NCBI GenBank assembly: GCA_016187925.1
Contig: JACPIS010000022.1
Location: 1-51,860, forward strand
DNA length: 51,860 nt
Reading direction: 5' to 3'
Origin: Opitutia bacterium
GTDB lineage: Bacteria > Verrucomicrobiota > Verrucomicrobiia > Opitutales > Opitutaceae
Shown: piece by piece, positions 1-51,860 of the stretch
Numbering within the stretch: position 1 is the first letter of the stretch
Layout of the letters: each line of letters opens with the position of its first letter
The notes under the pieces: model-generated
Database searches by the model: none
The model's input: only the letters and a program-made list of their open reading frames with translations
Told to the model about the DNA's origin: nothing
Position numbers and translations under genes: made by a program

Positions 1-2
1 AC

Positions 3-119
3 GCGCGGCTGATTGCCGCGGGCAAACTCCCCATGGTCGCGCTCGTCGCGGTGATGCGCAAAATGCTTCATGTGCTCAACCGGCTCCTCGCCGATCCCCA
101 CTTTGTCCTTGCCCAGTAA
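3..119 (+). mobile_element. IS110-family transposase, 3' end only (gene runs off the left edge)
   Basis: An open frame entering from the left edge encodes 38 residues ending at TAA. It reads ARLIAAGKLPMVALVAVMRK, then MLHVLNRLLADP and FVLAQ. This matches the extreme C-terminus of IS110/IS1111-type transposases (Transposase_20 domain), where a basic 'GK-P-K-ALVA-MRK-L' segment precedes the stop. IS110 enzymes are DEDD-type transposases that act through site-specific recombination. The N-terminal DEDD domain lies outside the window, so intactness cannot be judged. A palindromic repeat remnant starts 9 bases after the stop, which is compatible with insertion into a repeat. Confidence 0.7.
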
Positions 120-127
120 ACACCGCT

Positions 128-149
128 GCTTCGCTGCGCTCGGAATGAC
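128..149. repeat. Right half of a dispersed palindromic repeat (family A)
   Basis: The segment reads GCTTCGCTGCGCTCGGAATGAC. It is nearly identical to the right arm of the paired repeats at 28038-28123, 35308-35393 and 41377-41451. Only this arm is present here; the left arm is missing or was displaced by the IS110 element. Confidence 0.6.
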
Positions 150-183
150 GGGAGAAACGTGTTTCCGCGATCTGCCGACGGGT

Positions 184-1587
184 TCAGCCGAGCAGTTTCT
201 TCCAGCGGGCGAACTGGCGGGTGACCTGCGCGGGACCGGGCATCCCGGTGCCGCGGCGGCGGGCCATCGCCTTGTCGAGATGGAAGGACGTCACCCAGTC
301 GCGGCCGAACTTCGGATGCACCGAGCGGACGTCGGCATGCGTGAGCCGGTCGAGCGCGACGCCGCGCTCCTCGGCGAGCCGGACGACGGCGCCGACGGCG
401 TGGTGCGCCTCGCGGAACGGCACGCCCGCGCGCACGAGGTAGTCGGCGAGGTCAGTGGCGAGCAGCGCGGGATCGGCCACGGCGGCGGCGCAGCGCTCGC
501 GGAGGACTGTCAGGCCGGCGAACGTGCCCGCGAGCACCTCGAGGCAGATCGCGGTCTGGTCGTGGCTGTCGAACACCGGCGGCTTGTCCTCCTGCAGATC
601 GCGATTGTAGGTAAGCGGGAGGCCCTTCGCGAGGGTCAGCAGCGTGTGCAGGTTGCCCTGCAGGCGCGCGGACTTGCCGCGGATGAGCTCCATCGAATCC
701 GGGTTCTTCTTCTGTGGCATCAGGCTCGAGCCGGTGCAGAACATGTCGGGCAGGTCGACGAACTTGAACTCCGCGCTCATCCACAGGATCAGGTCCTCCG
801 CCATGCGCGAGAGGTGCACGCCGACGAGCGCGCAGGCCGAGGCGAACTCGATGTAGAGGTCGCGGTCGCTGACGGCGTCCATGCTGTTCTGCGTGACACG
901 CGGGCGGCCGGCGGCATCGGTGAAGCCGAGGGTCTTCGCCGTGAACTCGCGGTCGATGGGCAGCGTGGTGCCGGCGATGGCGCCGGAGCCGAGCGGGCAC
1001 CAGTTGGCGTGATCGGCCACGGCGGCGAAGCGCTCGGCGTCACGCTGCAGCATTTCGAGGTAGGCGAAAAGATGGTGCGCGAGGAACACCGGCTGGGCGC
1101 GCTGCAGGTGCGTGTAGCCCGGGATGAGCACGTCGCGGTTCTGCTCCGCCACGCCGAGGATGGCACGCTGCGCGGCGTCGAGGCGCTGGATGATCTCGGT
1201 GCAGGCGGCCTTGAAGTAGAGCCGCATGTCGGTCGCGACCTGGTCGTTGCGGCTGCGCGCGGTGTGGAGCTTGGCGGCGGCAGGCACGCGCTTGGTCAGC
1301 GCCTGCTCGATGTTCATGTGCACGTCCTCGAGCTGGACGTCCCAGGTGAACTTGCCGGCGGCGATCTCGGCGAGGATGGTGTCGAGGCCGCGGTGGATGG
1401 CGTCGCGCTCCTTTTTTGAAATGAGGCCGACGTGCGCGAGCATGGCCGAGTGGGCCTTGCTGCCCTGGATGTCGAACGGCGCCAGCCGCGAGTCGAACGA
1501 GACGGACTCGCTGAACCGCTGCATGAGCTCGGCGGGTTTCTCGGAGAAACGTCCGCCCCACGTGGCTTGCGCTTTCTTCTTTGCCAT
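184..1587 (-). CDS. argH: Argininosuccinate lyase
   Basis: Cytosolic enzyme of arginine biosynthesis that splits argininosuccinate into arginine and fumarate. The 467-residue product has the usual family length and opens with [17 protein letters not shown], typical of ArgH. The fumarase/aspartase-superfamily signature [11 protein letters not shown] is at about residues 286-296. HTARSRNDQ is at 108-116, and the [10 protein letters not shown] segment carries the catalytic His at about 160. The frame stays open upstream to 1662, but the ATG at 1587 is chosen because family homology begins there. No other arg genes are nearby. The divergent neighbour begins at 1674, so the promoter must lie in the short gap between them. 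Confidence 0.96.
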
Positions 1588-1673
1588 AGGGGGCGAAGCA
1601 ACGCCGCACCGTCGGGGTTGGCAACGCGAAAGATGGTTTGCCCGGGCGCTCCCCCGCCCCATCGTGACGGTCG

Positions 1674-2114
1674 ATGCTACTGCGCGCCCTGCTCCTCAGC
1701 CTGCTGCTCGCCGCCGCGCCGGCGCTGCGCGCCGCGGACTTTCCGTGGAACCGCGTGGCGGTCGAGCCGATGAAGACGTCGATCTACGTGGGCAGCGTGA
1801 CGCTGACCGCGGGGCCGTTCGTGCGCGACGGCGAGAATTTTTCCACGACCTACGAGGCCAAGGTGCGTCCGTGGTTCTTCTGGGGCGAGTCGGGCACCAT
1901 CACCATCAAGGTACCCGCCGCCGAACTGCAGAAACTGGCGCAGGGCCAGCGCGCGGAGTTCACCGGCGAGGGTTTCAACCAGAAGCACAAGCGCCGCACC
2001 GTGACCGGCTACGCGCAGCCCGCCGACGCCACCACGGGCAAGATCAAGGTCCGCATCACCGTCGACGGCATCGAGCTGATCTTCAACGGCACTTACCGGC
2101 TCGCCACCGAGTAG
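1674..2114 (+). CDS. Small secreted protein of unknown function
   Basis: The 146-residue product starts with a clear Sec signal peptide: a short basic start, a Leu/Ala-rich core, then ALRAAD as the probable cleavage site near residue 21. The mature part is a compact, beta-rich sequence with regular alternation of charged and hydrophobic residues (for example [11 protein letters not shown] and [15 protein letters not shown]). I do not recognise a family. It is likely exported to the periplasm or outer membrane. The last 22 bases overlap the end of the convergent gene at 2093-2539. No operon partner is seen. Confidence 0.7.
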
Positions 2115-2539
2115 CCCGGATAAAAGGCGGCGATCTCACCGTCGTTCCTCAGCGAGATGATCCCGCGCCGCGGAAACGGGAGGACGTGGCGGAAAATGCT
2201 TTCCGTGCGGCCGCGCAGCTCGTTGAGGTTCGCGTGGTGCTCCCAGCGAAAAGTCGTTCCTTTCCGCACCAAAAGCTCGTGATCTTCATCAGCGGACTCG
2301 AAGGGAATCGCGATCTCCCGCCCGGCCAGCGACGCGGGCGCGATGATCTTCGCCACGATGGTCGATTCGTTGCCGTAGGGTGCGTCGAGCGAGAACTGGC
2401 CCATCTGCCGGAATGCCTTGTAGTGTTCGTAAGAGACGACCTCGGCGATCACGGTGTAAGGCGTCGTGGTCAGATAATCGGCGGCCTGCATTCCGCCGGT
2501 GGTCACGAGTGCAACGCAGAGCAAGAGCAGCTTCTTCAT
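2093..2539 (-). CDS. Small secreted protein of unknown function
   Basis: The 148-residue product begins MKKLLLLCVALVTTGGMQAAD, a signal peptide with a likely cleavage after MQA. The mature part (starting YLTTTPYTVIAEV) has no cysteine and no motif I can assign. The ATG at 2539 is chosen because it gives the signal peptide. The frame stays open far upstream only because of the high-GC sequence, and that extension overlaps real genes. The 3' end overlaps the convergent gene 1674-2114 by 22 bases. Confidence 0.7.
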   Translation of the reverse strand: MKKLLLLCVALVTTGGMQAADYLTTTPYTVIAEVVSYEHYKAFRQMGQFSLDAPYGNESTIVAKIIAPASLAGREIAIPFESADEDHELLVRKGTTFRWEHHANLNELRGRTESIFRHVLPFPRRGIISLRNDGEIAAFYPGYSVASR

Positions 2540-2592
2540 ATCAAGGGGAAGTTGAGTTTCTCGGCCCGTGCCCGAGAAACTACCTGCCCGGC

Positions 2593-3006
2593 CTAGCTTT
2601 GCCAGTGGAAAGTCACCGGGCGCTCGATGGCCGGGTGCAGGCTGTGGTGGACAGGGCAGTTGAGCGCGGCGGCTTCGAGCACGCCTTGCGGATCCTTCGA
2701 CCTGGGGAACGGCAGCCAGATCTGCGTCGCGATGCGGACGATGCGGCGCGGAGCGTCGGCCGACATCTCCTTGGTGATCTCCCAGCGCACGCCGGGGATG
2801 TCGAAGCCGAGCTTGTTCTTCGCCGCGATGGCCATGGTGGTGACCATGCACGCCGCGAACGACGCCGTGGTGAGGTCGGTCGGCGAAAACGCCTCGCCGC
2901 GGCCATGGTTGTCCTTCGGCGCATCGGTCTCGATCGACTTGCCCGAGGGACCGTGCGTCAGCTCGCAGTTGAATCCGCCTTGATAGGTGCCGGTGCTTTT
3001 GACCAT
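2593..3006 (-). CDS. OsmC/Ohr-family peroxiredoxin-like protein
   Basis: The 137-residue product matches the OsmC/Ohr fold family of small thiol-dependent hydroperoxide reductases. Both expected cysteines are present: one in SFAACMVTTMA (about residue 53) and one in ALNCPVHHSL (about residue 118). An FSPTDL segment precedes the first, as in OsmC proteins. The closest type is probably the YhfA-like OsmC subgroup rather than Ohr (inference). It is cytosolic. It is not obviously in an operon; the next gene upstream on this strand ends 93 bases away. Confidence 0.85.
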   Translation of the reverse strand: MVKSTGTYQGGFNCELTHGPSGKSIETDAPKDNHGRGEAFSPTDLTTASFAACMVTTMAIAAKNKLGFDIPGVRWEITKEMSADAPRRIVRIATQIWLPFPRSKDPQGVLEAAALNCPVHHSLHPAIERPVTFHWQS

Positions 3007-3099
3007 GGGCGGATTTGGTCAGAAAAAAGCCAGGAGAGACACAAAAAACTACGCCACCTGACCGCAACGTGGCGCTGCCCGCCCGTCGGTAAAAGTGAA

Positions 3100-3951
3100 T
3101 TATCCGAACTTCTTCAGCCGCGCCGCGACATCCGCGCGGAGCCGGTCGATGTAGCCGAGCGTGAACGCCTCGACGGAAAGGTTCTCGTCTTGCACGAGCG
3201 GCGACAGGTCCATCGCCCAGGTGAGCGCGGTGGAGCGGTCGGTCGTGTGCGAGGTGAAGAAAGTGGCGTTGGCCAGACGGCGGCCGGCCGTGGCGAGGTC
3301 GTAGCGCTTGCCGCCGGCGATCTGCGACTCGAAGACCGCCACGAGCTCGGCGGCGAGTTTCGGGTTGGCCGAGACGTCGAGCACCTGCTTGTCGGAGCCG
3401 TCGAGGAGCCAGTCGAGATCGCGCCAGACCTCGCAGCCGTAGACCTGCGGCGGGCGCTGCTCGCGCGGCAGCGCGCGCAACGCCTCGAGGCAGCGCAGGA
3501 ACACGGCGATGTGCGTGTCGTGCTTGTCGGCCGGATTGTGCAGGTAAACCACCGACGGATTCATCGCCGAGAGGATCGCCCGGATGTCGTCGCGCACGAC
3601 GGACTGTTTTGCGTCCTTCACGACGGCGCTCGGATGCGCGAGCTGGATGGCCGCGGCGAACCTGCCCAACCGCGCGGCGGCGCGCTGCTCCTCGCGGCGG
3701 ATGGCCTTCATCTGCTCGTCGGTGCAACTGGCGAACTTGCCGGCGCGCGGGCTGCCGCCGCCGTCGGTGACGACGACTCCGGTGAAGCCCTTGTCGGTCC
3801 GGCCGTGGCACGCGGCGATGCCGTGGTAGGCCATGATCTCGATGTCGTCCTGGTGCGCGGCGATGCACAGGTGCGGCGGGCGCGCGAGCGCGGCCGCGGC
3901 GGGCGCGCCGTCGGGGATGAAGACATCGGCTTCGGAACGGGAAAACTTCAT
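3100..3951 (-). CDS. PIG-L family deacetylase
   Basis: The 283-residue product belongs to the LmbE/PIG-L family of zinc-dependent N-acetylglucosaminyl deacetylases. The metal/catalytic motif appears as AAHQDDIE at about residues 31-38 (family: AHPDDxE), and a later [10 protein letters not shown] segment supplies further metal ligands. The substrate cannot be told from sequence; family members deacetylate GlcNAc-inositol, GlcNAc-malate or other amino sugars. Its ATG shares bases with the TGA of the upstream ymdB-like gene (ATGA, 3948-3951), so the two are translationally coupled. It is the last gene of a three-gene operon. Confidence 0.85.
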
Positions 3952-4727
3952 GGCTGACGGGCGGTGAGCAGTTCGACTTTTTCGGCGCGGCCGGCGGCGT
4001 TGAACTCGACGAGCGCGCCGGAGAGGCGGACATCGCCCTCGGCGACCTCGAAGCGGCGCGGCATGCCGTCGATGAACCGGCCGATGACCGGCGCGATCTC
4101 GCGACCGAGCACCGACTCGTACGGTCCGGTCATGCCCACGTCGCACAGGAAGGCCGTCTGCCGGCGCAGCAGCGAGGCGTCGGCGGTGGCGACGTGCGTG
4201 TGCGTGCCGAGCACGGCCGTGGCGCGGCCGTCGAGATACCAGCCCATCGCCTGTTTTTCGGACGTCGCCTCGGTATGGATCTCGGCCAGCACGCCGTCGA
4301 ATTTCCCCGCGTGTTTCGCCAGCAAGGCGTCTGAAGTAAGGAACGGGCAATCGACCTTCGGGCCCATGAAATTCCGGCCGAGCACGGTGAACACGAGCAG
4401 GCGGAAGCCGTTGCGCTCGACGATCAGGTGATCGCGGCCGGGGCAGCTCGCGGGCAGATTGGCCGGACGGCAGACGCGGTCGAACGAACCGATCTCGCTC
4501 TCCCACCCTTTCTGGTCCCACACGTGGTCGCCCAGCGTGATCGCATCGACGCCGTGGTCGAGCAACGTGCGCGCGATGGTGCCGGTGATGCCGGCGCCCG
4601 CCGCGGCGTTCTCGGCGTTGGCGATGATGAAATCGATGCTCCGCTCGGCGCGCAGCTTCGGCGCGAGGGCACAGACGATGTCGCGCCCCGGCTTGCCGAC
4701 GATGTCGCCGATGAAGAGCAGCTTCAT
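3948..4727 (-). CDS. ymdB: TIGR00282-type metallophosphoesterase (YmdB-like)
   Basis: The 259-residue product matches the YmdB/DR1281 family of dinuclear-metal phosphodiesterases. The metal-binding residues are visible in order: GDIVGKPGR (Asp8), [28 protein letters not shown] and [10 protein letters not shown]. In Bacillus and Deinococcus, members hydrolyse 2',3'-cyclic nucleotides or cAMP and influence RNA turnover and biofilm formation. The substrate here is not known. It lies 3 bases after the tolB-like gene and overlaps the PIG-L deacetylase gene by 4 bases, so the three are surely co-transcribed. Confidence 0.9.
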
Positions 4728-4730
4728 GCG

Positions 4731-5912
4731 TCAGGGCGCGAGGTAGCTGGCGTTCCAGGCGTTGCCCAGCGAGGTCGGGCTGAGGCGCGTGGATTTGCCG
4801 CTCTCGGTGTCGACGATGTAGAGCGCACGCGAGTTGGCGGTGCGGAAGGTGCACACGATGTGGCGGCCGTCGGCGAGCCAGACGGGCTCGATGGCGTCCA
4901 TCGGGGCCTTCGAGACGATCTTGCCCGTGCCGGCGCCGAAATCATAGACGGCCGCCTGATAGCCGCGGCCCACGCCGGCGGTGAAGACGATCTTCTTCGG
5001 GTCGGCGGCGCTCCAATCGGGCTCGGCGCAGTATTTGGAAACCTGGGTCACGAGGCGCGTCATCGCGCCGCCCGCAGCGGACATGACGTAGAGCTGCGGG
5101 CCGCCCGCCGCGTCGGAGGTGAACACGAGGCGCCCGCCGTCGGGCGACCACGCGGGCGAGGCCTCGACGGACTGGTTGTTCGTCAGGCGCTTGATCTGCC
5201 GGCCCTGCGGGTTGCCGATGTAGACCTCGGGGTTGCCTTCGCCGGAGAGCACCATCGCGACGCGCGAGCCGTCGGGGCTGAAACGGGCGCCGCTGTTGGT
5301 GCCCTTGAAACTCGCAAAGACGTTCAGCTGGCGCGCGCGCAGGTCGAGCACGTAGATGTCGGGGAAGCCCGTGCGGTAGCTGGTGAACAAAATCTTCGCG
5401 CCGTCGGGCGACCAGCGCGGGCCGACGATCTGCTTGCCCTGCACCGGGTGGCTCTGGAGGTCGCCGAAGAACAGGTCGCCGGTGAGGATGGTCTGCTGGC
5501 CGCCGCGCTCGGAGACGAACGCCAGTTTGCCGGCGAAGTAGCCGCGCAAGCCGCTCGTGCGGGCGACGGCGACATCGGCGGCCTTGAGCAGCGCGTGGCG
5601 CAGGCTCGTGCCGCTGACCGTCTCGGTGTGCACCGGCGTGCCGCTGCTGCCCTTGGTGATGGTGACGGTCACCTGGTTGGCGCCGGCCGGGATAAAATTG
5701 AACCCGAACTGCCCGCCGCTCGCGACCGGCCGGTAGCGGCCGTGTGTGGCGAATGCCTGCAGCGCAAGGTTCTGCAACTCGGCGGACGACGAGCTGAGCG
5801 TGACCGAGAAGGTATCCTTGTCACCCTGGACATCGACGACGCCGATGTCGCGTTGCGCGAAGGCCGTCGCGGCGAGCGCGAGACCGATTAGGAAGCGAAA
5901 GGCATTCTGCAT
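4731..5912 (-). CDS. TolB-like beta-propeller periplasmic protein
   Basis: The 393-residue product has a signal peptide (MQNAFRFLIGLALAATAFAQ) and a TolB-type N-terminal domain to about residue 130. Four to five WD40-like PD40 repeats follow; 'WSPDG' or 'FSPDG' blocks recur (GPRWSPDGAKILFTS, ARFSPDGSRVAMV, PAWSPDGGRLVFTS). TolB is the periplasmic propeller of the Tol-Pal envelope system and normally partners with Pal. No tolA, tolQ, tolR or pal gene lies in the window, so the role is inferred from the domains only. The ATG at 5912 is preferred to one at 5942 because it places the signal peptide at the N-terminus. First gene of the tolB-ymdB-PIG-L operon. Confidence 0.85.
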   Translation of the reverse strand: MQNAFRFLIGLALAATAFAQRDIGVVDVQGDKDTFSVTLSSSSAELQNLALQAFATHGRYRPVASGGQFGFNFIPAGANQVTVTITKGSSGTPVHTETVSGTSLRHALLKAADVAVARTSGLRGYFAGKLAFVSERGGQQTILTGDLFFGDLQSHPVQGKQIVGPRWSPDGAKILFTSYRTGFPDIYVLDLRARQLNVFASFKGTNSGARFSPDGSRVAMVLSGEGNPEVYIGNPQGRQIKRLTNNQSVEASPAWSPDGGRLVFTSDAAGGPQLYVMSAAGGAMTRLVTQVSKYCAEPDWSAADPKKIVFTAGVGRGYQAAVYDFGAGTGKIVSKAPMDAIEPVWLADGRHIVCTFRTANSRALYIVDTESGKSTRLSPTSLGNAWNASYLAP

Positions 5913-6026
5913 GGGAAATGAGGTGGGATTAATGACGGACACCGGCGGCGGGTTTTTGTTTTACTCGCGGCAGGCTCTTCTCAAGGTCAAGCGGCCGGTT
6001 TTTCCAAGCCATTTTCCCTTAAAAAC

Positions 6027-7088
6027 GTGACCTCCGACTCCCTCAAGGAAGCCCTCAAGCAGGTGAAGTATCCCGGGTTCAGCCGCGACATCGTGTCGTT
6101 CGGGCTGCTCCGCTCCGCGACGTTCGACGCCGGCACGGCCAAGGTGTCGCTCGCCATCACTTCCTCGGACCCGAAGTTGCCGACGATGCTGAAGACCGAG
6201 GTCGAAAAATGCCTGCGCGCCCAGCCGGGCGTGAAGGACGTCATCATCGAGCTCGCCGTCTCGCCCGCCAAGGCTCCGCCGAAGCCCGGCTCGGCCAACC
6301 TCGGCGGCGGCGCGGTGCCGGCCGGCCTCAAACACTCCGTCGCCATCGCCTCGGGCAAGGGCGGCGTGGGCAAATCGACCTTCGCGGTCAACCTCGCCTG
6401 CGCGCTCGCCCAAGTGCTCATCGCCCGCGGCCGCCCGGGGCGCATCGGCCTGATGGATTGCGACATCTACGGACCGTCCGTGCCGCTGATGATGGGCATC
6501 CAGGGCCGGCCCGAGATCGACGGCGAGTCGCTCGTCCCGCTCGAACGCCACGGCGTGAAGGTCATGTCCATGGGCTTCCTCGTCGACGACAACACGCCGG
6601 TCGTCTGGCGCGGCCCGATGATCATGAAGACCATCCAGCAGTTCGTCCAAAACGTGAAATGGGGCGAGCTCGACGTGCTGCTGGTCGACCTGCCGCCGGG
6701 CACCGGCGACGCCCAGCTCTCGCTCGTGCAGACACTGCCGCTCGACGGTGCGCTCATCGTCACCACGCCGCAGGCCGCCTCGACCAACATCGCGCGCAAG
6801 GGCGGCATCATGTTCCAGAAGGTCAACGTCCCGCTGCTCGGCGTCGCCGAGAACATGAGCTGGTTCGAGGATGCCGCCGGCAACAAGCAGGCGCTCTTCG
6901 GCGAGGGCGGCGGCGCGACGACGGCCGAGTTGCTCGGCACGACGCTGCTCGGGCAGGTGCCGCTCTTTCCCGAGATCCGCGCGGGCGGCGATTGCGGCAT
7001 GCCCGTGGTGGTCAACCAGCCGGATAGCAAGCCGGCCCAGGTTTTCCGCAGCATCGCCGAGAGCCTGCTCACCCGGCTGAAGGTCTGA
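6027..7088 (+). CDS. Mrp/ApbC-family P-loop ATPase, Fe-S cluster carrier type
   Basis: The 353-residue cytosolic protein has an N-terminal DUF59/MIP18-like domain (about 1-80) and a MinD/Mrp-type ATPase domain. The deviant Walker A motif is ASGKGGVGKST at about 108-118. DCDIYGPS, VVWRGPM and VDLPPGTGD are also present and are diagnostic of Mrp. The family loads or transfers Fe-S clusters. The CPxC cysteine pair that normally follows 'ENMS' is absent: the sequence reads ENMSWFEDAAGNKQ. The start is GTG at 6027. It is divergent from the tolB-like gene. Confidence 0.93.
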   Translation: MTSDSLKEALKQVKYPGFSRDIVSFGLLRSATFDAGTAKVSLAITSSDPKLPTMLKTEVEKCLRAQPGVKDVIIELAVSPAKAPPKPGSANLGGGAVPAGLKHSVAIASGKGGVGKSTFAVNLACALAQVLIARGRPGRIGLMDCDIYGPSVPLMMGIQGRPEIDGESLVPLERHGVKVMSMGFLVDDNTPVVWRGPMIMKTIQQFVQNVKWGELDVLLVDLPPGTGDAQLSLVQTLPLDGALIVTTPQAASTNIARKGGIMFQKVNVPLLGVAENMSWFEDAAGNKQALFGEGGGATTAELLGTTLLGQVPLFPEIRAGGDCGMPVVVNQPDSKPAQVFRSIAESLLTRLKV

Positions 7089-7138
7089 GTCCCCGCGCCG
7101 GCCGCGCAACTACTACATTTCCCCACCCCGCCCTCCTA

Positions 7139-7168
7139 TTGACACCCGGCCAATGTCGCCGCTACTTC
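7139..7168 (+). promoter_or_regulatory. Possible sigma-70-type promoter
   Basis: A perfect TTGACA (7139-7144) is followed 18 bases later by TACTTC (7163-7168), a weak -10. It sits just upstream of a 21-codon reading frame and the small gene at 7269. The -35 match is exact but the -10 is poor, so this is tentative. Confidence 0.3.
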
Positions 7169-7188
7169 TTAGCCGGTCACCCGTCCCC

Positions 7189-7254
7189 ATGTCCCGCCTG
7201 ATGCAGCCCCAACCGATCTGCGCCCCTGCCGGCGCCTGGCTGGGCTGTCGCTGA
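7189..7254 (+). CDS. Possible 21-residue leader peptide
   Basis: ATG at 7189 opens a 21-codon frame (MSRLMQPQPICAPAGAWLGC plus a final Arg) ending 14 bases before the next gene. It begins about 14 bases after the expected transcription start of the promoter at 7139. Nothing in the peptide is recognisable. It could be a leader peptide or chance. Confidence 0.25.
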   Translation: MSRLMQPQPICAPAGAWLGCR

Positions 7255-7268
7255 ACCGACCGACTGCC

Positions 7269-7520
7269 ATGCCGACCACCCCGCCCATCGCCGCGAAAGG
7301 CAGCAAGGAGTTCGTCAAGCAGTCGAGCCTCTACCAGGAGTTCCTCGCCGAGCGGGAAGAAATCCTGAAGCACAAGTGGATCGAGTCCGAGCGGCTCGGC
7401 TACGACATCGGCTTCGAGCGGGCGCTGCTGGACTGGATCCGCAAGCACCGCGACGCCTGGCGCGCGGCCCGGCGGGCGCAGCTGGCGACCGCCAGCCAGT
7501 CGCAGGCGGCAAAGAAGTGA
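7269..7520 (+). CDS. Small conserved protein with a W-x3-SE-x2-G-x-DIG motif
   Basis: The 83-residue product contains HKWIESERLGYDIGFERALL followed by DWIRKHRDAWR. The pattern resembles the short tail of DUF4032-type proteins ('W-LSE-AG-DVG-E-A---Y'), but there is no other DUF4032 sequence, so the link is only a resemblance. The rest is charged and Ala/Gln-rich, with no signal peptide or membrane segment. A cytosolic protein of unknown role is the most that can be said. It stands alone between mrp and the convergent rpmG. Confidence 0.65.
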   Translation: MPTTPPIAAKGSKEFVKQSSLYQEFLAEREEILKHKWIESERLGYDIGFERALLDWIRKHRDAWRAARRAQLATASQSQAAKK

Positions 7521-7540
7521 GTCCACGCCGGTCGCGGCGG

Positions 7541-7571
7541 GAAAACAAAAAGGCCGGTCGCGAGACCGGCC
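7541..7571 (-). terminator. Rho-independent terminator of rpmG
   Basis: Perfect 8-bp stem GGCCGGTC (7552-7559) and GACCGGCC (7564-7571) with a 4-base loop. Read on the minus strand it is followed by TTTTTGTTTT. It lies 28 bases after the rpmG stop codon. Confidence 0.9.
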
Positions 7572-7599
7572 TGCGAAATTCAGCGAAGTAAGCGGAGGC

Positions 7600-7764
7600 T
7601 TACTTGATCTCCTTGTGGAGCGTGTGGCGCTTGAGGAAGGGATTGTACTTCTTCTTCTCGATGCGCTCGGTGACGGTCTTCTTGTTGCGCTTCGTGAGAT
7701 AGCGCGAGACGGGTTTGCCCTCCTTGCGGGCTTCGGTGCACTCCAGAATGACGGTTTCTTGCAT
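7600..7764 (-). CDS. rpmG: 50S ribosomal protein L33
   Basis: The 54-residue product starts [19 protein letters not shown] and ends [15 protein letters not shown], a full-length match to bacterial L33, a small protein of the large ribosomal subunit. It has one cysteine (LECTEA) and lacks the two CxxC pairs, so it is the zinc-independent (C-minus) form. A strong terminator follows. No rpmG partner genes (secE, nusG, a tRNA) are beside it. Confidence 0.95.
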
Positions 7765-7827
7765 GGCTTAAATGGGTTGAAGGGGCCGAGAGAAAGCCGC
7801 CACCCTCCCTCGCGCAACCCTAAAGTT

Positions 7828-8018
7828 CTACCCCGACGGATCGGCAATGCCCAGATCGCGGCAAATCTTGCGGGCCAAGAAGTTATTAACCTCGGAATGC
7901 CGCGGCACGGCCGAATAAAGTCCGCGCGACGGGTTATTCCACCACGAATGACGCGCTCCTTCCCGCTGCAACACGCAGCCCTGCGCCAGCAAATGCGGAT
8001 CAACTCGCGCCGTTTCAC
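7828..8018 (-). pseudogene. hicA: HicA-type mRNA interferase toxin, frameshifted near the start
   Basis: HicA toxins are small dsRBD-fold ribonucleases that cleave mRNA. The body is clear: GCVLQREGARHSWWNNPSRG, then SAVPRHSEVNNFLARKICRD, including the catalytic-type His in GARHSWW. The natural start is GTG at 8018, overlapping the hicB stop as GTGA, and reads VKRRELIR. This then runs into a different frame from the body. Restoring one C near 7994/7995 (CGCAT to CGCCAT) joins the frames as KRRELIRHLLAQGCVLQREG, the expected HicA N-terminus. An ATG at 8022 is in frame with the body (MCETARVDPH...) and could give an atypical product. The toxin is probably inactive, or the base is a sequencing error. 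Confidence 0.75.
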
Positions 8019-8245
8019 ACAATCAGGGCCTGCTCTTCGTAGCTGCCCTCGGCGGCGGCAACTGCGTTGGCCCGATTGATTTCCAGTGCTTCTGCGAGTG
8101 CAGACCGCAAATTGCTCACCAGCTCGCGCCGGGTGCGCCCCTGCGAATTGATCCCCGGCATTTCCTCCACCCAGCCAATCCACCAACGCCCGTCCTTTTT
8201 GACGATGGCTTTGAAATTGCGCGCGGCGGCGGGACGACGAGGCAT
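8015..8245 (-). CDS. hicB: HicB-family antitoxin
   Basis: The 76-residue product matches the HicB antitoxin domain: a partial RNase-H-like fold that covers HicA. The signature is FKAIVKKDGRWWIGWVEEMP followed by GINSQGRTRRELVSNLRSAL. No C-terminal DNA-binding helix-turn-helix or ribbon-helix-helix is obvious at this length, so autoregulation is uncertain. It precedes hicA with a 4-base overlap. It is 8 bases downstream of the diadenylate cyclase gene on the same strand, so it may be co-transcribed with it. Confidence 0.85.
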   Translation of the reverse strand: MPRRPAAARNFKAIVKKDGRWWIGWVEEMPGINSQGRTRRELVSNLRSALAEALEINRANAVAAAEGSYEEQALIV

Positions 8246-8253
8246 GGGACTAC

Positions 8254-9606
8254 TTATGCGGTAACTTTCTTTTCCGTCAACGGCATCATCACGCCCCGGC
8301 GGAAGAGGGTGACTTGCCCCGAGCTCGACGAGACGACGATGGCGATGCAATCCGTCGCCACCGAGATGGCCGCCGCGGCGGCGTGACGCGAACCGAGGCC
8401 GCTGGGCAGCGAGTGGTTGTAGTCGGCCGCCTGGATGAGCGCGCCGGCCGCTTCCACGACACCATCGCCGCGGATGATGAACGCGCCGTCGATCGACGAG
8501 AATTCCTTGATGGTCTCGTCCATGAACGGATTGAGGATGTTCCGGTCCTCCTCCTTGTAGCCGTAAAACGGGTTCAGCACGAGCGGCTTGGTGGCGCGCT
8601 CGACCTTGGCGCTGTCGCCGATGACGAAGAGGCAGCCCACCGGCCGGCCTTCGCGACCTTCGACCGCCAGCTCCGTCGCCACGCCGATGACGCGCTCGAG
8701 CACCTCGGGCTTCACGTCCTCGGGCAGCAGGTCGGTGTGGTTGGTCAGGATGGTTTGGAATTCTTTCTCCACGTCGACGACCACCACGGTGTCGAACTGG
8801 TTGCTGCCCGCCAGGCCGCCGACGCAGCAGATGCGGTCGGTGAACGCGATGACGCCGCGCGTCAGGCCAACGAGCACGGCGCTGCGCAGTTGCGCGAGGC
8901 GCTGGCTGGAGAAGGAGCGCACCTGGATCGTGTCGGTGTAGCGGCCGGGATGTTCGTCCGCCTCCGCGAGGTTGCGCGTGACGAGGAAGGTCTTGAGCGA
9001 GGCGGGCCACTTCGGGGCCTCGAAGCCGCCCGCGAACGTGTCGCCGAACACCATGAGGGCCTTGCAATCGCTGCCGCGCGCGATCTTCTCCGCCTCGCGC
9101 AGGATGACGCGGTTGACGCGGTTCTGCGCCGCGGGGAGCGGCTTTTGCGAAATGCCGCCGAAGCCCGCAAAGAGCCGCTCGTAAAGCGCGGCGAGGTCCG
9201 GCGCCTGCACGAGGCTGTCGACGAAATCCTGTTCCTTCAGCAGGCGGGCGAGCGAGGCGAGCACCTGCAGGTAGTCGCGCGCCTTCTCGTCGGCGATGAG
9301 CAGGATGACGAGCCGCACCGGCTCGCTCTCCATCGCGCCGTCGTAGCGGATGCCGTAGTGGCTGCGGCCGACGGCCAGCAGGTAGCGGCGGCCCATCTTG
9401 GCGCGGACGTGCGGCATGGCGACGCCGAGACCGAGGTAGGTCGTCATCGTGTCCTCGCGGCGCAGCAGCCCCTTCAGCAGCGCGTCCTTGTCGAGGTCCG
9501 GGAAACGGTTGACCGTGAGGTTGAGCAGCTCCTCGAGCGCGCCCTCCATGTCTCCGCTGGCGAGGTCGACGACGCGGCTGCGGGTGATGTATTTGTCTAG
9601 CCGCAT
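8254..9606 (-). CDS. Diadenylate cyclase fused to PTS EIIA-like and PK_C-like domains
   Basis: The 450-residue protein has three parts. Residues about 1-150 resemble a type-2 PTS EIIA domain with the phospho-acceptor-like His66 in GVAMPHVRAK. Residues about 165-285 resemble the pyruvate-kinase C-terminal domain (VILREAEKIARGSDCKALMV, then VGLTRGVIAFTDRICCVGG). Residues about 300-440 form a DisA_N/DAC domain with both catalytic motifs, DGA (373-375) and RHAAA (407-411, in GLGSRHAAAAA). DAC domains make c-di-AMP from two ATP. The PK_C-DAC part recalls archaeal DacZ. No transmembrane segment is seen, so it is predicted to be cytosolic. The domain reading is from motifs, not a search. Confidence 0.85.
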   Translation of the reverse strand: MRLDKYITRSRVVDLASGDMEGALEELLNLTVNRFPDLDKDALLKGLLRREDTMTTYLGLGVAMPHVRAKMGRRYLLAVGRSHYGIRYDGAMESEPVRLVILLIADEKARDYLQVLASLARLLKEQDFVDSLVQAPDLAALYERLFAGFGGISQKPLPAAQNRVNRVILREAEKIARGSDCKALMVFGDTFAGGFEAPKWPASLKTFLVTRNLAEADEHPGRYTDTIQVRSFSSQRLAQLRSAVLVGLTRGVIAFTDRICCVGGLAGSNQFDTVVVVDVEKEFQTILTNHTDLLPEDVKPEVLERVIGVATELAVEGREGRPVGCLFVIGDSAKVERATKPLVLNPFYGYKEEDRNILNPFMDETIKEFSSIDGAFIIRGDGVVEAAGALIQAADYNHSLPSGLGSRHAAAAAISVATDCIAIVVSSSSGQVTLFRRGVMMPLTEKKVTA

Positions 9607-9728
9607 GGGTCAAAATTCCGAAAGCCAAATCCCGGACTCCAAATCACGCCGCCGGGTTTCCTGAGGTTTCCGCCCGCCATTTTGGAATCTGGATTTTTGG
9701 CGATGGGAGTTTGCGCGCCCCGCGCGGT

Positions 9729-10103
9729 TCACTTCTCCCACTCGAGCGCGCCCTTCTTCACTTCGTAGAAGAGGCCGAGCACGAGCACGCCGAGGAAAAA
9801 CAGCATCGGGGCGAGGATCGCGATGTGGTTCGCCAGGAAATCGCGGTAGACGAACGACCACGGGATGAGGAACACGACCTCGATGTCGAAAAGGATAAAC
9901 AGCATCGCGGTGACGTAGAACTTCACCGAGAAGCGCGTGCGCGTGGCGGCCTCGGAGGGCACGCCGCACTCGTAGGCGGTATCCTTGATCTTGTTCGGCC
10001 GGAACTTCTGGCCGATCAGCTGGCTGGCCGCGATGACGCCGCCCGCGATGAGCAGGGCGAGGGTGATCTGGATCAGGATGGGCAGGTAGGCGGCGGAGGA
10101 CAT
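9729..10103 (-). CDS. nuoA: NADH-quinone oxidoreductase subunit A
   Basis: The 124-residue product is a small subunit of respiratory complex I in the inner membrane, with three transmembrane helices. Diagnostic segments are YECGVPSEAATRTRFSVKFY and FILFDIEVVFLIPWSF. ATG at 10103 (MSSAAYLPI) is preferred; an upstream GTG at 10127 would add eight residues. No nuoB or other nuo gene follows: the next gene on this strand is the diadenylate cyclase. The rest of complex I must lie elsewhere. Confidence 0.93.
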   Translation of the reverse strand: MSSAAYLPILIQITLALLIAGGVIAASQLIGQKFRPNKIKDTAYECGVPSEAATRTRFSVKFYVTAMLFILFDIEVVFLIPWSFVYRDFLANHIAILAPMLFFLGVLVLGLFYEVKKGALEWEK

Positions 10104-10231
10104 CACGACCAGCGTTGCCACGGGCACGCGCGGAGCAAGGCGGAATTTTCATTCGGCACAGCGCCCCGCGAATCGGAGCGAACGCGCCGGATACCCTTGG
10201 CGGCGCGGCGCCGGAGCCGGCAGCGTGGCGC

Positions 10232-10561
10232 ATGCAAATCAGCGACCTGCCTTTCGGCATCACGGACTGGGCCAGCGTGCCGGCCGAAACCAAGCCCGGT
10301 GAGCGCGGCACCGCCACGTGGCGCGTGCGCCAGTTCGGGCCGATCCGCGTGCGGCTGCTCGAGTACTCCGCCGGCTACCTCGCCGACCACTGGTGCGTGA
10401 AGGGCCACATCCTGCTCTGCCTCGAGGGCGAGCTCGTGACCGAGCTGGCCGACGGCCGGAAGTTCACGCTGAAGCCCGGCATGAGCTACCAAGTGGCCGA
10501 CCACGCCGAGCCGCACCGCTCGTTCACCACCACCGGCGCGAAGCTCTTCGTGGTGGACTGA
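10232..10561 (+). CDS. DHCW-motif cupin-fold protein
   Basis: The 109-residue product is a single small cupin barrel. The motif ADHWCVKGHILLCLEGEL and the closing HEPHRS-type segment (DHAEPHRSFTTTGAKLF) match the family named for its DHCW motif. Cupins bind a metal through His residues; the substrate is unknown. The ATG at 10232 (MQISDLPFG) starts the homologous region; the longer upstream frame is ignored. It is divergent from nuoA. Confidence 0.75.
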   Translation: MQISDLPFGITDWASVPAETKPGERGTATWRVRQFGPIRVRLLEYSAGYLADHWCVKGHILLCLEGELVTELADGRKFTLKPGMSYQVADHAEPHRSFTTTGAKLFVVD

Positions 10562-10570
10562 AACGGGCGC

Positions 10571-11665
10571 TCACCGCCCGAGCTTGAACACCGGGGACTT
10601 GGCCGGGTCGCGGTAGCCGACGCCGAGCTGCTCGGCGAAGTCGAGCATGCGCGCCTCCTCGTTGTCGACGGGATCGAAGCCCGTGCGCTTGCGCGCGGCG
10701 TTGAGGCGGTCGAGCATGATCGAGTCGAGCACCACCGGGTCGGCGCTCATCAGGAGCCGCGGCTCGGAGACAGTGTAAAGCGAGTTGAAGTACGGACCGC
10801 CGATGAACTGGTAGAGCTGCAGGCTGACGAGGTTGAGCGCCCAACCCTCGCGGAGCTCGGGGATGGCCGCCATCTCGGCGACGGCGGCGGGCGCGGTGGC
10901 GGGGCTCTTGAAGAAGCGGAAGGTGTTCGACGCGTTCCAGAGCGTGGCGTTGACCAGCGCGCCGTTGATGCCGAGCACCGGGTGGTCGGTGTAGACGGGC
11001 AGGTTGATCCAGAAATCGGCGTCGATGAACAGCGGCGTGGCGAGGAAGCTTTTGCGGTCCTCCTCGGTGGTCGTGGTGTTTTTGCCCCCGGCGGCCACCT
11101 CGACCGCGCGCTCGTTGGTAATGGGGTCGAAACGCGACGGCAGCGGGCTGTCGTAGAACCAGGTCGGGTCGTAGAATTTGCCGGACTCGAGCACGTAGAG
11201 CGGGTGGCCGGGGAACGGCATCTCGCCGGTCGCGAACGACGGCAGGAATCCCGTGAGACGGAGCCGGAGGGCGTTGAGGCCGACGAGGAAGATGTCGCCA
11301 GTCTTGTAGCCGCGCGCTTCGAGCGAGGCGATGACGGCGCGCACGAGCGGGAACGGCGTGGCGAGGCCCGGACCGGAGTCGGTATAGATTTTCAGGCCGA
11401 CCTTTTTCTTGGCGCCCGGCACGAGCTTGCGGCCGGTGCGATGCTCGAAGTCCTGCAGCATCTGCTCGACGGCGTAGCGGTACGCGGCGTCGCTGAAGTC
11501 CGGCAGCGTGTAGTCCCAGACCGGCTGGTGCGGCGCGGGCGCGGGTTTCTCAGCGGCCGGCTTGGCGGCGGCTTTTTCGACCGCGCGCAGCGCGAGCGGC
11601 AGGGACAGGGCGCCGGCCAGCAGCACGGCGGACAGACAGAGAATCCGGACGGAAAGGAATGTCAT
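10571..11665 (-). CDS. Secreted DUF362-like protein
   Basis: The 364-residue product has a signal peptide (MTFLSVRILCLSAVLLAGAL...) and then an Ala/Lys/Pro-rich linker. The rest fits DUF362: KKVGLKIYTDSGPGLATPFP, then a DFWINLPVYTDHPVLGINGA segment, GGPYFNSLYT and ADPVVLDSIMLDRLNAARK. The mature part has no cysteine, unlike DUF362 proteins that carry Fe-S ligands. The function of the family is not settled. It is an exported protein. It lies downstream of the ADOP permease gene on the same strand, separated by 117 bases. Confidence 0.7.
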   Translation of the reverse strand: MTFLSVRILCLSAVLLAGALSLPLALRAVEKAAAKPAAEKPAPAPHQPVWDYTLPDFSDAAYRYAVEQMLQDFEHRTGRKLVPGAKKKVGLKIYTDSGPGLATPFPLVRAVIASLEARGYKTGDIFLVGLNALRLRLTGFLPSFATGEMPFPGHPLYVLESGKFYDPTWFYDSPLPSRFDPITNERAVEVAAGGKNTTTTEEDRKSFLATPLFIDADFWINLPVYTDHPVLGINGALVNATLWNASNTFRFFKSPATAPAAVAEMAAIPELREGWALNLVSLQLYQFIGGPYFNSLYTVSEPRLLMSADPVVLDSIMLDRLNAARKRTGFDPVDNEEARMLDFAEQLGVGYRDPAKSPVFKLGR

Positions 11666-11782
11666 GTGGGTGGGAAGACGGCGGGGAGCGCCGGCCCGTT
11701 TCGCGGGCCGCGCACGTTGACAGACCCCACCGGCCGGGAAAAGTTTAATTTGAAAACACTTCCCTGCCCGCCGCCCTTCAGG

Positions 11783-14251
11783 CTACTCGGAACGCAGCGC
11801 GATGAGCGGGCTGATGCGCGTGGCGCGCAGGGCCGGGAGGAGGCACGCCAGCAGCGCCACCACCATCAGGCACGCGGCGACCAGGCAGAAGGTCCACGGA
11901 TCGAACGCACTGGTTTCAAAAAGGAGGGTCTGCAACGTGCGGCTCAGGGCCAGCGACCCGCCCAGGCCCACAACGAGACCAAGGAGCACGACGCGCATGC
12001 CCTGCCCGATCACGAGCCGCACGACATCCTGGCGCGTGGCGCCGAGCGCCGAGCGGATGCCCAGTTCGCGGGTGCGCTGGGCGACGTTCCACGCGACCAC
12101 GCCGTAGATGCCGACCACGGCGAGCGTGAGGGCCACACCGGCAAAGATGCCGAGCAGCAGCATGCTGAAACGCGACTGACGCAGCGTTTCGCCGATCGTG
12201 ATCTCCATCGTGGTGATGCGCCCGATGGGTTGGTCGCGATCCAGCGCGGTCACGGCGGCCCGGGCGGCGCTCGCGACGCGCAGCGGATCACCCTCGGTGC
12301 GGAGCAACACCGCCATGTTGCTGCGCAGCAGCGGCGCCTCCCAGCTTTGGTCGACGGGAATGTAGGCCTCCGGCTGGGGCTCCGACTGCAAACCGAAGTG
12401 GCGGACGCTTTGCACGACGCCGACGACGGTCGACCACTGGAATTTGTCGAGCCCCGGCGGCAGCAGGCCGGGCGTGATGAGATTCGCCGGCAGGCCCAGC
12501 ATCACGCGCTGGCCGATCGGATTGCCGTTGGGCAGAAATTTCTTTACGGCGGCCTCGTTCAGGATGATGACGGGCTCCGAGCCCGCGCGGTCGGCGTCGG
12601 TGAACGTCCGGCCCTGCGTCAGACGCAGCCCCTGCGCCTTGAAGTAATCGCCCAGCACAAGGCTGAACTGCACGCCTTCCAGCTGGTTCAAATCCGTGTA
12701 GGTCTTGCCCTCGGTGATGAGCGGGATGCCGTTGCCGTTCATGAAGGGTGCGTTGCTGGTCGCGGCCGCCGCGGTGACGGCGGGCAGATGTTGGACGCGC
12801 TCGACCAACTCGCGGAAAAACCGCGTCGCCTCCGGGCCGGTACGGTAGCGCCCTTCCGGAAGCTGCAGCGGCATCACGAGAAGATTCTGGGCGTTGAAGC
12901 CGGGATTGACCGATTGCAGCCGCGCGAAGCTGCGGATCAGCAGGCCGGCGCCCACGAGCAGGACGAGCGACAGGCTCACCTCGGCCACGATGAGGCCCGC
13001 CCGCAGCCGGCCGCTCCGCAAGCTGCCGGAGCCGCGCCCGCCTTCCTGCAGCGCGGTGTTCAACTCCGGCCGGGATGTCTCCAGCGCCGGCAACAGGGCG
13101 AACAAGAACATCGTGCCCACCGCGAGCACCAGGGAGAAAATCATGACCGGCACACTCACGTGGATCTGCGCCTCCGCCGGCACGGCGTCGGGCGGCAGCA
13201 CGAGCAGCAGGGCATCGAGCCCCCAGATGCCGGCCAGCACGCCGGCGCCCGCGCCCAGCAAACCGAGCGGCAGACACTCCAGCAGCATCTGCGCGACCAG
13301 CCGGCGGCGCGAAGCTCCCAGAGCGGCCCGGATCGCGAACTCGCGCTGTCGCGTCGTCGCACGCGCGAGCAGGAGGTTCGCCACGTTGGCGCAGGCGATG
13401 AGCAGCACGAAGCCCACGGCCGCGAGCAGCACGAGCAGCGGCCGGCGCACCGGACCGGTGACCGAGTCCGAGAGCAGGTTGACCTTGGCCCCCGTGCCTT
13501 TGTTGGAATCGGGGTACTGCTGCGCAAGGCGGCCGGCGATGACGTTGAGCTCCGCCTCGGCCTCGGCGAGCGTCACGCCAGGCTTCACCTTGCCGACCAC
13601 CCAGGAATTCATCCGCAGCACCCGGTTGCGCATGATCTCCGTGTCGGCCTCGAGTCCGGCGGGCACCCAGAGCTCCGCGGCCCAGAATTTGAAGGTCGGC
13701 GGCATGACGCCCACCACCGCGTAGGCCTGACCGTCGAGTGTCAGCGTGCGATTGAGGATGTCCGGCGCTCCACCGAAGCGGCTTTGCCAAAGGGCATAGC
13801 CGATGACGCACACCGGCGTGGCGCCCGGCCGGTCTTCGGCCTCGGTGAAAGTCCGGCCCAGCAACGGCGGCAAGCCGAGCAGCGGCCACACCGAGGCGGA
13901 AACGGCGGCACCGCCGAGGTTCGCCGGCTCGGTCACCTGCGTGAGTGTGAGCGAGCGGTTGCGCGAATAAGCCAGCTGCTCGAAGCGCTGCGCCTGCTTT
14001 TTCCAGTCGAGGAAATCCGGGTAGGTCACCGGCATGGTCCCGTTCTCACCCTGCCGCGTCGAACCGATGAACGTGATGCGCTCCGAGCCGGGATAAGGGA
14101 ACGGGTGCAACAGCACCGCGTTGACCACGCTGAAGATGGCGGTGTTGGCGCCGACGCCGAGAGCGAGTACGGCGATCACCGTGGCGGAAAATCCGGGGCT
14201 CTTGCGGAGGAGGCGCAGGGCGAGCAGCAGGTCGGCGAGGATCGATTTCAT
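11783..14251 (-). CDS. ABC transporter permease, ADOP (MacB/FtsX-like) type
   Basis: The 822-residue membrane protein is a duplicated MacB/FtsX-type permease. The N-terminal helix (LLRKSPGFSATVIAVLALGV) is followed by a MacB_PCD periplasmic domain, a cluster of helices near residues 270-390, a second periplasmic domain (about 460-680) and the last three helices. The second half repeats the start of the first (RELGIRSALGATRQDVVRLV matches REFAIRAALGASRRRLVAQM). This matches the ADOP family of orphan permeases. No ATPase gene is next to it. The substrate is unknown; MacB relatives act in drug or lipopeptide efflux. Confidence 0.88.
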   Translation of the reverse strand: MKSILADLLLALRLLRKSPGFSATVIAVLALGVGANTAIFSVVNAVLLHPFPYPGSERITFIGSTRQGENGTMPVTYPDFLDWKKQAQRFEQLAYSRNRSLTLTQVTEPANLGGAAVSASVWPLLGLPPLLGRTFTEAEDRPGATPVCVIGYALWQSRFGGAPDILNRTLTLDGQAYAVVGVMPPTFKFWAAELWVPAGLEADTEIMRNRVLRMNSWVVGKVKPGVTLAEAEAELNVIAGRLAQQYPDSNKGTGAKVNLLSDSVTGPVRRPLLVLLAAVGFVLLIACANVANLLLARATTRQREFAIRAALGASRRRLVAQMLLECLPLGLLGAGAGVLAGIWGLDALLLVLPPDAVPAEAQIHVSVPVMIFSLVLAVGTMFLFALLPALETSRPELNTALQEGGRGSGSLRSGRLRAGLIVAEVSLSLVLLVGAGLLIRSFARLQSVNPGFNAQNLLVMPLQLPEGRYRTGPEATRFFRELVERVQHLPAVTAAAATSNAPFMNGNGIPLITEGKTYTDLNQLEGVQFSLVLGDYFKAQGLRLTQGRTFTDADRAGSEPVIILNEAAVKKFLPNGNPIGQRVMLGLPANLITPGLLPPGLDKFQWSTVVGVVQSVRHFGLQSEPQPEAYIPVDQSWEAPLLRSNMAVLLRTEGDPLRVASAARAAVTALDRDQPIGRITTMEITIGETLRQSRFSMLLLGIFAGVALTLAVVGIYGVVAWNVAQRTRELGIRSALGATRQDVVRLVIGQGMRVVLLGLVVGLGGSLALSRTLQTLLFETSAFDPWTFCLVAACLMVVALLACLLPALRATRISPLIALRSE

Positions 14252-14468
14252 GGGAACGAGGGGTGCGACGAAATTGGCCGGCGCGGGAGGAAGCGGCGTG
14301 CCGACACTCCAATAACCTGTGATCGCGGCCCAAAGTTACACGGGAATTGCGGCCAAGGCCAGAACGCTTGCGGCCAACCGCCGGCCGGACCGGGCGGCGC
14401 GGACGGGGCCGGCATCATTTTGTTCTCGGCGGCAGTCAGGGTCCGCCGCTACAGCTAGCCTGTCTCCC

Positions 14469-16346
14469 GTGCCCGTCATCAAAGCCAGCAGCCTCCGCGA
14501 TCTGAAGCTCCGCGTGAACATCCACGACGTGGTCGCGCGCACGGTGACGTTGAAGAAGGCCGGCGGCAACCGCTTCAAGGGCCTCTGCCCCTTTCACACC
14601 GAGAAGACGCCGTCGTTCTACGTGTCGACCGACAAGGGCTTCTACAAATGCTTCGGCTGCGGCAAGGCGGGCGACATCCTCAACTTCGTGATGGAGACGG
14701 AGGGCCTGCAGTTCACCGAGGCGGCCGAGACGCTCGCCAAGCGCTTCGCGGTGAACCTCGAATACGAGGAAGGCACCGGCGGCCCGTCGCGCGAGGAGCG
14801 CTCGCTGCGCCAGGAAATCTTCGACATCCACGACCTCGCGGCCGACTACTACCGGCAGGCGTTCCTCGCGCCGAACCCGCACGGCGCGTTCATCCGCGAG
14901 TACTGGGAGAAGAACCGGAAGTTCACGCCGGAGCTCGCCGAGGAATTCAAGATCGGCTTCGCGCCGCCCGAGGACAGCGGGCTGGCCGCGGCGCTGATGA
15001 AGAAAAAATTCTCCGAGGACGCGCTGCGGCAGTGCGGCCTGTTCTTCGTGCGCGACGGCGCGATGCTGACGATCGGCGCGCTGCGTCCGCGCTTCCGCGG
15101 CCGGCTGATGATCCCCATCCGCGACCATCAGGGCCGCGTCGTGGCGTTCACCGCGCGCCAACTCGAGCTGACGCCGCAGGACGACCCGGCGCGCGAGGCG
15201 AAGTACGTCAACTCGCCCGAGACGCCGATCTTCACGAAGAGCAACCTGCTGTTTAACCTCGATCGCGCGCGCGCGCAGGCTGGCGAGGGTCATTCGTTCG
15301 TGCTGGTCGAGGGCCAGCTCGACGCGCTCCGCTGCTGGAGCGTCGGCCTGAAGACCGCCATCGCGCCGCAAGGCACGTCGATCACCGACGGGCAGCTGCT
15401 GCTGTTACGCCGCTACCACTCGCAGGTGGAATGCTTCTTCGACAGCGACAGCGCCGGCCAGAAAGCCGCGCTGCGTTTCCTGCCGATGGCGCTCAAGGCC
15501 GGGCTAGAAGTGCGCTTCCTGATGCTCGCCGGCGCGGAGAAGCTCGATCCCGACCTGCTGTTCCTCGAGCGCGGCCTCGCCGCCTACGAGGAGGTGCGGA
15601 AGGCGTCGCTCGGCGCGATGGAGTTCGCCGTGCGCTCGCTGCTGCCGAACGTCGCGTCCGCCGGCGCCGAGCAGAAATCGCGCACCGCGCAGGCGCTGTT
15701 CGAGATCGTGGCGCAGGCGGAGAGCGATGTGTCGCGCACGGGCTTCGTGCAGGAGCTCGCGCAATTGTTGCGCATCGCGGCGTCGGCGCTCGAAAAGGAT
15801 TTCCGCACCTACCTCGCGCGGCAGGCCGGTTCGCGCTTCGCCACGGCCGCGAACCAGCAAACCGCGTCCCAACCCGCGGCCGCCGTCTCGCCGGAGGCCC
15901 ACACCAAGGGCATGGACGAGCATCTGCTTTTTCTCTGCCTGCACCACGAGCCGATGCTCGCAGCCCTGAGTTCGCACTTGCCACACGAGTGGATCGACAC
16001 CTCCAGCCTCGCCGGCCGGCTGCTCGACCGCTTCCTCGCCGAGGTGCAGCACAACGGCTGGCCGGGCCGCGACCACCTCGACCAACTCCTTGAGACGCAG
16101 GAGGAAAAGACGCTCGTTGCCACCCTGCTGTTCGACGCGCCGCGCGACGACGATTTGACCAAAATCGCCAACGAGGGCCTGCGCGCGATGCAGCGGCGTT
16201 TTCTCGAGCCGCAACTGCGTCAAATAGAACTTGAAATAGCCTCCAAAGGCACGATAGGTGACCCGTCCCTCTTTTCCCTCTTGAAGCAACGCGCCGATAT
16301 CACCCGCCAGCTCGTTAATCCACCGAAGCTTACACTCGCTTCCTGA
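14469..16346 (+). CDS. dnaG: DNA primase
   Basis: The 625-residue enzyme makes RNA primers for DNA replication. The CHC2 zinc finger is at about residues 40-64 (CPFHTEKTPSF...KCFGCGKAGD). The Toprim domain carries LVEGQLDAL at about 278-286 (the usual motif is EGYMD) and DSDSAG at about 324-329. A variable C-terminal part probably binds the DnaB helicase. The start is GTG at 14469 (VPVIKASSLRDLKLRV). The frame is open further upstream but no homology is seen there. It is the first gene of a dnaG-rpoD pair, the classic macromolecular synthesis arrangement. Confidence 0.96.
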   Translation: MPVIKASSLRDLKLRVNIHDVVARTVTLKKAGGNRFKGLCPFHTEKTPSFYVSTDKGFYKCFGCGKAGDILNFVMETEGLQFTEAAETLAKRFAVNLEYEEGTGGPSREERSLRQEIFDIHDLAADYYRQAFLAPNPHGAFIREYWEKNRKFTPELAEEFKIGFAPPEDSGLAAALMKKKFSEDALRQCGLFFVRDGAMLTIGALRPRFRGRLMIPIRDHQGRVVAFTARQLELTPQDDPAREAKYVNSPETPIFTKSNLLFNLDRARAQAGEGHSFVLVEGQLDALRCWSVGLKTAIAPQGTSITDGQLLLLRRYHSQVECFFDSDSAGQKAALRFLPMALKAGLEVRFLMLAGAEKLDPDLLFLERGLAAYEEVRKASLGAMEFAVRSLLPNVASAGAEQKSRTAQALFEIVAQAESDVSRTGFVQELAQLLRIAASALEKDFRTYLARQAGSRFATAANQQTASQPAAAVSPEAHTKGMDEHLLFLCLHHEPMLAALSSHLPHEWIDTSSLAGRLLDRFLAEVQHNGWPGRDHLDQLLETQEEKTLVATLLFDAPRDDDLTKIANEGLRAMQRRFLEPQLRQIELEIASKGTIGDPSLFSLLKQRADITRQLVNPPKLTLAS

Positions 16347-16406
16347 CGCTGCCGGAAACACGCGCCGCCCGCTGTCGCTTTCACCGAGTCTGACTATCCT
16401 TTCATC

Positions 16407-18386
<1,980 letters not shown>

Positions 18387-18438
18387 GGACCGCTTTCGGC
18401 CTTTACTCGCCCACCCTCCAATCTAGCCTCACCCGACC

Positions 18439-18669
18439 ATGAATCTCATCCCGCTCACAATCGCCGGCCTGTTCGGCCTCGGTGGTCCGGAGCTCCTGAT
18501 CATCCTTTTCATCATCCTGCTGCTGTTCGGCGGAGCCAAGCTCCCCGCCCTCGCCAAGGGCCTCGGCCAGTCGGTCAAGGAGTTCAAGAACGCCACCAAG
18601 GACGATGACTCCGGCGATAAGAAGGCGGACGAGAAGAAGTCCGAAGGCAACGGCCACGGGAAGAACTGA
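18439..18669 (+). CDS. tatA: Sec-independent (Tat) translocase protein TatA/E
   Basis: The 76-residue product has the TatA layout. A short N-terminus is followed by one transmembrane helix ([17 protein letters not shown]), the FGG hinge, an amphipathic helix ([19 protein letters not shown]) and a charged acidic/lysine tail. TatA forms the pore for folded twin-arginine substrates in the inner membrane. tatB and tatC are not adjacent. It is 52 bases after rpoD, and a strong terminator follows. Confidence 0.93.
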
Positions 18670-18689
18670 ACCGAGTCCCGCCCTCCCGC

Positions 18690-18728
18690 CCGATTTTCCA
18701 AGAGCCGCGTCCCCCGACGCGGCTTTTT
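18690..18728 (+). terminator. Terminator of tatA, left copy of a 39-bp direct repeat
   Basis: The hairpin AGCCGCGTC / GACGCGGCT (18703-18724, CCCC loop) is followed by TTTTGTTTGTT, a good intrinsic terminator for tatA. The 39 bases 18690-18728 are identical to 22445-22483. The repeat continues in degraded form to 18750, matching the end of the antiporter gene at 22484-22504. Confidence 0.9.
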
Positions 18729-18829
18729 GTTTGTTGCACGCAAGGCGCGGCATGTCCCAACATGTCATTGGGCCAGCTCGAGCACCGATCGCGGCGTCGG
18801 TGCAATAACGAGTGCAACGCACTGCCGTT

Positions 18830-18858
18830 TTGACATCAGCTCCGACCGTCAAACCTAC
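18830..18858 (+). promoter_or_regulatory. Possible promoter of the inserted module
   Basis: TTGACA at 18830-18835 is a perfect -35, but the sequence 17 bases later (ACCTAC) is a weak -10. It lies in the 213-base leader between the terminator and the small membrane gene at 18942. Otherwise I see no gene or RNA in that leader. Confidence 0.25.
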
Positions 18859-18941
18859 TTCGGTGGTCGGTGTAACCGTAGATTCCCAGCTACGTCTCAT
18901 GTCATCAACCCACTGACCAGACGGTTATTTCGGATAATTCC

Positions 18942-19130
18942 ATGGCCCTATACCTAGCCTATCTCGACCTCGGTGCCGGCAGCATGCTTTTGCAGATGCT
19001 CCTCGCCGGGATTCTTGGCCTGAGCCTCACGATCAAGACCTATTGGCGGCGCATTGCTCGCCTCATTCGCCGGGACAAACCAGACGATCACCCGGCCGAC
19101 GATACGGCCTCCACCAAGAACCTTCCCTGA
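18942..19130 (+). CDS. Small single-pass membrane protein of unknown function
   Basis: The 62-residue product has a hydrophobic N-terminal segment (AYLDLGAGSMLLQMLLAGIL) and then a basic stretch (KTYWRRIARLIRRDK) and an acidic tail. This suggests a single membrane helix with a positively charged cytoplasmic side. I do not recognise a family. It precedes a methyltransferase gene by 62 bases and is probably its operon partner. Confidence 0.6.
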   Translation: MALYLAYLDLGAGSMLLQMLLAGILGLSLTIKTYWRRIARLIRRDKPDDHPADDTASTKNLP

Positions 19131-19192
19131 GAAGGGAACGCCGCCACGCCCAATTCCGGGCAGCGCGGCCATGTTTCCAAGTCGCAAGGTGT

Positions 19193-20560
19193 ATGATCCA
19201 ACGACATCGCTCCTCCTTTCGCGACGGCGCCGGCTTCGTCTTTGAGCACGAGGGCAAGGTGCTGCGCCAGGTGAACCCGGCGTATGTACCGACGCACGGC
19301 AGGCTCAAGTCCAGCGGGTTCTACTCCCGTCTCTGGGAGAATGGCTGGCTGATACCGCACCGGGAGATACCGGCGGGTTCGGCCGGGTTCGAGGAGCTCG
19401 TGCTTGAGCCCGACCAGCTGCCGGTGATCACCTACCCTTACGAATGGAGCTTCGGCCAGTTGCAGGACGCCGCGCTGCTGACGTTGAAGGTGCAGCAGGC
19501 CGCCCTCGCCGCCGGTTTTTCCCTCAAGGATGCCAGCGCCTACAATATCCAATACCATGAAGCGCGGCCCGTGTTGATCGACACCCTGTCCTTCGAGATT
19601 TACGCCGAAGGGCAGCCGTGGATGGGCTACCGGCAGTTTTGCCAGCACTTCCTGGCGCCGCTGGCCTTGATGGCCTGTCGGGATCCGCGGCTCGGACTGC
19701 TCCTGCGCAATCATATCGATGGCATCCCGCTGGACCTGGCCAGCACGCTTCTGCCCAAGCGCACCTGGCTTAAGCCCGGGCTCCTGTTCCATCTGCACCT
19801 GCATGCCCGGGCGCAGTCGCAGTATCGCAACCAGGACCGGAAAATCACCGCCCGCCCCATCACTCGTCACGGTCTGCTCGGTATCCTCGAAAACCTCGAA
19901 TCCACCGTGCGGGCGTTGCGGTGGGAACCCACCGGCACCGAATGGGCGGCCTACTACGAGCACACCAACTACGAACCGGAGGCCGGGCGCGCCAAGGCCG
20001 CGGCCGTCAAAGCCTGGATAGAGCGGTGCCAGCCCGCCTTGGTCTGGGATCTCGGCGCGAATGACGGGACCTTCAGCCGCCTGGCGGTCGAGCAAGGGGC
20101 AACGACCGTGGCTTGGGACATCGATCCTGCCGCAGTCGAAAAATGTTACCGGCACTCCGTCCGCCACCGGCAGAAAAACCTTTACCCCGCCTTGCTGGAC
20201 CTCACCAACCCATCACCCGCGCTGGGTTGGAATCTGACGGAACGGCAGTCGCTTTTTGAGCGTCGCCGCCCCGACCTGGTCCTCGCGCTGGCTCTGCTAC
20301 ATCATCTGGCCATCGGCAACAACGTCCCCCTCGACCACTGCGCGGATTTCTTCCGGCAGGTGACCGGCACGCTCATCATCGAGTGGATTCCGAAGACGGA
20401 CTCGAAGGTGGACGCGCTCCTGCGCAACCGCACGGATATCTTCGCCGACTACACCGAAGCCTCGTTCCAACGGGCGTTCGGCCGGCACTTCCGCGTCCGG
20501 GAGCGGCAGCCGCTCCAAGGCTCGGAGAGAGTGCTCTACCTTCTGGAGGCCGCCTCATGA
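19193..20560 (+). CDS. Class I SAM-dependent methyltransferase, NoeA-like
   Basis: The 455-residue product has a Rossmann-type SAM-binding motif, LVWDLGANDGTFSRLAVEQG (about residues 280-300). It is followed by an acidic residue in VAWDIDPAAVEKC. The long N-terminal part (VFEHEGKVLRQVNPAYVPTH; YEWSFGQLQDAALLTL) resembles the nodulation protein NoeA / NoeA-like methyltransferases. The substrate is unknown; an envelope or glycan acceptor is plausible from its partner gene. AAGGTG lies close to the ATG at 19193. It overlaps the next gene by 4 bases (ATGA), so translation is coupled. Confidence 0.8.
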   Translation: MIQRHRSSFRDGAGFVFEHEGKVLRQVNPAYVPTHGRLKSSGFYSRLWENGWLIPHREIPAGSAGFEELVLEPDQLPVITYPYEWSFGQLQDAALLTLKVQQAALAAGFSLKDASAYNIQYHEARPVLIDTLSFEIYAEGQPWMGYRQFCQHFLAPLALMACRDPRLGLLLRNHIDGIPLDLASTLLPKRTWLKPGLLFHLHLHARAQSQYRNQDRKITARPITRHGLLGILENLESTVRALRWEPTGTEWAAYYEHTNYEPEAGRAKAAAVKAWIERCQPALVWDLGANDGTFSRLAVEQGATTVAWDIDPAAVEKCYRHSVRHRQKNLYPALLDLTNPSPALGWNLTERQSLFERRRPDLVLALALLHHLAIGNNVPLDHCADFFRQVTGTLIIEWIPKTDSKVDALLRNRTDIFADYTEASFQRAFGRHFRVRERQPLQGSERVLYLLEAAS

Positions 20561-22419
20561 GCCGGCCCGTCTCCCGGTCGGACGGTCGGCGCTCCCGGGA
20601 TGCCACACCACTCCTGACGGCGACGCTGCTCACCCTGACCCTGCTCGTGTTCGTGCCGGCGCATGTGTATCTGGCCAACCGGTCCGACGTGCTGGTCTTT
20701 TTCAGCGACGTCATCATCGTGACGACTATCCTCGCCGCCGGCACAGGCCTCGTGCTGGCCGGCCTGCTGGCGATCCTGCCCGCCGCCCTCCAGCAAAGGA
20801 TCGTCGTGCTCATCCTGGGCGTGTCTTTCCTGCTCTGGTTCCACGCCTACTGTCTGGTGTGGCCTTACGGGGCGTTGGACGGCAGCGCCATACCGTGGGC
20901 CAGCTACACGGGCCGCAACATCGTCGACGCGCTCCTGTGGCTTCTCGTGCTTGCCCCGCTGCTGTGGTTCGCCCCGCGGGTCTATCCGCGCGCCGGCTCC
21001 GCCTGTCTGGGGTTGCTCGTGATCCAGCTCGCATCCCTCGGCATCAGCGCGGCCCGGACCTACGATTCCCCGCTCGATTTCTTCAAGCACTACTACGTGG
21101 AGAAGGAGCACGCCTTCGAGCTGTCCAAGGGAAAAAACGTCATCGTGGTCGTGTTGGATGGCTTTCAATCGGACATTTTTTCCGAGGCCGTTCTGCCGAA
21201 CGCCGCCTACCGGAGTCACTTCACGGGCTTCTCCTATTTCCCCGACACCGTGGCGGGCTTCAATTTCACCGAGTTCGCCGTGCCTGCGATCCTGACGGGG
21301 AACATCTACGACAACAGCGTTCCCCGCGACGTGTTCCTGCGCCAGGCCTTCCTAGGCGACTCCCTGCCCGCCACCCTCAAACAGGCGGGCTTTGCCGTCC
21401 ACCTGTATCCCTGGCGCGGGTTCGCCAACGAATCCATCTACTACCACGAGGCCGTCGCCTCCAATTTCAAGCGGCGCCCCCGGCCTTGGATGAACAAGCT
21501 GGTGGACGTCGTGCACCTCGTCGACCTGGGCGTGTTTCGCAGCATGCCTCAGTTCGCCAAGCGGTATGTCTACAACGACTCCAAATGGCGGCTGTCGGCT
21601 GTCCTGACCGACACGCTGGCACGGCAACTCCTGCACGCTGCGCCGGTCGGTGTCGGTGAGCCCGCCAAACCGGCCGAGATCGGTCCGGGCGGCGTGCTCG
21701 ATAATATTTTCTTCAGGTTCATCGGCCACGACCCGTCCCGGACCGGCCCGATCACCCTCGGAAGCGAGCGCGGTGTCTTCAAATTCTACCACCTCGCCGG
21801 CCTGCATGTTCCAGTCAAACTGAAGCGGGATTTCACCAAGGGAGTGTTCGACTACACCCGCGCCAACTACAGCGAACAGGCGGAGGCGTACGCCATGATC
21901 ATGGGCGCCTTCCTGGACGAGCTGAAGCGGCTCAACGTGTATGACAACTCCATGATCGTTATCCTGGGCGATCACGGCAGCGGCCGCGCGGCCGAGCTTT
22001 ACACCAATCCCGGCGACAGCCCGCGGATCGCCGAGCTCGACCGGACCGCGGCCTATGGGGATTTTCAACGCGACAAAGCCCGCGGTATACCGCTCCTGCT
22101 CGTCAAGCGCTTCGGCGAAAAGGGAGCACTCAAGACCTCCCGCGCACCCGCCTCCTTGGTGGACATCCCCGCCACGGTTCTGGCGGAGCTGAATATCCCC
22201 CATCCCCGGGTGCCGGCCGTGGCGGATCACACGGATTTCCACGGGGTTTCCCTTTTTGCCCTGCGACCGAACCAGCCTCGCGTACGCTATTACGGTGCCA
22301 TGCAATGGACGCTCGAGAAAAGCGATTATGCGAATCCGATCACGCTGTATCGCATCCAGGGATTCAGCTGGTCGGACGATTCCTGGTCGTTGGAGAAGAT
22401 CCTGGATCCCAAGAAATGA
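20557..22419 (+). CDS. Membrane-anchored sulfatase / phosphoglycerol-transferase-fold enzyme
   Basis: The 620-residue product has four to five N-terminal transmembrane segments (to about residue 180) and an alkaline-phosphatase-superfamily domain. Seen motifs are VIVVVLDGFQSDIF (first metal ligand), GFNFTEFAVPAILTG (the nucleophile region; the sulfatase CxPxR is absent) and VILGDHGSGR (metal-binding Asp-His). The layout is like LtaS, OpgB or EptA membrane enzymes, which transfer phospho-groups to glycans. The real activity is unknown. GGAGG lies 8-9 bases before the ATG. It is co-transcribed with the methyltransferase. Confidence 0.8.
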   Translation: MSRPVSRSDGRRSRDATPLLTATLLTLTLLVFVPAHVYLANRSDVLVFFSDVIIVTTILAAGTGLVLAGLLAILPAALQQRIVVLILGVSFLLWFHAYCLVWPYGALDGSAIPWASYTGRNIVDALLWLLVLAPLLWFAPRVYPRAGSACLGLLVIQLASLGISAARTYDSPLDFFKHYYVEKEHAFELSKGKNVIVVVLDGFQSDIFSEAVLPNAAYRSHFTGFSYFPDTVAGFNFTEFAVPAILTGNIYDNSVPRDVFLRQAFLGDSLPATLKQAGFAVHLYPWRGFANESIYYHEAVASNFKRRPRPWMNKLVDVVHLVDLGVFRSMPQFAKRYVYNDSKWRLSAVLTDTLARQLLHAAPVGVGEPAKPAEIGPGGVLDNIFFRFIGHDPSRTGPITLGSERGVFKFYHLAGLHVPVKLKRDFTKGVFDYTRANYSEQAEAYAMIMGAFLDELKRLNVYDNSMIVILGDHGSGRAAELYTNPGDSPRIAELDRTAAYGDFQRDKARGIPLLLVKRFGEKGALKTSRAPASLVDIPATVLAELNIPHPRVPAVADHTDFHGVSLFALRPNQPRVRYYGAMQWTLEKSDYANPITLYRIQGFSWSDDSWSLEKILDPKK

Positions 22420-22444
22420 CCGTGAAGTCGTCGCGAAACCCCGT

Positions 22445-22483
22445 CCGATTTTCCAAGAGCCGCGTCCCCCGACGCGGCTTTTT
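22445..22483. terminator. Right copy of the 39-bp terminator repeat
   Basis: Same 39 bases as 18690-18728, including the hairpin and a T run. Here it ends the membrane sulfatase-fold gene; the stop codon of the convergent antiporter gene begins at its last base. Confidence 0.88.
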
Positions 22484-24762
22484 CATTCATGCACCCAGGC
22501 GCGGAAGGCCGCGATCTGGTCGGGGCTGCCGAGCACGAGCACGTCGTCGCCCGCGAACAGTTTTTCCTCGCCGCCGGGGTTGAGCAGGCGCAGGCCGCCG
22601 CGGTGGATGCCTGCCACCTGCACGCCGCAGCGGTGCGACGGCGCCAGCTCGGCCAGCGAACGGCCCACCAGCTTGCTGGTTGCGGGCAGCTCGACCGTCT
22701 CCATCCGCACCTCGTCGAAATTCGAAGCCGGCGCCTCCACGCGCACGCCGAGCAGGAACGCCTTGGCGCCGGCGGTCTGCTTCGGATCGCCGAGCAGCAG
22801 CACCTTGTCGTGCGAGTAGAGCGCGGTCTCGGGCGGCGGGTTGCCGATCATCACGCCCTGCCGCTCGATGCCGGCGATCACGCAGCCGAATTTCGCGCGC
22901 AAGCCCAGCTCGCCCAGCGTGCGGCCGCGGCAGTCGGCGAGGTCGGGCAGCACGCACTCGGTGAGCGCCAGCCGCCACTCGCCGTGCTGGGCGAGCCACG
23001 GCGCCGTCGTGCCGGTGAACTTCTGCTCGTTCTGCACGATGCGCTCCTGCAACTCCGATTCCACGACGCTGTGCCAGTAGACCAGCTTGTGCCGCATCAA
23101 CGCCAGGGCGCCAGCCACCAGCACCACGGCCAGCAGCGGCATCCAGCGGCCCATCCCGCCCAACGGCACCACCGCGCTGAGCCAGATGAACAGCAGCACA
23201 CCGGCCACGATCCGGATGCCGCGCTCGACCATCGGCCGCAGGCGGGCTCCGTTGCGCACATCGGCGGTGCTGACCTCGGCCACGATCATCGCAAGGGCAC
23301 CCACGTTGCGCCAGATGGCCAGCAGCGGCACCAGCACGACGATGGTCAGGCTGCTCCAGAAGACGATCCGTGGCGCGCTCGGGAAAAGTTTTTCGCCCGG
23401 CAGGAAGCGGCTCACCGTCGCAAAGAGCGGCTCGGCAAACGCCAGCAGGCCGGTCACCAAAAGGATCTCGACCCCAATCTGGATCACGCGCTTGCGGCTC
23501 AGTTGCCAGAGCACGTTTTGTTTCTGCCGCTGCACCAGGCGTTGGAGCAGCGACTGGTAGTACTCGACCCATTTCTGCAGCCAGCCCGGCAGCCAGGACT
23601 CGACCGCCTCGCCGATTCCCGGCGCGCGCCGGGCGAGCGGCGGAGCCGCCAGGGTGGTCAGCAGCGACAGGCCCACCGCCACCGCCTGGAACTCCGCCGG
23701 CAGCACCCGGGCCGTCACGCCAAGCTGGGCGATGATGAAGGAAAATTCACCCAAGGGCGTGACCGTCAGGCCGACGCGCACGGCATCGCGCGTCTTGGCG
23801 CCGGTCAGCATCAGACCGGTGCCGACCGCCACGGTGCGGCCGGCGAGCGTGACGGCGGCCAGCAGCAGGATCAGCCACCACAGGTGCAGCGCCGCGTGGA
23901 AATCGATCATCATGCCGATGGCCACGAAGAACACCGCGCTGAAGATGTCGCGCATGCCCTCGAAGGTTCGGTCGATCTGCGTGCGCTGCGGCGTCTCGGC
24001 CACGATGGCGCCGAGCAGGAACGCGCCCAGCGCAAGTGAGAACCCGGCCTTCTGCGCGAGCACCGCCAGCATGAACAGCATTCCCGCCGTCACGATGGTC
24101 GAGAGTTCCTGATCGGCCGTGAGGCTCATTTTGCGGAGAACCCACGGCACCGCGAGCATCCCGGCGATGCCGGCCACCACCACGAAGGCGCCGAGCAGAC
24201 CGAGGGTCTCGCCCATCCCGGTGTCCGCGCGCCCGCTGAGTTGCGTGAGCGAGTTGAGGATGGTCAGCATCACCACGGCGACGATGTCCTCGAGCACCGA
24301 CACGCCCATGGCCAGCTGGCCGGCCTTCTCGTGCGTCGCGCCGACGTCCTGCAGCACCTTCGAGATGATCGCCGAGGACGACACCATCAGCATGGCGGCC
24401 AGAAAGGCCGTGTGCACGGAGCCCCAGCCCAGCCCGGCGCCAACGGCGCGGGCGAGGTTGTACATGATGATGGCGCCGATGAAGGTCGCCACCACCAGCG
24501 AGAGGCCCAGCCGCCGGAGCTTGCGCAGGCTGAGCTTCATGCCGATGGAGAACATCAGGAACACCAGGCCCACTTGCGCCAGCGTCTCGATGCGCGCGAT
24601 GTTCGACACGAGCGAGAACGGCGGCGTGTACGGGCCGATCACCATGCCGGCCGCCAGATAGCCCACCACCACCGACAATCCCACGCGATGACACAGCCAG
24701 CCGACGAAGCCCGCGATGAGCATCACGACCGTCAGATCCTGGATGAAGTCGAAGCCGTGCAT
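22483..24762 (-). CDS. CPA2-family cation:proton antiporter with two RCK_C-type domains
   Basis: The 759-residue product starts MHGFDFIQDLTVVMLIAGFV. It has about 12 transmembrane helices of the KefB/CPA2 exchanger domain (with VSSSAIISKVL and a FLLGAIVAETP segment) to about residue 400. A second membrane block of about four helices (about 440-580) follows. It ends with two cytosolic TrkA_C/RCK_C domains, each opening with an L-G-S/L-A-E-L type motif. The TrkA_N nucleotide-binding domain is absent. CPA2 proteins exchange K+ or Na+ for H+. RCK_C domains bind c-di-AMP in several bacteria, so control by the DAC in this window is possible (inference). The ATG at 24762 is chosen to start at the first helix. 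Confidence 0.88.
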   Translation of the reverse strand: MHGFDFIQDLTVVMLIAGFVGWLCHRVGLSVVVGYLAAGMVIGPYTPPFSLVSNIARIETLAQVGLVFLMFSIGMKLSLRKLRRLGLSLVVATFIGAIIMYNLARAVGAGLGWGSVHTAFLAAMLMVSSSAIISKVLQDVGATHEKAGQLAMGVSVLEDIVAVVMLTILNSLTQLSGRADTGMGETLGLLGAFVVVAGIAGMLAVPWVLRKMSLTADQELSTIVTAGMLFMLAVLAQKAGFSLALGAFLLGAIVAETPQRTQIDRTFEGMRDIFSAVFFVAIGMMIDFHAALHLWWLILLLAAVTLAGRTVAVGTGLMLTGAKTRDAVRVGLTVTPLGEFSFIIAQLGVTARVLPAEFQAVAVGLSLLTTLAAPPLARRAPGIGEAVESWLPGWLQKWVEYYQSLLQRLVQRQKQNVLWQLSRKRVIQIGVEILLVTGLLAFAEPLFATVSRFLPGEKLFPSAPRIVFWSSLTIVVLVPLLAIWRNVGALAMIVAEVSTADVRNGARLRPMVERGIRIVAGVLLFIWLSAVVPLGGMGRWMPLLAVVLVAGALALMRHKLVYWHSVVESELQERIVQNEQKFTGTTAPWLAQHGEWRLALTECVLPDLADCRGRTLGELGLRAKFGCVIAGIERQGVMIGNPPPETALYSHDKVLLLGDPKQTAGAKAFLLGVRVEAPASNFDEVRMETVELPATSKLVGRSLAELAPSHRCGVQVAGIHRGGLRLLNPGGEEKLFAGDDVLVLGSPDQIAAFRAWVHE

Positions 24763-24891
24763 GGGGTGCAGCAGCAAGTAAGACGCCGCAACCTGCGCCT
24801 CCGTCAAGTCTCCAGCGCCACGATCCGCCTTGCCGCCGCGATTCTGTCCGCGCAAAAACATTCCCCGCGGGCCACCCACCATCATCTACTC

Positions 24892-25869
24892 ATGAAACAC
24901 CTGCCCGCCGGGGTTCTCCTCGGCCTTGTTCTGGTCTCGCTTGCCGCATCGGCGGCCGAGGAAAACAAACCCACCCCGGCTCCGTCGGACGTCGCTTCGC
25001 CACTGGCGAAGCTGGAGGCCATCGCCCCCAAGGAATGGCCGGCATTGCAGTTTTTCGAGGGCTATCACGCCGACTTGCTCGCCTTGGCCGAAAGCAACAC
25101 CCTGAACAGTGGCAACGAATTCTTTCGCGCGGCAAAACTGGCCACCTGGCATGGAGGCGAATATCGCATCACCCGGGTGCGCTACGAACTGGCCTTGACG
25201 GCGATTGCGCTCGGTGAGGTATCGGCCGAGGGTCTGCTGCCTCTGGCGTGGGACGATGTCCTGCAGACCTTGGGACGCCCGCTGCGCTTCGACATCTATG
25301 GCATGGTGGCCCGCGACCCGGATTTCGCCGAACTCTCAGCTTCGCCCACCGTTATCCAGGGCGTCTGGCGCGACCCGGCAGCCGCGAGAAAGGCTGCGAT
25401 CACAGCTCAGGACAACCTCTCGGTGAAGGAAATCGTCGATGCCGACCAAGCGGTCCGAAAGGCGGGTTGGAACAACCTCACCCAGGAACAGATGCAGCGT
25501 ATGATGCAGGAGGATCGCACACGCAACCGGCGCATTCGCGCCATCGTCGCGGCTGGCGAGCTCCACACCGCCGATGACTTCGCGCGCGCTTCACTCGTCC
25601 TGCAGCACAGCGATCGGTTTGCGGGTTACCAACTGGCCCACGAACTCGCCGTCTGCTCGCTGCTGCTCGGAGACCGGAAAAGCGGCCGCTGGCTGGTGGC
25701 CGCCACTTATGACCGCATGCTGAAATCCGCAGGGCATCCTCAGCGCTTCGGCACGCAGTTCGGCCCGACCGGCCGGCTCACGCCTGTGGACGAAGCTGGC
25801 ATCTGCGACCATGAGCGAACCGCCTTGGGCTGCCCGCCACTGGCCGAATCCCGCGCCAGAAAACTCTAA
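24892..25869 (+). CDS. Secreted protein with a DUF6624-like region
   Basis: The 325-residue product has a signal peptide (MKHLPAGVLLGLVLVSLAASA). Its C-terminal half resembles DUF6624: VLQHSDRFAGYQLAHELAVC, then YDRMLKSAGHPQRFGTQFGP and a P-x-D-E-A-G-I-C-D segment. The family function is unknown. The assignment is from the arrangement of QHSD, DR and FGTQ, not a search. It is divergent from the antiporter gene; the next gene, mreB, starts 130 bases after the stop. Confidence 0.6.
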   Translation: MKHLPAGVLLGLVLVSLAASAAEENKPTPAPSDVASPLAKLEAIAPKEWPALQFFEGYHADLLALAESNTLNSGNEFFRAAKLATWHGGEYRITRVRYELALTAIALGEVSAEGLLPLAWDDVLQTLGRPLRFDIYGMVARDPDFAELSASPTVIQGVWRDPAAARKAAITAQDNLSVKEIVDADQAVRKAGWNNLTQEQMQRMMQEDRTRNRRIRAIVAAGELHTADDFARASLVLQHSDRFAGYQLAHELAVCSLLLGDRKSGRWLVAATYDRMLKSAGHPQRFGTQFGPTGRLTPVDEAGICDHERTALGCPPLAESRARKL

Positions 25870-25917
25870 ACGATCACGACGGAATGCAGGTTCCAGCACC
25901 GGCGCCGTCCTCCCCGC

Positions 25918-25945
25918 CCAAACCCGCGCTATTCAACGGGTTTGG
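25918..25945 (+). terminator. Possible terminator after the DUF6624-like gene
   Basis: Stem CCAAACCCG (25918-25926) and CGGGTTTGG (25937-25945), 9 bp with a 10-base loop, followed by CTTTGACAATTTC. The T run is weak and the mreB -35 overlaps its end. Confidence 0.4.
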
Positions 25946-25947
25946 CT

Positions 25948-25977
25948 TTGACAATTTCGCTCGGGCGCGGCTTTGAT
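25948..25977 (+). promoter_or_regulatory. Probable promoter of mreB
   Basis: A perfect TTGACA (25948-25953), an 18-base spacer and TTTGAT (25972-25977, four of six matches to TATAAT). It lies 23 bases before the mreB ATG at 26000, so the leader would be very short. Confidence 0.5.
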
Positions 25978-25999
25978 TCGGAAACCCCGTCACCGCCAC

Positions 26000-27025
26000 A
26001 TGTTCAACCAACTGCTGGGACTTTTTTCCAACGACATCGGCATCGACCTCGGCACCGCCAACACCCTCGTCTACGTCAAGGACAAGGGCATCGTGCTTCG
26101 CGAACCGTCTGTCGTCGCCGTGCACACTGGCTCCCGCAAGGTTCTCGCCGTCGGCGACGAGGCCAAGAAGATGCTCGGCCGCACGCCCGGCAACATCACC
26201 GCCATCCGCCCGATGAAGGACGGCGTCATCGCCGACTTCGACATCACCGAGGCGATGCTGCGCTATTTCATCAAGAAGGTGCACAACAACTCCAAGGTCG
26301 TTTCCCCCCGCGTGGTCGTCGCCATTCCGAGCGGTATCACCGAGGTCGAGAAGCGCGCTGTCAAGGAGTCCGCCACGCACGCGGGCGCCCGCGAGGTCAT
26401 CACCATCCTCGAACCCATGGCCGCCGCCCTCGGCGTCGGCCTGCCGGTCGACGAGCCCGCGGCCAACATGATCGTCGACATCGGCGGCGGCACCACGGAG
26501 ATCGCCATCATCTCGCTCTCCGGCATCGTGTTTTCCAAATCCATCCGCGTCGCCGGCGACGAGATCGACGCCGCTGTCATCAACTACATGAAGCGCGCCT
26601 ACAACCTCCTCATCGGCGAGCGCACGGCGGAAGAGATCAAGATGACCATCGGCTCCGCCTACCCGCTCGAGACCGAGCTGGCCATGGAGGTCAAGGGCCG
26701 CGACTCCGTCGCCGGCCTGCCCAAGACGATCCACATCACTTCGCAGGAAATCCGCGAGGCCATCGCCGACACCATCGCCGCCATCGTCGAGGCCGTGCGC
26801 GCCGCCCTCGAGCGCTGCCCGCCCGAGCTCTCGGCCGACCTCGTCGACCGCGGCTTCGTGATGGCCGGCGGCGGCTCGCTCATCCGCGGCATCGACAAGC
26901 TCCTCTCCGAAAAGACCGGCCTGCCCGTCACCGTCTCCGACGATCCGCTCTCCGCCGTGGCCAACGGCACCGGCGTCTTCCTGACCAACATCGACGAGCT
27001 CTACCGCGTCGCCGCGGACTTCTGA
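26000..27025 (+). CDS. mreB: Rod-shape-determining protein MreB
   Basis: The 341-residue actin homologue forms membrane-bound filaments that guide cell-wall synthesis. Phosphate-binding and actin-fold motifs are clear: [38 protein letters not shown] and [20 protein letters not shown]. The ATG at 26000 ([12 protein letters not shown]) is chosen over an upstream one at 25973 because it matches MreB N-termini. It heads the mreBCD-mrdA cluster. Confidence 0.97.
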
Positions 27026-27066
27026 GCCAGGCCGGCCACGCCGCCGGCTGAACCGCCGACTCCGCC

Positions 27067-27903
27067 GTGCTTCCCAAACGCTTCGATCAGGCCCGTCCGT
27101 TCGCCACGCTCGGCGTCGTGCTGCTCGTGTGGCTGCTCGTGCCGACGGTGCTGAAGATGTTCACGCGCGTCACGTTCTTCGAATTGCAGGCGCCGTTCGC
27201 CGCCGCGCAGTCCTACGTGCAGGACCTGCAGGAATTTTGGGCGCTGCGCACGCGGCCCAAGAACGAGGTCATCGAGGCGGGCCGCGACCTCGCCCGCCTC
27301 AACGCTTCCTACGAGGTGCGCCTGCAGGAGAACGAGCAGCTGAAGGGCGAGATTCTCCGCCTCGAAAACCTGCTCAAGCTCCCGCCGATGCCCGCCTACC
27401 GGCTCGAGCCCGCGCGCGTGGCACGCCGCGATTTCTCCGGCTGGTGGCAGCGCATGATCATCCGCAAGGGCGCCAACTACGGCGTCACCGTCGGCGCGCC
27501 GGTCGTGTTCTCCGGCGGCGTCGTCGGCCGCATCGTCGAGGTGCACGCCTACACCGCCGTCGTCGATCTCGTCACGAGCCCGACCTTCCGCGTCGCCGCC
27601 AGCGCCGAGGGCGACAACCGCCCGACCAGCTACCAGGGCGGCATCAACGACACCTTCGCGGCGCCGCGCGGCACGGTGGAGTTCGTGCCGCTCGACATCT
27701 CCGCGGCGCGCAACCAGCCGAAACGCCTCGTCACGTCCGGCCTTGGCGGCGTCTTCCCGCCCGGCCTGACCATCGGCGAGATCACCACGCTCGAGCCTTC
27801 GACCGACGGCTTGTTCAAGACCGGCGAGGTGAAACTCGACGAGCGGCTCGGCTCGCTCACCGAGGTGACGGTGCTCGTGCCGCTCAACCCGGAGAATCTG
27901 TGA
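27067..27903 (+). CDS. mreC: Cell-shape protein MreC
   Basis: The 278-residue bitopic membrane protein has one N-terminal transmembrane helix (FATLGVVLLVWLLVPTVL), a coiled-coil (about 60-110) and a periplasmic beta domain with GVTVGAPVVFSGGVVGRIVE and TSGLGGVFPPGLTIGEIT. MreC links MreB, MreD and PBP2. The start is GTG at 27067, 41 bases after mreB. The next 304 bases carry repeats and no gene, so mreC and mreD are unusually far apart. Confidence 0.93.
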   Translation: MLPKRFDQARPFATLGVVLLVWLLVPTVLKMFTRVTFFELQAPFAAAQSYVQDLQEFWALRTRPKNEVIEAGRDLARLNASYEVRLQENEQLKGEILRLENLLKLPPMPAYRLEPARVARRDFSGWWQRMIIRKGANYGVTVGAPVVFSGGVVGRIVEVHAYTAVVDLVTSPTFRVAASAEGDNRPTSYQGGINDTFAAPRGTVEFVPLDISAARNQPKRLVTSGLGGVFPPGLTIGEITTLEPSTDGLFKTGEVKLDERLGSLTEVTVLVPLNPENL

Positions 27904-27932
27904 GCCCCGCCTCGTCCCGCCCAACCCGGCTC

Positions 27933-28190
27933 CCTGTAGCGGCGGTCTATGACCGCCGCGCAGATCGACGTTGCCTGCTTCCGGCGGTCATAGACCACAG
28001 CCGTCCTACAAGAACTCGTTTCGGTCCTCCTTTGCATGTCATCCTGAGCGAAGCGAAGGATCCACGTGCTCGGGCGCGATGCAGGATTCGCACGCGTGGA
28101 TTCTTCGCTGCGCTCAGAATGACAGGATACGAAGTTGGCGCCGGAAGTGTGCGCTGTGGGATGTCTGTGGTCATAGACCGCCGCTACAGG
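27933..28190. repeat. Nested inverted-repeat element in the mreC-mreD gap
   Basis: A 22-bp perfect inverted repeat bounds the element: CCTGTAGCGGCGGTCTATGA... at 27933-27954 and its complement at 28169-28190. The left arm also folds alone (CGGCGGTC, TAT, GACCGCCG). A third related copy, GGCGGTCATAGACC, is at 27983-27996. A family A palindrome pair lies inside, at 28038-28123. No ORF is encoded. It fills almost all of the 304-base stretch between mreC and mreD. Confidence 0.8.
28038..28123. repeat. Family A paired palindrome (86 bases)
   Basis: Starts GTCATCCTGAGCGAAGCGAA and ends TTCTTCGCTGCGCTCAGAATGAC, so the two arms are inverted copies around a short centre. The same length and ends occur at 35308-35393. 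Confidence 0.85.
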
Positions 28191-28207
28191 ACCGCGGGCA
28201 GCGCGCC

Positions 28208-28741
28208 ATGAAGCACCGCGATTACCGCTGGCTGATCATTTTCGGCAGCAACCTGCTGCTCTGGTGGCTCGCGGGGCTGGCCAACCACCATCTCGCGCCC
28301 TACGCGCTGCATCTTTACTGCGGCGGACTTTTCGTGGTCTACGCCGGGCTGCGGCTCGACCTGAAGCACGGGTTCATCAGCACGCTGCTCACCGGCCTGC
28401 TCGTCGACGCCGCCGAGCCCGTGCGCTTCGGCACGAGCATGGTGCTCTTCGGCCTCGTCTACGCGATCCTGCTCTACGGCCGCCGGCGTTTCCCGCGCGA
28501 GGAGCCGGTCTTCGCCATCGTCGTCGCGCTGCTGGCCAATCTGTTTCTCTTCATTGTGCTTTCCTTCATCCTCGTGGGCGACAACCCCCGGCCCGGCCAG
28601 GCGTGGCTGCGGTTGTTCGCCGACCTCGTCGCCTCCCAGCTGGTGCTTGGACTCGTCACGCCGTGGTTCATGGCGTTTCAGTCGCAACTGTTCGGGCTCG
28701 CCCACATCCATCCCGAGACCGGCCGGCGGGTGATGACTTGA
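28208..28741 (+). CDS. mreD: Cell-shape protein MreD-like membrane protein
   Basis: The 177-residue product is very hydrophobic with about five transmembrane helices and contains LYCGGLFVVYAGLRLDLKHG, then GLLVDAAEPVRFGTSM, typical of MreD. It assists PBP2/MreC in rod-shape wall synthesis. The ATG at 28208 follows the repeat element by 17 bases. The next gene, mrdA, begins 31 bases after its stop. Confidence 0.8.
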   Translation: MKHRDYRWLIIFGSNLLLWWLAGLANHHLAPYALHLYCGGLFVVYAGLRLDLKHGFISTLLTGLLVDAAEPVRFGTSMVLFGLVYAILLYGRRRFPREEPVFAIVVALLANLFLFIVLSFILVGDNPRPGQAWLRLFADLVASQLVLGLVTPWFMAFQSQLFGLAHIHPETGRRVMT

Positions 28742-28772
28742 TTACCGCCACCACCTGACTCCCTTTTGCGTC

Positions 28773-30683
28773 GTGTCGACCCGGACGATCGAGACCCATA
28801 CCGCCCTCAACCCCCGCATCCTGACTTTCTACGGGGCGCTGCTGGCCATGGTGTTGCTCCTCACCGGCGGGCTGGCCTTCCGGCAGCTCTTCCGCAGCGG
28901 CCTCTACAGCGAGCGCGAGCGGCAGCAGAACCAGCGCCGTATCATCGTGCCCGGCCCGCGCGGCAACATCCTCGACCGCGACGGCCAGGTTCTCGTCGGC
29001 AACCGCCCGCGTTTCTCCGTCGTGCTCAACCTCGCCGACCTCCGTGGCGAACTGCGCACTGAGACCATCCGTGTCATCAAAAACTACCGCGACTACGACA
29101 AGGCCGACCGCCCCACCTCCGGGCAGCTCGAGCGCATCGCCCGCGTCTCTGTCGCGCAGCGCTACCTCGATCGGATCAACTTCATCCTCAGCCGCAACGA
29201 GCAAGTGAAGACCCGCGAACTCGACCGGCATTTCGCCCAGACCCTGCTCCTGCCCTACGTGCTGCTCGACGACCTCTCGCCCGAGGAATACGCCCGGCTC
29301 ATCGAGCGTCTGCCGGTCAACTCCCCGCTCCAGGTCTACACCTCCAGCTCCCGCTATTATCCCTTCGGTTCCGCCGCCTCGCACGTGCTGGGCTACACCG
29401 GCGTCAACGACGACCCGGTCGCCGAGGATTTTCCCGGCGAGGACCTGCTCACGTTCAAGATGAAGGGCTCGTTCGGTCGCGACGGTCTCGAGAAGAAATT
29501 CGACGCCCACCTGCAGGGCGAGTCCGGCGGCGCCATCTACCGCGTCGATCCCGCCGGCTACAAGGTCGACCTGCCCATCGAAAAGCGCCTGCCCGTGCAG
29601 GGGCACAACATGACCATCAGCCTCGACATCGAGCTGCAGCAGGCCGCCGAAAAAGCCATGGGCGACCAGGTCGGCTCCGCCGTCGTGCTCGACGTGCACA
29701 CCGGCGAGGTGCTCGTCATGGCCTCGAAGCCCGACTACGACCTCAATACCTTCGTCCCGCGCCTCAGCTCCGCCGCCGCCAAGCAGATCGAGGAGAGCGG
29801 CGGCTGGCTCAACCGCGCCATCCAAGGCCAGTATCCCCCCGGCTCGACCTTCAAGATCATCACCGCCATCGCCGGCCTGCGCTCCGGCGCCATCGACCGC
29901 GAGCACACCAGGACCACCTGTCCGGGCTACATGATGGTCGGCAACCGCCGCTTCCCCTGCAACGCCCACAACGGCCACGGCGAGCGCGACCTCACCGGCG
30001 CCGTGCGCGACTCCTGCAACATTTTCTTCTACACCGCCGGCCTCAACATCGGCCCCGAACTCATCGCCGCCGAGGCGCGCCGCTTCGGCTACGACCACCC
30101 GACCGGCATCGAACTGCTGGGCGAGTACCGCACCCCGCACGTCGCCACTCCCGAGCTGAAAATGAAACTCTTCAACGAGCGCTGGTTCCCCGGCGACACC
30201 GCCAACATCTCCATCGGCCAGGGCGACACCCTCGTTTCCCCGCTGCAGGTCGCGTGCATGGTCGCCTCCTTCGCCCGCGGCGAGACCGAGACCAAGCCCA
30301 CGCTCATCCACATCCCGAACCGCCCGACCCAGCACACGGCGCCCATCGGCCTTCCCGCCGCCGATTATCAGACCATCGTCAACGGCATGGCGCAGGGCTA
30401 CTCCTTCGGCACCGGCCGCCTCGCCCGCGTCGACGGCCTCTCCGCCGCCACCAAGTCCGGCACCGCCCAGAAGGGCCGCATCGAGATCGCCTGGATGGTC
30501 TGCTTTGCCCCGGTCGAGAATCCGCAGATCGCCATCGCCATCTGCCTCGAAGGCCAGGAACTCGACGCCGCGTTCGGCGGCGGCGTCCACTCCGGCCCCA
30601 TCGTCAAGGCCATCCTCGAAGCCTGGAAGGAAAAGCAGGAACGCACCCCGACCGCCACGTTCCAGGTCGGGATGAATCACTGA
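28773..30683 (+). CDS. mrdA: Penicillin-binding protein 2 (elongasome transpeptidase)
   Basis: The 636-residue product has an N-terminal membrane anchor (about 20-40), a dimerisation/pedestal domain (RIIVPGPRGNILDRDGQVLV) and a transpeptidase domain. The catalytic triad of motifs is present: PGSTFK with nucleophile Ser358, SCN at about 414 and KSG at about 561. It cross-links peptidoglycan during elongation. The start is GTG at 28773. rodA, which often follows, is not here; the next gene is an NTF2-like secreted protein. Confidence 0.96.
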   Translation: MSTRTIETHTALNPRILTFYGALLAMVLLLTGGLAFRQLFRSGLYSERERQQNQRRIIVPGPRGNILDRDGQVLVGNRPRFSVVLNLADLRGELRTETIRVIKNYRDYDKADRPTSGQLERIARVSVAQRYLDRINFILSRNEQVKTRELDRHFAQTLLLPYVLLDDLSPEEYARLIERLPVNSPLQVYTSSSRYYPFGSAASHVLGYTGVNDDPVAEDFPGEDLLTFKMKGSFGRDGLEKKFDAHLQGESGGAIYRVDPAGYKVDLPIEKRLPVQGHNMTISLDIELQQAAEKAMGDQVGSAVVLDVHTGEVLVMASKPDYDLNTFVPRLSSAAAKQIEESGGWLNRAIQGQYPPGSTFKIITAIAGLRSGAIDREHTRTTCPGYMMVGNRRFPCNAHNGHGERDLTGAVRDSCNIFFYTAGLNIGPELIAAEARRFGYDHPTGIELLGEYRTPHVATPELKMKLFNERWFPGDTANISIGQGDTLVSPLQVACMVASFARGETETKPTLIHIPNRPTQHTAPIGLPAADYQTIVNGMAQGYSFGTGRLARVDGLSAATKSGTAQKGRIEIAWMVCFAPVENPQIAIAICLEGQELDAAFGGGVHSGPIVKAILEAWKEKQERTPTATFQVGMNH

Positions 30684-30826
30684 GTGCAGCGGCCGCGGGG
30701 TGGCCCGTCGGCTGAAGCACCGTTCGCCCTCCGTATCGTCGGACCACCGGAACGGGTCGTCGCATTTGCGTTTACCCCGCCGTCCCAGACGGCTGACCTC
30801 GCGGCAACCACCAACCCCGCCACCCC

Positions 30827-31291
30827 ATGACCTTGCTTTCCCGGTTGTTCCCTACCCTGCTGGCCGCCCTGCCGATGCTGGCCACGATCGCCCGCGCCAC
30901 CCCCGAGGACGACGCCAAGACCGTCGCCGACCTCGACACCGCCTTCCAAGCCGCGGTGAAGGCCAACGATGCCGCCACCATCGACCGCATCCAGGCGGAC
31001 GACATGATCCTCGTCACCGGCAACGGCAAGACCTTCACCAAGGCCGACCATGTAAACGCCGCCAAGAACGCCGAGCGCACCTACGAGCTGCAGGATGAAG
31101 TGCCCGGCACCCAGAAAGTCCGCGTCCACGGCGACACCGCCGTCGTCACCGCGCTGCTCGCGCTCAAGGGCCACGACCAGGCTGGCAACACTTTCGACTA
31201 CCAACTCTGGTTCAGCGACACCTACGTCCGCACGCCTGCCGGCTGGAAATACTTCTTCGGCCAAGCCTCGCTCCCGCTGCCCAAGGCCTGA
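30827..31291 (+). CDS. Secreted NTF2-like (DUF4440-type) protein
   Basis: The 154-residue product has a signal peptide (SRLFPTLLAALPMLATIARA) and a single NTF2/SnoaL-like domain. Seen features are VADLDTAFQAAVKANDAATI, DDMILVTGNGKTFTKADHV and the closing YVRTPAGWKYFFGQASLPLP. The fold forms a small pocket; function varies (ketosteroid isomerases, SnoaL-like enzymes, non-catalytic binders). No catalytic assignment is possible. It is 143 bases after mrdA and ends 8 bases before the convergent transglutaminase gene. Confidence 0.75.
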   Translation: MTLLSRLFPTLLAALPMLATIARATPEDDAKTVADLDTAFQAAVKANDAATIDRIQADDMILVTGNGKTFTKADHVNAAKNAERTYELQDEVPGTQKVRVHGDTAVVTALLALKGHDQAGNTFDYQLWFSDTYVRTPAGWKYFFGQASLPLPKA

Positions 31292-31299
31292 ACTCGCTC

Positions 31300-33606
31300 T
31301 CACTCGCGCCGGGCCAGCCGCCGCGCGCGGCGGGCGCGCTTGAAGACCGCGCCGGGTTCGGGCCACGTCTCGCGCCGGCCGTAGCGCAGCCGCTGCAGCT
31401 CGGCGATTATCGTCCCAATCTCATCCTGAATGCGCACGTCCTCTGGCCTCCGTCCTCTGGCCTCTGGCGTCTGCTCTCCGTCCTCGGCTCGCTGTTCCCG
31501 CAATCGCCCGAGCTGTCGCCCTGCCTCGCGGCGCACGGGATCGAGTTCGCCCGGGTGGCGCCAGAGCTGCCAGCGTTGCCAGCCCCAGCGGACAAATTGC
31601 CATAGCATCCACCCCAGTGCGACGGCGCCGGTCAGGAGGCCGAGCGACTTCGCCGCGCGCTGCCAGTTCCACGGACCGGCCAGCCACGCCCGGAAACGCT
31701 TGGCCAGTGACTCCAGCCGCGCGCGCATGGCGGAGCCTGTGTCGGTGGTGAACGACTTCACGTCATCGAACATCTGCACCTGCTGGCGCGCGTCGAAGTT
31801 GACGATGCGGCGGTACCAGATGACGCGCAGCGAATCGAAGCGCGCCGACCAGCTGCTGTCCCGCTCCTGCTGCACGGCCTGCGCCGCGCCTGTTTCCGTC
31901 GCGCCGGGCGAGCCGGGCGTCGGATCCTGCCGGACCCACGCGCCGGTGCCGTCGAACACCTCCACCCACGCGTGGGCGTCGGCGTTCTTGACCATGAAAT
32001 AATTCTCGAAGGCATTGCGTGCACCGCCGTGGAAACCGGCGATCACCCGCGCCGGATGGCCCGCCGCGCGGCAGAGCACGGTCAGGCCGGCGGCGAAGTA
32101 TTCGCAGAAGCCGGGCTCGTTCGAGCCGAGCCAGCGGACGATGTCGTCGCCCTCGCCGCGCGGGATCCGCACGGAGAGCGAGTAGGCGTGCCGGCCGTGC
32201 AGCCACGTCGTCGCGCGGCGGGCGAATTCCAGCGCGTCCAGCTTCGCCCCGCCCGAGATCTCCTGCACCATCCGCGCCAGCGCCGCCTCGTTGGCCGCGC
32301 CCTGCGGCCCGCGCAGGGTCAGCCGCGGATCGGCCGTGCGCTCGTCGGCCGGCGCCGGCGCCGCCGCGCGAGCCTGCAGGTCCGGCAGCCGGCGGGCCAG
32401 CCCCAGATCGGGAACGCTCGCGCCCAGCTCGACGCCTTCGAGCTGAAAGGCGGTCATCGTCATCGCCTCCGTCCGCAGCGCCACCAGTTGGTTGGAAAAA
32501 CTCTGTTGCACCGGCACGACATCGCGCAGGCGCAGCGCACCGAACGAGCCCGGCAGCGGCAGAAAGCGGCTGACCCCGGGCTCGACGTAGAAGATCCACA
32601 CTCCGCCGACCGATTGGGACGTGAACACCGGGCCGTTGCGCCCCTTCAGCACCTGGGCGACGCGCTGGGTGCGCAGCAGGCTGTTCTTGAGGCCGAGGGA
32701 AACCTTGAAACCCTGCGGCGTGTACTCGTCGAGCACCACCAGCCGCCAGTACGGCACATCGCGGATCGCGGCGGCGTCCGTCACGTCCACGCGCATGGCC
32801 ACGCTCTCGTCGCGGATGAGCTCGCCCACGTCGCCGAACTTCACCGACTCCGTGAAACCCGTGTGACTCTTCCGCGTGATGTACCTGTCGAGGAAGAACC
32901 CGCTCGCGAACTCGAAGCGCGGGATCACGAGGAACAGCACCGCCGAAAACCCCACGACCACGACGAACAATCCCGCGGCGAACGTCAGCAGCCGCCAGTC
33001 GGCCACCGCGCGCAGCTGCCGGAACAGCCGGCCCCAGCCGCCGCGCGCCCACGCCGGGCACTGGCTCATCTCCGCGTAGGTCAGCGCCACGCGCGTGTTC
33101 TCCGTCATGTCGATCAGCGTGATGACGAACAAAAACGCCAGCGCGCACGCCGTGAACAGCAGCAGCAGGAACGCGAAGCCGAGCGACACCGTGAGCACGC
33201 CGGCCACCACGATGAGGAAAAGCCCGAGCACGATCAGTTGCAGGTCCTCGCGCTGGCGACGGTAGCTGATGCCGCGATAGAGCACCAGCAGCACGCCCAG
33301 CCGGATGAGCACCGGCAGCGTCTCCTTGCTGAAATACCAGTCCGTCACCATCGCCGCGATGATCCCCGGCACCGCCAGCCGCCACACGAGGGCCGGCACG
33401 CGCGACGGCAATTGCGGCCAGACCAGCGCCGCGAGGATGGCCCCGCCCGCGATGCCCACCAGCGCCAGCGCCTCGACATCGAGGAAGAACACCGTCCAGA
33501 GCGAGACGAGCGCGAGCAACCCGCCGAGCAGCCACTTGAAGCGGCGCAGCTCGTCGAGGTTAAGCTGTGGCCGCGCGACGGACGGCAACCGATTGTCGCC
33601 GCTCAT
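31300..33606 (-). CDS. TgpA-like transglutaminase membrane protein
   Basis: The 768-residue product has an N-terminal block of about six transmembrane helices (about 25-240, DUF3488-like). A periplasmic transglutaminase-like domain follows, then a final helix near 660-680. The catalytic triad is visible: Cys501 in EPGFCEYFAAG, His545 in DAHAWVEV and Asp561 in VRQDPTPGS. TgpA-type proteins sit in the inner membrane and act on envelope proteins. It is the third gene of a moxR-DUF58-transglutaminase operon, the usual arrangement. Confidence 0.9.
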   Translation of the reverse strand: MSGDNRLPSVARPQLNLDELRRFKWLLGGLLALVSLWTVFFLDVEALALVGIAGGAILAALVWPQLPSRVPALVWRLAVPGIIAAMVTDWYFSKETLPVLIRLGVLLVLYRGISYRRQREDLQLIVLGLFLIVVAGVLTVSLGFAFLLLLFTACALAFLFVITLIDMTENTRVALTYAEMSQCPAWARGGWGRLFRQLRAVADWRLLTFAAGLFVVVVGFSAVLFLVIPRFEFASGFFLDRYITRKSHTGFTESVKFGDVGELIRDESVAMRVDVTDAAAIRDVPYWRLVVLDEYTPQGFKVSLGLKNSLLRTQRVAQVLKGRNGPVFTSQSVGGVWIFYVEPGVSRFLPLPGSFGALRLRDVVPVQQSFSNQLVALRTEAMTMTAFQLEGVELGASVPDLGLARRLPDLQARAAAPAPADERTADPRLTLRGPQGAANEAALARMVQEISGGAKLDALEFARRATTWLHGRHAYSLSVRIPRGEGDDIVRWLGSNEPGFCEYFAAGLTVLCRAAGHPARVIAGFHGGARNAFENYFMVKNADAHAWVEVFDGTGAWVRQDPTPGSPGATETGAAQAVQQERDSSWSARFDSLRVIWYRRIVNFDARQQVQMFDDVKSFTTDTGSAMRARLESLAKRFRAWLAGPWNWQRAAKSLGLLTGAVALGWMLWQFVRWGWQRWQLWRHPGELDPVRREAGRQLGRLREQRAEDGEQTPEARGRRPEDVRIQDEIGTIIAELQRLRYGRRETWPEPGAVFKRARRARRLARRE

Positions 33607-33607
33607 T

Positions 33608-33816
33608 GCACGCCTCCCTTTGGTCGGGCCTCACCTCGCGCGAGGCCTCGTTCGCAAACGCCGCGCACGCCGCCGTCGCACCCAAGGCTCGACACGAGGT
33701 CGAGCCCTACGGGCTGAACCCGCCACGCCCCCATTCCGTAGGGCCTCACCTCGCGTGAGGCCGCGAGCGCGATGCCACGCACGCCCGCCAGGCTCGACAC
33801 GAGGCCGAGCCCTACG
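33608..33816. repeat. Two cloverleaf-like repeats (family C)
   Basis: Two adjacent copies, about 33625-33705 and 33736-33816. Each has a GGGCCTCAC / GTGAGGCC hairpin and a GGCTCGAC / GTCGAGCC-type hairpin. In the second copy both are enclosed by an outer stem CGTAGGGC / GCCCTACG; the first copy has the right arm but starts CGGGC. Related copies lie at 46136-46232 and 46374-46469. The 351-base gap 33607-33957 between the transglutaminase and DUF58 genes holds this and the element at 33837; no gene is seen. Confidence 0.75.
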
Positions 33817-33836
33817 GCGCGCGCTCGCCGCTTAGA

Positions 33837-33955
33837 GCCTATCCGAATAACACCTGTTTTGGCCTGCGCCTGGGTAGGGCGGGGCGGCCCGCCCCGCCGC
33901 GGCGCACCGGGCCGGTGCGCCCTACCGCGCAAAACCGGCCGATATTCGGATAGGC
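33837..33955. repeat. Composite inverted-repeat element (MITE-like)
   Basis: 13-bp perfect terminal inverted repeats, GCCTATCCGAATA (33837-33849) and TATTCGGATAGGC (33943-33955). The interior carries GGTAGGGCG and CGCCCTACC arms around two GC-rich hairpins (GGGGCGG/CCGCCCC and GGCGCACCGG/CCGGTGCGCC). It ends 2 bases before the DUF58 gene stop codon. Confidence 0.75.
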
Positions 33956-33957
33956 CC

Positions 33958-35295
33958 TTACGCTGAGGCCGTGGGGATGCCGTCGGCATAGGCCGTGACT
34001 CCGCGCGCTCCTTCGGGCGCAAAGGTGATGACGTTTTTGTTGGCACCTGTCCGGGACTGGTAGGGCGAGTCGTCCCCGACGAGCCGCTTCGACCAGTTCA
34101 AGGCCCCGAGCGGGTCGAGGGGCCGCGGCTCATCCGGCCTGTCCGCCATAGCCTCGGCGACGGCGGAAGGATCCGCCCCACCCTCCGGCACCGGCTGCAG
34201 CCGCGCCAGCTGGTCGAGAAACGCCTCGACGTCGTGCACTCGGCGCGTGTCGAGCAATGGTCCGCCGTTCACGCAGACGCCGTGCAGCCGCCCCTCGGCG
34301 AAAAGGTCCTCCGCCAGCGTGCCGGCGAGGCTGCAGAGCAGTTCGAACTGCGCCGGGCGCGTCCAGAGCGCCGCGGGCGTGTCGACCCGCAGCACGTAGC
34401 CATCGAGGCTCTCGGCGGCGAACTGCCGGACCATCATCTGGCCGAGCCGCGCGCTGGCCTTCCAATGGATGAGGCGGTGCGAATCGCCCAGCGCATAACG
34501 GCGCAAGGCGAGCAAATCGTCGCCCACGCCCGCGCGGACCGTGCGCTGGCCGGAGGCGGTGCCGCTGCGCGCCGCCGCGCCGCGCCACTGGTATTCGATC
34601 TGCGCGGGCCAGACGGGCACCGTGCGCTTGAGGCCCGTGCCGATGCTCTTCCGCAGAAACCCGAAGGGGAAAAACGAACCCACGGCCGCCAGCTCGATGA
34701 CCGCCTCGCCGCGCCGGTCCGGCCGGTGCACCCACACGAGCGTCGTGTCGCCGCCCGCTTCGAGCCGCTCGCGCAGGAAAAGGCGGCTGCGCGTGACGGA
34801 TTGCTCGAACGCCCTCAGCACGGCGCGGACGTTGAGTTCCTCGTTCTTCGCCGCCGTCTCCGGCGGCGGCTTCGGATGCGTGGCAAAATCCAACCAGAGC
34901 CCGTAGGTCGGCAGCCATTTCTTCCGGTTCTGCACCTCGACCGTCACCGGCGTCTCGTGTCCCGCGCGCCACGGCCCCTGCGGACGGAGCCGCCAGCATA
35001 CGCCCATGAAGTTGAACCACGACAGCAGGCCGCTCAGCAGCAGGCAGGCGAGCAGCAGCGAGAGCGTGATGAACAGGATGTTGCTCGCGGTGTTGTACGC
35101 GGCGCTGCCGATGCCGATCGCCGTGGCGATGAGGAACACGCCCGGCACCGTGACGGAGATGCGGTGGCGCTTCGGCGGGAAAACCAGCGCCCAGACCAGC
35201 GCCCGCCAATCGAAGTCGCGCGCCCGCGCGGGCGCACCGGGGCCGTGCCACTCGGCACTCGGACTCAAGGTGGTGATGACCGCGGCAGTGCTCAT
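33958..35295 (-). CDS. DUF58 domain-containing membrane protein
   Basis: The 445-residue product has two N-terminal transmembrane helices (about 45-95) and a DUF58 domain. The signature is ALGDSHRLIHWKASARLGQM, followed by VRQF. DUF58 proteins are partners of MoxR-type ATPases and are suggested to act in assembly or quality control of envelope proteins. It lies between moxR (upstream) and the transglutaminase. A family A repeat fills most of the gap to moxR. Confidence 0.9.
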   Translation of the reverse strand: MSTAAVITTLSPSAEWHGPGAPARARDFDWRALVWALVFPPKRHRISVTVPGVFLIATAIGIGSAAYNTASNILFITLSLLLACLLLSGLLSWFNFMGVCWRLRPQGPWRAGHETPVTVEVQNRKKWLPTYGLWLDFATHPKPPPETAAKNEELNVRAVLRAFEQSVTRSRLFLRERLEAGGDTTLVWVHRPDRRGEAVIELAAVGSFFPFGFLRKSIGTGLKRTVPVWPAQIEYQWRGAAARSGTASGQRTVRAGVGDDLLALRRYALGDSHRLIHWKASARLGQMMVRQFAAESLDGYVLRVDTPAALWTRPAQFELLCSLAGTLAEDLFAEGRLHGVCVNGGPLLDTRRVHDVEAFLDQLARLQPVPEGGADPSAVAEAMADRPDEPRPLDPLGALNWSKRLVGDDSPYQSRTGANKNVITFAPEGARGVTAYADGIPTASA

Positions 35296-35307
35296 GGATA
35301 CAGTCGT

Positions 35308-35393
35308 GTCATTCTGAGCGCAGCGAAGAATCCACGGCCGCGAACCACATGCCGTGGGCGACGTTCCGGATTCTTCGCTGCGCTCAGAATGAC
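35308..35393. repeat. Family A paired palindrome (86 bases)
   Basis: Same length and ends as 28038-28123: starts GTCATTCTGAGCGCAGCGAA and ends with the GCTGCGCTCAGAATGAC arm. It sits between moxR and the DUF58 gene within one operon. Confidence 0.85.
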
Positions 35394-35467
35394 AGCATCA
35401 AAAATCATGCCCGACCAATGTCCGTGCCTTGGCGTTTGGATCTTTGGCGTTTGTAGTTTTTCGAGAA

Positions 35468-36439
<972 letters not shown>

Positions 36440-36500
36440 GCCCGCACCCTAGCGAGGCGCCCCGGCGGCGCAAACGGATTCCCGGCGAGGGCCGCCGAGC

Positions 36501-36797
36501 TCAACGCGCTGTGGCGAGACCCTCGATCTGGCGCGCGAGCGCCACGTCCTTGGCCGTGACTTTGCCGCCGGCATCGTGCGTGTTCAGGCGGATGGCGACG
36601 CGATTGTAGACGTTGGTCCAATCCGGATGATGATCCATCGCCTCGGCTTCGAAACCGACGCGCACCATGAAAGCCAGCGCGGCGCGAAAATCGGCGAACT
36701 TGAATTCCTTCGCCAGCGCGTCGCGCTCGTGCGTCCAGCCGGGCAGCGTCGGCAGCGCGGCGGCGATCTCAGCGGGGGTCAACGGGGTCGAAGCCAT
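36501..36797 (-). CDS. Pterin-4-alpha-carbinolamine dehydratase
   Basis: The 98-residue product matches the PCD/DCoH family. It contains EAMDHHPDWTNVYNRVAIRL, with the catalytic His pair, and a THDAGG segment. It dehydrates 4a-hydroxytetrahydrobiopterin in pterin recycling for aromatic amino acid hydroxylases, or has a role in molybdopterin-type metabolism. No hydroxylase gene is nearby. It is cytosolic, and divergent from uppS. Confidence 0.93.
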   Translation of the reverse strand: MASTPLTPAEIAAALPTLPGWTHERDALAKEFKFADFRAALAFMVRVGFEAEAMDHHPDWTNVYNRVAIRLNTHDAGGKVTAKDVALARQIEGLATAR

Positions 36798-36888
36798 GCC
36801 GGCAGGATGAGCGTTTCGGCGTCGCTGGCAAGTCCGCCGCCTACTGGCTTGTCAAAAGCCCCCGCCCCGCCCTCAATTCGCGTTTTCC

Positions 36889-37632
36889 ATGCCGTCCCAC
36901 GGTCACGCCAAAATCCCCCAACACGTCGCCATCATCATGGACGGCAACGGCCGCTGGGCCAAGCAGCGCGGCCTGCCCCGGCTCGAGGGGCACCGGCGCG
37001 GCGTCGAGGCCGTGCGCACGACGATGAACGCCGCGCGCGAGCTCGGCATCCGCTACATCACGCTCTACGCCTTCTCGGTCGAAAATTGGAAGCGCCCGCA
37101 GGAGGAGGTCGGCGGCCTGATGGGCCTGCTCGAACTTTATTTGAAGAAGGAACTGTCGACCTTCGTGCGCGACGGCGTGCGCTTCCGCACCATCGGCCGG
37201 ATCGACGACATGCCCGCTGGCGTGCGCCGCCTGCTGCGCGAGACGGAAGCGGCGACGAAGCATTTCACCGAGTGGAATTTCATCCTCGCGCTCAACTACG
37301 GCGCGCAGACGGAGGCGGCCGACGCCGCGCGCGCCTACGCCGCCGCCGTGCGCGACGGGCAGGAGAAGCTCGAGGACGCCTCGTGGGAACGCTTCCACCG
37401 CTATCTTTACACGGCCGACCTGCCCGACCCCGACCTGCTCATCCGCACCTCGGGCGAGCTGCGCATCAGCAACTTTCTCCTGCTCCAGCTCGCCTACGCC
37501 GAGATGGTGTTCACGCCGACACTCTGGCCGGATTTCGGCAAGGCCGAGCTGAAGGCCGCCATCGACGAATACGCCAAGCGCGAGCGGCGCTACGGCCGGA
37601 CGACGGAGCAAATCAAGGCTGGCACCAAGTAA
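36889..37632 (+). CDS. uppS: Undecaprenyl (isoprenyl) diphosphate synthase
   Basis: The 247-residue cis-prenyltransferase makes the C55 lipid carrier used for peptidoglycan and glycan export. Signature segments are HVAIIMDGNGRWAKQRGLPR (catalytic Asp18), YAFSVENWKRP and LPDPDLLIRTSGELRISNFL. It heads uppS-cdsA-dxr-rseP-ispG. The start is ATG at 36889 (MPSHGHAKIPQHVAII). Confidence 0.97.
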   Translation: MPSHGHAKIPQHVAIIMDGNGRWAKQRGLPRLEGHRRGVEAVRTTMNAARELGIRYITLYAFSVENWKRPQEEVGGLMGLLELYLKKELSTFVRDGVRFRTIGRIDDMPAGVRRLLRETEAATKHFTEWNFILALNYGAQTEAADAARAYAAAVRDGQEKLEDASWERFHRYLYTADLPDPDLLIRTSGELRISNFLLLQLAYAEMVFTPTLWPDFGKAELKAAIDEYAKRERRYGRTTEQIKAGTK

Positions 37633-37654
37633 ACCGCCGAACCTTACTCGCGCC

Positions 37655-38530
37655 GTGCTTTCCCGCATCCTCAGCACCGTCCTTCTCTGGAGCATTGTCA
37701 TCGGCAGCCTGTGGCTGCTCGGCGTCCACGCCGCGGTGGCGCTGCTGACGCTGTTGTCCGCGCTCACGCTGCACGAGTTCTACGCGCTGACGGAGAAGAT
37801 GGGATTCAAGCCGTTCCGGAAAATCGGCCTGACCTTCGGTGTGCTGATGACCGCCGCGCCGTTCTACCTGTGGGTGTTCGGTTTCGACGAGGAGATCGTC
37901 GCCTCCTTCACGCCGGCCCTGCTCGCCGTGGCGGTCGTGGTGTTCGGCATCCGCATCCTCGGCGAGCGCGACAACGGCAACCGCATCGAGACGCTGGTCT
38001 CGTCGATGCTCGGTCTGCTCTACGTGCCCTTCATGCTGCACTACCTCGTGCGGCTGATGCTGCTGACCTACGGCGGCTCGCAGCAGTTCTTCGAGTTCTT
38101 CCCCGCGCTCGACCCGGGCCTCGTGCTCTGCCTCTGGGTGGTGGCGGTGTCCAAGTTCTGCGATGTCGGCGCGCTGCTGACCGGACTCGCCATCGGGCGG
38201 CACAAGATGGCGCCCAACATCAGCCCGAAGAAAACCTGGGAGGGCGCCGTGGGCGGCGTGTTCACCTCGGCGCTGGTCGGCGCCGCCATCAATTACTTCG
38301 TCGGCGACCTTTTGCCCGAGAAGCTCACGTTCGTCACCGCCGGCATCGTCGGCGCCGTGCTGGCGGTCACGACCATCGTGTCCGACCTCATCGAGTCGGC
38401 GATGAAGCGCCGCGCGGACATCAAGGACACCGGCGCGCTCATCCCGGGCATCGGCGGGGCGTTCGACCTGACCGACAGCCTGATCCTGACGGCGCCGGTC
38501 GCGTACCTGATTTTCCTGTTCCTCACCTGA
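37655..38530 (+). CDS. cdsA: Phosphatidate cytidylyltransferase
   Basis: The 291-residue membrane enzyme, with about 8 helices, activates phosphatidate as CDP-diacylglycerol for phospholipid synthesis. The C-terminal signature is present in altered form: SAMKRRADIKDTGALIPGIG, then GAFDLTDSL. The usual form is GHGGxxDRxD; here His and Arg are changed but both Asp are kept. The earlier APNISPKKTWEG segment is also typical. The start is GTG at 37655, 22 bases after uppS. Confidence 0.93.
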   Translation: MLSRILSTVLLWSIVIGSLWLLGVHAAVALLTLLSALTLHEFYALTEKMGFKPFRKIGLTFGVLMTAAPFYLWVFGFDEEIVASFTPALLAVAVVVFGIRILGERDNGNRIETLVSSMLGLLYVPFMLHYLVRLMLLTYGGSQQFFEFFPALDPGLVLCLWVVAVSKFCDVGALLTGLAIGRHKMAPNISPKKTWEGAVGGVFTSALVGAAINYFVGDLLPEKLTFVTAGIVGAVLAVTTIVSDLIESAMKRRADIKDTGALIPGIGGAFDLTDSLILTAPVAYLIFLFLT

Positions 38531-38563
38531 TGAAAGCCGGATCCGAGGCCGCCCCACGCAACG

Positions 38564-38634
38564 GTGGGAGCGGCTTTACGCCGCGACTTCTTTCTGGCCG
38601 GGTCCACCCCGTCGGGGCATAAAACCCCTCCCAC
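38564..38634. repeat. Inverted-repeat element (family D) before dxr
   Basis: The left arm GTGGGAGCGGCTTTACGCC (38564-38582) pairs imperfectly with a right arm ending AAAACCCCTCCCAC at 38634. It ends 3 bases before the dxr GTG, so it occupies the place where a ribosome-binding site is expected. Confidence 0.65.
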
Positions 38635-38637
38635 TTC

Positions 38638-39819
38638 GTGCCTACCGTCCCTCACAAACGTCGCATCGTCCTCCTCGGCGCCACCGGCTCCATCGGTGAG
38701 AGCGCCCTGCGGGTCGTCGCCGCCCACTCCGACCGGCTGGAGCTCGTCGGCCTCGCCGCCAACGGCAACCACCAGCGGCTCGCGGAAATCGCCCGGCAAT
38801 TCGGCGTGCGCCACGCGGGCCTCTACGACGAGTCGGCGCTGGCCGCCGCGCGCAGCTCCGGGGGATTTCCCGCCGGCACAAAATTCTATGGCGGACTCGC
38901 CGGCCTGAGCGAACTGGCCACGCTGGCCGCAGCCGACACCGTGCTCATCGCCGTCGTCGGCACCGCGGGGCTGCAGCCCGCGCTCACCGCCATCGCGGCG
39001 AAGAAGACCATCGCGCTCGCCTCGAAGGAAATCCTTGTGATGGCCGGCAAGTTCGTCATGGCCGCCGCGCACGCGCACGGCGTGCGCCTGCTCCCCGTCG
39101 ACAGCGAGCACAACGCCGTTTTCCAATGCCTCGAAGGGCGCCGCATCGACGAGGTGCGCCGCATCGTGCTGACCGCTTCCGGCGGGGCGTTCCGCGACTG
39201 GCCGGTGGAGCAACTCGCCTCCGCCACCGTGGCCGACGCGCTCAAGCACCCGAACTGGGCGATGGGCCCGAAGATCACCGTCGATTCGGCCACGCTGGCC
39301 AACAAGGGCCTCGAACTCATCGAGGCGCAGTGGCTCTTCGGCCTGCGCGCGGAGCAGTGCGACGCCGTCCTCCACCCGCAGAGCATCGTGCACTGCCTCG
39401 TCGAGTTCACCGACGGCTCGCTGCTCACCCAGCTCGGCCCGCCGTCGATGACCTTCCCCATCCAGCATGCGCTGCTCTGGCCCGACCGCGCGCCGACGCC
39501 CACCGACCCGCCGCTCGGACTCGACCGCGCCCTCAATCTGGATTTCAAGCCCGTCGACCTCGGCCGTTTCCCCTGCCTGCGCCTGGCCAAGGAGTCCATG
39601 CACGCCGGCGGCACCGCCCCGGCGGTGTTCAACGCCGCCAACGAGGTCGCCGTCGCCGCCTTTCTCGCCGGGCGCGTGCCCTTTCTTGCGATTCCGCGGA
39701 TTGTGGAGGACACTCTGTCCCGGATCAAAACCGTTGAACCAAACACTCTCGCTGAAGTCCTAGCGGTGGACCAACAGGCCCGGGAGTCCGCCTCCCGGAT
39801 CGCACCTCAACCCAAGTAA
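38638..39819 (+). CDS. dxr: 1-deoxy-D-xylulose-5-phosphate reductoisomerase
   Basis: The 393-residue enzyme converts DXP to MEP in the isoprenoid pathway. The NADPH-binding motif is IVLLGATGSIGESAL (about 10-24); active-site segments are ALASKEILV, LPVDSEHNAVFQCLEG and GPKITVDSATLANKG. The start is GTG at 38638. No Shine-Dalgarno sequence is visible, because a repeat abuts the start. Followed by rseP, as is usual. Confidence 0.95.
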   Translation: MPTVPHKRRIVLLGATGSIGESALRVVAAHSDRLELVGLAANGNHQRLAEIARQFGVRHAGLYDESALAAARSSGGFPAGTKFYGGLAGLSELATLAAADTVLIAVVGTAGLQPALTAIAAKKTIALASKEILVMAGKFVMAAAHAHGVRLLPVDSEHNAVFQCLEGRRIDEVRRIVLTASGGAFRDWPVEQLASATVADALKHPNWAMGPKITVDSATLANKGLELIEAQWLFGLRAEQCDAVLHPQSIVHCLVEFTDGSLLTQLGPPSMTFPIQHALLWPDRAPTPTDPPLGLDRALNLDFKPVDLGRFPCLRLAKESMHAGGTAPAVFNAANEVAVAAFLAGRVPFLAIPRIVEDTLSRIKTVEPNTLAEVLAVDQQARESASRIAPQPK

Positions 39820-39822
39820 CCG

Positions 39823-39902
39823 GTCATTCTGAACGCCGTGAAGTATCCCTCCACCCCCGCCCGCCCGCATCCCGCTGGATCCTTCGCCTGGCTCAGGCTG
39901 AC
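39823..39902. repeat. Degenerate family A paired palindrome between dxr and rseP
   Basis: Begins GTCATTCTGAACGCCGTGAAG and ends CTTCGCCTGGCTCAGGCTGAC. The arms match family A less well than the other copies, suggesting an older insertion. Confidence 0.65.
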
Positions 39903-39913
39903 ACGCTAACCGC

Positions 39914-41365
39914 ATGGATTTTCTTTCCAGTCTCCTCAGCAACGCGTGGGCCGTGTTCCTGATCGTGCTCTTTTTCGGCGGCTCGATCTTCGTGCACGAA
40001 CTCGGGCATTTCCTCGCCGCGCGCCGCCGCGGGGCCAAGGTCGTGCGCTTCTCCATCGGCTTCGGCCCGGCCATCTGGAAATGGCAGGGCAAGGACGGCG
40101 TCGAGTACCGCCTCGCGTGGTTCCCGCTCGGCGGCTACGTCATGCTGCCCCAGCTCGCCGACCTCGGCCCGATCGAGGGCGAGGCGGGCGACGACGTGGA
40201 AAAGCTCCCGCCCGTCAGCTACGCGACCAAGGTCATCGTGTTCGTGGCCGGCGCGGGCTTCAATGTGCTCTTCGCCTTCGGCCTCGCCTGCATTCTCTGG
40301 CTCGCCGGCCAGCAGATCAGCGAGGAACTCGCCACCACGCGCATCGGCTACATCACGGACACCATCACCCTGCCCGACGGCACCACCGTGCCCAGCCCGG
40401 CGCGCGAGGCCGGCCTCAAGGTCGGCGACACCATCCGCGCGCTCGACGGCCAGCAGGTCGCCAACTGGCCCGAGTTGCTGCAGATGCTCGTGACCAGCGC
40501 CGGCAAGACCGACGACGGCCGCCGGCAGACGATCTTCACCATCGAGCGCGACGGCCGGCCGCTGGACATCACGGTGCACCCGCGCCTCGTCACCGAGGAA
40601 AAGGTCCGCAAGGTCGGCATCCTCGCCGCCTACACGCCGATCGTCGCCACCGTGCCGGAGAAATCCTACGCACAGAAGCTCGGCCTGCAGCCCGGCGACC
40701 AGCTCGTGGCGCTGAATGGCGCGCCGCTGCTGCACCTCGTCACCCTTTACGATGTGTTGCAACTGAAGACGCCGGTCGCGTTCACCCTGACGGTCGACCG
40801 CGCCGGCCAGGCCATCACGCTGACCGTGCCCGCCGACCACCCGAAGGAGTCCAATACGATTTTCGGCGCCGGTTTCCGGACCAAGACCAGCCTGAATCAC
40901 GAAAATCCCTTCGCGCAGATCGCCGGGCACGCCCGCATGACCTGGCGCGTGCTCTGGAGCCTGTTGCAGCCCAGTTCGGACATCGGCATCTCCAAGCTCA
41001 GCGGCCCCATCGGCATCGGGCGCATCATCTTCGACGCCTCCGAGGCCGGGTTCCGCTTCGTGCTCTGGATCGCCATCCTGCTGAACGTCAACCTGGCGAT
41101 CTTCAACCTGCTGCCCATCCCCGTGCTCGACGGCGGGCAGGTCGTGTTTGCCACCATCGCCCGGCTCCGCGGCCGCGCGCTCTCGCCCAACTTCGTCGCC
41201 GCCACGCAAAGCCTGTTCATGGTGCTGCTGCTCACGATGCTGCTTTATGTCAGCTACGGCGACGTCCGCCGCTGGAAGAACGACTCCAAGGCCGAGGCGC
41301 AGGCCCGCGAGGCCGCCGAGCAGCAGAAGAAGGCCGCCGACCAGCCCCAGCCGGGCCGGCCGTAA
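39914..41365 (+). CDS. rseP: RIP metalloprotease (site-2 protease), RseP type
   Basis: The 483-residue inner-membrane zinc protease cuts anti-sigma factors or signal peptides within the membrane. The zinc motif HELGH is at about 28-32, and the third ligand region NLLPIPVLDGGQ is near the C-terminus. Two PDZ-like regions are seen (AGLKVGDTIRALDGQQVANW; LGLQPGDQLVALNGAPLLHL). It ends in a Lys/Glu/Ala-rich tail. It lies in the uppS-cdsA-dxr-rseP-ispG run. Confidence 0.94.
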   Translation: MDFLSSLLSNAWAVFLIVLFFGGSIFVHELGHFLAARRRGAKVVRFSIGFGPAIWKWQGKDGVEYRLAWFPLGGYVMLPQLADLGPIEGEAGDDVEKLPPVSYATKVIVFVAGAGFNVLFAFGLACILWLAGQQISEELATTRIGYITDTITLPDGTTVPSPAREAGLKVGDTIRALDGQQVANWPELLQMLVTSAGKTDDGRRQTIFTIERDGRPLDITVHPRLVTEEKVRKVGILAAYTPIVATVPEKSYAQKLGLQPGDQLVALNGAPLLHLVTLYDVLQLKTPVAFTLTVDRAGQAITLTVPADHPKESNTIFGAGFRTKTSLNHENPFAQIAGHARMTWRVLWSLLQPSSDIGISKLSGPIGIGRIIFDASEAGFRFVLWIAILLNVNLAIFNLLPIPVLDGGQVVFATIARLRGRALSPNFVAATQSLFMVLLLTMLLYVSYGDVRRWKNDSKAEAQAREAAEQQKKAADQPQPGRP

Positions 41366-41376
41366 AAATTCCCCAC

Positions 41377-41451
41377 GTCATCCTGAGCGCAGCGAAGGAT
41401 CCACGGAGCGCCCGAGTTTTGTGCTGGATTCTTCGCTGCGCTCAGAATGAC
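41377..41451. repeat. Family A paired palindrome (75 bases) between rseP and ispG
   Basis: Starts GTCATCCTGAGCGCAGCGAA and ends TTCGCTGCGCTCAGAATGAC. The central spacer is 11 bases shorter than in the 86-base copies. Confidence 0.85.
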
Positions 41452-41472
41452 AAAGGAGAGCCCCTTCCGTCC

Positions 41473-43611
41473 ATGTCCTACTGCGCCTCCCGCTTCCACA
41501 CCCTCCGCCGCCGCACCGTCCCGGTGCCGGTCGGCTCGGTCGGCGTCGGCGGCGCGCATCCCATCCGGCTGCAGTCGATGACGACAAGCGACACGCAGGA
41601 TGTCGCCGCCACGGTGAAGCAGTCCATCGCGCTGGCCGAGGTTGGTTGCGAGATCGTGCGCATCACCGCGCCGAACGTGCCCGCGGCCAAGTGCCTGAAG
41701 GACATCCGCGCGCAGCTCACTGCCGCGGGCTTCGGCCACATCCCGCTCGTGGCCGACATCCATTTTCTGCCCGCCGCCGCCATGGAGGCGGTCGAGCACG
41801 TCGAGAAGGTCCGCGTGAATCCCGGCAATTACGCCGACAAGAAGAAGTTCGCGGTCAAGGAATACACCGACGCCGACTACGAGCAGGAGTTGCAGCGGCT
41901 CCACGATTCCTTCACGCCGCTGGTGAAGCGCGCCAAGGAACTCGGCCGCGCCCTCCGCATCGGCACCAACCACGGCTCCCTCTCCGACCGCATCATGAAC
42001 CGCTACGGCGACACGCCGCTCGGCATGGTCGAGAGCGCGCTGGAGTTCGTCCGCATCGCTGAGGCGCACGGCTTCCACGACATCGTGCTGTCGATGAAGG
42101 CCAGCAACCCGAAGGTCGTCATCCAGGCCTACCGGCTGCTGGTCGAGCGCATGGACGCCAAGCACCAGCCCTACCCGCTGCACCTCGGCGTGACCGAGGC
42201 GGGCGATGGCGAGGACGGCCGCATCAAGAGCGCCATCGGCATCGGCAGCCTGTTGCTCGACGGTCTCGGCGACACCATCCGCGTGTCGCTGACGGAGGAT
42301 TCGGTTTACGAGATCCCGGTCGCCCGCGCCATCGCCGAGAAAGCCATGAGCCTGTGGAAAGGTAGGGCGCGACCGCTGGGCGCGCCGGAAATGTCGCTCG
42401 CGGCGGGCCCAGCGGTCCCGCCCTACCCCCCGCTGTCGTCCGCCGAAGGTCGGGCGGACCGGCCCGGTCCGCCGTCATCCGCGGGCGAACAAGACGCCAT
42501 TGATCCTTTCCACTTCACGCGCCGCGCCACGACGACGCTGCAACTCTCCCCGCAATGCATCGTCGGCCCCGAGCAGCCGCCGCGCGTCATCGTGAAGGTC
42601 GGCTCTGTCGAGCTCCTCGCCGCCGCCGCGCAGGAACTTTCCTCGCCCAAGCTCAAGGACACGCCCGCCGAGGGTCTGCTCGTGCGCGTCGAGACGCCCA
42701 GCGACCTCGCCGATCTGGCGGAGCTGGTGCGCGACACGCCGCTCCCGGTGCAATTCCTCGCGCTCGAGGCCGGCCCGCTGCTCACCGCGGCGGATTTCGC
42801 CCCGATGCTGGAAGCCGACGGCGGCCGGTTGATGCTCGTGCGGCGGTTCGGCGCGAAGGATGCGGCCACGCTCCGGGAATTCGCCGCCTTGGTGCGCGGG
42901 AAGCAGCATTTTCTGGCCATCGATCTCGCCGACCCGACGGACGCGGCCCTGCAGGCCTGCGTCCGCGACCTCGGCGACGACCGGCTGGTCTTCACCTGCT
43001 CGACCAAGTCCGGCGACGCGGGCCACGCCACCGGCACCTACCGGCGGTTGTTGGAGTTTCTGCGCTCCACCGGTTCCCAGGCGCCCATCTGGATCCGCAA
43101 CACCGACGCGACCGCGGTGCAGCCCGGTCCCAGTTTCCTGTCCAAGCTGCTCGAGGCCAGTTTCCTCTCCGGCGGATTGCTGTGCGACGGCGCGGGCGAC
43201 TTCATCAGCATCGAAACCGAGGCCGACGTCACCCGCGCGACCAAGCTCGCCTACAACGTCCTCCAAGGCGCCGGTGCGCGCATCTCGAAGACGGAATTCA
43301 TCTCCTGCCCGAGCTGCGGGCGCACGCTGTTCGACCTGCAGACGACCACCCAGCGCATCCGGGCGCAGACCGGCCACCTCAAGGGTGTGAAGATCGCCAT
43401 CATGGGCTGCATCGTGAACGGTCCGGGCGAGATGGCCGACGCGGATTTCGGCTACGTCGGCGGCGCGCCGGGCAAGATCAACCTCTACGTCGGCAAGACC
43501 TGCGTGCAGTACAACATCCCGCAGGCCGAGGCCGACGCGCGATTGATCGCGCTGATCCGCGAGCACGGCAAGTGGGCCGATCCGGAGCCGCATCACGCCG
43601 CGCGCGCGTGA
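41473..43611 (+). CDS. ispG: (E)-4-hydroxy-3-methylbut-2-enyl-diphosphate synthase, long form
   Basis: The 712-residue [4Fe-4S] enzyme makes HMBDP in the MEP isoprenoid pathway. It is the three-domain type with a central insert. The TIM barrel is at about 1-295 (IRLQSMTTSDTQDVAATV, VRVNPGNYADKKK). The C-terminal reductase domain holds the cluster cysteines (ISCPSCGRTLFDL and IMGCIVNGPGEM). Residues about 297-338 (GRARPLGAPEMSLAAGPAVP, then PYPPLSSAEGRADRPGPP and SSAGE) are low-complexity and are encoded by palindromic repeat DNA at 42361-42483. They look like an in-frame insertion between the barrel and the insert domain. Confidence 0.94.
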   Translation: MSYCASRFHTLRRRTVPVPVGSVGVGGAHPIRLQSMTTSDTQDVAATVKQSIALAEVGCEIVRITAPNVPAAKCLKDIRAQLTAAGFGHIPLVADIHFLPAAAMEAVEHVEKVRVNPGNYADKKKFAVKEYTDADYEQELQRLHDSFTPLVKRAKELGRALRIGTNHGSLSDRIMNRYGDTPLGMVESALEFVRIAEAHGFHDIVLSMKASNPKVVIQAYRLLVERMDAKHQPYPLHLGVTEAGDGEDGRIKSAIGIGSLLLDGLGDTIRVSLTEDSVYEIPVARAIAEKAMSLWKGRARPLGAPEMSLAAGPAVPPYPPLSSAEGRADRPGPPSSAGEQDAIDPFHFTRRATTTLQLSPQCIVGPEQPPRVIVKVGSVELLAAAAQELSSPKLKDTPAEGLLVRVETPSDLADLAELVRDTPLPVQFLALEAGPLLTAADFAPMLEADGGRLMLVRRFGAKDAATLREFAALVRGKQHFLAIDLADPTDAALQACVRDLGDDRLVFTCSTKSGDAGHATGTYRRLLEFLRSTGSQAPIWIRNTDATAVQPGPSFLSKLLEASFLSGGLLCDGAGDFISIETEADVTRATKLAYNVLQGAGARISKTEFISCPSCGRTLFDLQTTTQRIRAQTGHLKGVKIAIMGCIVNGPGEMADADFGYVGGAPGKINLYVGKTCVQYNIPQAEADARLIALIREHGKWADPEPHHAARA
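42361..42472. repeat. Palindromic repeats inside the ispG coding sequence
   Basis: GGTAGGGCGCGACCGCTGGG (from 42361) pairs with a right arm ending CCAGCGGTCCCGCCCTACC at 42427: about 20 bp with one mismatch. A second hairpin, GGCGGACCGG / CCGGTCCGCC, lies at about 42453-42472. The outer GGTAGGGCG/CGCCCTACC arms match the intergenic element at 33837-33955. Confidence 0.8.
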
Positions 43612-43674
43612 GCCGGAGCGCCCTGGTTAAGTTTTCCGAGTGAAAATCCGCTCCCCGCACCCCGTGCGATTTGG

Positions 43675-43860
43675 GCAACAATTTTTTTCGGAAAGTTATG
43701 CCCACTTTGGTTGTGAATTACTTGGTGGAAAGTTGGCCTTGAAACGCATTTTGGGATTCACGTTATGGTTGTTTTCACTTTTAAAGACCTTCCTCTCTTC
43801 TGTTCTTTGCCGCTTCCGCAGCGCACCATCAGTCCCAGCTCGACTAGGGGTTACACTAGA
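43675..43860. other. AT-rich dnaA leader, candidate DnaA-box region
   Basis: The 416 bases 43612-44027 between ispG and dnaA hold no convincing gene. They are far richer in A/T than the surroundings between about 43675 and 43810 (for example CAACAATTTTTTTCGG). TTATGCCCA (43696-43704) and TGTGAATTA (43712-43720, reverse TAATTCACA) each differ by one base from TTATNCACA. This could be an origin, a dnaA autoregulatory site or just the promoter region. A weak TTGAAA / TATGGT pair (43739, 43764) may be the promoter. Confidence 0.4.
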
Positions 43861-44027
43861 CGCTGACCGTTAGGCTACTTGCGCGAACCGTCTGACGACG
43901 TTCGCCGGCCCTCCGGTCATTGACCCATTTTCCCTTGCGAGTCCTGGCCCGTCGGTTCCGTCGCGGAGGTTGTTGCAATGCTCAGCCCGAGAGGTGTGAA
44001 TAAACCGCCCCTCGCACACCGACCGCC

Positions 44028-45413
44028 ATGCCTTCCGCCTCGCTCCAAGCCAGCCTCTGGGAAACCGTGAAATGCGACCTCAAAGGTCTCTTCCCCGAGG
44101 ATGTGTTTGCGATGTGGTTCGAGCCCATGGCGTGCATCGAGGCCACCGAGGACACGATCACGCTCGGCGTGCCGAATGATTTCGCGGCGATCTGGATCCA
44201 CGACAATTACCTCGACCTGATTTCGCAGCGCCTGCGCCTCGCCGCCGGCCGCATGGTCCACGTCAGCCTCAAGAAGCTCGAGAACGGCAACGCCCCGGCG
44301 CCCGCGCGCCACGAGCCCGCCCCGCGCCACCGCAACGGCAACGGCACGGCCAAGACCCGCACCGTCCGCTACGACGAGCGCCTCGCCGCCGCCAGCTCGC
44401 TCAACCCGCGCAACACCTTCGAGAATTTCGTCGTCGGCCAGAACAACCAGCTGGCGCACGCCGCCGCCCTCGCCGTCGCCCAGGCCCCCGCGCAGGCCTA
44501 CAACCCCCTCTTCATCCACGGCGCCACCGGGCTGGGCAAGACCCACCTGATGCACGCCATCGGGCACAGCATCCTCCAGCGCAACCCCGAGGCCAAGGTC
44601 GCCTACCTCTCCACCGAGAAGTTCACCAACGAATTCATCCACGCCATCCAGGAGAACGCCCTCACGAAGTTCCGCCAGCGCTACCGCCACGTCGACATCC
44701 TCCTCATCGACGACGTGCAGTTCCTCGCCGGCAAGGAGCGCATCCAGGAGGAGTTCTTCCACACCTTCAACGACCTCTTCGAGTCGGGTAAACAGATCAT
44801 CCTCTCCAGCGACCGCCCGGTCACGGAGATCGCCACGCTCGAGTCGCGCCTCGTCTCCCGCTTCCAGTGGGGCCTCGCCGCCGACATCCAGTCGCCCGAC
44901 CTCGAGACCCGCGTCGCCATCCTCCGCACGAAGGCCGCCACGCTGAAGGTCGACATCCCCGCCTCCGTCCTGGAGTTCATGGCGCAGCACATCGTCAAGA
45001 ACATCCGCCGGCTCGAGGGCGCGCTCATCAAGATTTCCAGCTACTCCGCCCTCACCGGCAAGCCGCTCGACCTCGCCACCGCGGAGCACCTGCTCAAGGA
45101 CGTGCTCATGGAGGAGGCCCAGAACCGCCTCAACATCGAGGGCATCCAGAAGCGCGTCGCCGACCATTACCAGATCCGCCACTCGGACATGACGAGCAAG
45201 CGCCGGCCCAACGCCATCGCGTTCCCCCGCCAGATCGCCATGTACCTCTGCCGCCAGCTCACCCGCCACTCCCTGCAGGAGATCGGCGAGGCTTTCGGCG
45301 GCCGCGACCACGGCACCGTCATCCACGCCATCAAGACCGTGGAAAACATGATGGAGACCGACGACTCCGTGCGCGGCAGCGTGGACTTCCTGAAGGCCCA
45401 GCTTTCGAAGTAA
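44028..45413 (+). CDS. dnaA: Chromosomal replication initiator protein DnaA
   Basis: The 461-residue AAA+ protein binds DnaA boxes and opens the origin. Domain I is at about 1-80 (LWETVKCDLKGLFPEDVFAM). A linker follows, then domain III with Walker A HGATGLGKTHLMHAIG (about 164-179) and Walker B ILLIDDVQFLAG. Domain IV carries the DNA-binding signature (IGEAFGGRDHGTVIHAIKTV). dnaN and recF, often next to dnaA, are not here. The ATG at 44028 fits the family start. Confidence 0.97.
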   Translation: MPSASLQASLWETVKCDLKGLFPEDVFAMWFEPMACIEATEDTITLGVPNDFAAIWIHDNYLDLISQRLRLAAGRMVHVSLKKLENGNAPAPARHEPAPRHRNGNGTAKTRTVRYDERLAAASSLNPRNTFENFVVGQNNQLAHAAALAVAQAPAQAYNPLFIHGATGLGKTHLMHAIGHSILQRNPEAKVAYLSTEKFTNEFIHAIQENALTKFRQRYRHVDILLIDDVQFLAGKERIQEEFFHTFNDLFESGKQIILSSDRPVTEIATLESRLVSRFQWGLAADIQSPDLETRVAILRTKAATLKVDIPASVLEFMAQHIVKNIRRLEGALIKISSYSALTGKPLDLATAEHLLKDVLMEEAQNRLNIEGIQKRVADHYQIRHSDMTSKRRPNAIAFPRQIAMYLCRQLTRHSLQEIGEAFGGRDHGTVIHAIKTVENMMETDDSVRGSVDFLKAQLSK

Positions 45414-45433
45414 GGCGCGGCGCGCGCCGCGCC
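45414..45433. terminator. 20-bp palindrome directly after dnaA
   Basis: GGCGCGGCGCGCGCCGCGCC starts at the base after the dnaA stop codon and is a perfect palindrome. No T run follows, so it may act as an RNA-end hairpin rather than a full terminator. Confidence 0.45.
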
Positions 45434-45446
45434 GCCGGTTGAGCGA

Positions 45447-45545
45447 TGAGAGTTGAGGGTTGAGAGCCAAGGCATCTATTGCATCTTGGTTCCAGAGGGT
45501 TGCCTGTTTTGCTCTCTCAACTCTCCGCAAAAACTCTCAACTTTC
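45447..45545. repeat. Inverted CTCTCAACT / AGTTGAGAG tracts before the next gene
   Basis: GAGAGTTGAGGGTTGAGAG (about 45447-45466) faces CTCTCTCAACTCTCCGC and ACTCTCAACTTTCC (about 45510-45545). The transcript leader of the gene at 45551 could fold through these. Confidence 0.4.
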
Positions 45546-45550
45546 CTCCG

Positions 45551-46132
45551 ATGACTCTCACGCCCGAACAAAAGCAGACCGTCGCCGCCTGGGTCGCCGC
45601 CGGCGACAATCTCTCCGCCGTCCAGAAGAAGCTCGCCGAGCAGTTCAAGCTCTCGCTGACCTACCGCGATGTGCGCTTCCTCGTCGACGACCTCAATCTC
45701 GAGCTGAAGGACGCCGCGCCCAAGGTCGACACCTCCGACGTCACCAAGGCGCCCGCCGCTCGCCCCACCGCCCCGGCCGCGGAGAAAAAGGGCCTGATGG
45801 ACAAATTGAAGGAGAAGGTCGGCCTCGGCGCCGACGACGAGGACGAGTTGCCCAGCGAGGAGAATTTCGCCGGCGAGGACGATGCCGACATCCCCGCCGC
45901 TCCGGCGCCCGGCGCCGGCAGCCTCACCGTGGACGTCGACCGCATCGTCCGCCCCGGCGCGGTCGCCAGCGGCTCCGTGACCTTCAGCGACGGCGTCTCC
46001 GGCAAGTGGGCGCTCGACCAATACGGCCGCCTGATGCTCGACACCGGCAAGAAGGGCTACCAGCCCTCCCCCGCCGACGTGCAGACCTTCCAGCGCGAAC
46101 TCAGCGTCCAGCTCCAGCGCCACGGATTTTGA
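45551..46132 (+). CDS. Conserved hypothetical protein with acidic linker
   Basis: The 193-residue product has three parts. Residues about 1-60 look like a helix-turn-helix-type helical domain (LSAVQKKLAEQFKLSLTYRD). Residues about 60-135 are a Lys/Ala/Pro and acidic linker (KKGLMDKLKEKVGLGADDED). The C-terminal domain (about 135-193) is LTVDVDRIVRPGAVASGSVT, then SGKWALDQYGRLMLD. There is no signal peptide or membrane segment. I do not recognise the family. The ATG is preceded by a CCTCCG stretch, not a typical ribosome-binding site. Confidence 0.7.
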   Translation: MTLTPEQKQTVAAWVAAGDNLSAVQKKLAEQFKLSLTYRDVRFLVDDLNLELKDAAPKVDTSDVTKAPAARPTAPAAEKKGLMDKLKEKVGLGADDEDELPSEENFAGEDDADIPAAPAPGAGSLTVDVDRIVRPGAVASGSVTFSDGVSGKWALDQYGRLMLDTGKKGYQPSPADVQTFQRELSVQLQRHGF

Positions 46133-46135
46133 GAA

Positions 46136-46232
46136 GCAACGGCCCGCGAAGACGCGGGCTCTCCAGCGCGTAGGGCCTCACCTTGCGTGAGGCCTCCGAT
46201 CCGATGGCTCGACACGAGGTCGAGCCCTACGG
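46136..46232. repeat. Cloverleaf-like repeat, copy 1 (family C)
   Basis: The 97-base unit starts GCAACGGCCCGCG and ends GAGCCCTACGG. Inside it, GGCCTCAC-cttgc-GTGAGGCC and GGCTCGAC-acgag-GTCGAGCC hairpins are enclosed by CGTAGGGC / GCCCTACG. The 525-base stretch 46133-46657 holds this unit, the copy at 46374 and two further hairpins; no gene is seen. Confidence 0.8.
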
Positions 46233-46270
46233 CCGATCCCGCCTCGAACGGCACCCTGCGCATTTTGGAG

Positions 46271-46290
46271 GGCGCAGCTCCCGCTGCGCC
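46271..46290. repeat. Hairpin GGCGCAGC / GCTGCGCC
   Basis: 8-bp stem with a TCCC loop, in a GGAGGGCGCAGCTCC context. It matches the hairpin at 46511-46530, with a compensating G-C to T-A change at the fourth pair. Confidence 0.65.
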
Positions 46291-46373
46291 GCACAGCCCG
46301 TAGGGCCTGGCCCGGTTATTTCATGGAGCCGCAGCGCATGCGTAACCGGGGCGAGACCGCCCCGGCTCCAATC

Positions 46374-46469
46374 GCAACGGCCCGCAAGGATGTTGGCCCT
46401 CCAGTGCGTAGGGCCTCACCTTGCGTGAGGCCTCGATCCGATGGCTCGACACGAGGTCGAGCCCTACGG
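46374..46469. repeat. Cloverleaf-like repeat, copy 2 (family C)
   Basis: The 96-base unit is nearly the same as 46136-46232, in the same orientation, 142 bases further on. Differences are concentrated outside the two inner hairpins. Confidence 0.8.
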
Positions 46470-46510
46470 GCAGCTACGGGCAGCGGAAGGACTCGCCCTA
46501 CCCACCGGAG

Positions 46511-46530
46511 GGCTCAGCTCCAGCTGAGCC
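46511..46530. repeat. Hairpin GGCTCAGC / GCTGAGCC
   Basis: 8-bp stem with a TCCA loop. It is the second copy of the hairpin at 46271-46290. Confidence 0.65.
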
Positions 46531-46657
46531 GTTTCGCCGGGATGAGAAACCGACGAGCCGCGCCCGTCATTGACGGCCCCTCGTCGACGGGTATCCTGCA
46601 GCCCACCGGCGGACATGACGCCCGCTGGACCACGTACCCTTACCCCACGGAGGTTTT

Positions 46658-49339
<2,682 letters not shown>

Positions 49340-49703
49340 TCAAGTTGAGCGAAACCAAGCCCCGCGTCGCGGAGAAAATTCAGGCAGACAAAGCCAGTTC
49401 GGGCGGGATTTTCGCGGATCTTGCAATGACCGCTGCGCCCCCCGTCAGAGCTGGCCCGCCATCCCGCGCCTTGACCGGCTGTGCCATGCAAAGCCGTTTT
49501 ACACCATGCTTGCCATAAATGAAGTATCGTAGGCAGTGCCATGCATCTCATGCGGCACAGAGATCCAAAGCTTACTATGAAGATTTTCACTCAAACTTCG
49601 CAGCTTGCCCTCCGTAGTTCGCTTGCCAAAATCCTGCAAGTAATTGTGCGCGAGGGCCAACGTGCATGCTAGTCTGAACGCAACGCCAGAATCAACCGGC
49701 CCC

Positions 49704-50576
49704 ATGTTTGCTACTGCCCTAGCCTCTGTTCGGCAATTTACTAAACCTGTCATTATTTCAATACGACGTTTCGACGGGACCGTTGAATGTGGAATCGGCG
49801 CGTTTGTTTTATTGAATGACCAAGGATGGATTGCCACTGCCGCTCATCTGTTCGACGCAAGCACGGAAAAGGAGAAGCACGATAAGGATGTTTTGGAATA
49901 CAACGCCAAGCGCGCGGCAATAGAAAGCAACACGAAGCTATTCCCCAAGCAGAAGGCTAGAGAGCTGGCAAATTTGCGCCCGGATCCAAAGTGGATCACC
50001 GACCTTGCCTATTGGTGGGCGAAGGACTCGCATAAGATTCAAGTTTGTCACTTCCTGAAAAATGCCGACATCGCTGTAGCTCAACTCGGCGGATTTCAGG
50101 CTGCGGACCACAAAGTGTATCCCAAACTCATGAATCCCACGGGAATGAAACCGGGCACCAGCGTGTGTCGTTTGGGCTACCCGTTTCACAACGCGACTGC
50201 GGTATTCGATGAATCCCAAAAGGTCTTTCAGATAGCTGCTAGCGTTTTCCCGATACCAGAATTCCCCAACGAAGGTATCTTCACCAGACATTTGCTAATT
50301 CAGACACCAACAGGCATCACGAATCTAAAGCTAATCGAAACTTCGTCGCCTGGATTAAGAGGTCAAAGCGGGGGACCTATTTTCGATCAATATGGCAATC
50401 TTTGGGGAATCCAAAGTAGGACAGAGCATTTGCCTTTAGGATTTTCGCCGTCGGTTGTTGTAGGCGGCAAGAATGTAGTCGAACACCAGTTCATGCACGT
50501 GGGCAGAGGCTATCATGTTGAAACACTCATCGGAGTTCTCAAGGAGAAGGGTGTTCCATTCGCACAATGTGCCTAA
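49704..50576 (+). CDS. Trypsin-like serine protease, low-GC
   Basis: The 290-residue product has the trypsin/HtrA catalytic triad arrangement: His48 in IATAAHLFD, Asp122 in KNADIAVAQLGG and Ser222 in RGQSGGPIFDQ. There is no signal peptide or membrane helix, so it is probably cytosolic. GC content is clearly lower than the rest of the window, with AT-rich codons (AAA, GAA, AAT). The ATG at 49704 is preferred; GTG 49662 or TTG 49644 are possible longer starts. It has no obvious partner gene. Its end is 42 bases from the 3' end of a tRNA-Pro gene. Likely horizontally acquired. Confidence 0.8.
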   Translation: MFATALASVRQFTKPVIISIRRFDGTVECGIGAFVLLNDQGWIATAAHLFDASTEKEKHDKDVLEYNAKRAAIESNTKLFPKQKARELANLRPDPKWITDLAYWWAKDSHKIQVCHFLKNADIAVAQLGGFQAADHKVYPKLMNPTGMKPGTSVCRLGYPFHNATAVFDESQKVFQIAASVFPIPEFPNEGIFTRHLLIQTPTGITNLKLIETSSPGLRGQSGGPIFDQYGNLWGIQSRTEHLPLGFSPSVVVGGKNVVEHQFMHVGRGYHVETLIGVLKEKGVPFAQCA

Positions 50577-50618
50577 GCAGGGCACACACAGATTTGCCCC
50601 TGTGCACCTCGGGGAAAG

Positions 50619-50695
<77 letters not shown>

Positions 50696-50779
50696 ATGAT
50701 CCATCGGAAGGGCGAAGAAGCCCCATGCCCCGCCGCGAGGCAAGCCCTTTTCTTGGGCAAAAAATCCCGGCAGGGCTTA

Positions 50780-50873
50780 CCCACGAAACACACGAATGAC
50801 ACGAAAGCTGGCCGACTGGGCAAGTGCCCGGCTGTGAGTTCCGCCAATTCGTGTTTTTCGTGTGTTTCGTGGG
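50780..50873. repeat. Inverted repeat, 17-bp arms, between tRNA-Pro and the VanZ gene
   Basis: CCCACGAAACACACGAA (50780-50796) is the exact inverse complement of TTCGTGTGTTTCGTGGG (50857-50873), with 60 bases between. The 255-base gap 50696-50950 holds no gene. Confidence 0.75.
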
Positions 50874-50950
50874 CAACCTGCTGCCTTGGCCGGGTTGATC
50901 CAGTTGCCCCGGGGTTGACCTGACGGCGGCTTCGCCGCCAATTTCGGGCC

Positions 50951-51421
50951 ATGCTGCGCGCGCTCAAACCCTGGCTGCCGGTCGTCCTCTGGATGGGCGT
51001 GATTTTCGCCGTGTCCACGGACTTGGGCAGCTACCAGCACACGTCGCGCTTCATCGGGCCGCTGCTGCGCTGGCTGATCCCGGACATCTCCCCGGAGGCG
51101 GTCCGGCAGGTGCAGTTCCTCGTGCGCAAGGCGGCGCACTTCACCGAGTATGCGATCCTCGCCCTGCTGGCGCGGCGCGCGGCCGGACATTCTCTCCGCG
51201 TCGCGGAAACCCATCGCCATGTCCGGGCGGCCGGCCTGGCGCTGCTGATCGCGGCGGGGTATGCGGCAACGGACGAGTGGCACCAGTCGTTCGTGCCCAG
51301 CCGGACGGCCTCGCCGACCGATGTGCTGATCGACACCACGGGCGCGGGCGCGGCGCTCGCGGCCGCGCTGCTTTGGCGGAAATGGCGTGCCACCCGTAGC
51401 GCCCGGCGCCAACCCGAGTGA
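50951..51421 (+). CDS. VanZ-like membrane protein
   Basis: The 156-residue product has four to five transmembrane segments and VanZ-family marks: RKAAHFTEYAILALLARRAA and YAATDEWHQSFVPSRTASPT, then VLIDTTGAG. VanZ confers low-level teicoplanin resistance in enterococci, but most family members have no known function. It stands alone, 78 bases beyond the right arm of the repeat at 50780-50873. Confidence 0.85.
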   Translation: MLRALKPWLPVVLWMGVIFAVSTDLGSYQHTSRFIGPLLRWLIPDISPEAVRQVQFLVRKAAHFTEYAILALLARRAAGHSLRVAETHRHVRAAGLALLIAAGYAATDEWHQSFVPSRTASPTDVLIDTTGAGAALAAALLWRKWRATRSARRQPE

Positions 51422-51484
51422 AACGCCGTCCCTCACTCGCCCATGCACGGCCAGCCTCGTCCCTTGCTCCGGGCAGGCGAAGGA

Positions 51485-51561
51485 TGGCGTCCCCGGCGTG
51501 ACTCGAACACGCGACCATCGGTTTAGAAAACCGATGCTCTATCCAGCTGAGCTACGGGGAC
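51485..51561 (-). tRNA. tRNA-Arg (TCT anticodon)
   Basis: 77 bases on the minus strand with CCA encoded. Acceptor GTCCCCG / CGGGGAC. The anticodon stem TCGGT / ACCGA encloses loop TTTCTAA, anticodon TCT. The T arm reads GTTCGAGTC. Confidence 0.95.
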
Positions 51562-51720
51562 GTAACCGGCTCCAATCGCCGCAAAATGCCGCGTCAGGGC
51601 CGCAGTGCAAGCCCGCGGAGGGGGCCGCCGGGCTCGCCTACCCTTGGCGGGCTACCGCCGGCGCCCGGTGGGCTATGGCGTGACGAGTCGGCGCGGCAGC
51701 CTTCGCCAGGGGTATCGTAA

Positions 51721-51860
51721 GAGGCTCTTTCAAAACCCCTGAGTGGCGGGTAACTTTAATTCGGCAACGCGGGAACTTCGCGCGGGCCGGGGGTCGCAAG
51801 CGGGATGCCTTCGCTCCCGATGATCTTCGTGCAATTGCAGCGGCAACTCTTCCCGTTGCT
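51721..51860 (+). mobile_element. Possible left end of an insertion sequence (runs off the right edge)
   Basis: GAGGCTCTTTCAAAACCCC at 51721-51739 resembles the terminal inverted repeats of IS4/IS5-type elements. An open frame starts at ATG 51805 (MPSLPMIFVQLQRQLFPL) and runs to the edge, as a transposase N-terminus might. The right end and the transposase body are outside the window, so this is only a suggestion. 51562-51720 contains no gene or RNA I can support. Confidence 0.25.

Follow-up and report, generated by a model that had tools for sequence, protein, structure and literature searches.

Putative REP-derived codons in the predicted disordered interdomain linker of IspG from an Opitutia bacterium

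The ispG gene and its interdomain linker

We analyzed computationally a stretch of 51,860 nucleotides from an Opitutia bacterium (contig JACPIS010000022.1 of assembly GCA_016187925.1), which is referred to as the window; its genome is denoted G000. The window carries at 41473-43611 on the forward strand an ispG (gcpE) gene of the insert-domain type, which encodes 712 amino acids plus a stop and was assigned by its reading frame, NCBIfam ispG_gcpE (460 bits) and Pfam GcpE. A protein search of the genome detected a single full-length IspG match, and the other match (18.7 bits) was to a REP peptide. PDB 3noy, which we take to be an Aquifex-type IspG, aligned only with residues 12-286 and 591-664 of the query, which indicates that the residues in between constitute the linker and the insert domain. 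The interdomain linker comprises residues 296-343 (42358-42501, forward strand) and connects a helix at residues 277-295 with the insert domain; it was delimited by its conserved flanks, its own variability and the secondary structure of the model. This agrees with the position given in an earlier note on this DNA, a loop joining the TIM barrel and the insert domain.

An AlphaFold model of IspG based on 37 aligned sequences had a mean pLDDT of 86.9 and a pTM of 0.88. The model contained 42 residues in total with pLDDT below 50, and the sole run of three or more such residues was 300-337 (42370-42483, forward strand). The linker is thus predicted to be disordered at residues 300-337, as had been anticipated for this loop. 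Residues 297-334 are those encoded by the REPs described below.

REP units in the linker DNA

Three REP units were assigned in the linker DNA. Unit 1 (42361-42387, forward strand, 50.3 bits with the covariance model) is of the GTAG type, belongs to subfamily R1 and reads GRARPLGAP, and unit 2 (42401-42427, reverse strand, 50.7 bits) is an inverted R1 unit of the same type that reads AGPAVPPY. Sequence comparison placed unit 3 at about 42448-42473 on the forward strand; it belongs to subfamily R2, has the tag GTCG instead of GTAG and reads GRADRPGPP. A REP unit consists of GGTAG followed by a stem in which the variable bases change in pairs. Over 22 units (11 distinct), 97.7% of the cells in the stem were paired, three of the eight pairs showed double changes, and none of 500 shuffles gave an equally high covariation. 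The units are therefore imperfect palindromes with compensatory changes, as expected for GTAG-type REPs, and the unpaired 5' GT(A/G)G of that type is present as GTAG in units 1 and 2 and in the degenerate form GTCG in unit 3. Units 1 and 2, 27 bases each and inverted, form a 67-bp REPIN (42361-42427), which is an inverted REP doublet folding as one hairpin in single-stranded DNA. The earlier note had described two hairpins here. Both are indeed palindromic, but the first is a pair of REPs in inverted orientation, and a REP of another subfamily lies within the second. On the evidence of sequence, REP DNA accounts for the extra ispG codons, namely a GTAG REPIN and one further REP from a sister subfamily.

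The single-stranded DNA fold of 42355-42495 was estimated at -54.7 kcal/mol (z -5.6), and none of 200 dinucleotide shuffles folded as well. When the region 42340-42500 (161 bases) was used as a query, at least 50 further matches with E <= 1e-5 were found in G000, with 40 of 130 candidates scored and both strands of one element counted; among the matches listed, none reached bases 1-14 or 136-161 of the query. With the next 1109 bp of ispG, for which 40 of 261 candidates were scored, no other match in G000 fell below E 0.001. Seven copies of the word GGTAGGGC are present in the window, where 0.72 would be expected. Since 42361-42490 has a G+C content of 79% in a window of 66%, a GC-rich low-complexity linker might fold by chance. 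Such a compositional accident has next to no probability in our estimate, because the shuffles do not reproduce the fold, the stem covaries, and the copy number of the repeat contradicts it while the adjacent 1109 bp lack copies; a chance hairpin was accordingly rejected. The claim that palindromic repeat DNA lies in frame inside ispG thus held, both by the fold and by the dispersed copies.

Copies across genomes and their RAYT genes

A covariance search at E <= 0.01 detected at least 67 R1-type units at 43 places in G000, the two in ispG included; both numbers are lower bounds, as 150 of 9767 candidates were scored. The hairpin is thus far from unique in the genome; a single occurrence would have counted against a mobile repeat. 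Its location mainly between genes, which had been predicted and is typical of dispersed GTAG-type REPs, was observed as well: 28 of the 43 sites were intergenic, 14 lay within genes (ispG included) and one at a gene edge. The same search at E <= 1e-4 gave at least 109 units in G001, 119 in G005 and 77 in G006, and from 0 to 5 units among the matches listed in six other genomes of the genus.

With a RAYT of G001 as a query, 8 RAYT-like matches were found in G000. The best of them (C35:31783-32247, 58% identical) has inverted REPs on both sides, of which one is identical to 33874-33898 of the window and the other is identical to the third ispG REP at 24 of 25 bases. Because unit 3 is akin to a REP of this RAYT and units 1 and 2 are of type R1, the ispG insert combines two REP subfamilies. 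The RAYT genes of G001 and G021 have on both sides REPs of the R1 type to which units 1 and 2 belong, and the RAYT of G005 has one R1-type REP found by the flank comparison and a second found by cmsearch. A RAYT between two inverted REPs was thus observed for R2 in G000 (C35) and for R1 in G001, G021 and G005. R1 units are numerous in G000, yet none of its 8 RAYT-like matches was flanked by them on both sides.

A second REP-flanked RAYT match of G000 (C38:211532-211957, in L325, G000:C38:210500-213000) has a different REP, GTAGGGGCCGTTGCCCTCAACGGCCC and a variant, so that several RAYT-REP pairs coexist in G000. The RAYT open frames of L156 (G001:C6) and L141 (G005:C99) run into the flanking REPs and read NGGPSGPALP and RGGPSGPALP, respectively, near the C-terminus, so that the downstream REP encodes the end of the transposase.

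In our reading, the extra codons of ispG are very probably RAYT-associated REP DNA kept in a disordered linker, which serves as a landing pad with a filter at the protein level. The REPIN and the third REP, which are of kinds linked to RAYT (Y1/HUH tyrosine) transposases, would have come into the linker DNA of ispG, probably through RAYT-driven single-strand transposition. They would have been retained, presumably as neutral passengers, because they lie in a variable, disordered linker, their length preserves the frame, and the Gly/Pro/Ala-rich peptide is mild and has no stop; selection at the protein level would filter which repeats may stay there. The earlier proposal of a mobile palindrome in a tolerant coding loop is right in substance, being supported by the flanks kept in relatives, the dispersal of the repeat and the predicted disorder.

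The same linker in other IspG proteins

We collected linkers from 110 IspG loci, which comprise those of 30 genomes for which the locus was returned (57 searched, 52 matched) and the best 80 of 582 loci; the two sets overlap partly, L048 and L231 having the same linker. The linkers span 12 to 52 residues and show no evident common sequence, whereas their flanks are conserved in relatives. The length was 12-22 residues in 87 of the 110 linkers and greater in 23. It had been foreseen that relatives would keep the flanks and lack the insert, which fits these 87 linkers of fewer than 23 residues and the finding that GTAG REPs in the IspG linker were confined to G005 and G006 among the 30 genomes of relatives inspected. 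In distant phyla, the linkers are unconserved and mostly short, and a few of 25-41 residues differ from that of G000 and have no strong hairpin; a loop conserved across phyla, which would have argued against an insertion, was thus absent from the set.

Other repeats were found at the same place. The linker of G007 contains a hairpin, GTGGGAGC, with 75 further matches in its own genome, both strands counted. It resembles Pseudomonas REPs listed in PMC2817692, which makes it a REP of another family. With both strands counted in each case, the CATTGG inverted repeat in the G034 linker had 45 other matches in its own genome and the GACCGG repeat in the G028 linker had 29; the CAACATT repeat in the G036 linker is the weakest case, with 9 other matches and a best E of 2.6e-6. 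Repeat-like peptides occur in the linkers of G001, G008, L232, L234, L237, L254, L256, L268 and L307, which lay outside the own-genome searches. L307, a named isolate (Geminisphaera colitermitum TAV2), has a 48-residue IspG linker with a strong hairpin (z -6.4) and 16-base arms; its fetched match as a whole contains stops in one frame.

Hairpins with z <= -3 were found in 9 of the 23 linkers of at least 23 residues, compared with 1 of 91 control windows from the same loci (Fisher p 1e-6) and none of the 87 shorter linkers (Fisher p 2e-7). The control windows of all loci gave 7 of 437. The other 14 long linkers, several of them from distant phyla, had no strong hairpin. Exact inverted arms of at least 8 bases, a cruder measure than the hairpin z, were present in 13 of the 23 long linkers and in any control window of 8 of the 23 loci, which is a weak contrast.

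A quick IspG tree was made from 48 of the 110 rows with the linker left out. The seven repeat-carrying linkers required at least 7 changes on it, when linkers outside the own-genome searches were scored as having none. The linkers of G000 and G006 have, by eye, part of their arrangement in common, so that these two may represent one event. The clade of G006, G007 and G001 (SH-aLRT 100) has three different linkers, that of G001 being outside the own-genome search, which suggests that the contents of the linker turn over quickly. The relatives' linkers are too different from one another for the insertion ends or the target to be fixed from them.

Since other dispersed repeats occur in the same linker of relatives, the linker behaves as a recurrent landing pad, and it looks like one where repeats with harmless frames survive. 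We regard it as somewhat more probable than the contrary that the IspG linker of this family is a natural insertion trap, into which five dispersed repeat families entered in different species, and that only those REP frames that encode mild disordered peptides survive in genes. The REPIN with its RAYT genes, the in-gene REPs already on record and the different repeats in the linker by species all go beyond the earlier note.

Instead of RAYT transposition, recombination or gene conversion among REP copies might have brought the repeats into ispG, as might slippage. The two REP subfamilies side by side in the ispG of G000 and the three different linkers of the SH-aLRT 100 clade are compatible with such an origin, as is the lack of R1 REPs on both sides of any of the 8 RAYT-like matches in G000. 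We consider it unlikely, since REPs are present at many places where the listed flanks differ, RAYT genes with REP ends occur in the same and related genomes, and relatives have four other repeats at this position of the protein.

REPs in other genes and their reading frame

The REP sites surveyed comprised all 43 of G000, the highest-scoring units from G001, G005 and G006, a small number from further genomes and two ispG relatives included on purpose. The set of 168 contained 165 unique sites, or 163 after two near contig ends were dropped. Genes were called with our own script, a self-trained ORF caller. Of these sites, 24 were inside ORFs, 20 overlapped a gene end and 119 were intergenic, in comparison with 83% of the fetched bases around REP sites that lay in called genes. 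A Pfam scan covered 19 REP-carrying proteins, the IspG orthologues L032 and L034 and the transporter orthologue L177 being set aside, and each of the 19 matched at least one family at E <= 1e-10. The REP-carrying genes encode an RND transporter, TRCF (Mfd), HrpB, MeaB, TatD, methionine synthase, GH31, GH9, a sulfatase and others. MnmA carries a REP in two species at different positions. Compared with a solved relative, MnmA has 29 residues (131-159) in place of 9, i.e. 20 extra, and its REP corresponds to residues 134-156 inside this gap. A helicase, presumably of the HrpA type (L107:1636-6045, G000:C39), has three separate in-frame REP sites in a reading frame of 1470 amino acids. Judging from flanking peptides and Pfam, the REP insertions in the RND transporter, MeaB-type and GH31 genes are each common to two species, indicating that some insertions were kept for long.

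For the frame test, these three shared pairs, identified by flanking peptides, were counted once each, which left 21 sites. Among the forward in-gene REPs, 18 of 19 use the frame GGT AGG GC., which reads Gly-Arg-x-x-Pro-Leu/Pro-Gly and gives GRAxPLGxP and near variants (p 4e-5 against 1/2). The remaining one is a truncated unit read in the second open frame; TAG lies in the third. None of the 16 reversed in-gene REPs is in the Arg-rich frame. When only one ispG was retained and one doubtful ORF was dropped, the forward count was 15 of 16 (p 3e-4) and the reversed count 0 of 14 (p 0.003). The start of the ispG repeat on a codon boundary, to which attention had been drawn, is correct in that codon 297 begins at 42361, the first base of the repeat; it is not peculiar to ispG, since almost every copy within a gene is read in that same frame.

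The frame bias is likely due to selection at the protein level, which would be purifying selection. A target preference could account for part of the bias, as a Glu codon precedes 10 of 18 forward insertions. In-gene REPs often follow GAA, GAG or similar codons and intergenic ones often follow TGA or TAA; in a search around REPs, no single target motif fitted both in-gene and intergenic copies. Some REPs adjoin gene ends: among 246 units inspected in G000, G001, G005, G006 and other genomes, 9 provide the TAG stop of a coding frame, 8 come directly after a stop codon and 4 at one base from it.

The near-constant reading GRAxPLGxP of forward REPs and the three insertions shared between species would also be expected if the insert had been co-opted, the Gly/Pro peptide or an mRNA hairpin aiding IspG folding, domain movement or translation control. 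This is quite improbable in our view, because the linkers vary from 12 to 52 residues with no evident common sequence, the linkers of close relatives are short or carry other repeats, and the model shows no structure at the linker. Retention of REP DNA in a tolerant linker is the reading that we prefer.

Comparison with known systems

GTAG REPs within genes were described by Di Nocera et al. (2013, PMC3733652), who found them most frequent in Opitutus terrae (Verrucomicrobia). As in that study, the REPs described here have a GTAG tag, a short stem and inverted dimers and are mostly intergenic, with some wholly inside ORFs; the in-ORF REPs listed there include helicases and DNA-repair genes. 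In-gene REPs are thus already known and the IspG case is a further instance. The word ispG is absent from the main text of that paper and could be in its gene list (Additional file 3). Unlike the present analysis, the parts of the paper drawn on here make no mention of a biased frame or of several repeat families at one protein site. In the openly licensed literature searched, as far as it was accessible in part, no earlier report was found of a linker shared by several repeat families or of the frame bias.

REPINs and RAYTs, as presented in the sections consulted of Bertels and Rainey (2011, PMC3116915) and Nunvar et al. (2010, PMC2817692), likewise have inverted REPs and a spacer in one hairpin, a RAYT between inverted REPs and compensatory stem changes. 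The REPs described there are extragenic, whereas the ispG REPIN forms part of a coding sequence. Rickettsia palindromic elements (RPE; Ogata et al. 2000, 2002, as cited in PMC10969869 and PMC3733652) are given as about 150 bp long or as ending in CGTC. They too are palindromes in frame within unrelated genes and are said to be compatible with the protein fold, but they differ from the ispG REPs in sequence and phylum. Membership of the ispG repeats in RPE was rejected because the tag is GTAG (GTCG in unit 3) and not the CGTC given in PMC3733652. Nematomorpha mitochondria also have inverted repeats inside genes (PMC6649704); those coding palindromes are perfect and mitochondrial, and the portions of that paper used here give no link to REP or RAYT.

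One conserved enzyme shows how selfish repeats may become protein, the sequence itself revealing where they lie, in which frame they are read and how disordered the peptide is predicted to be. A single linker with different repeats helps to separate the sequence liking of a transposase from the tolerance of a protein for the spot, and the frame bias makes the protein-level filtering of mobile DNA measurable. If the proposed reading is true, REPs are a steady source of in-frame linker peptides and this family is a natural experiment on the protein-level filtering of selfish DNA. Annotation also benefits, since a hypervariable insert peptide like GRAGPLGPP can be a translated REP instead of a domain.

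Other repeats in the window

An intergenic composite repeat at 33837-33955, with no strand assigned, was used as a comparison element. Its outer inverted repeat, GCCTATCCGAAT/ATTCGGATAGGC, encloses an inverted pair of REPs (33874-33898 and 33901-33925). Seven near-full-length copies were found elsewhere in the genome, five at 94-98% identity and two more diverged, and the inner REP pair was also found without the outer part. The earlier note had equated the hairpin arms in ispG with those of this element. The REPs do belong to the same superfamily, but the element is a different, composite repeat with near-full-length copies of its own, and the identity of the two was rejected.

TCCTGAGCGCAGCGAAGGATC and its inverse form three inverted pairs in the window (28042-28119, 35312-35389 and 41381-41447), with 6 matches at up to 3 mismatches against 0 expected. 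The pair at 41381-41447 is located directly upstream of ispG.
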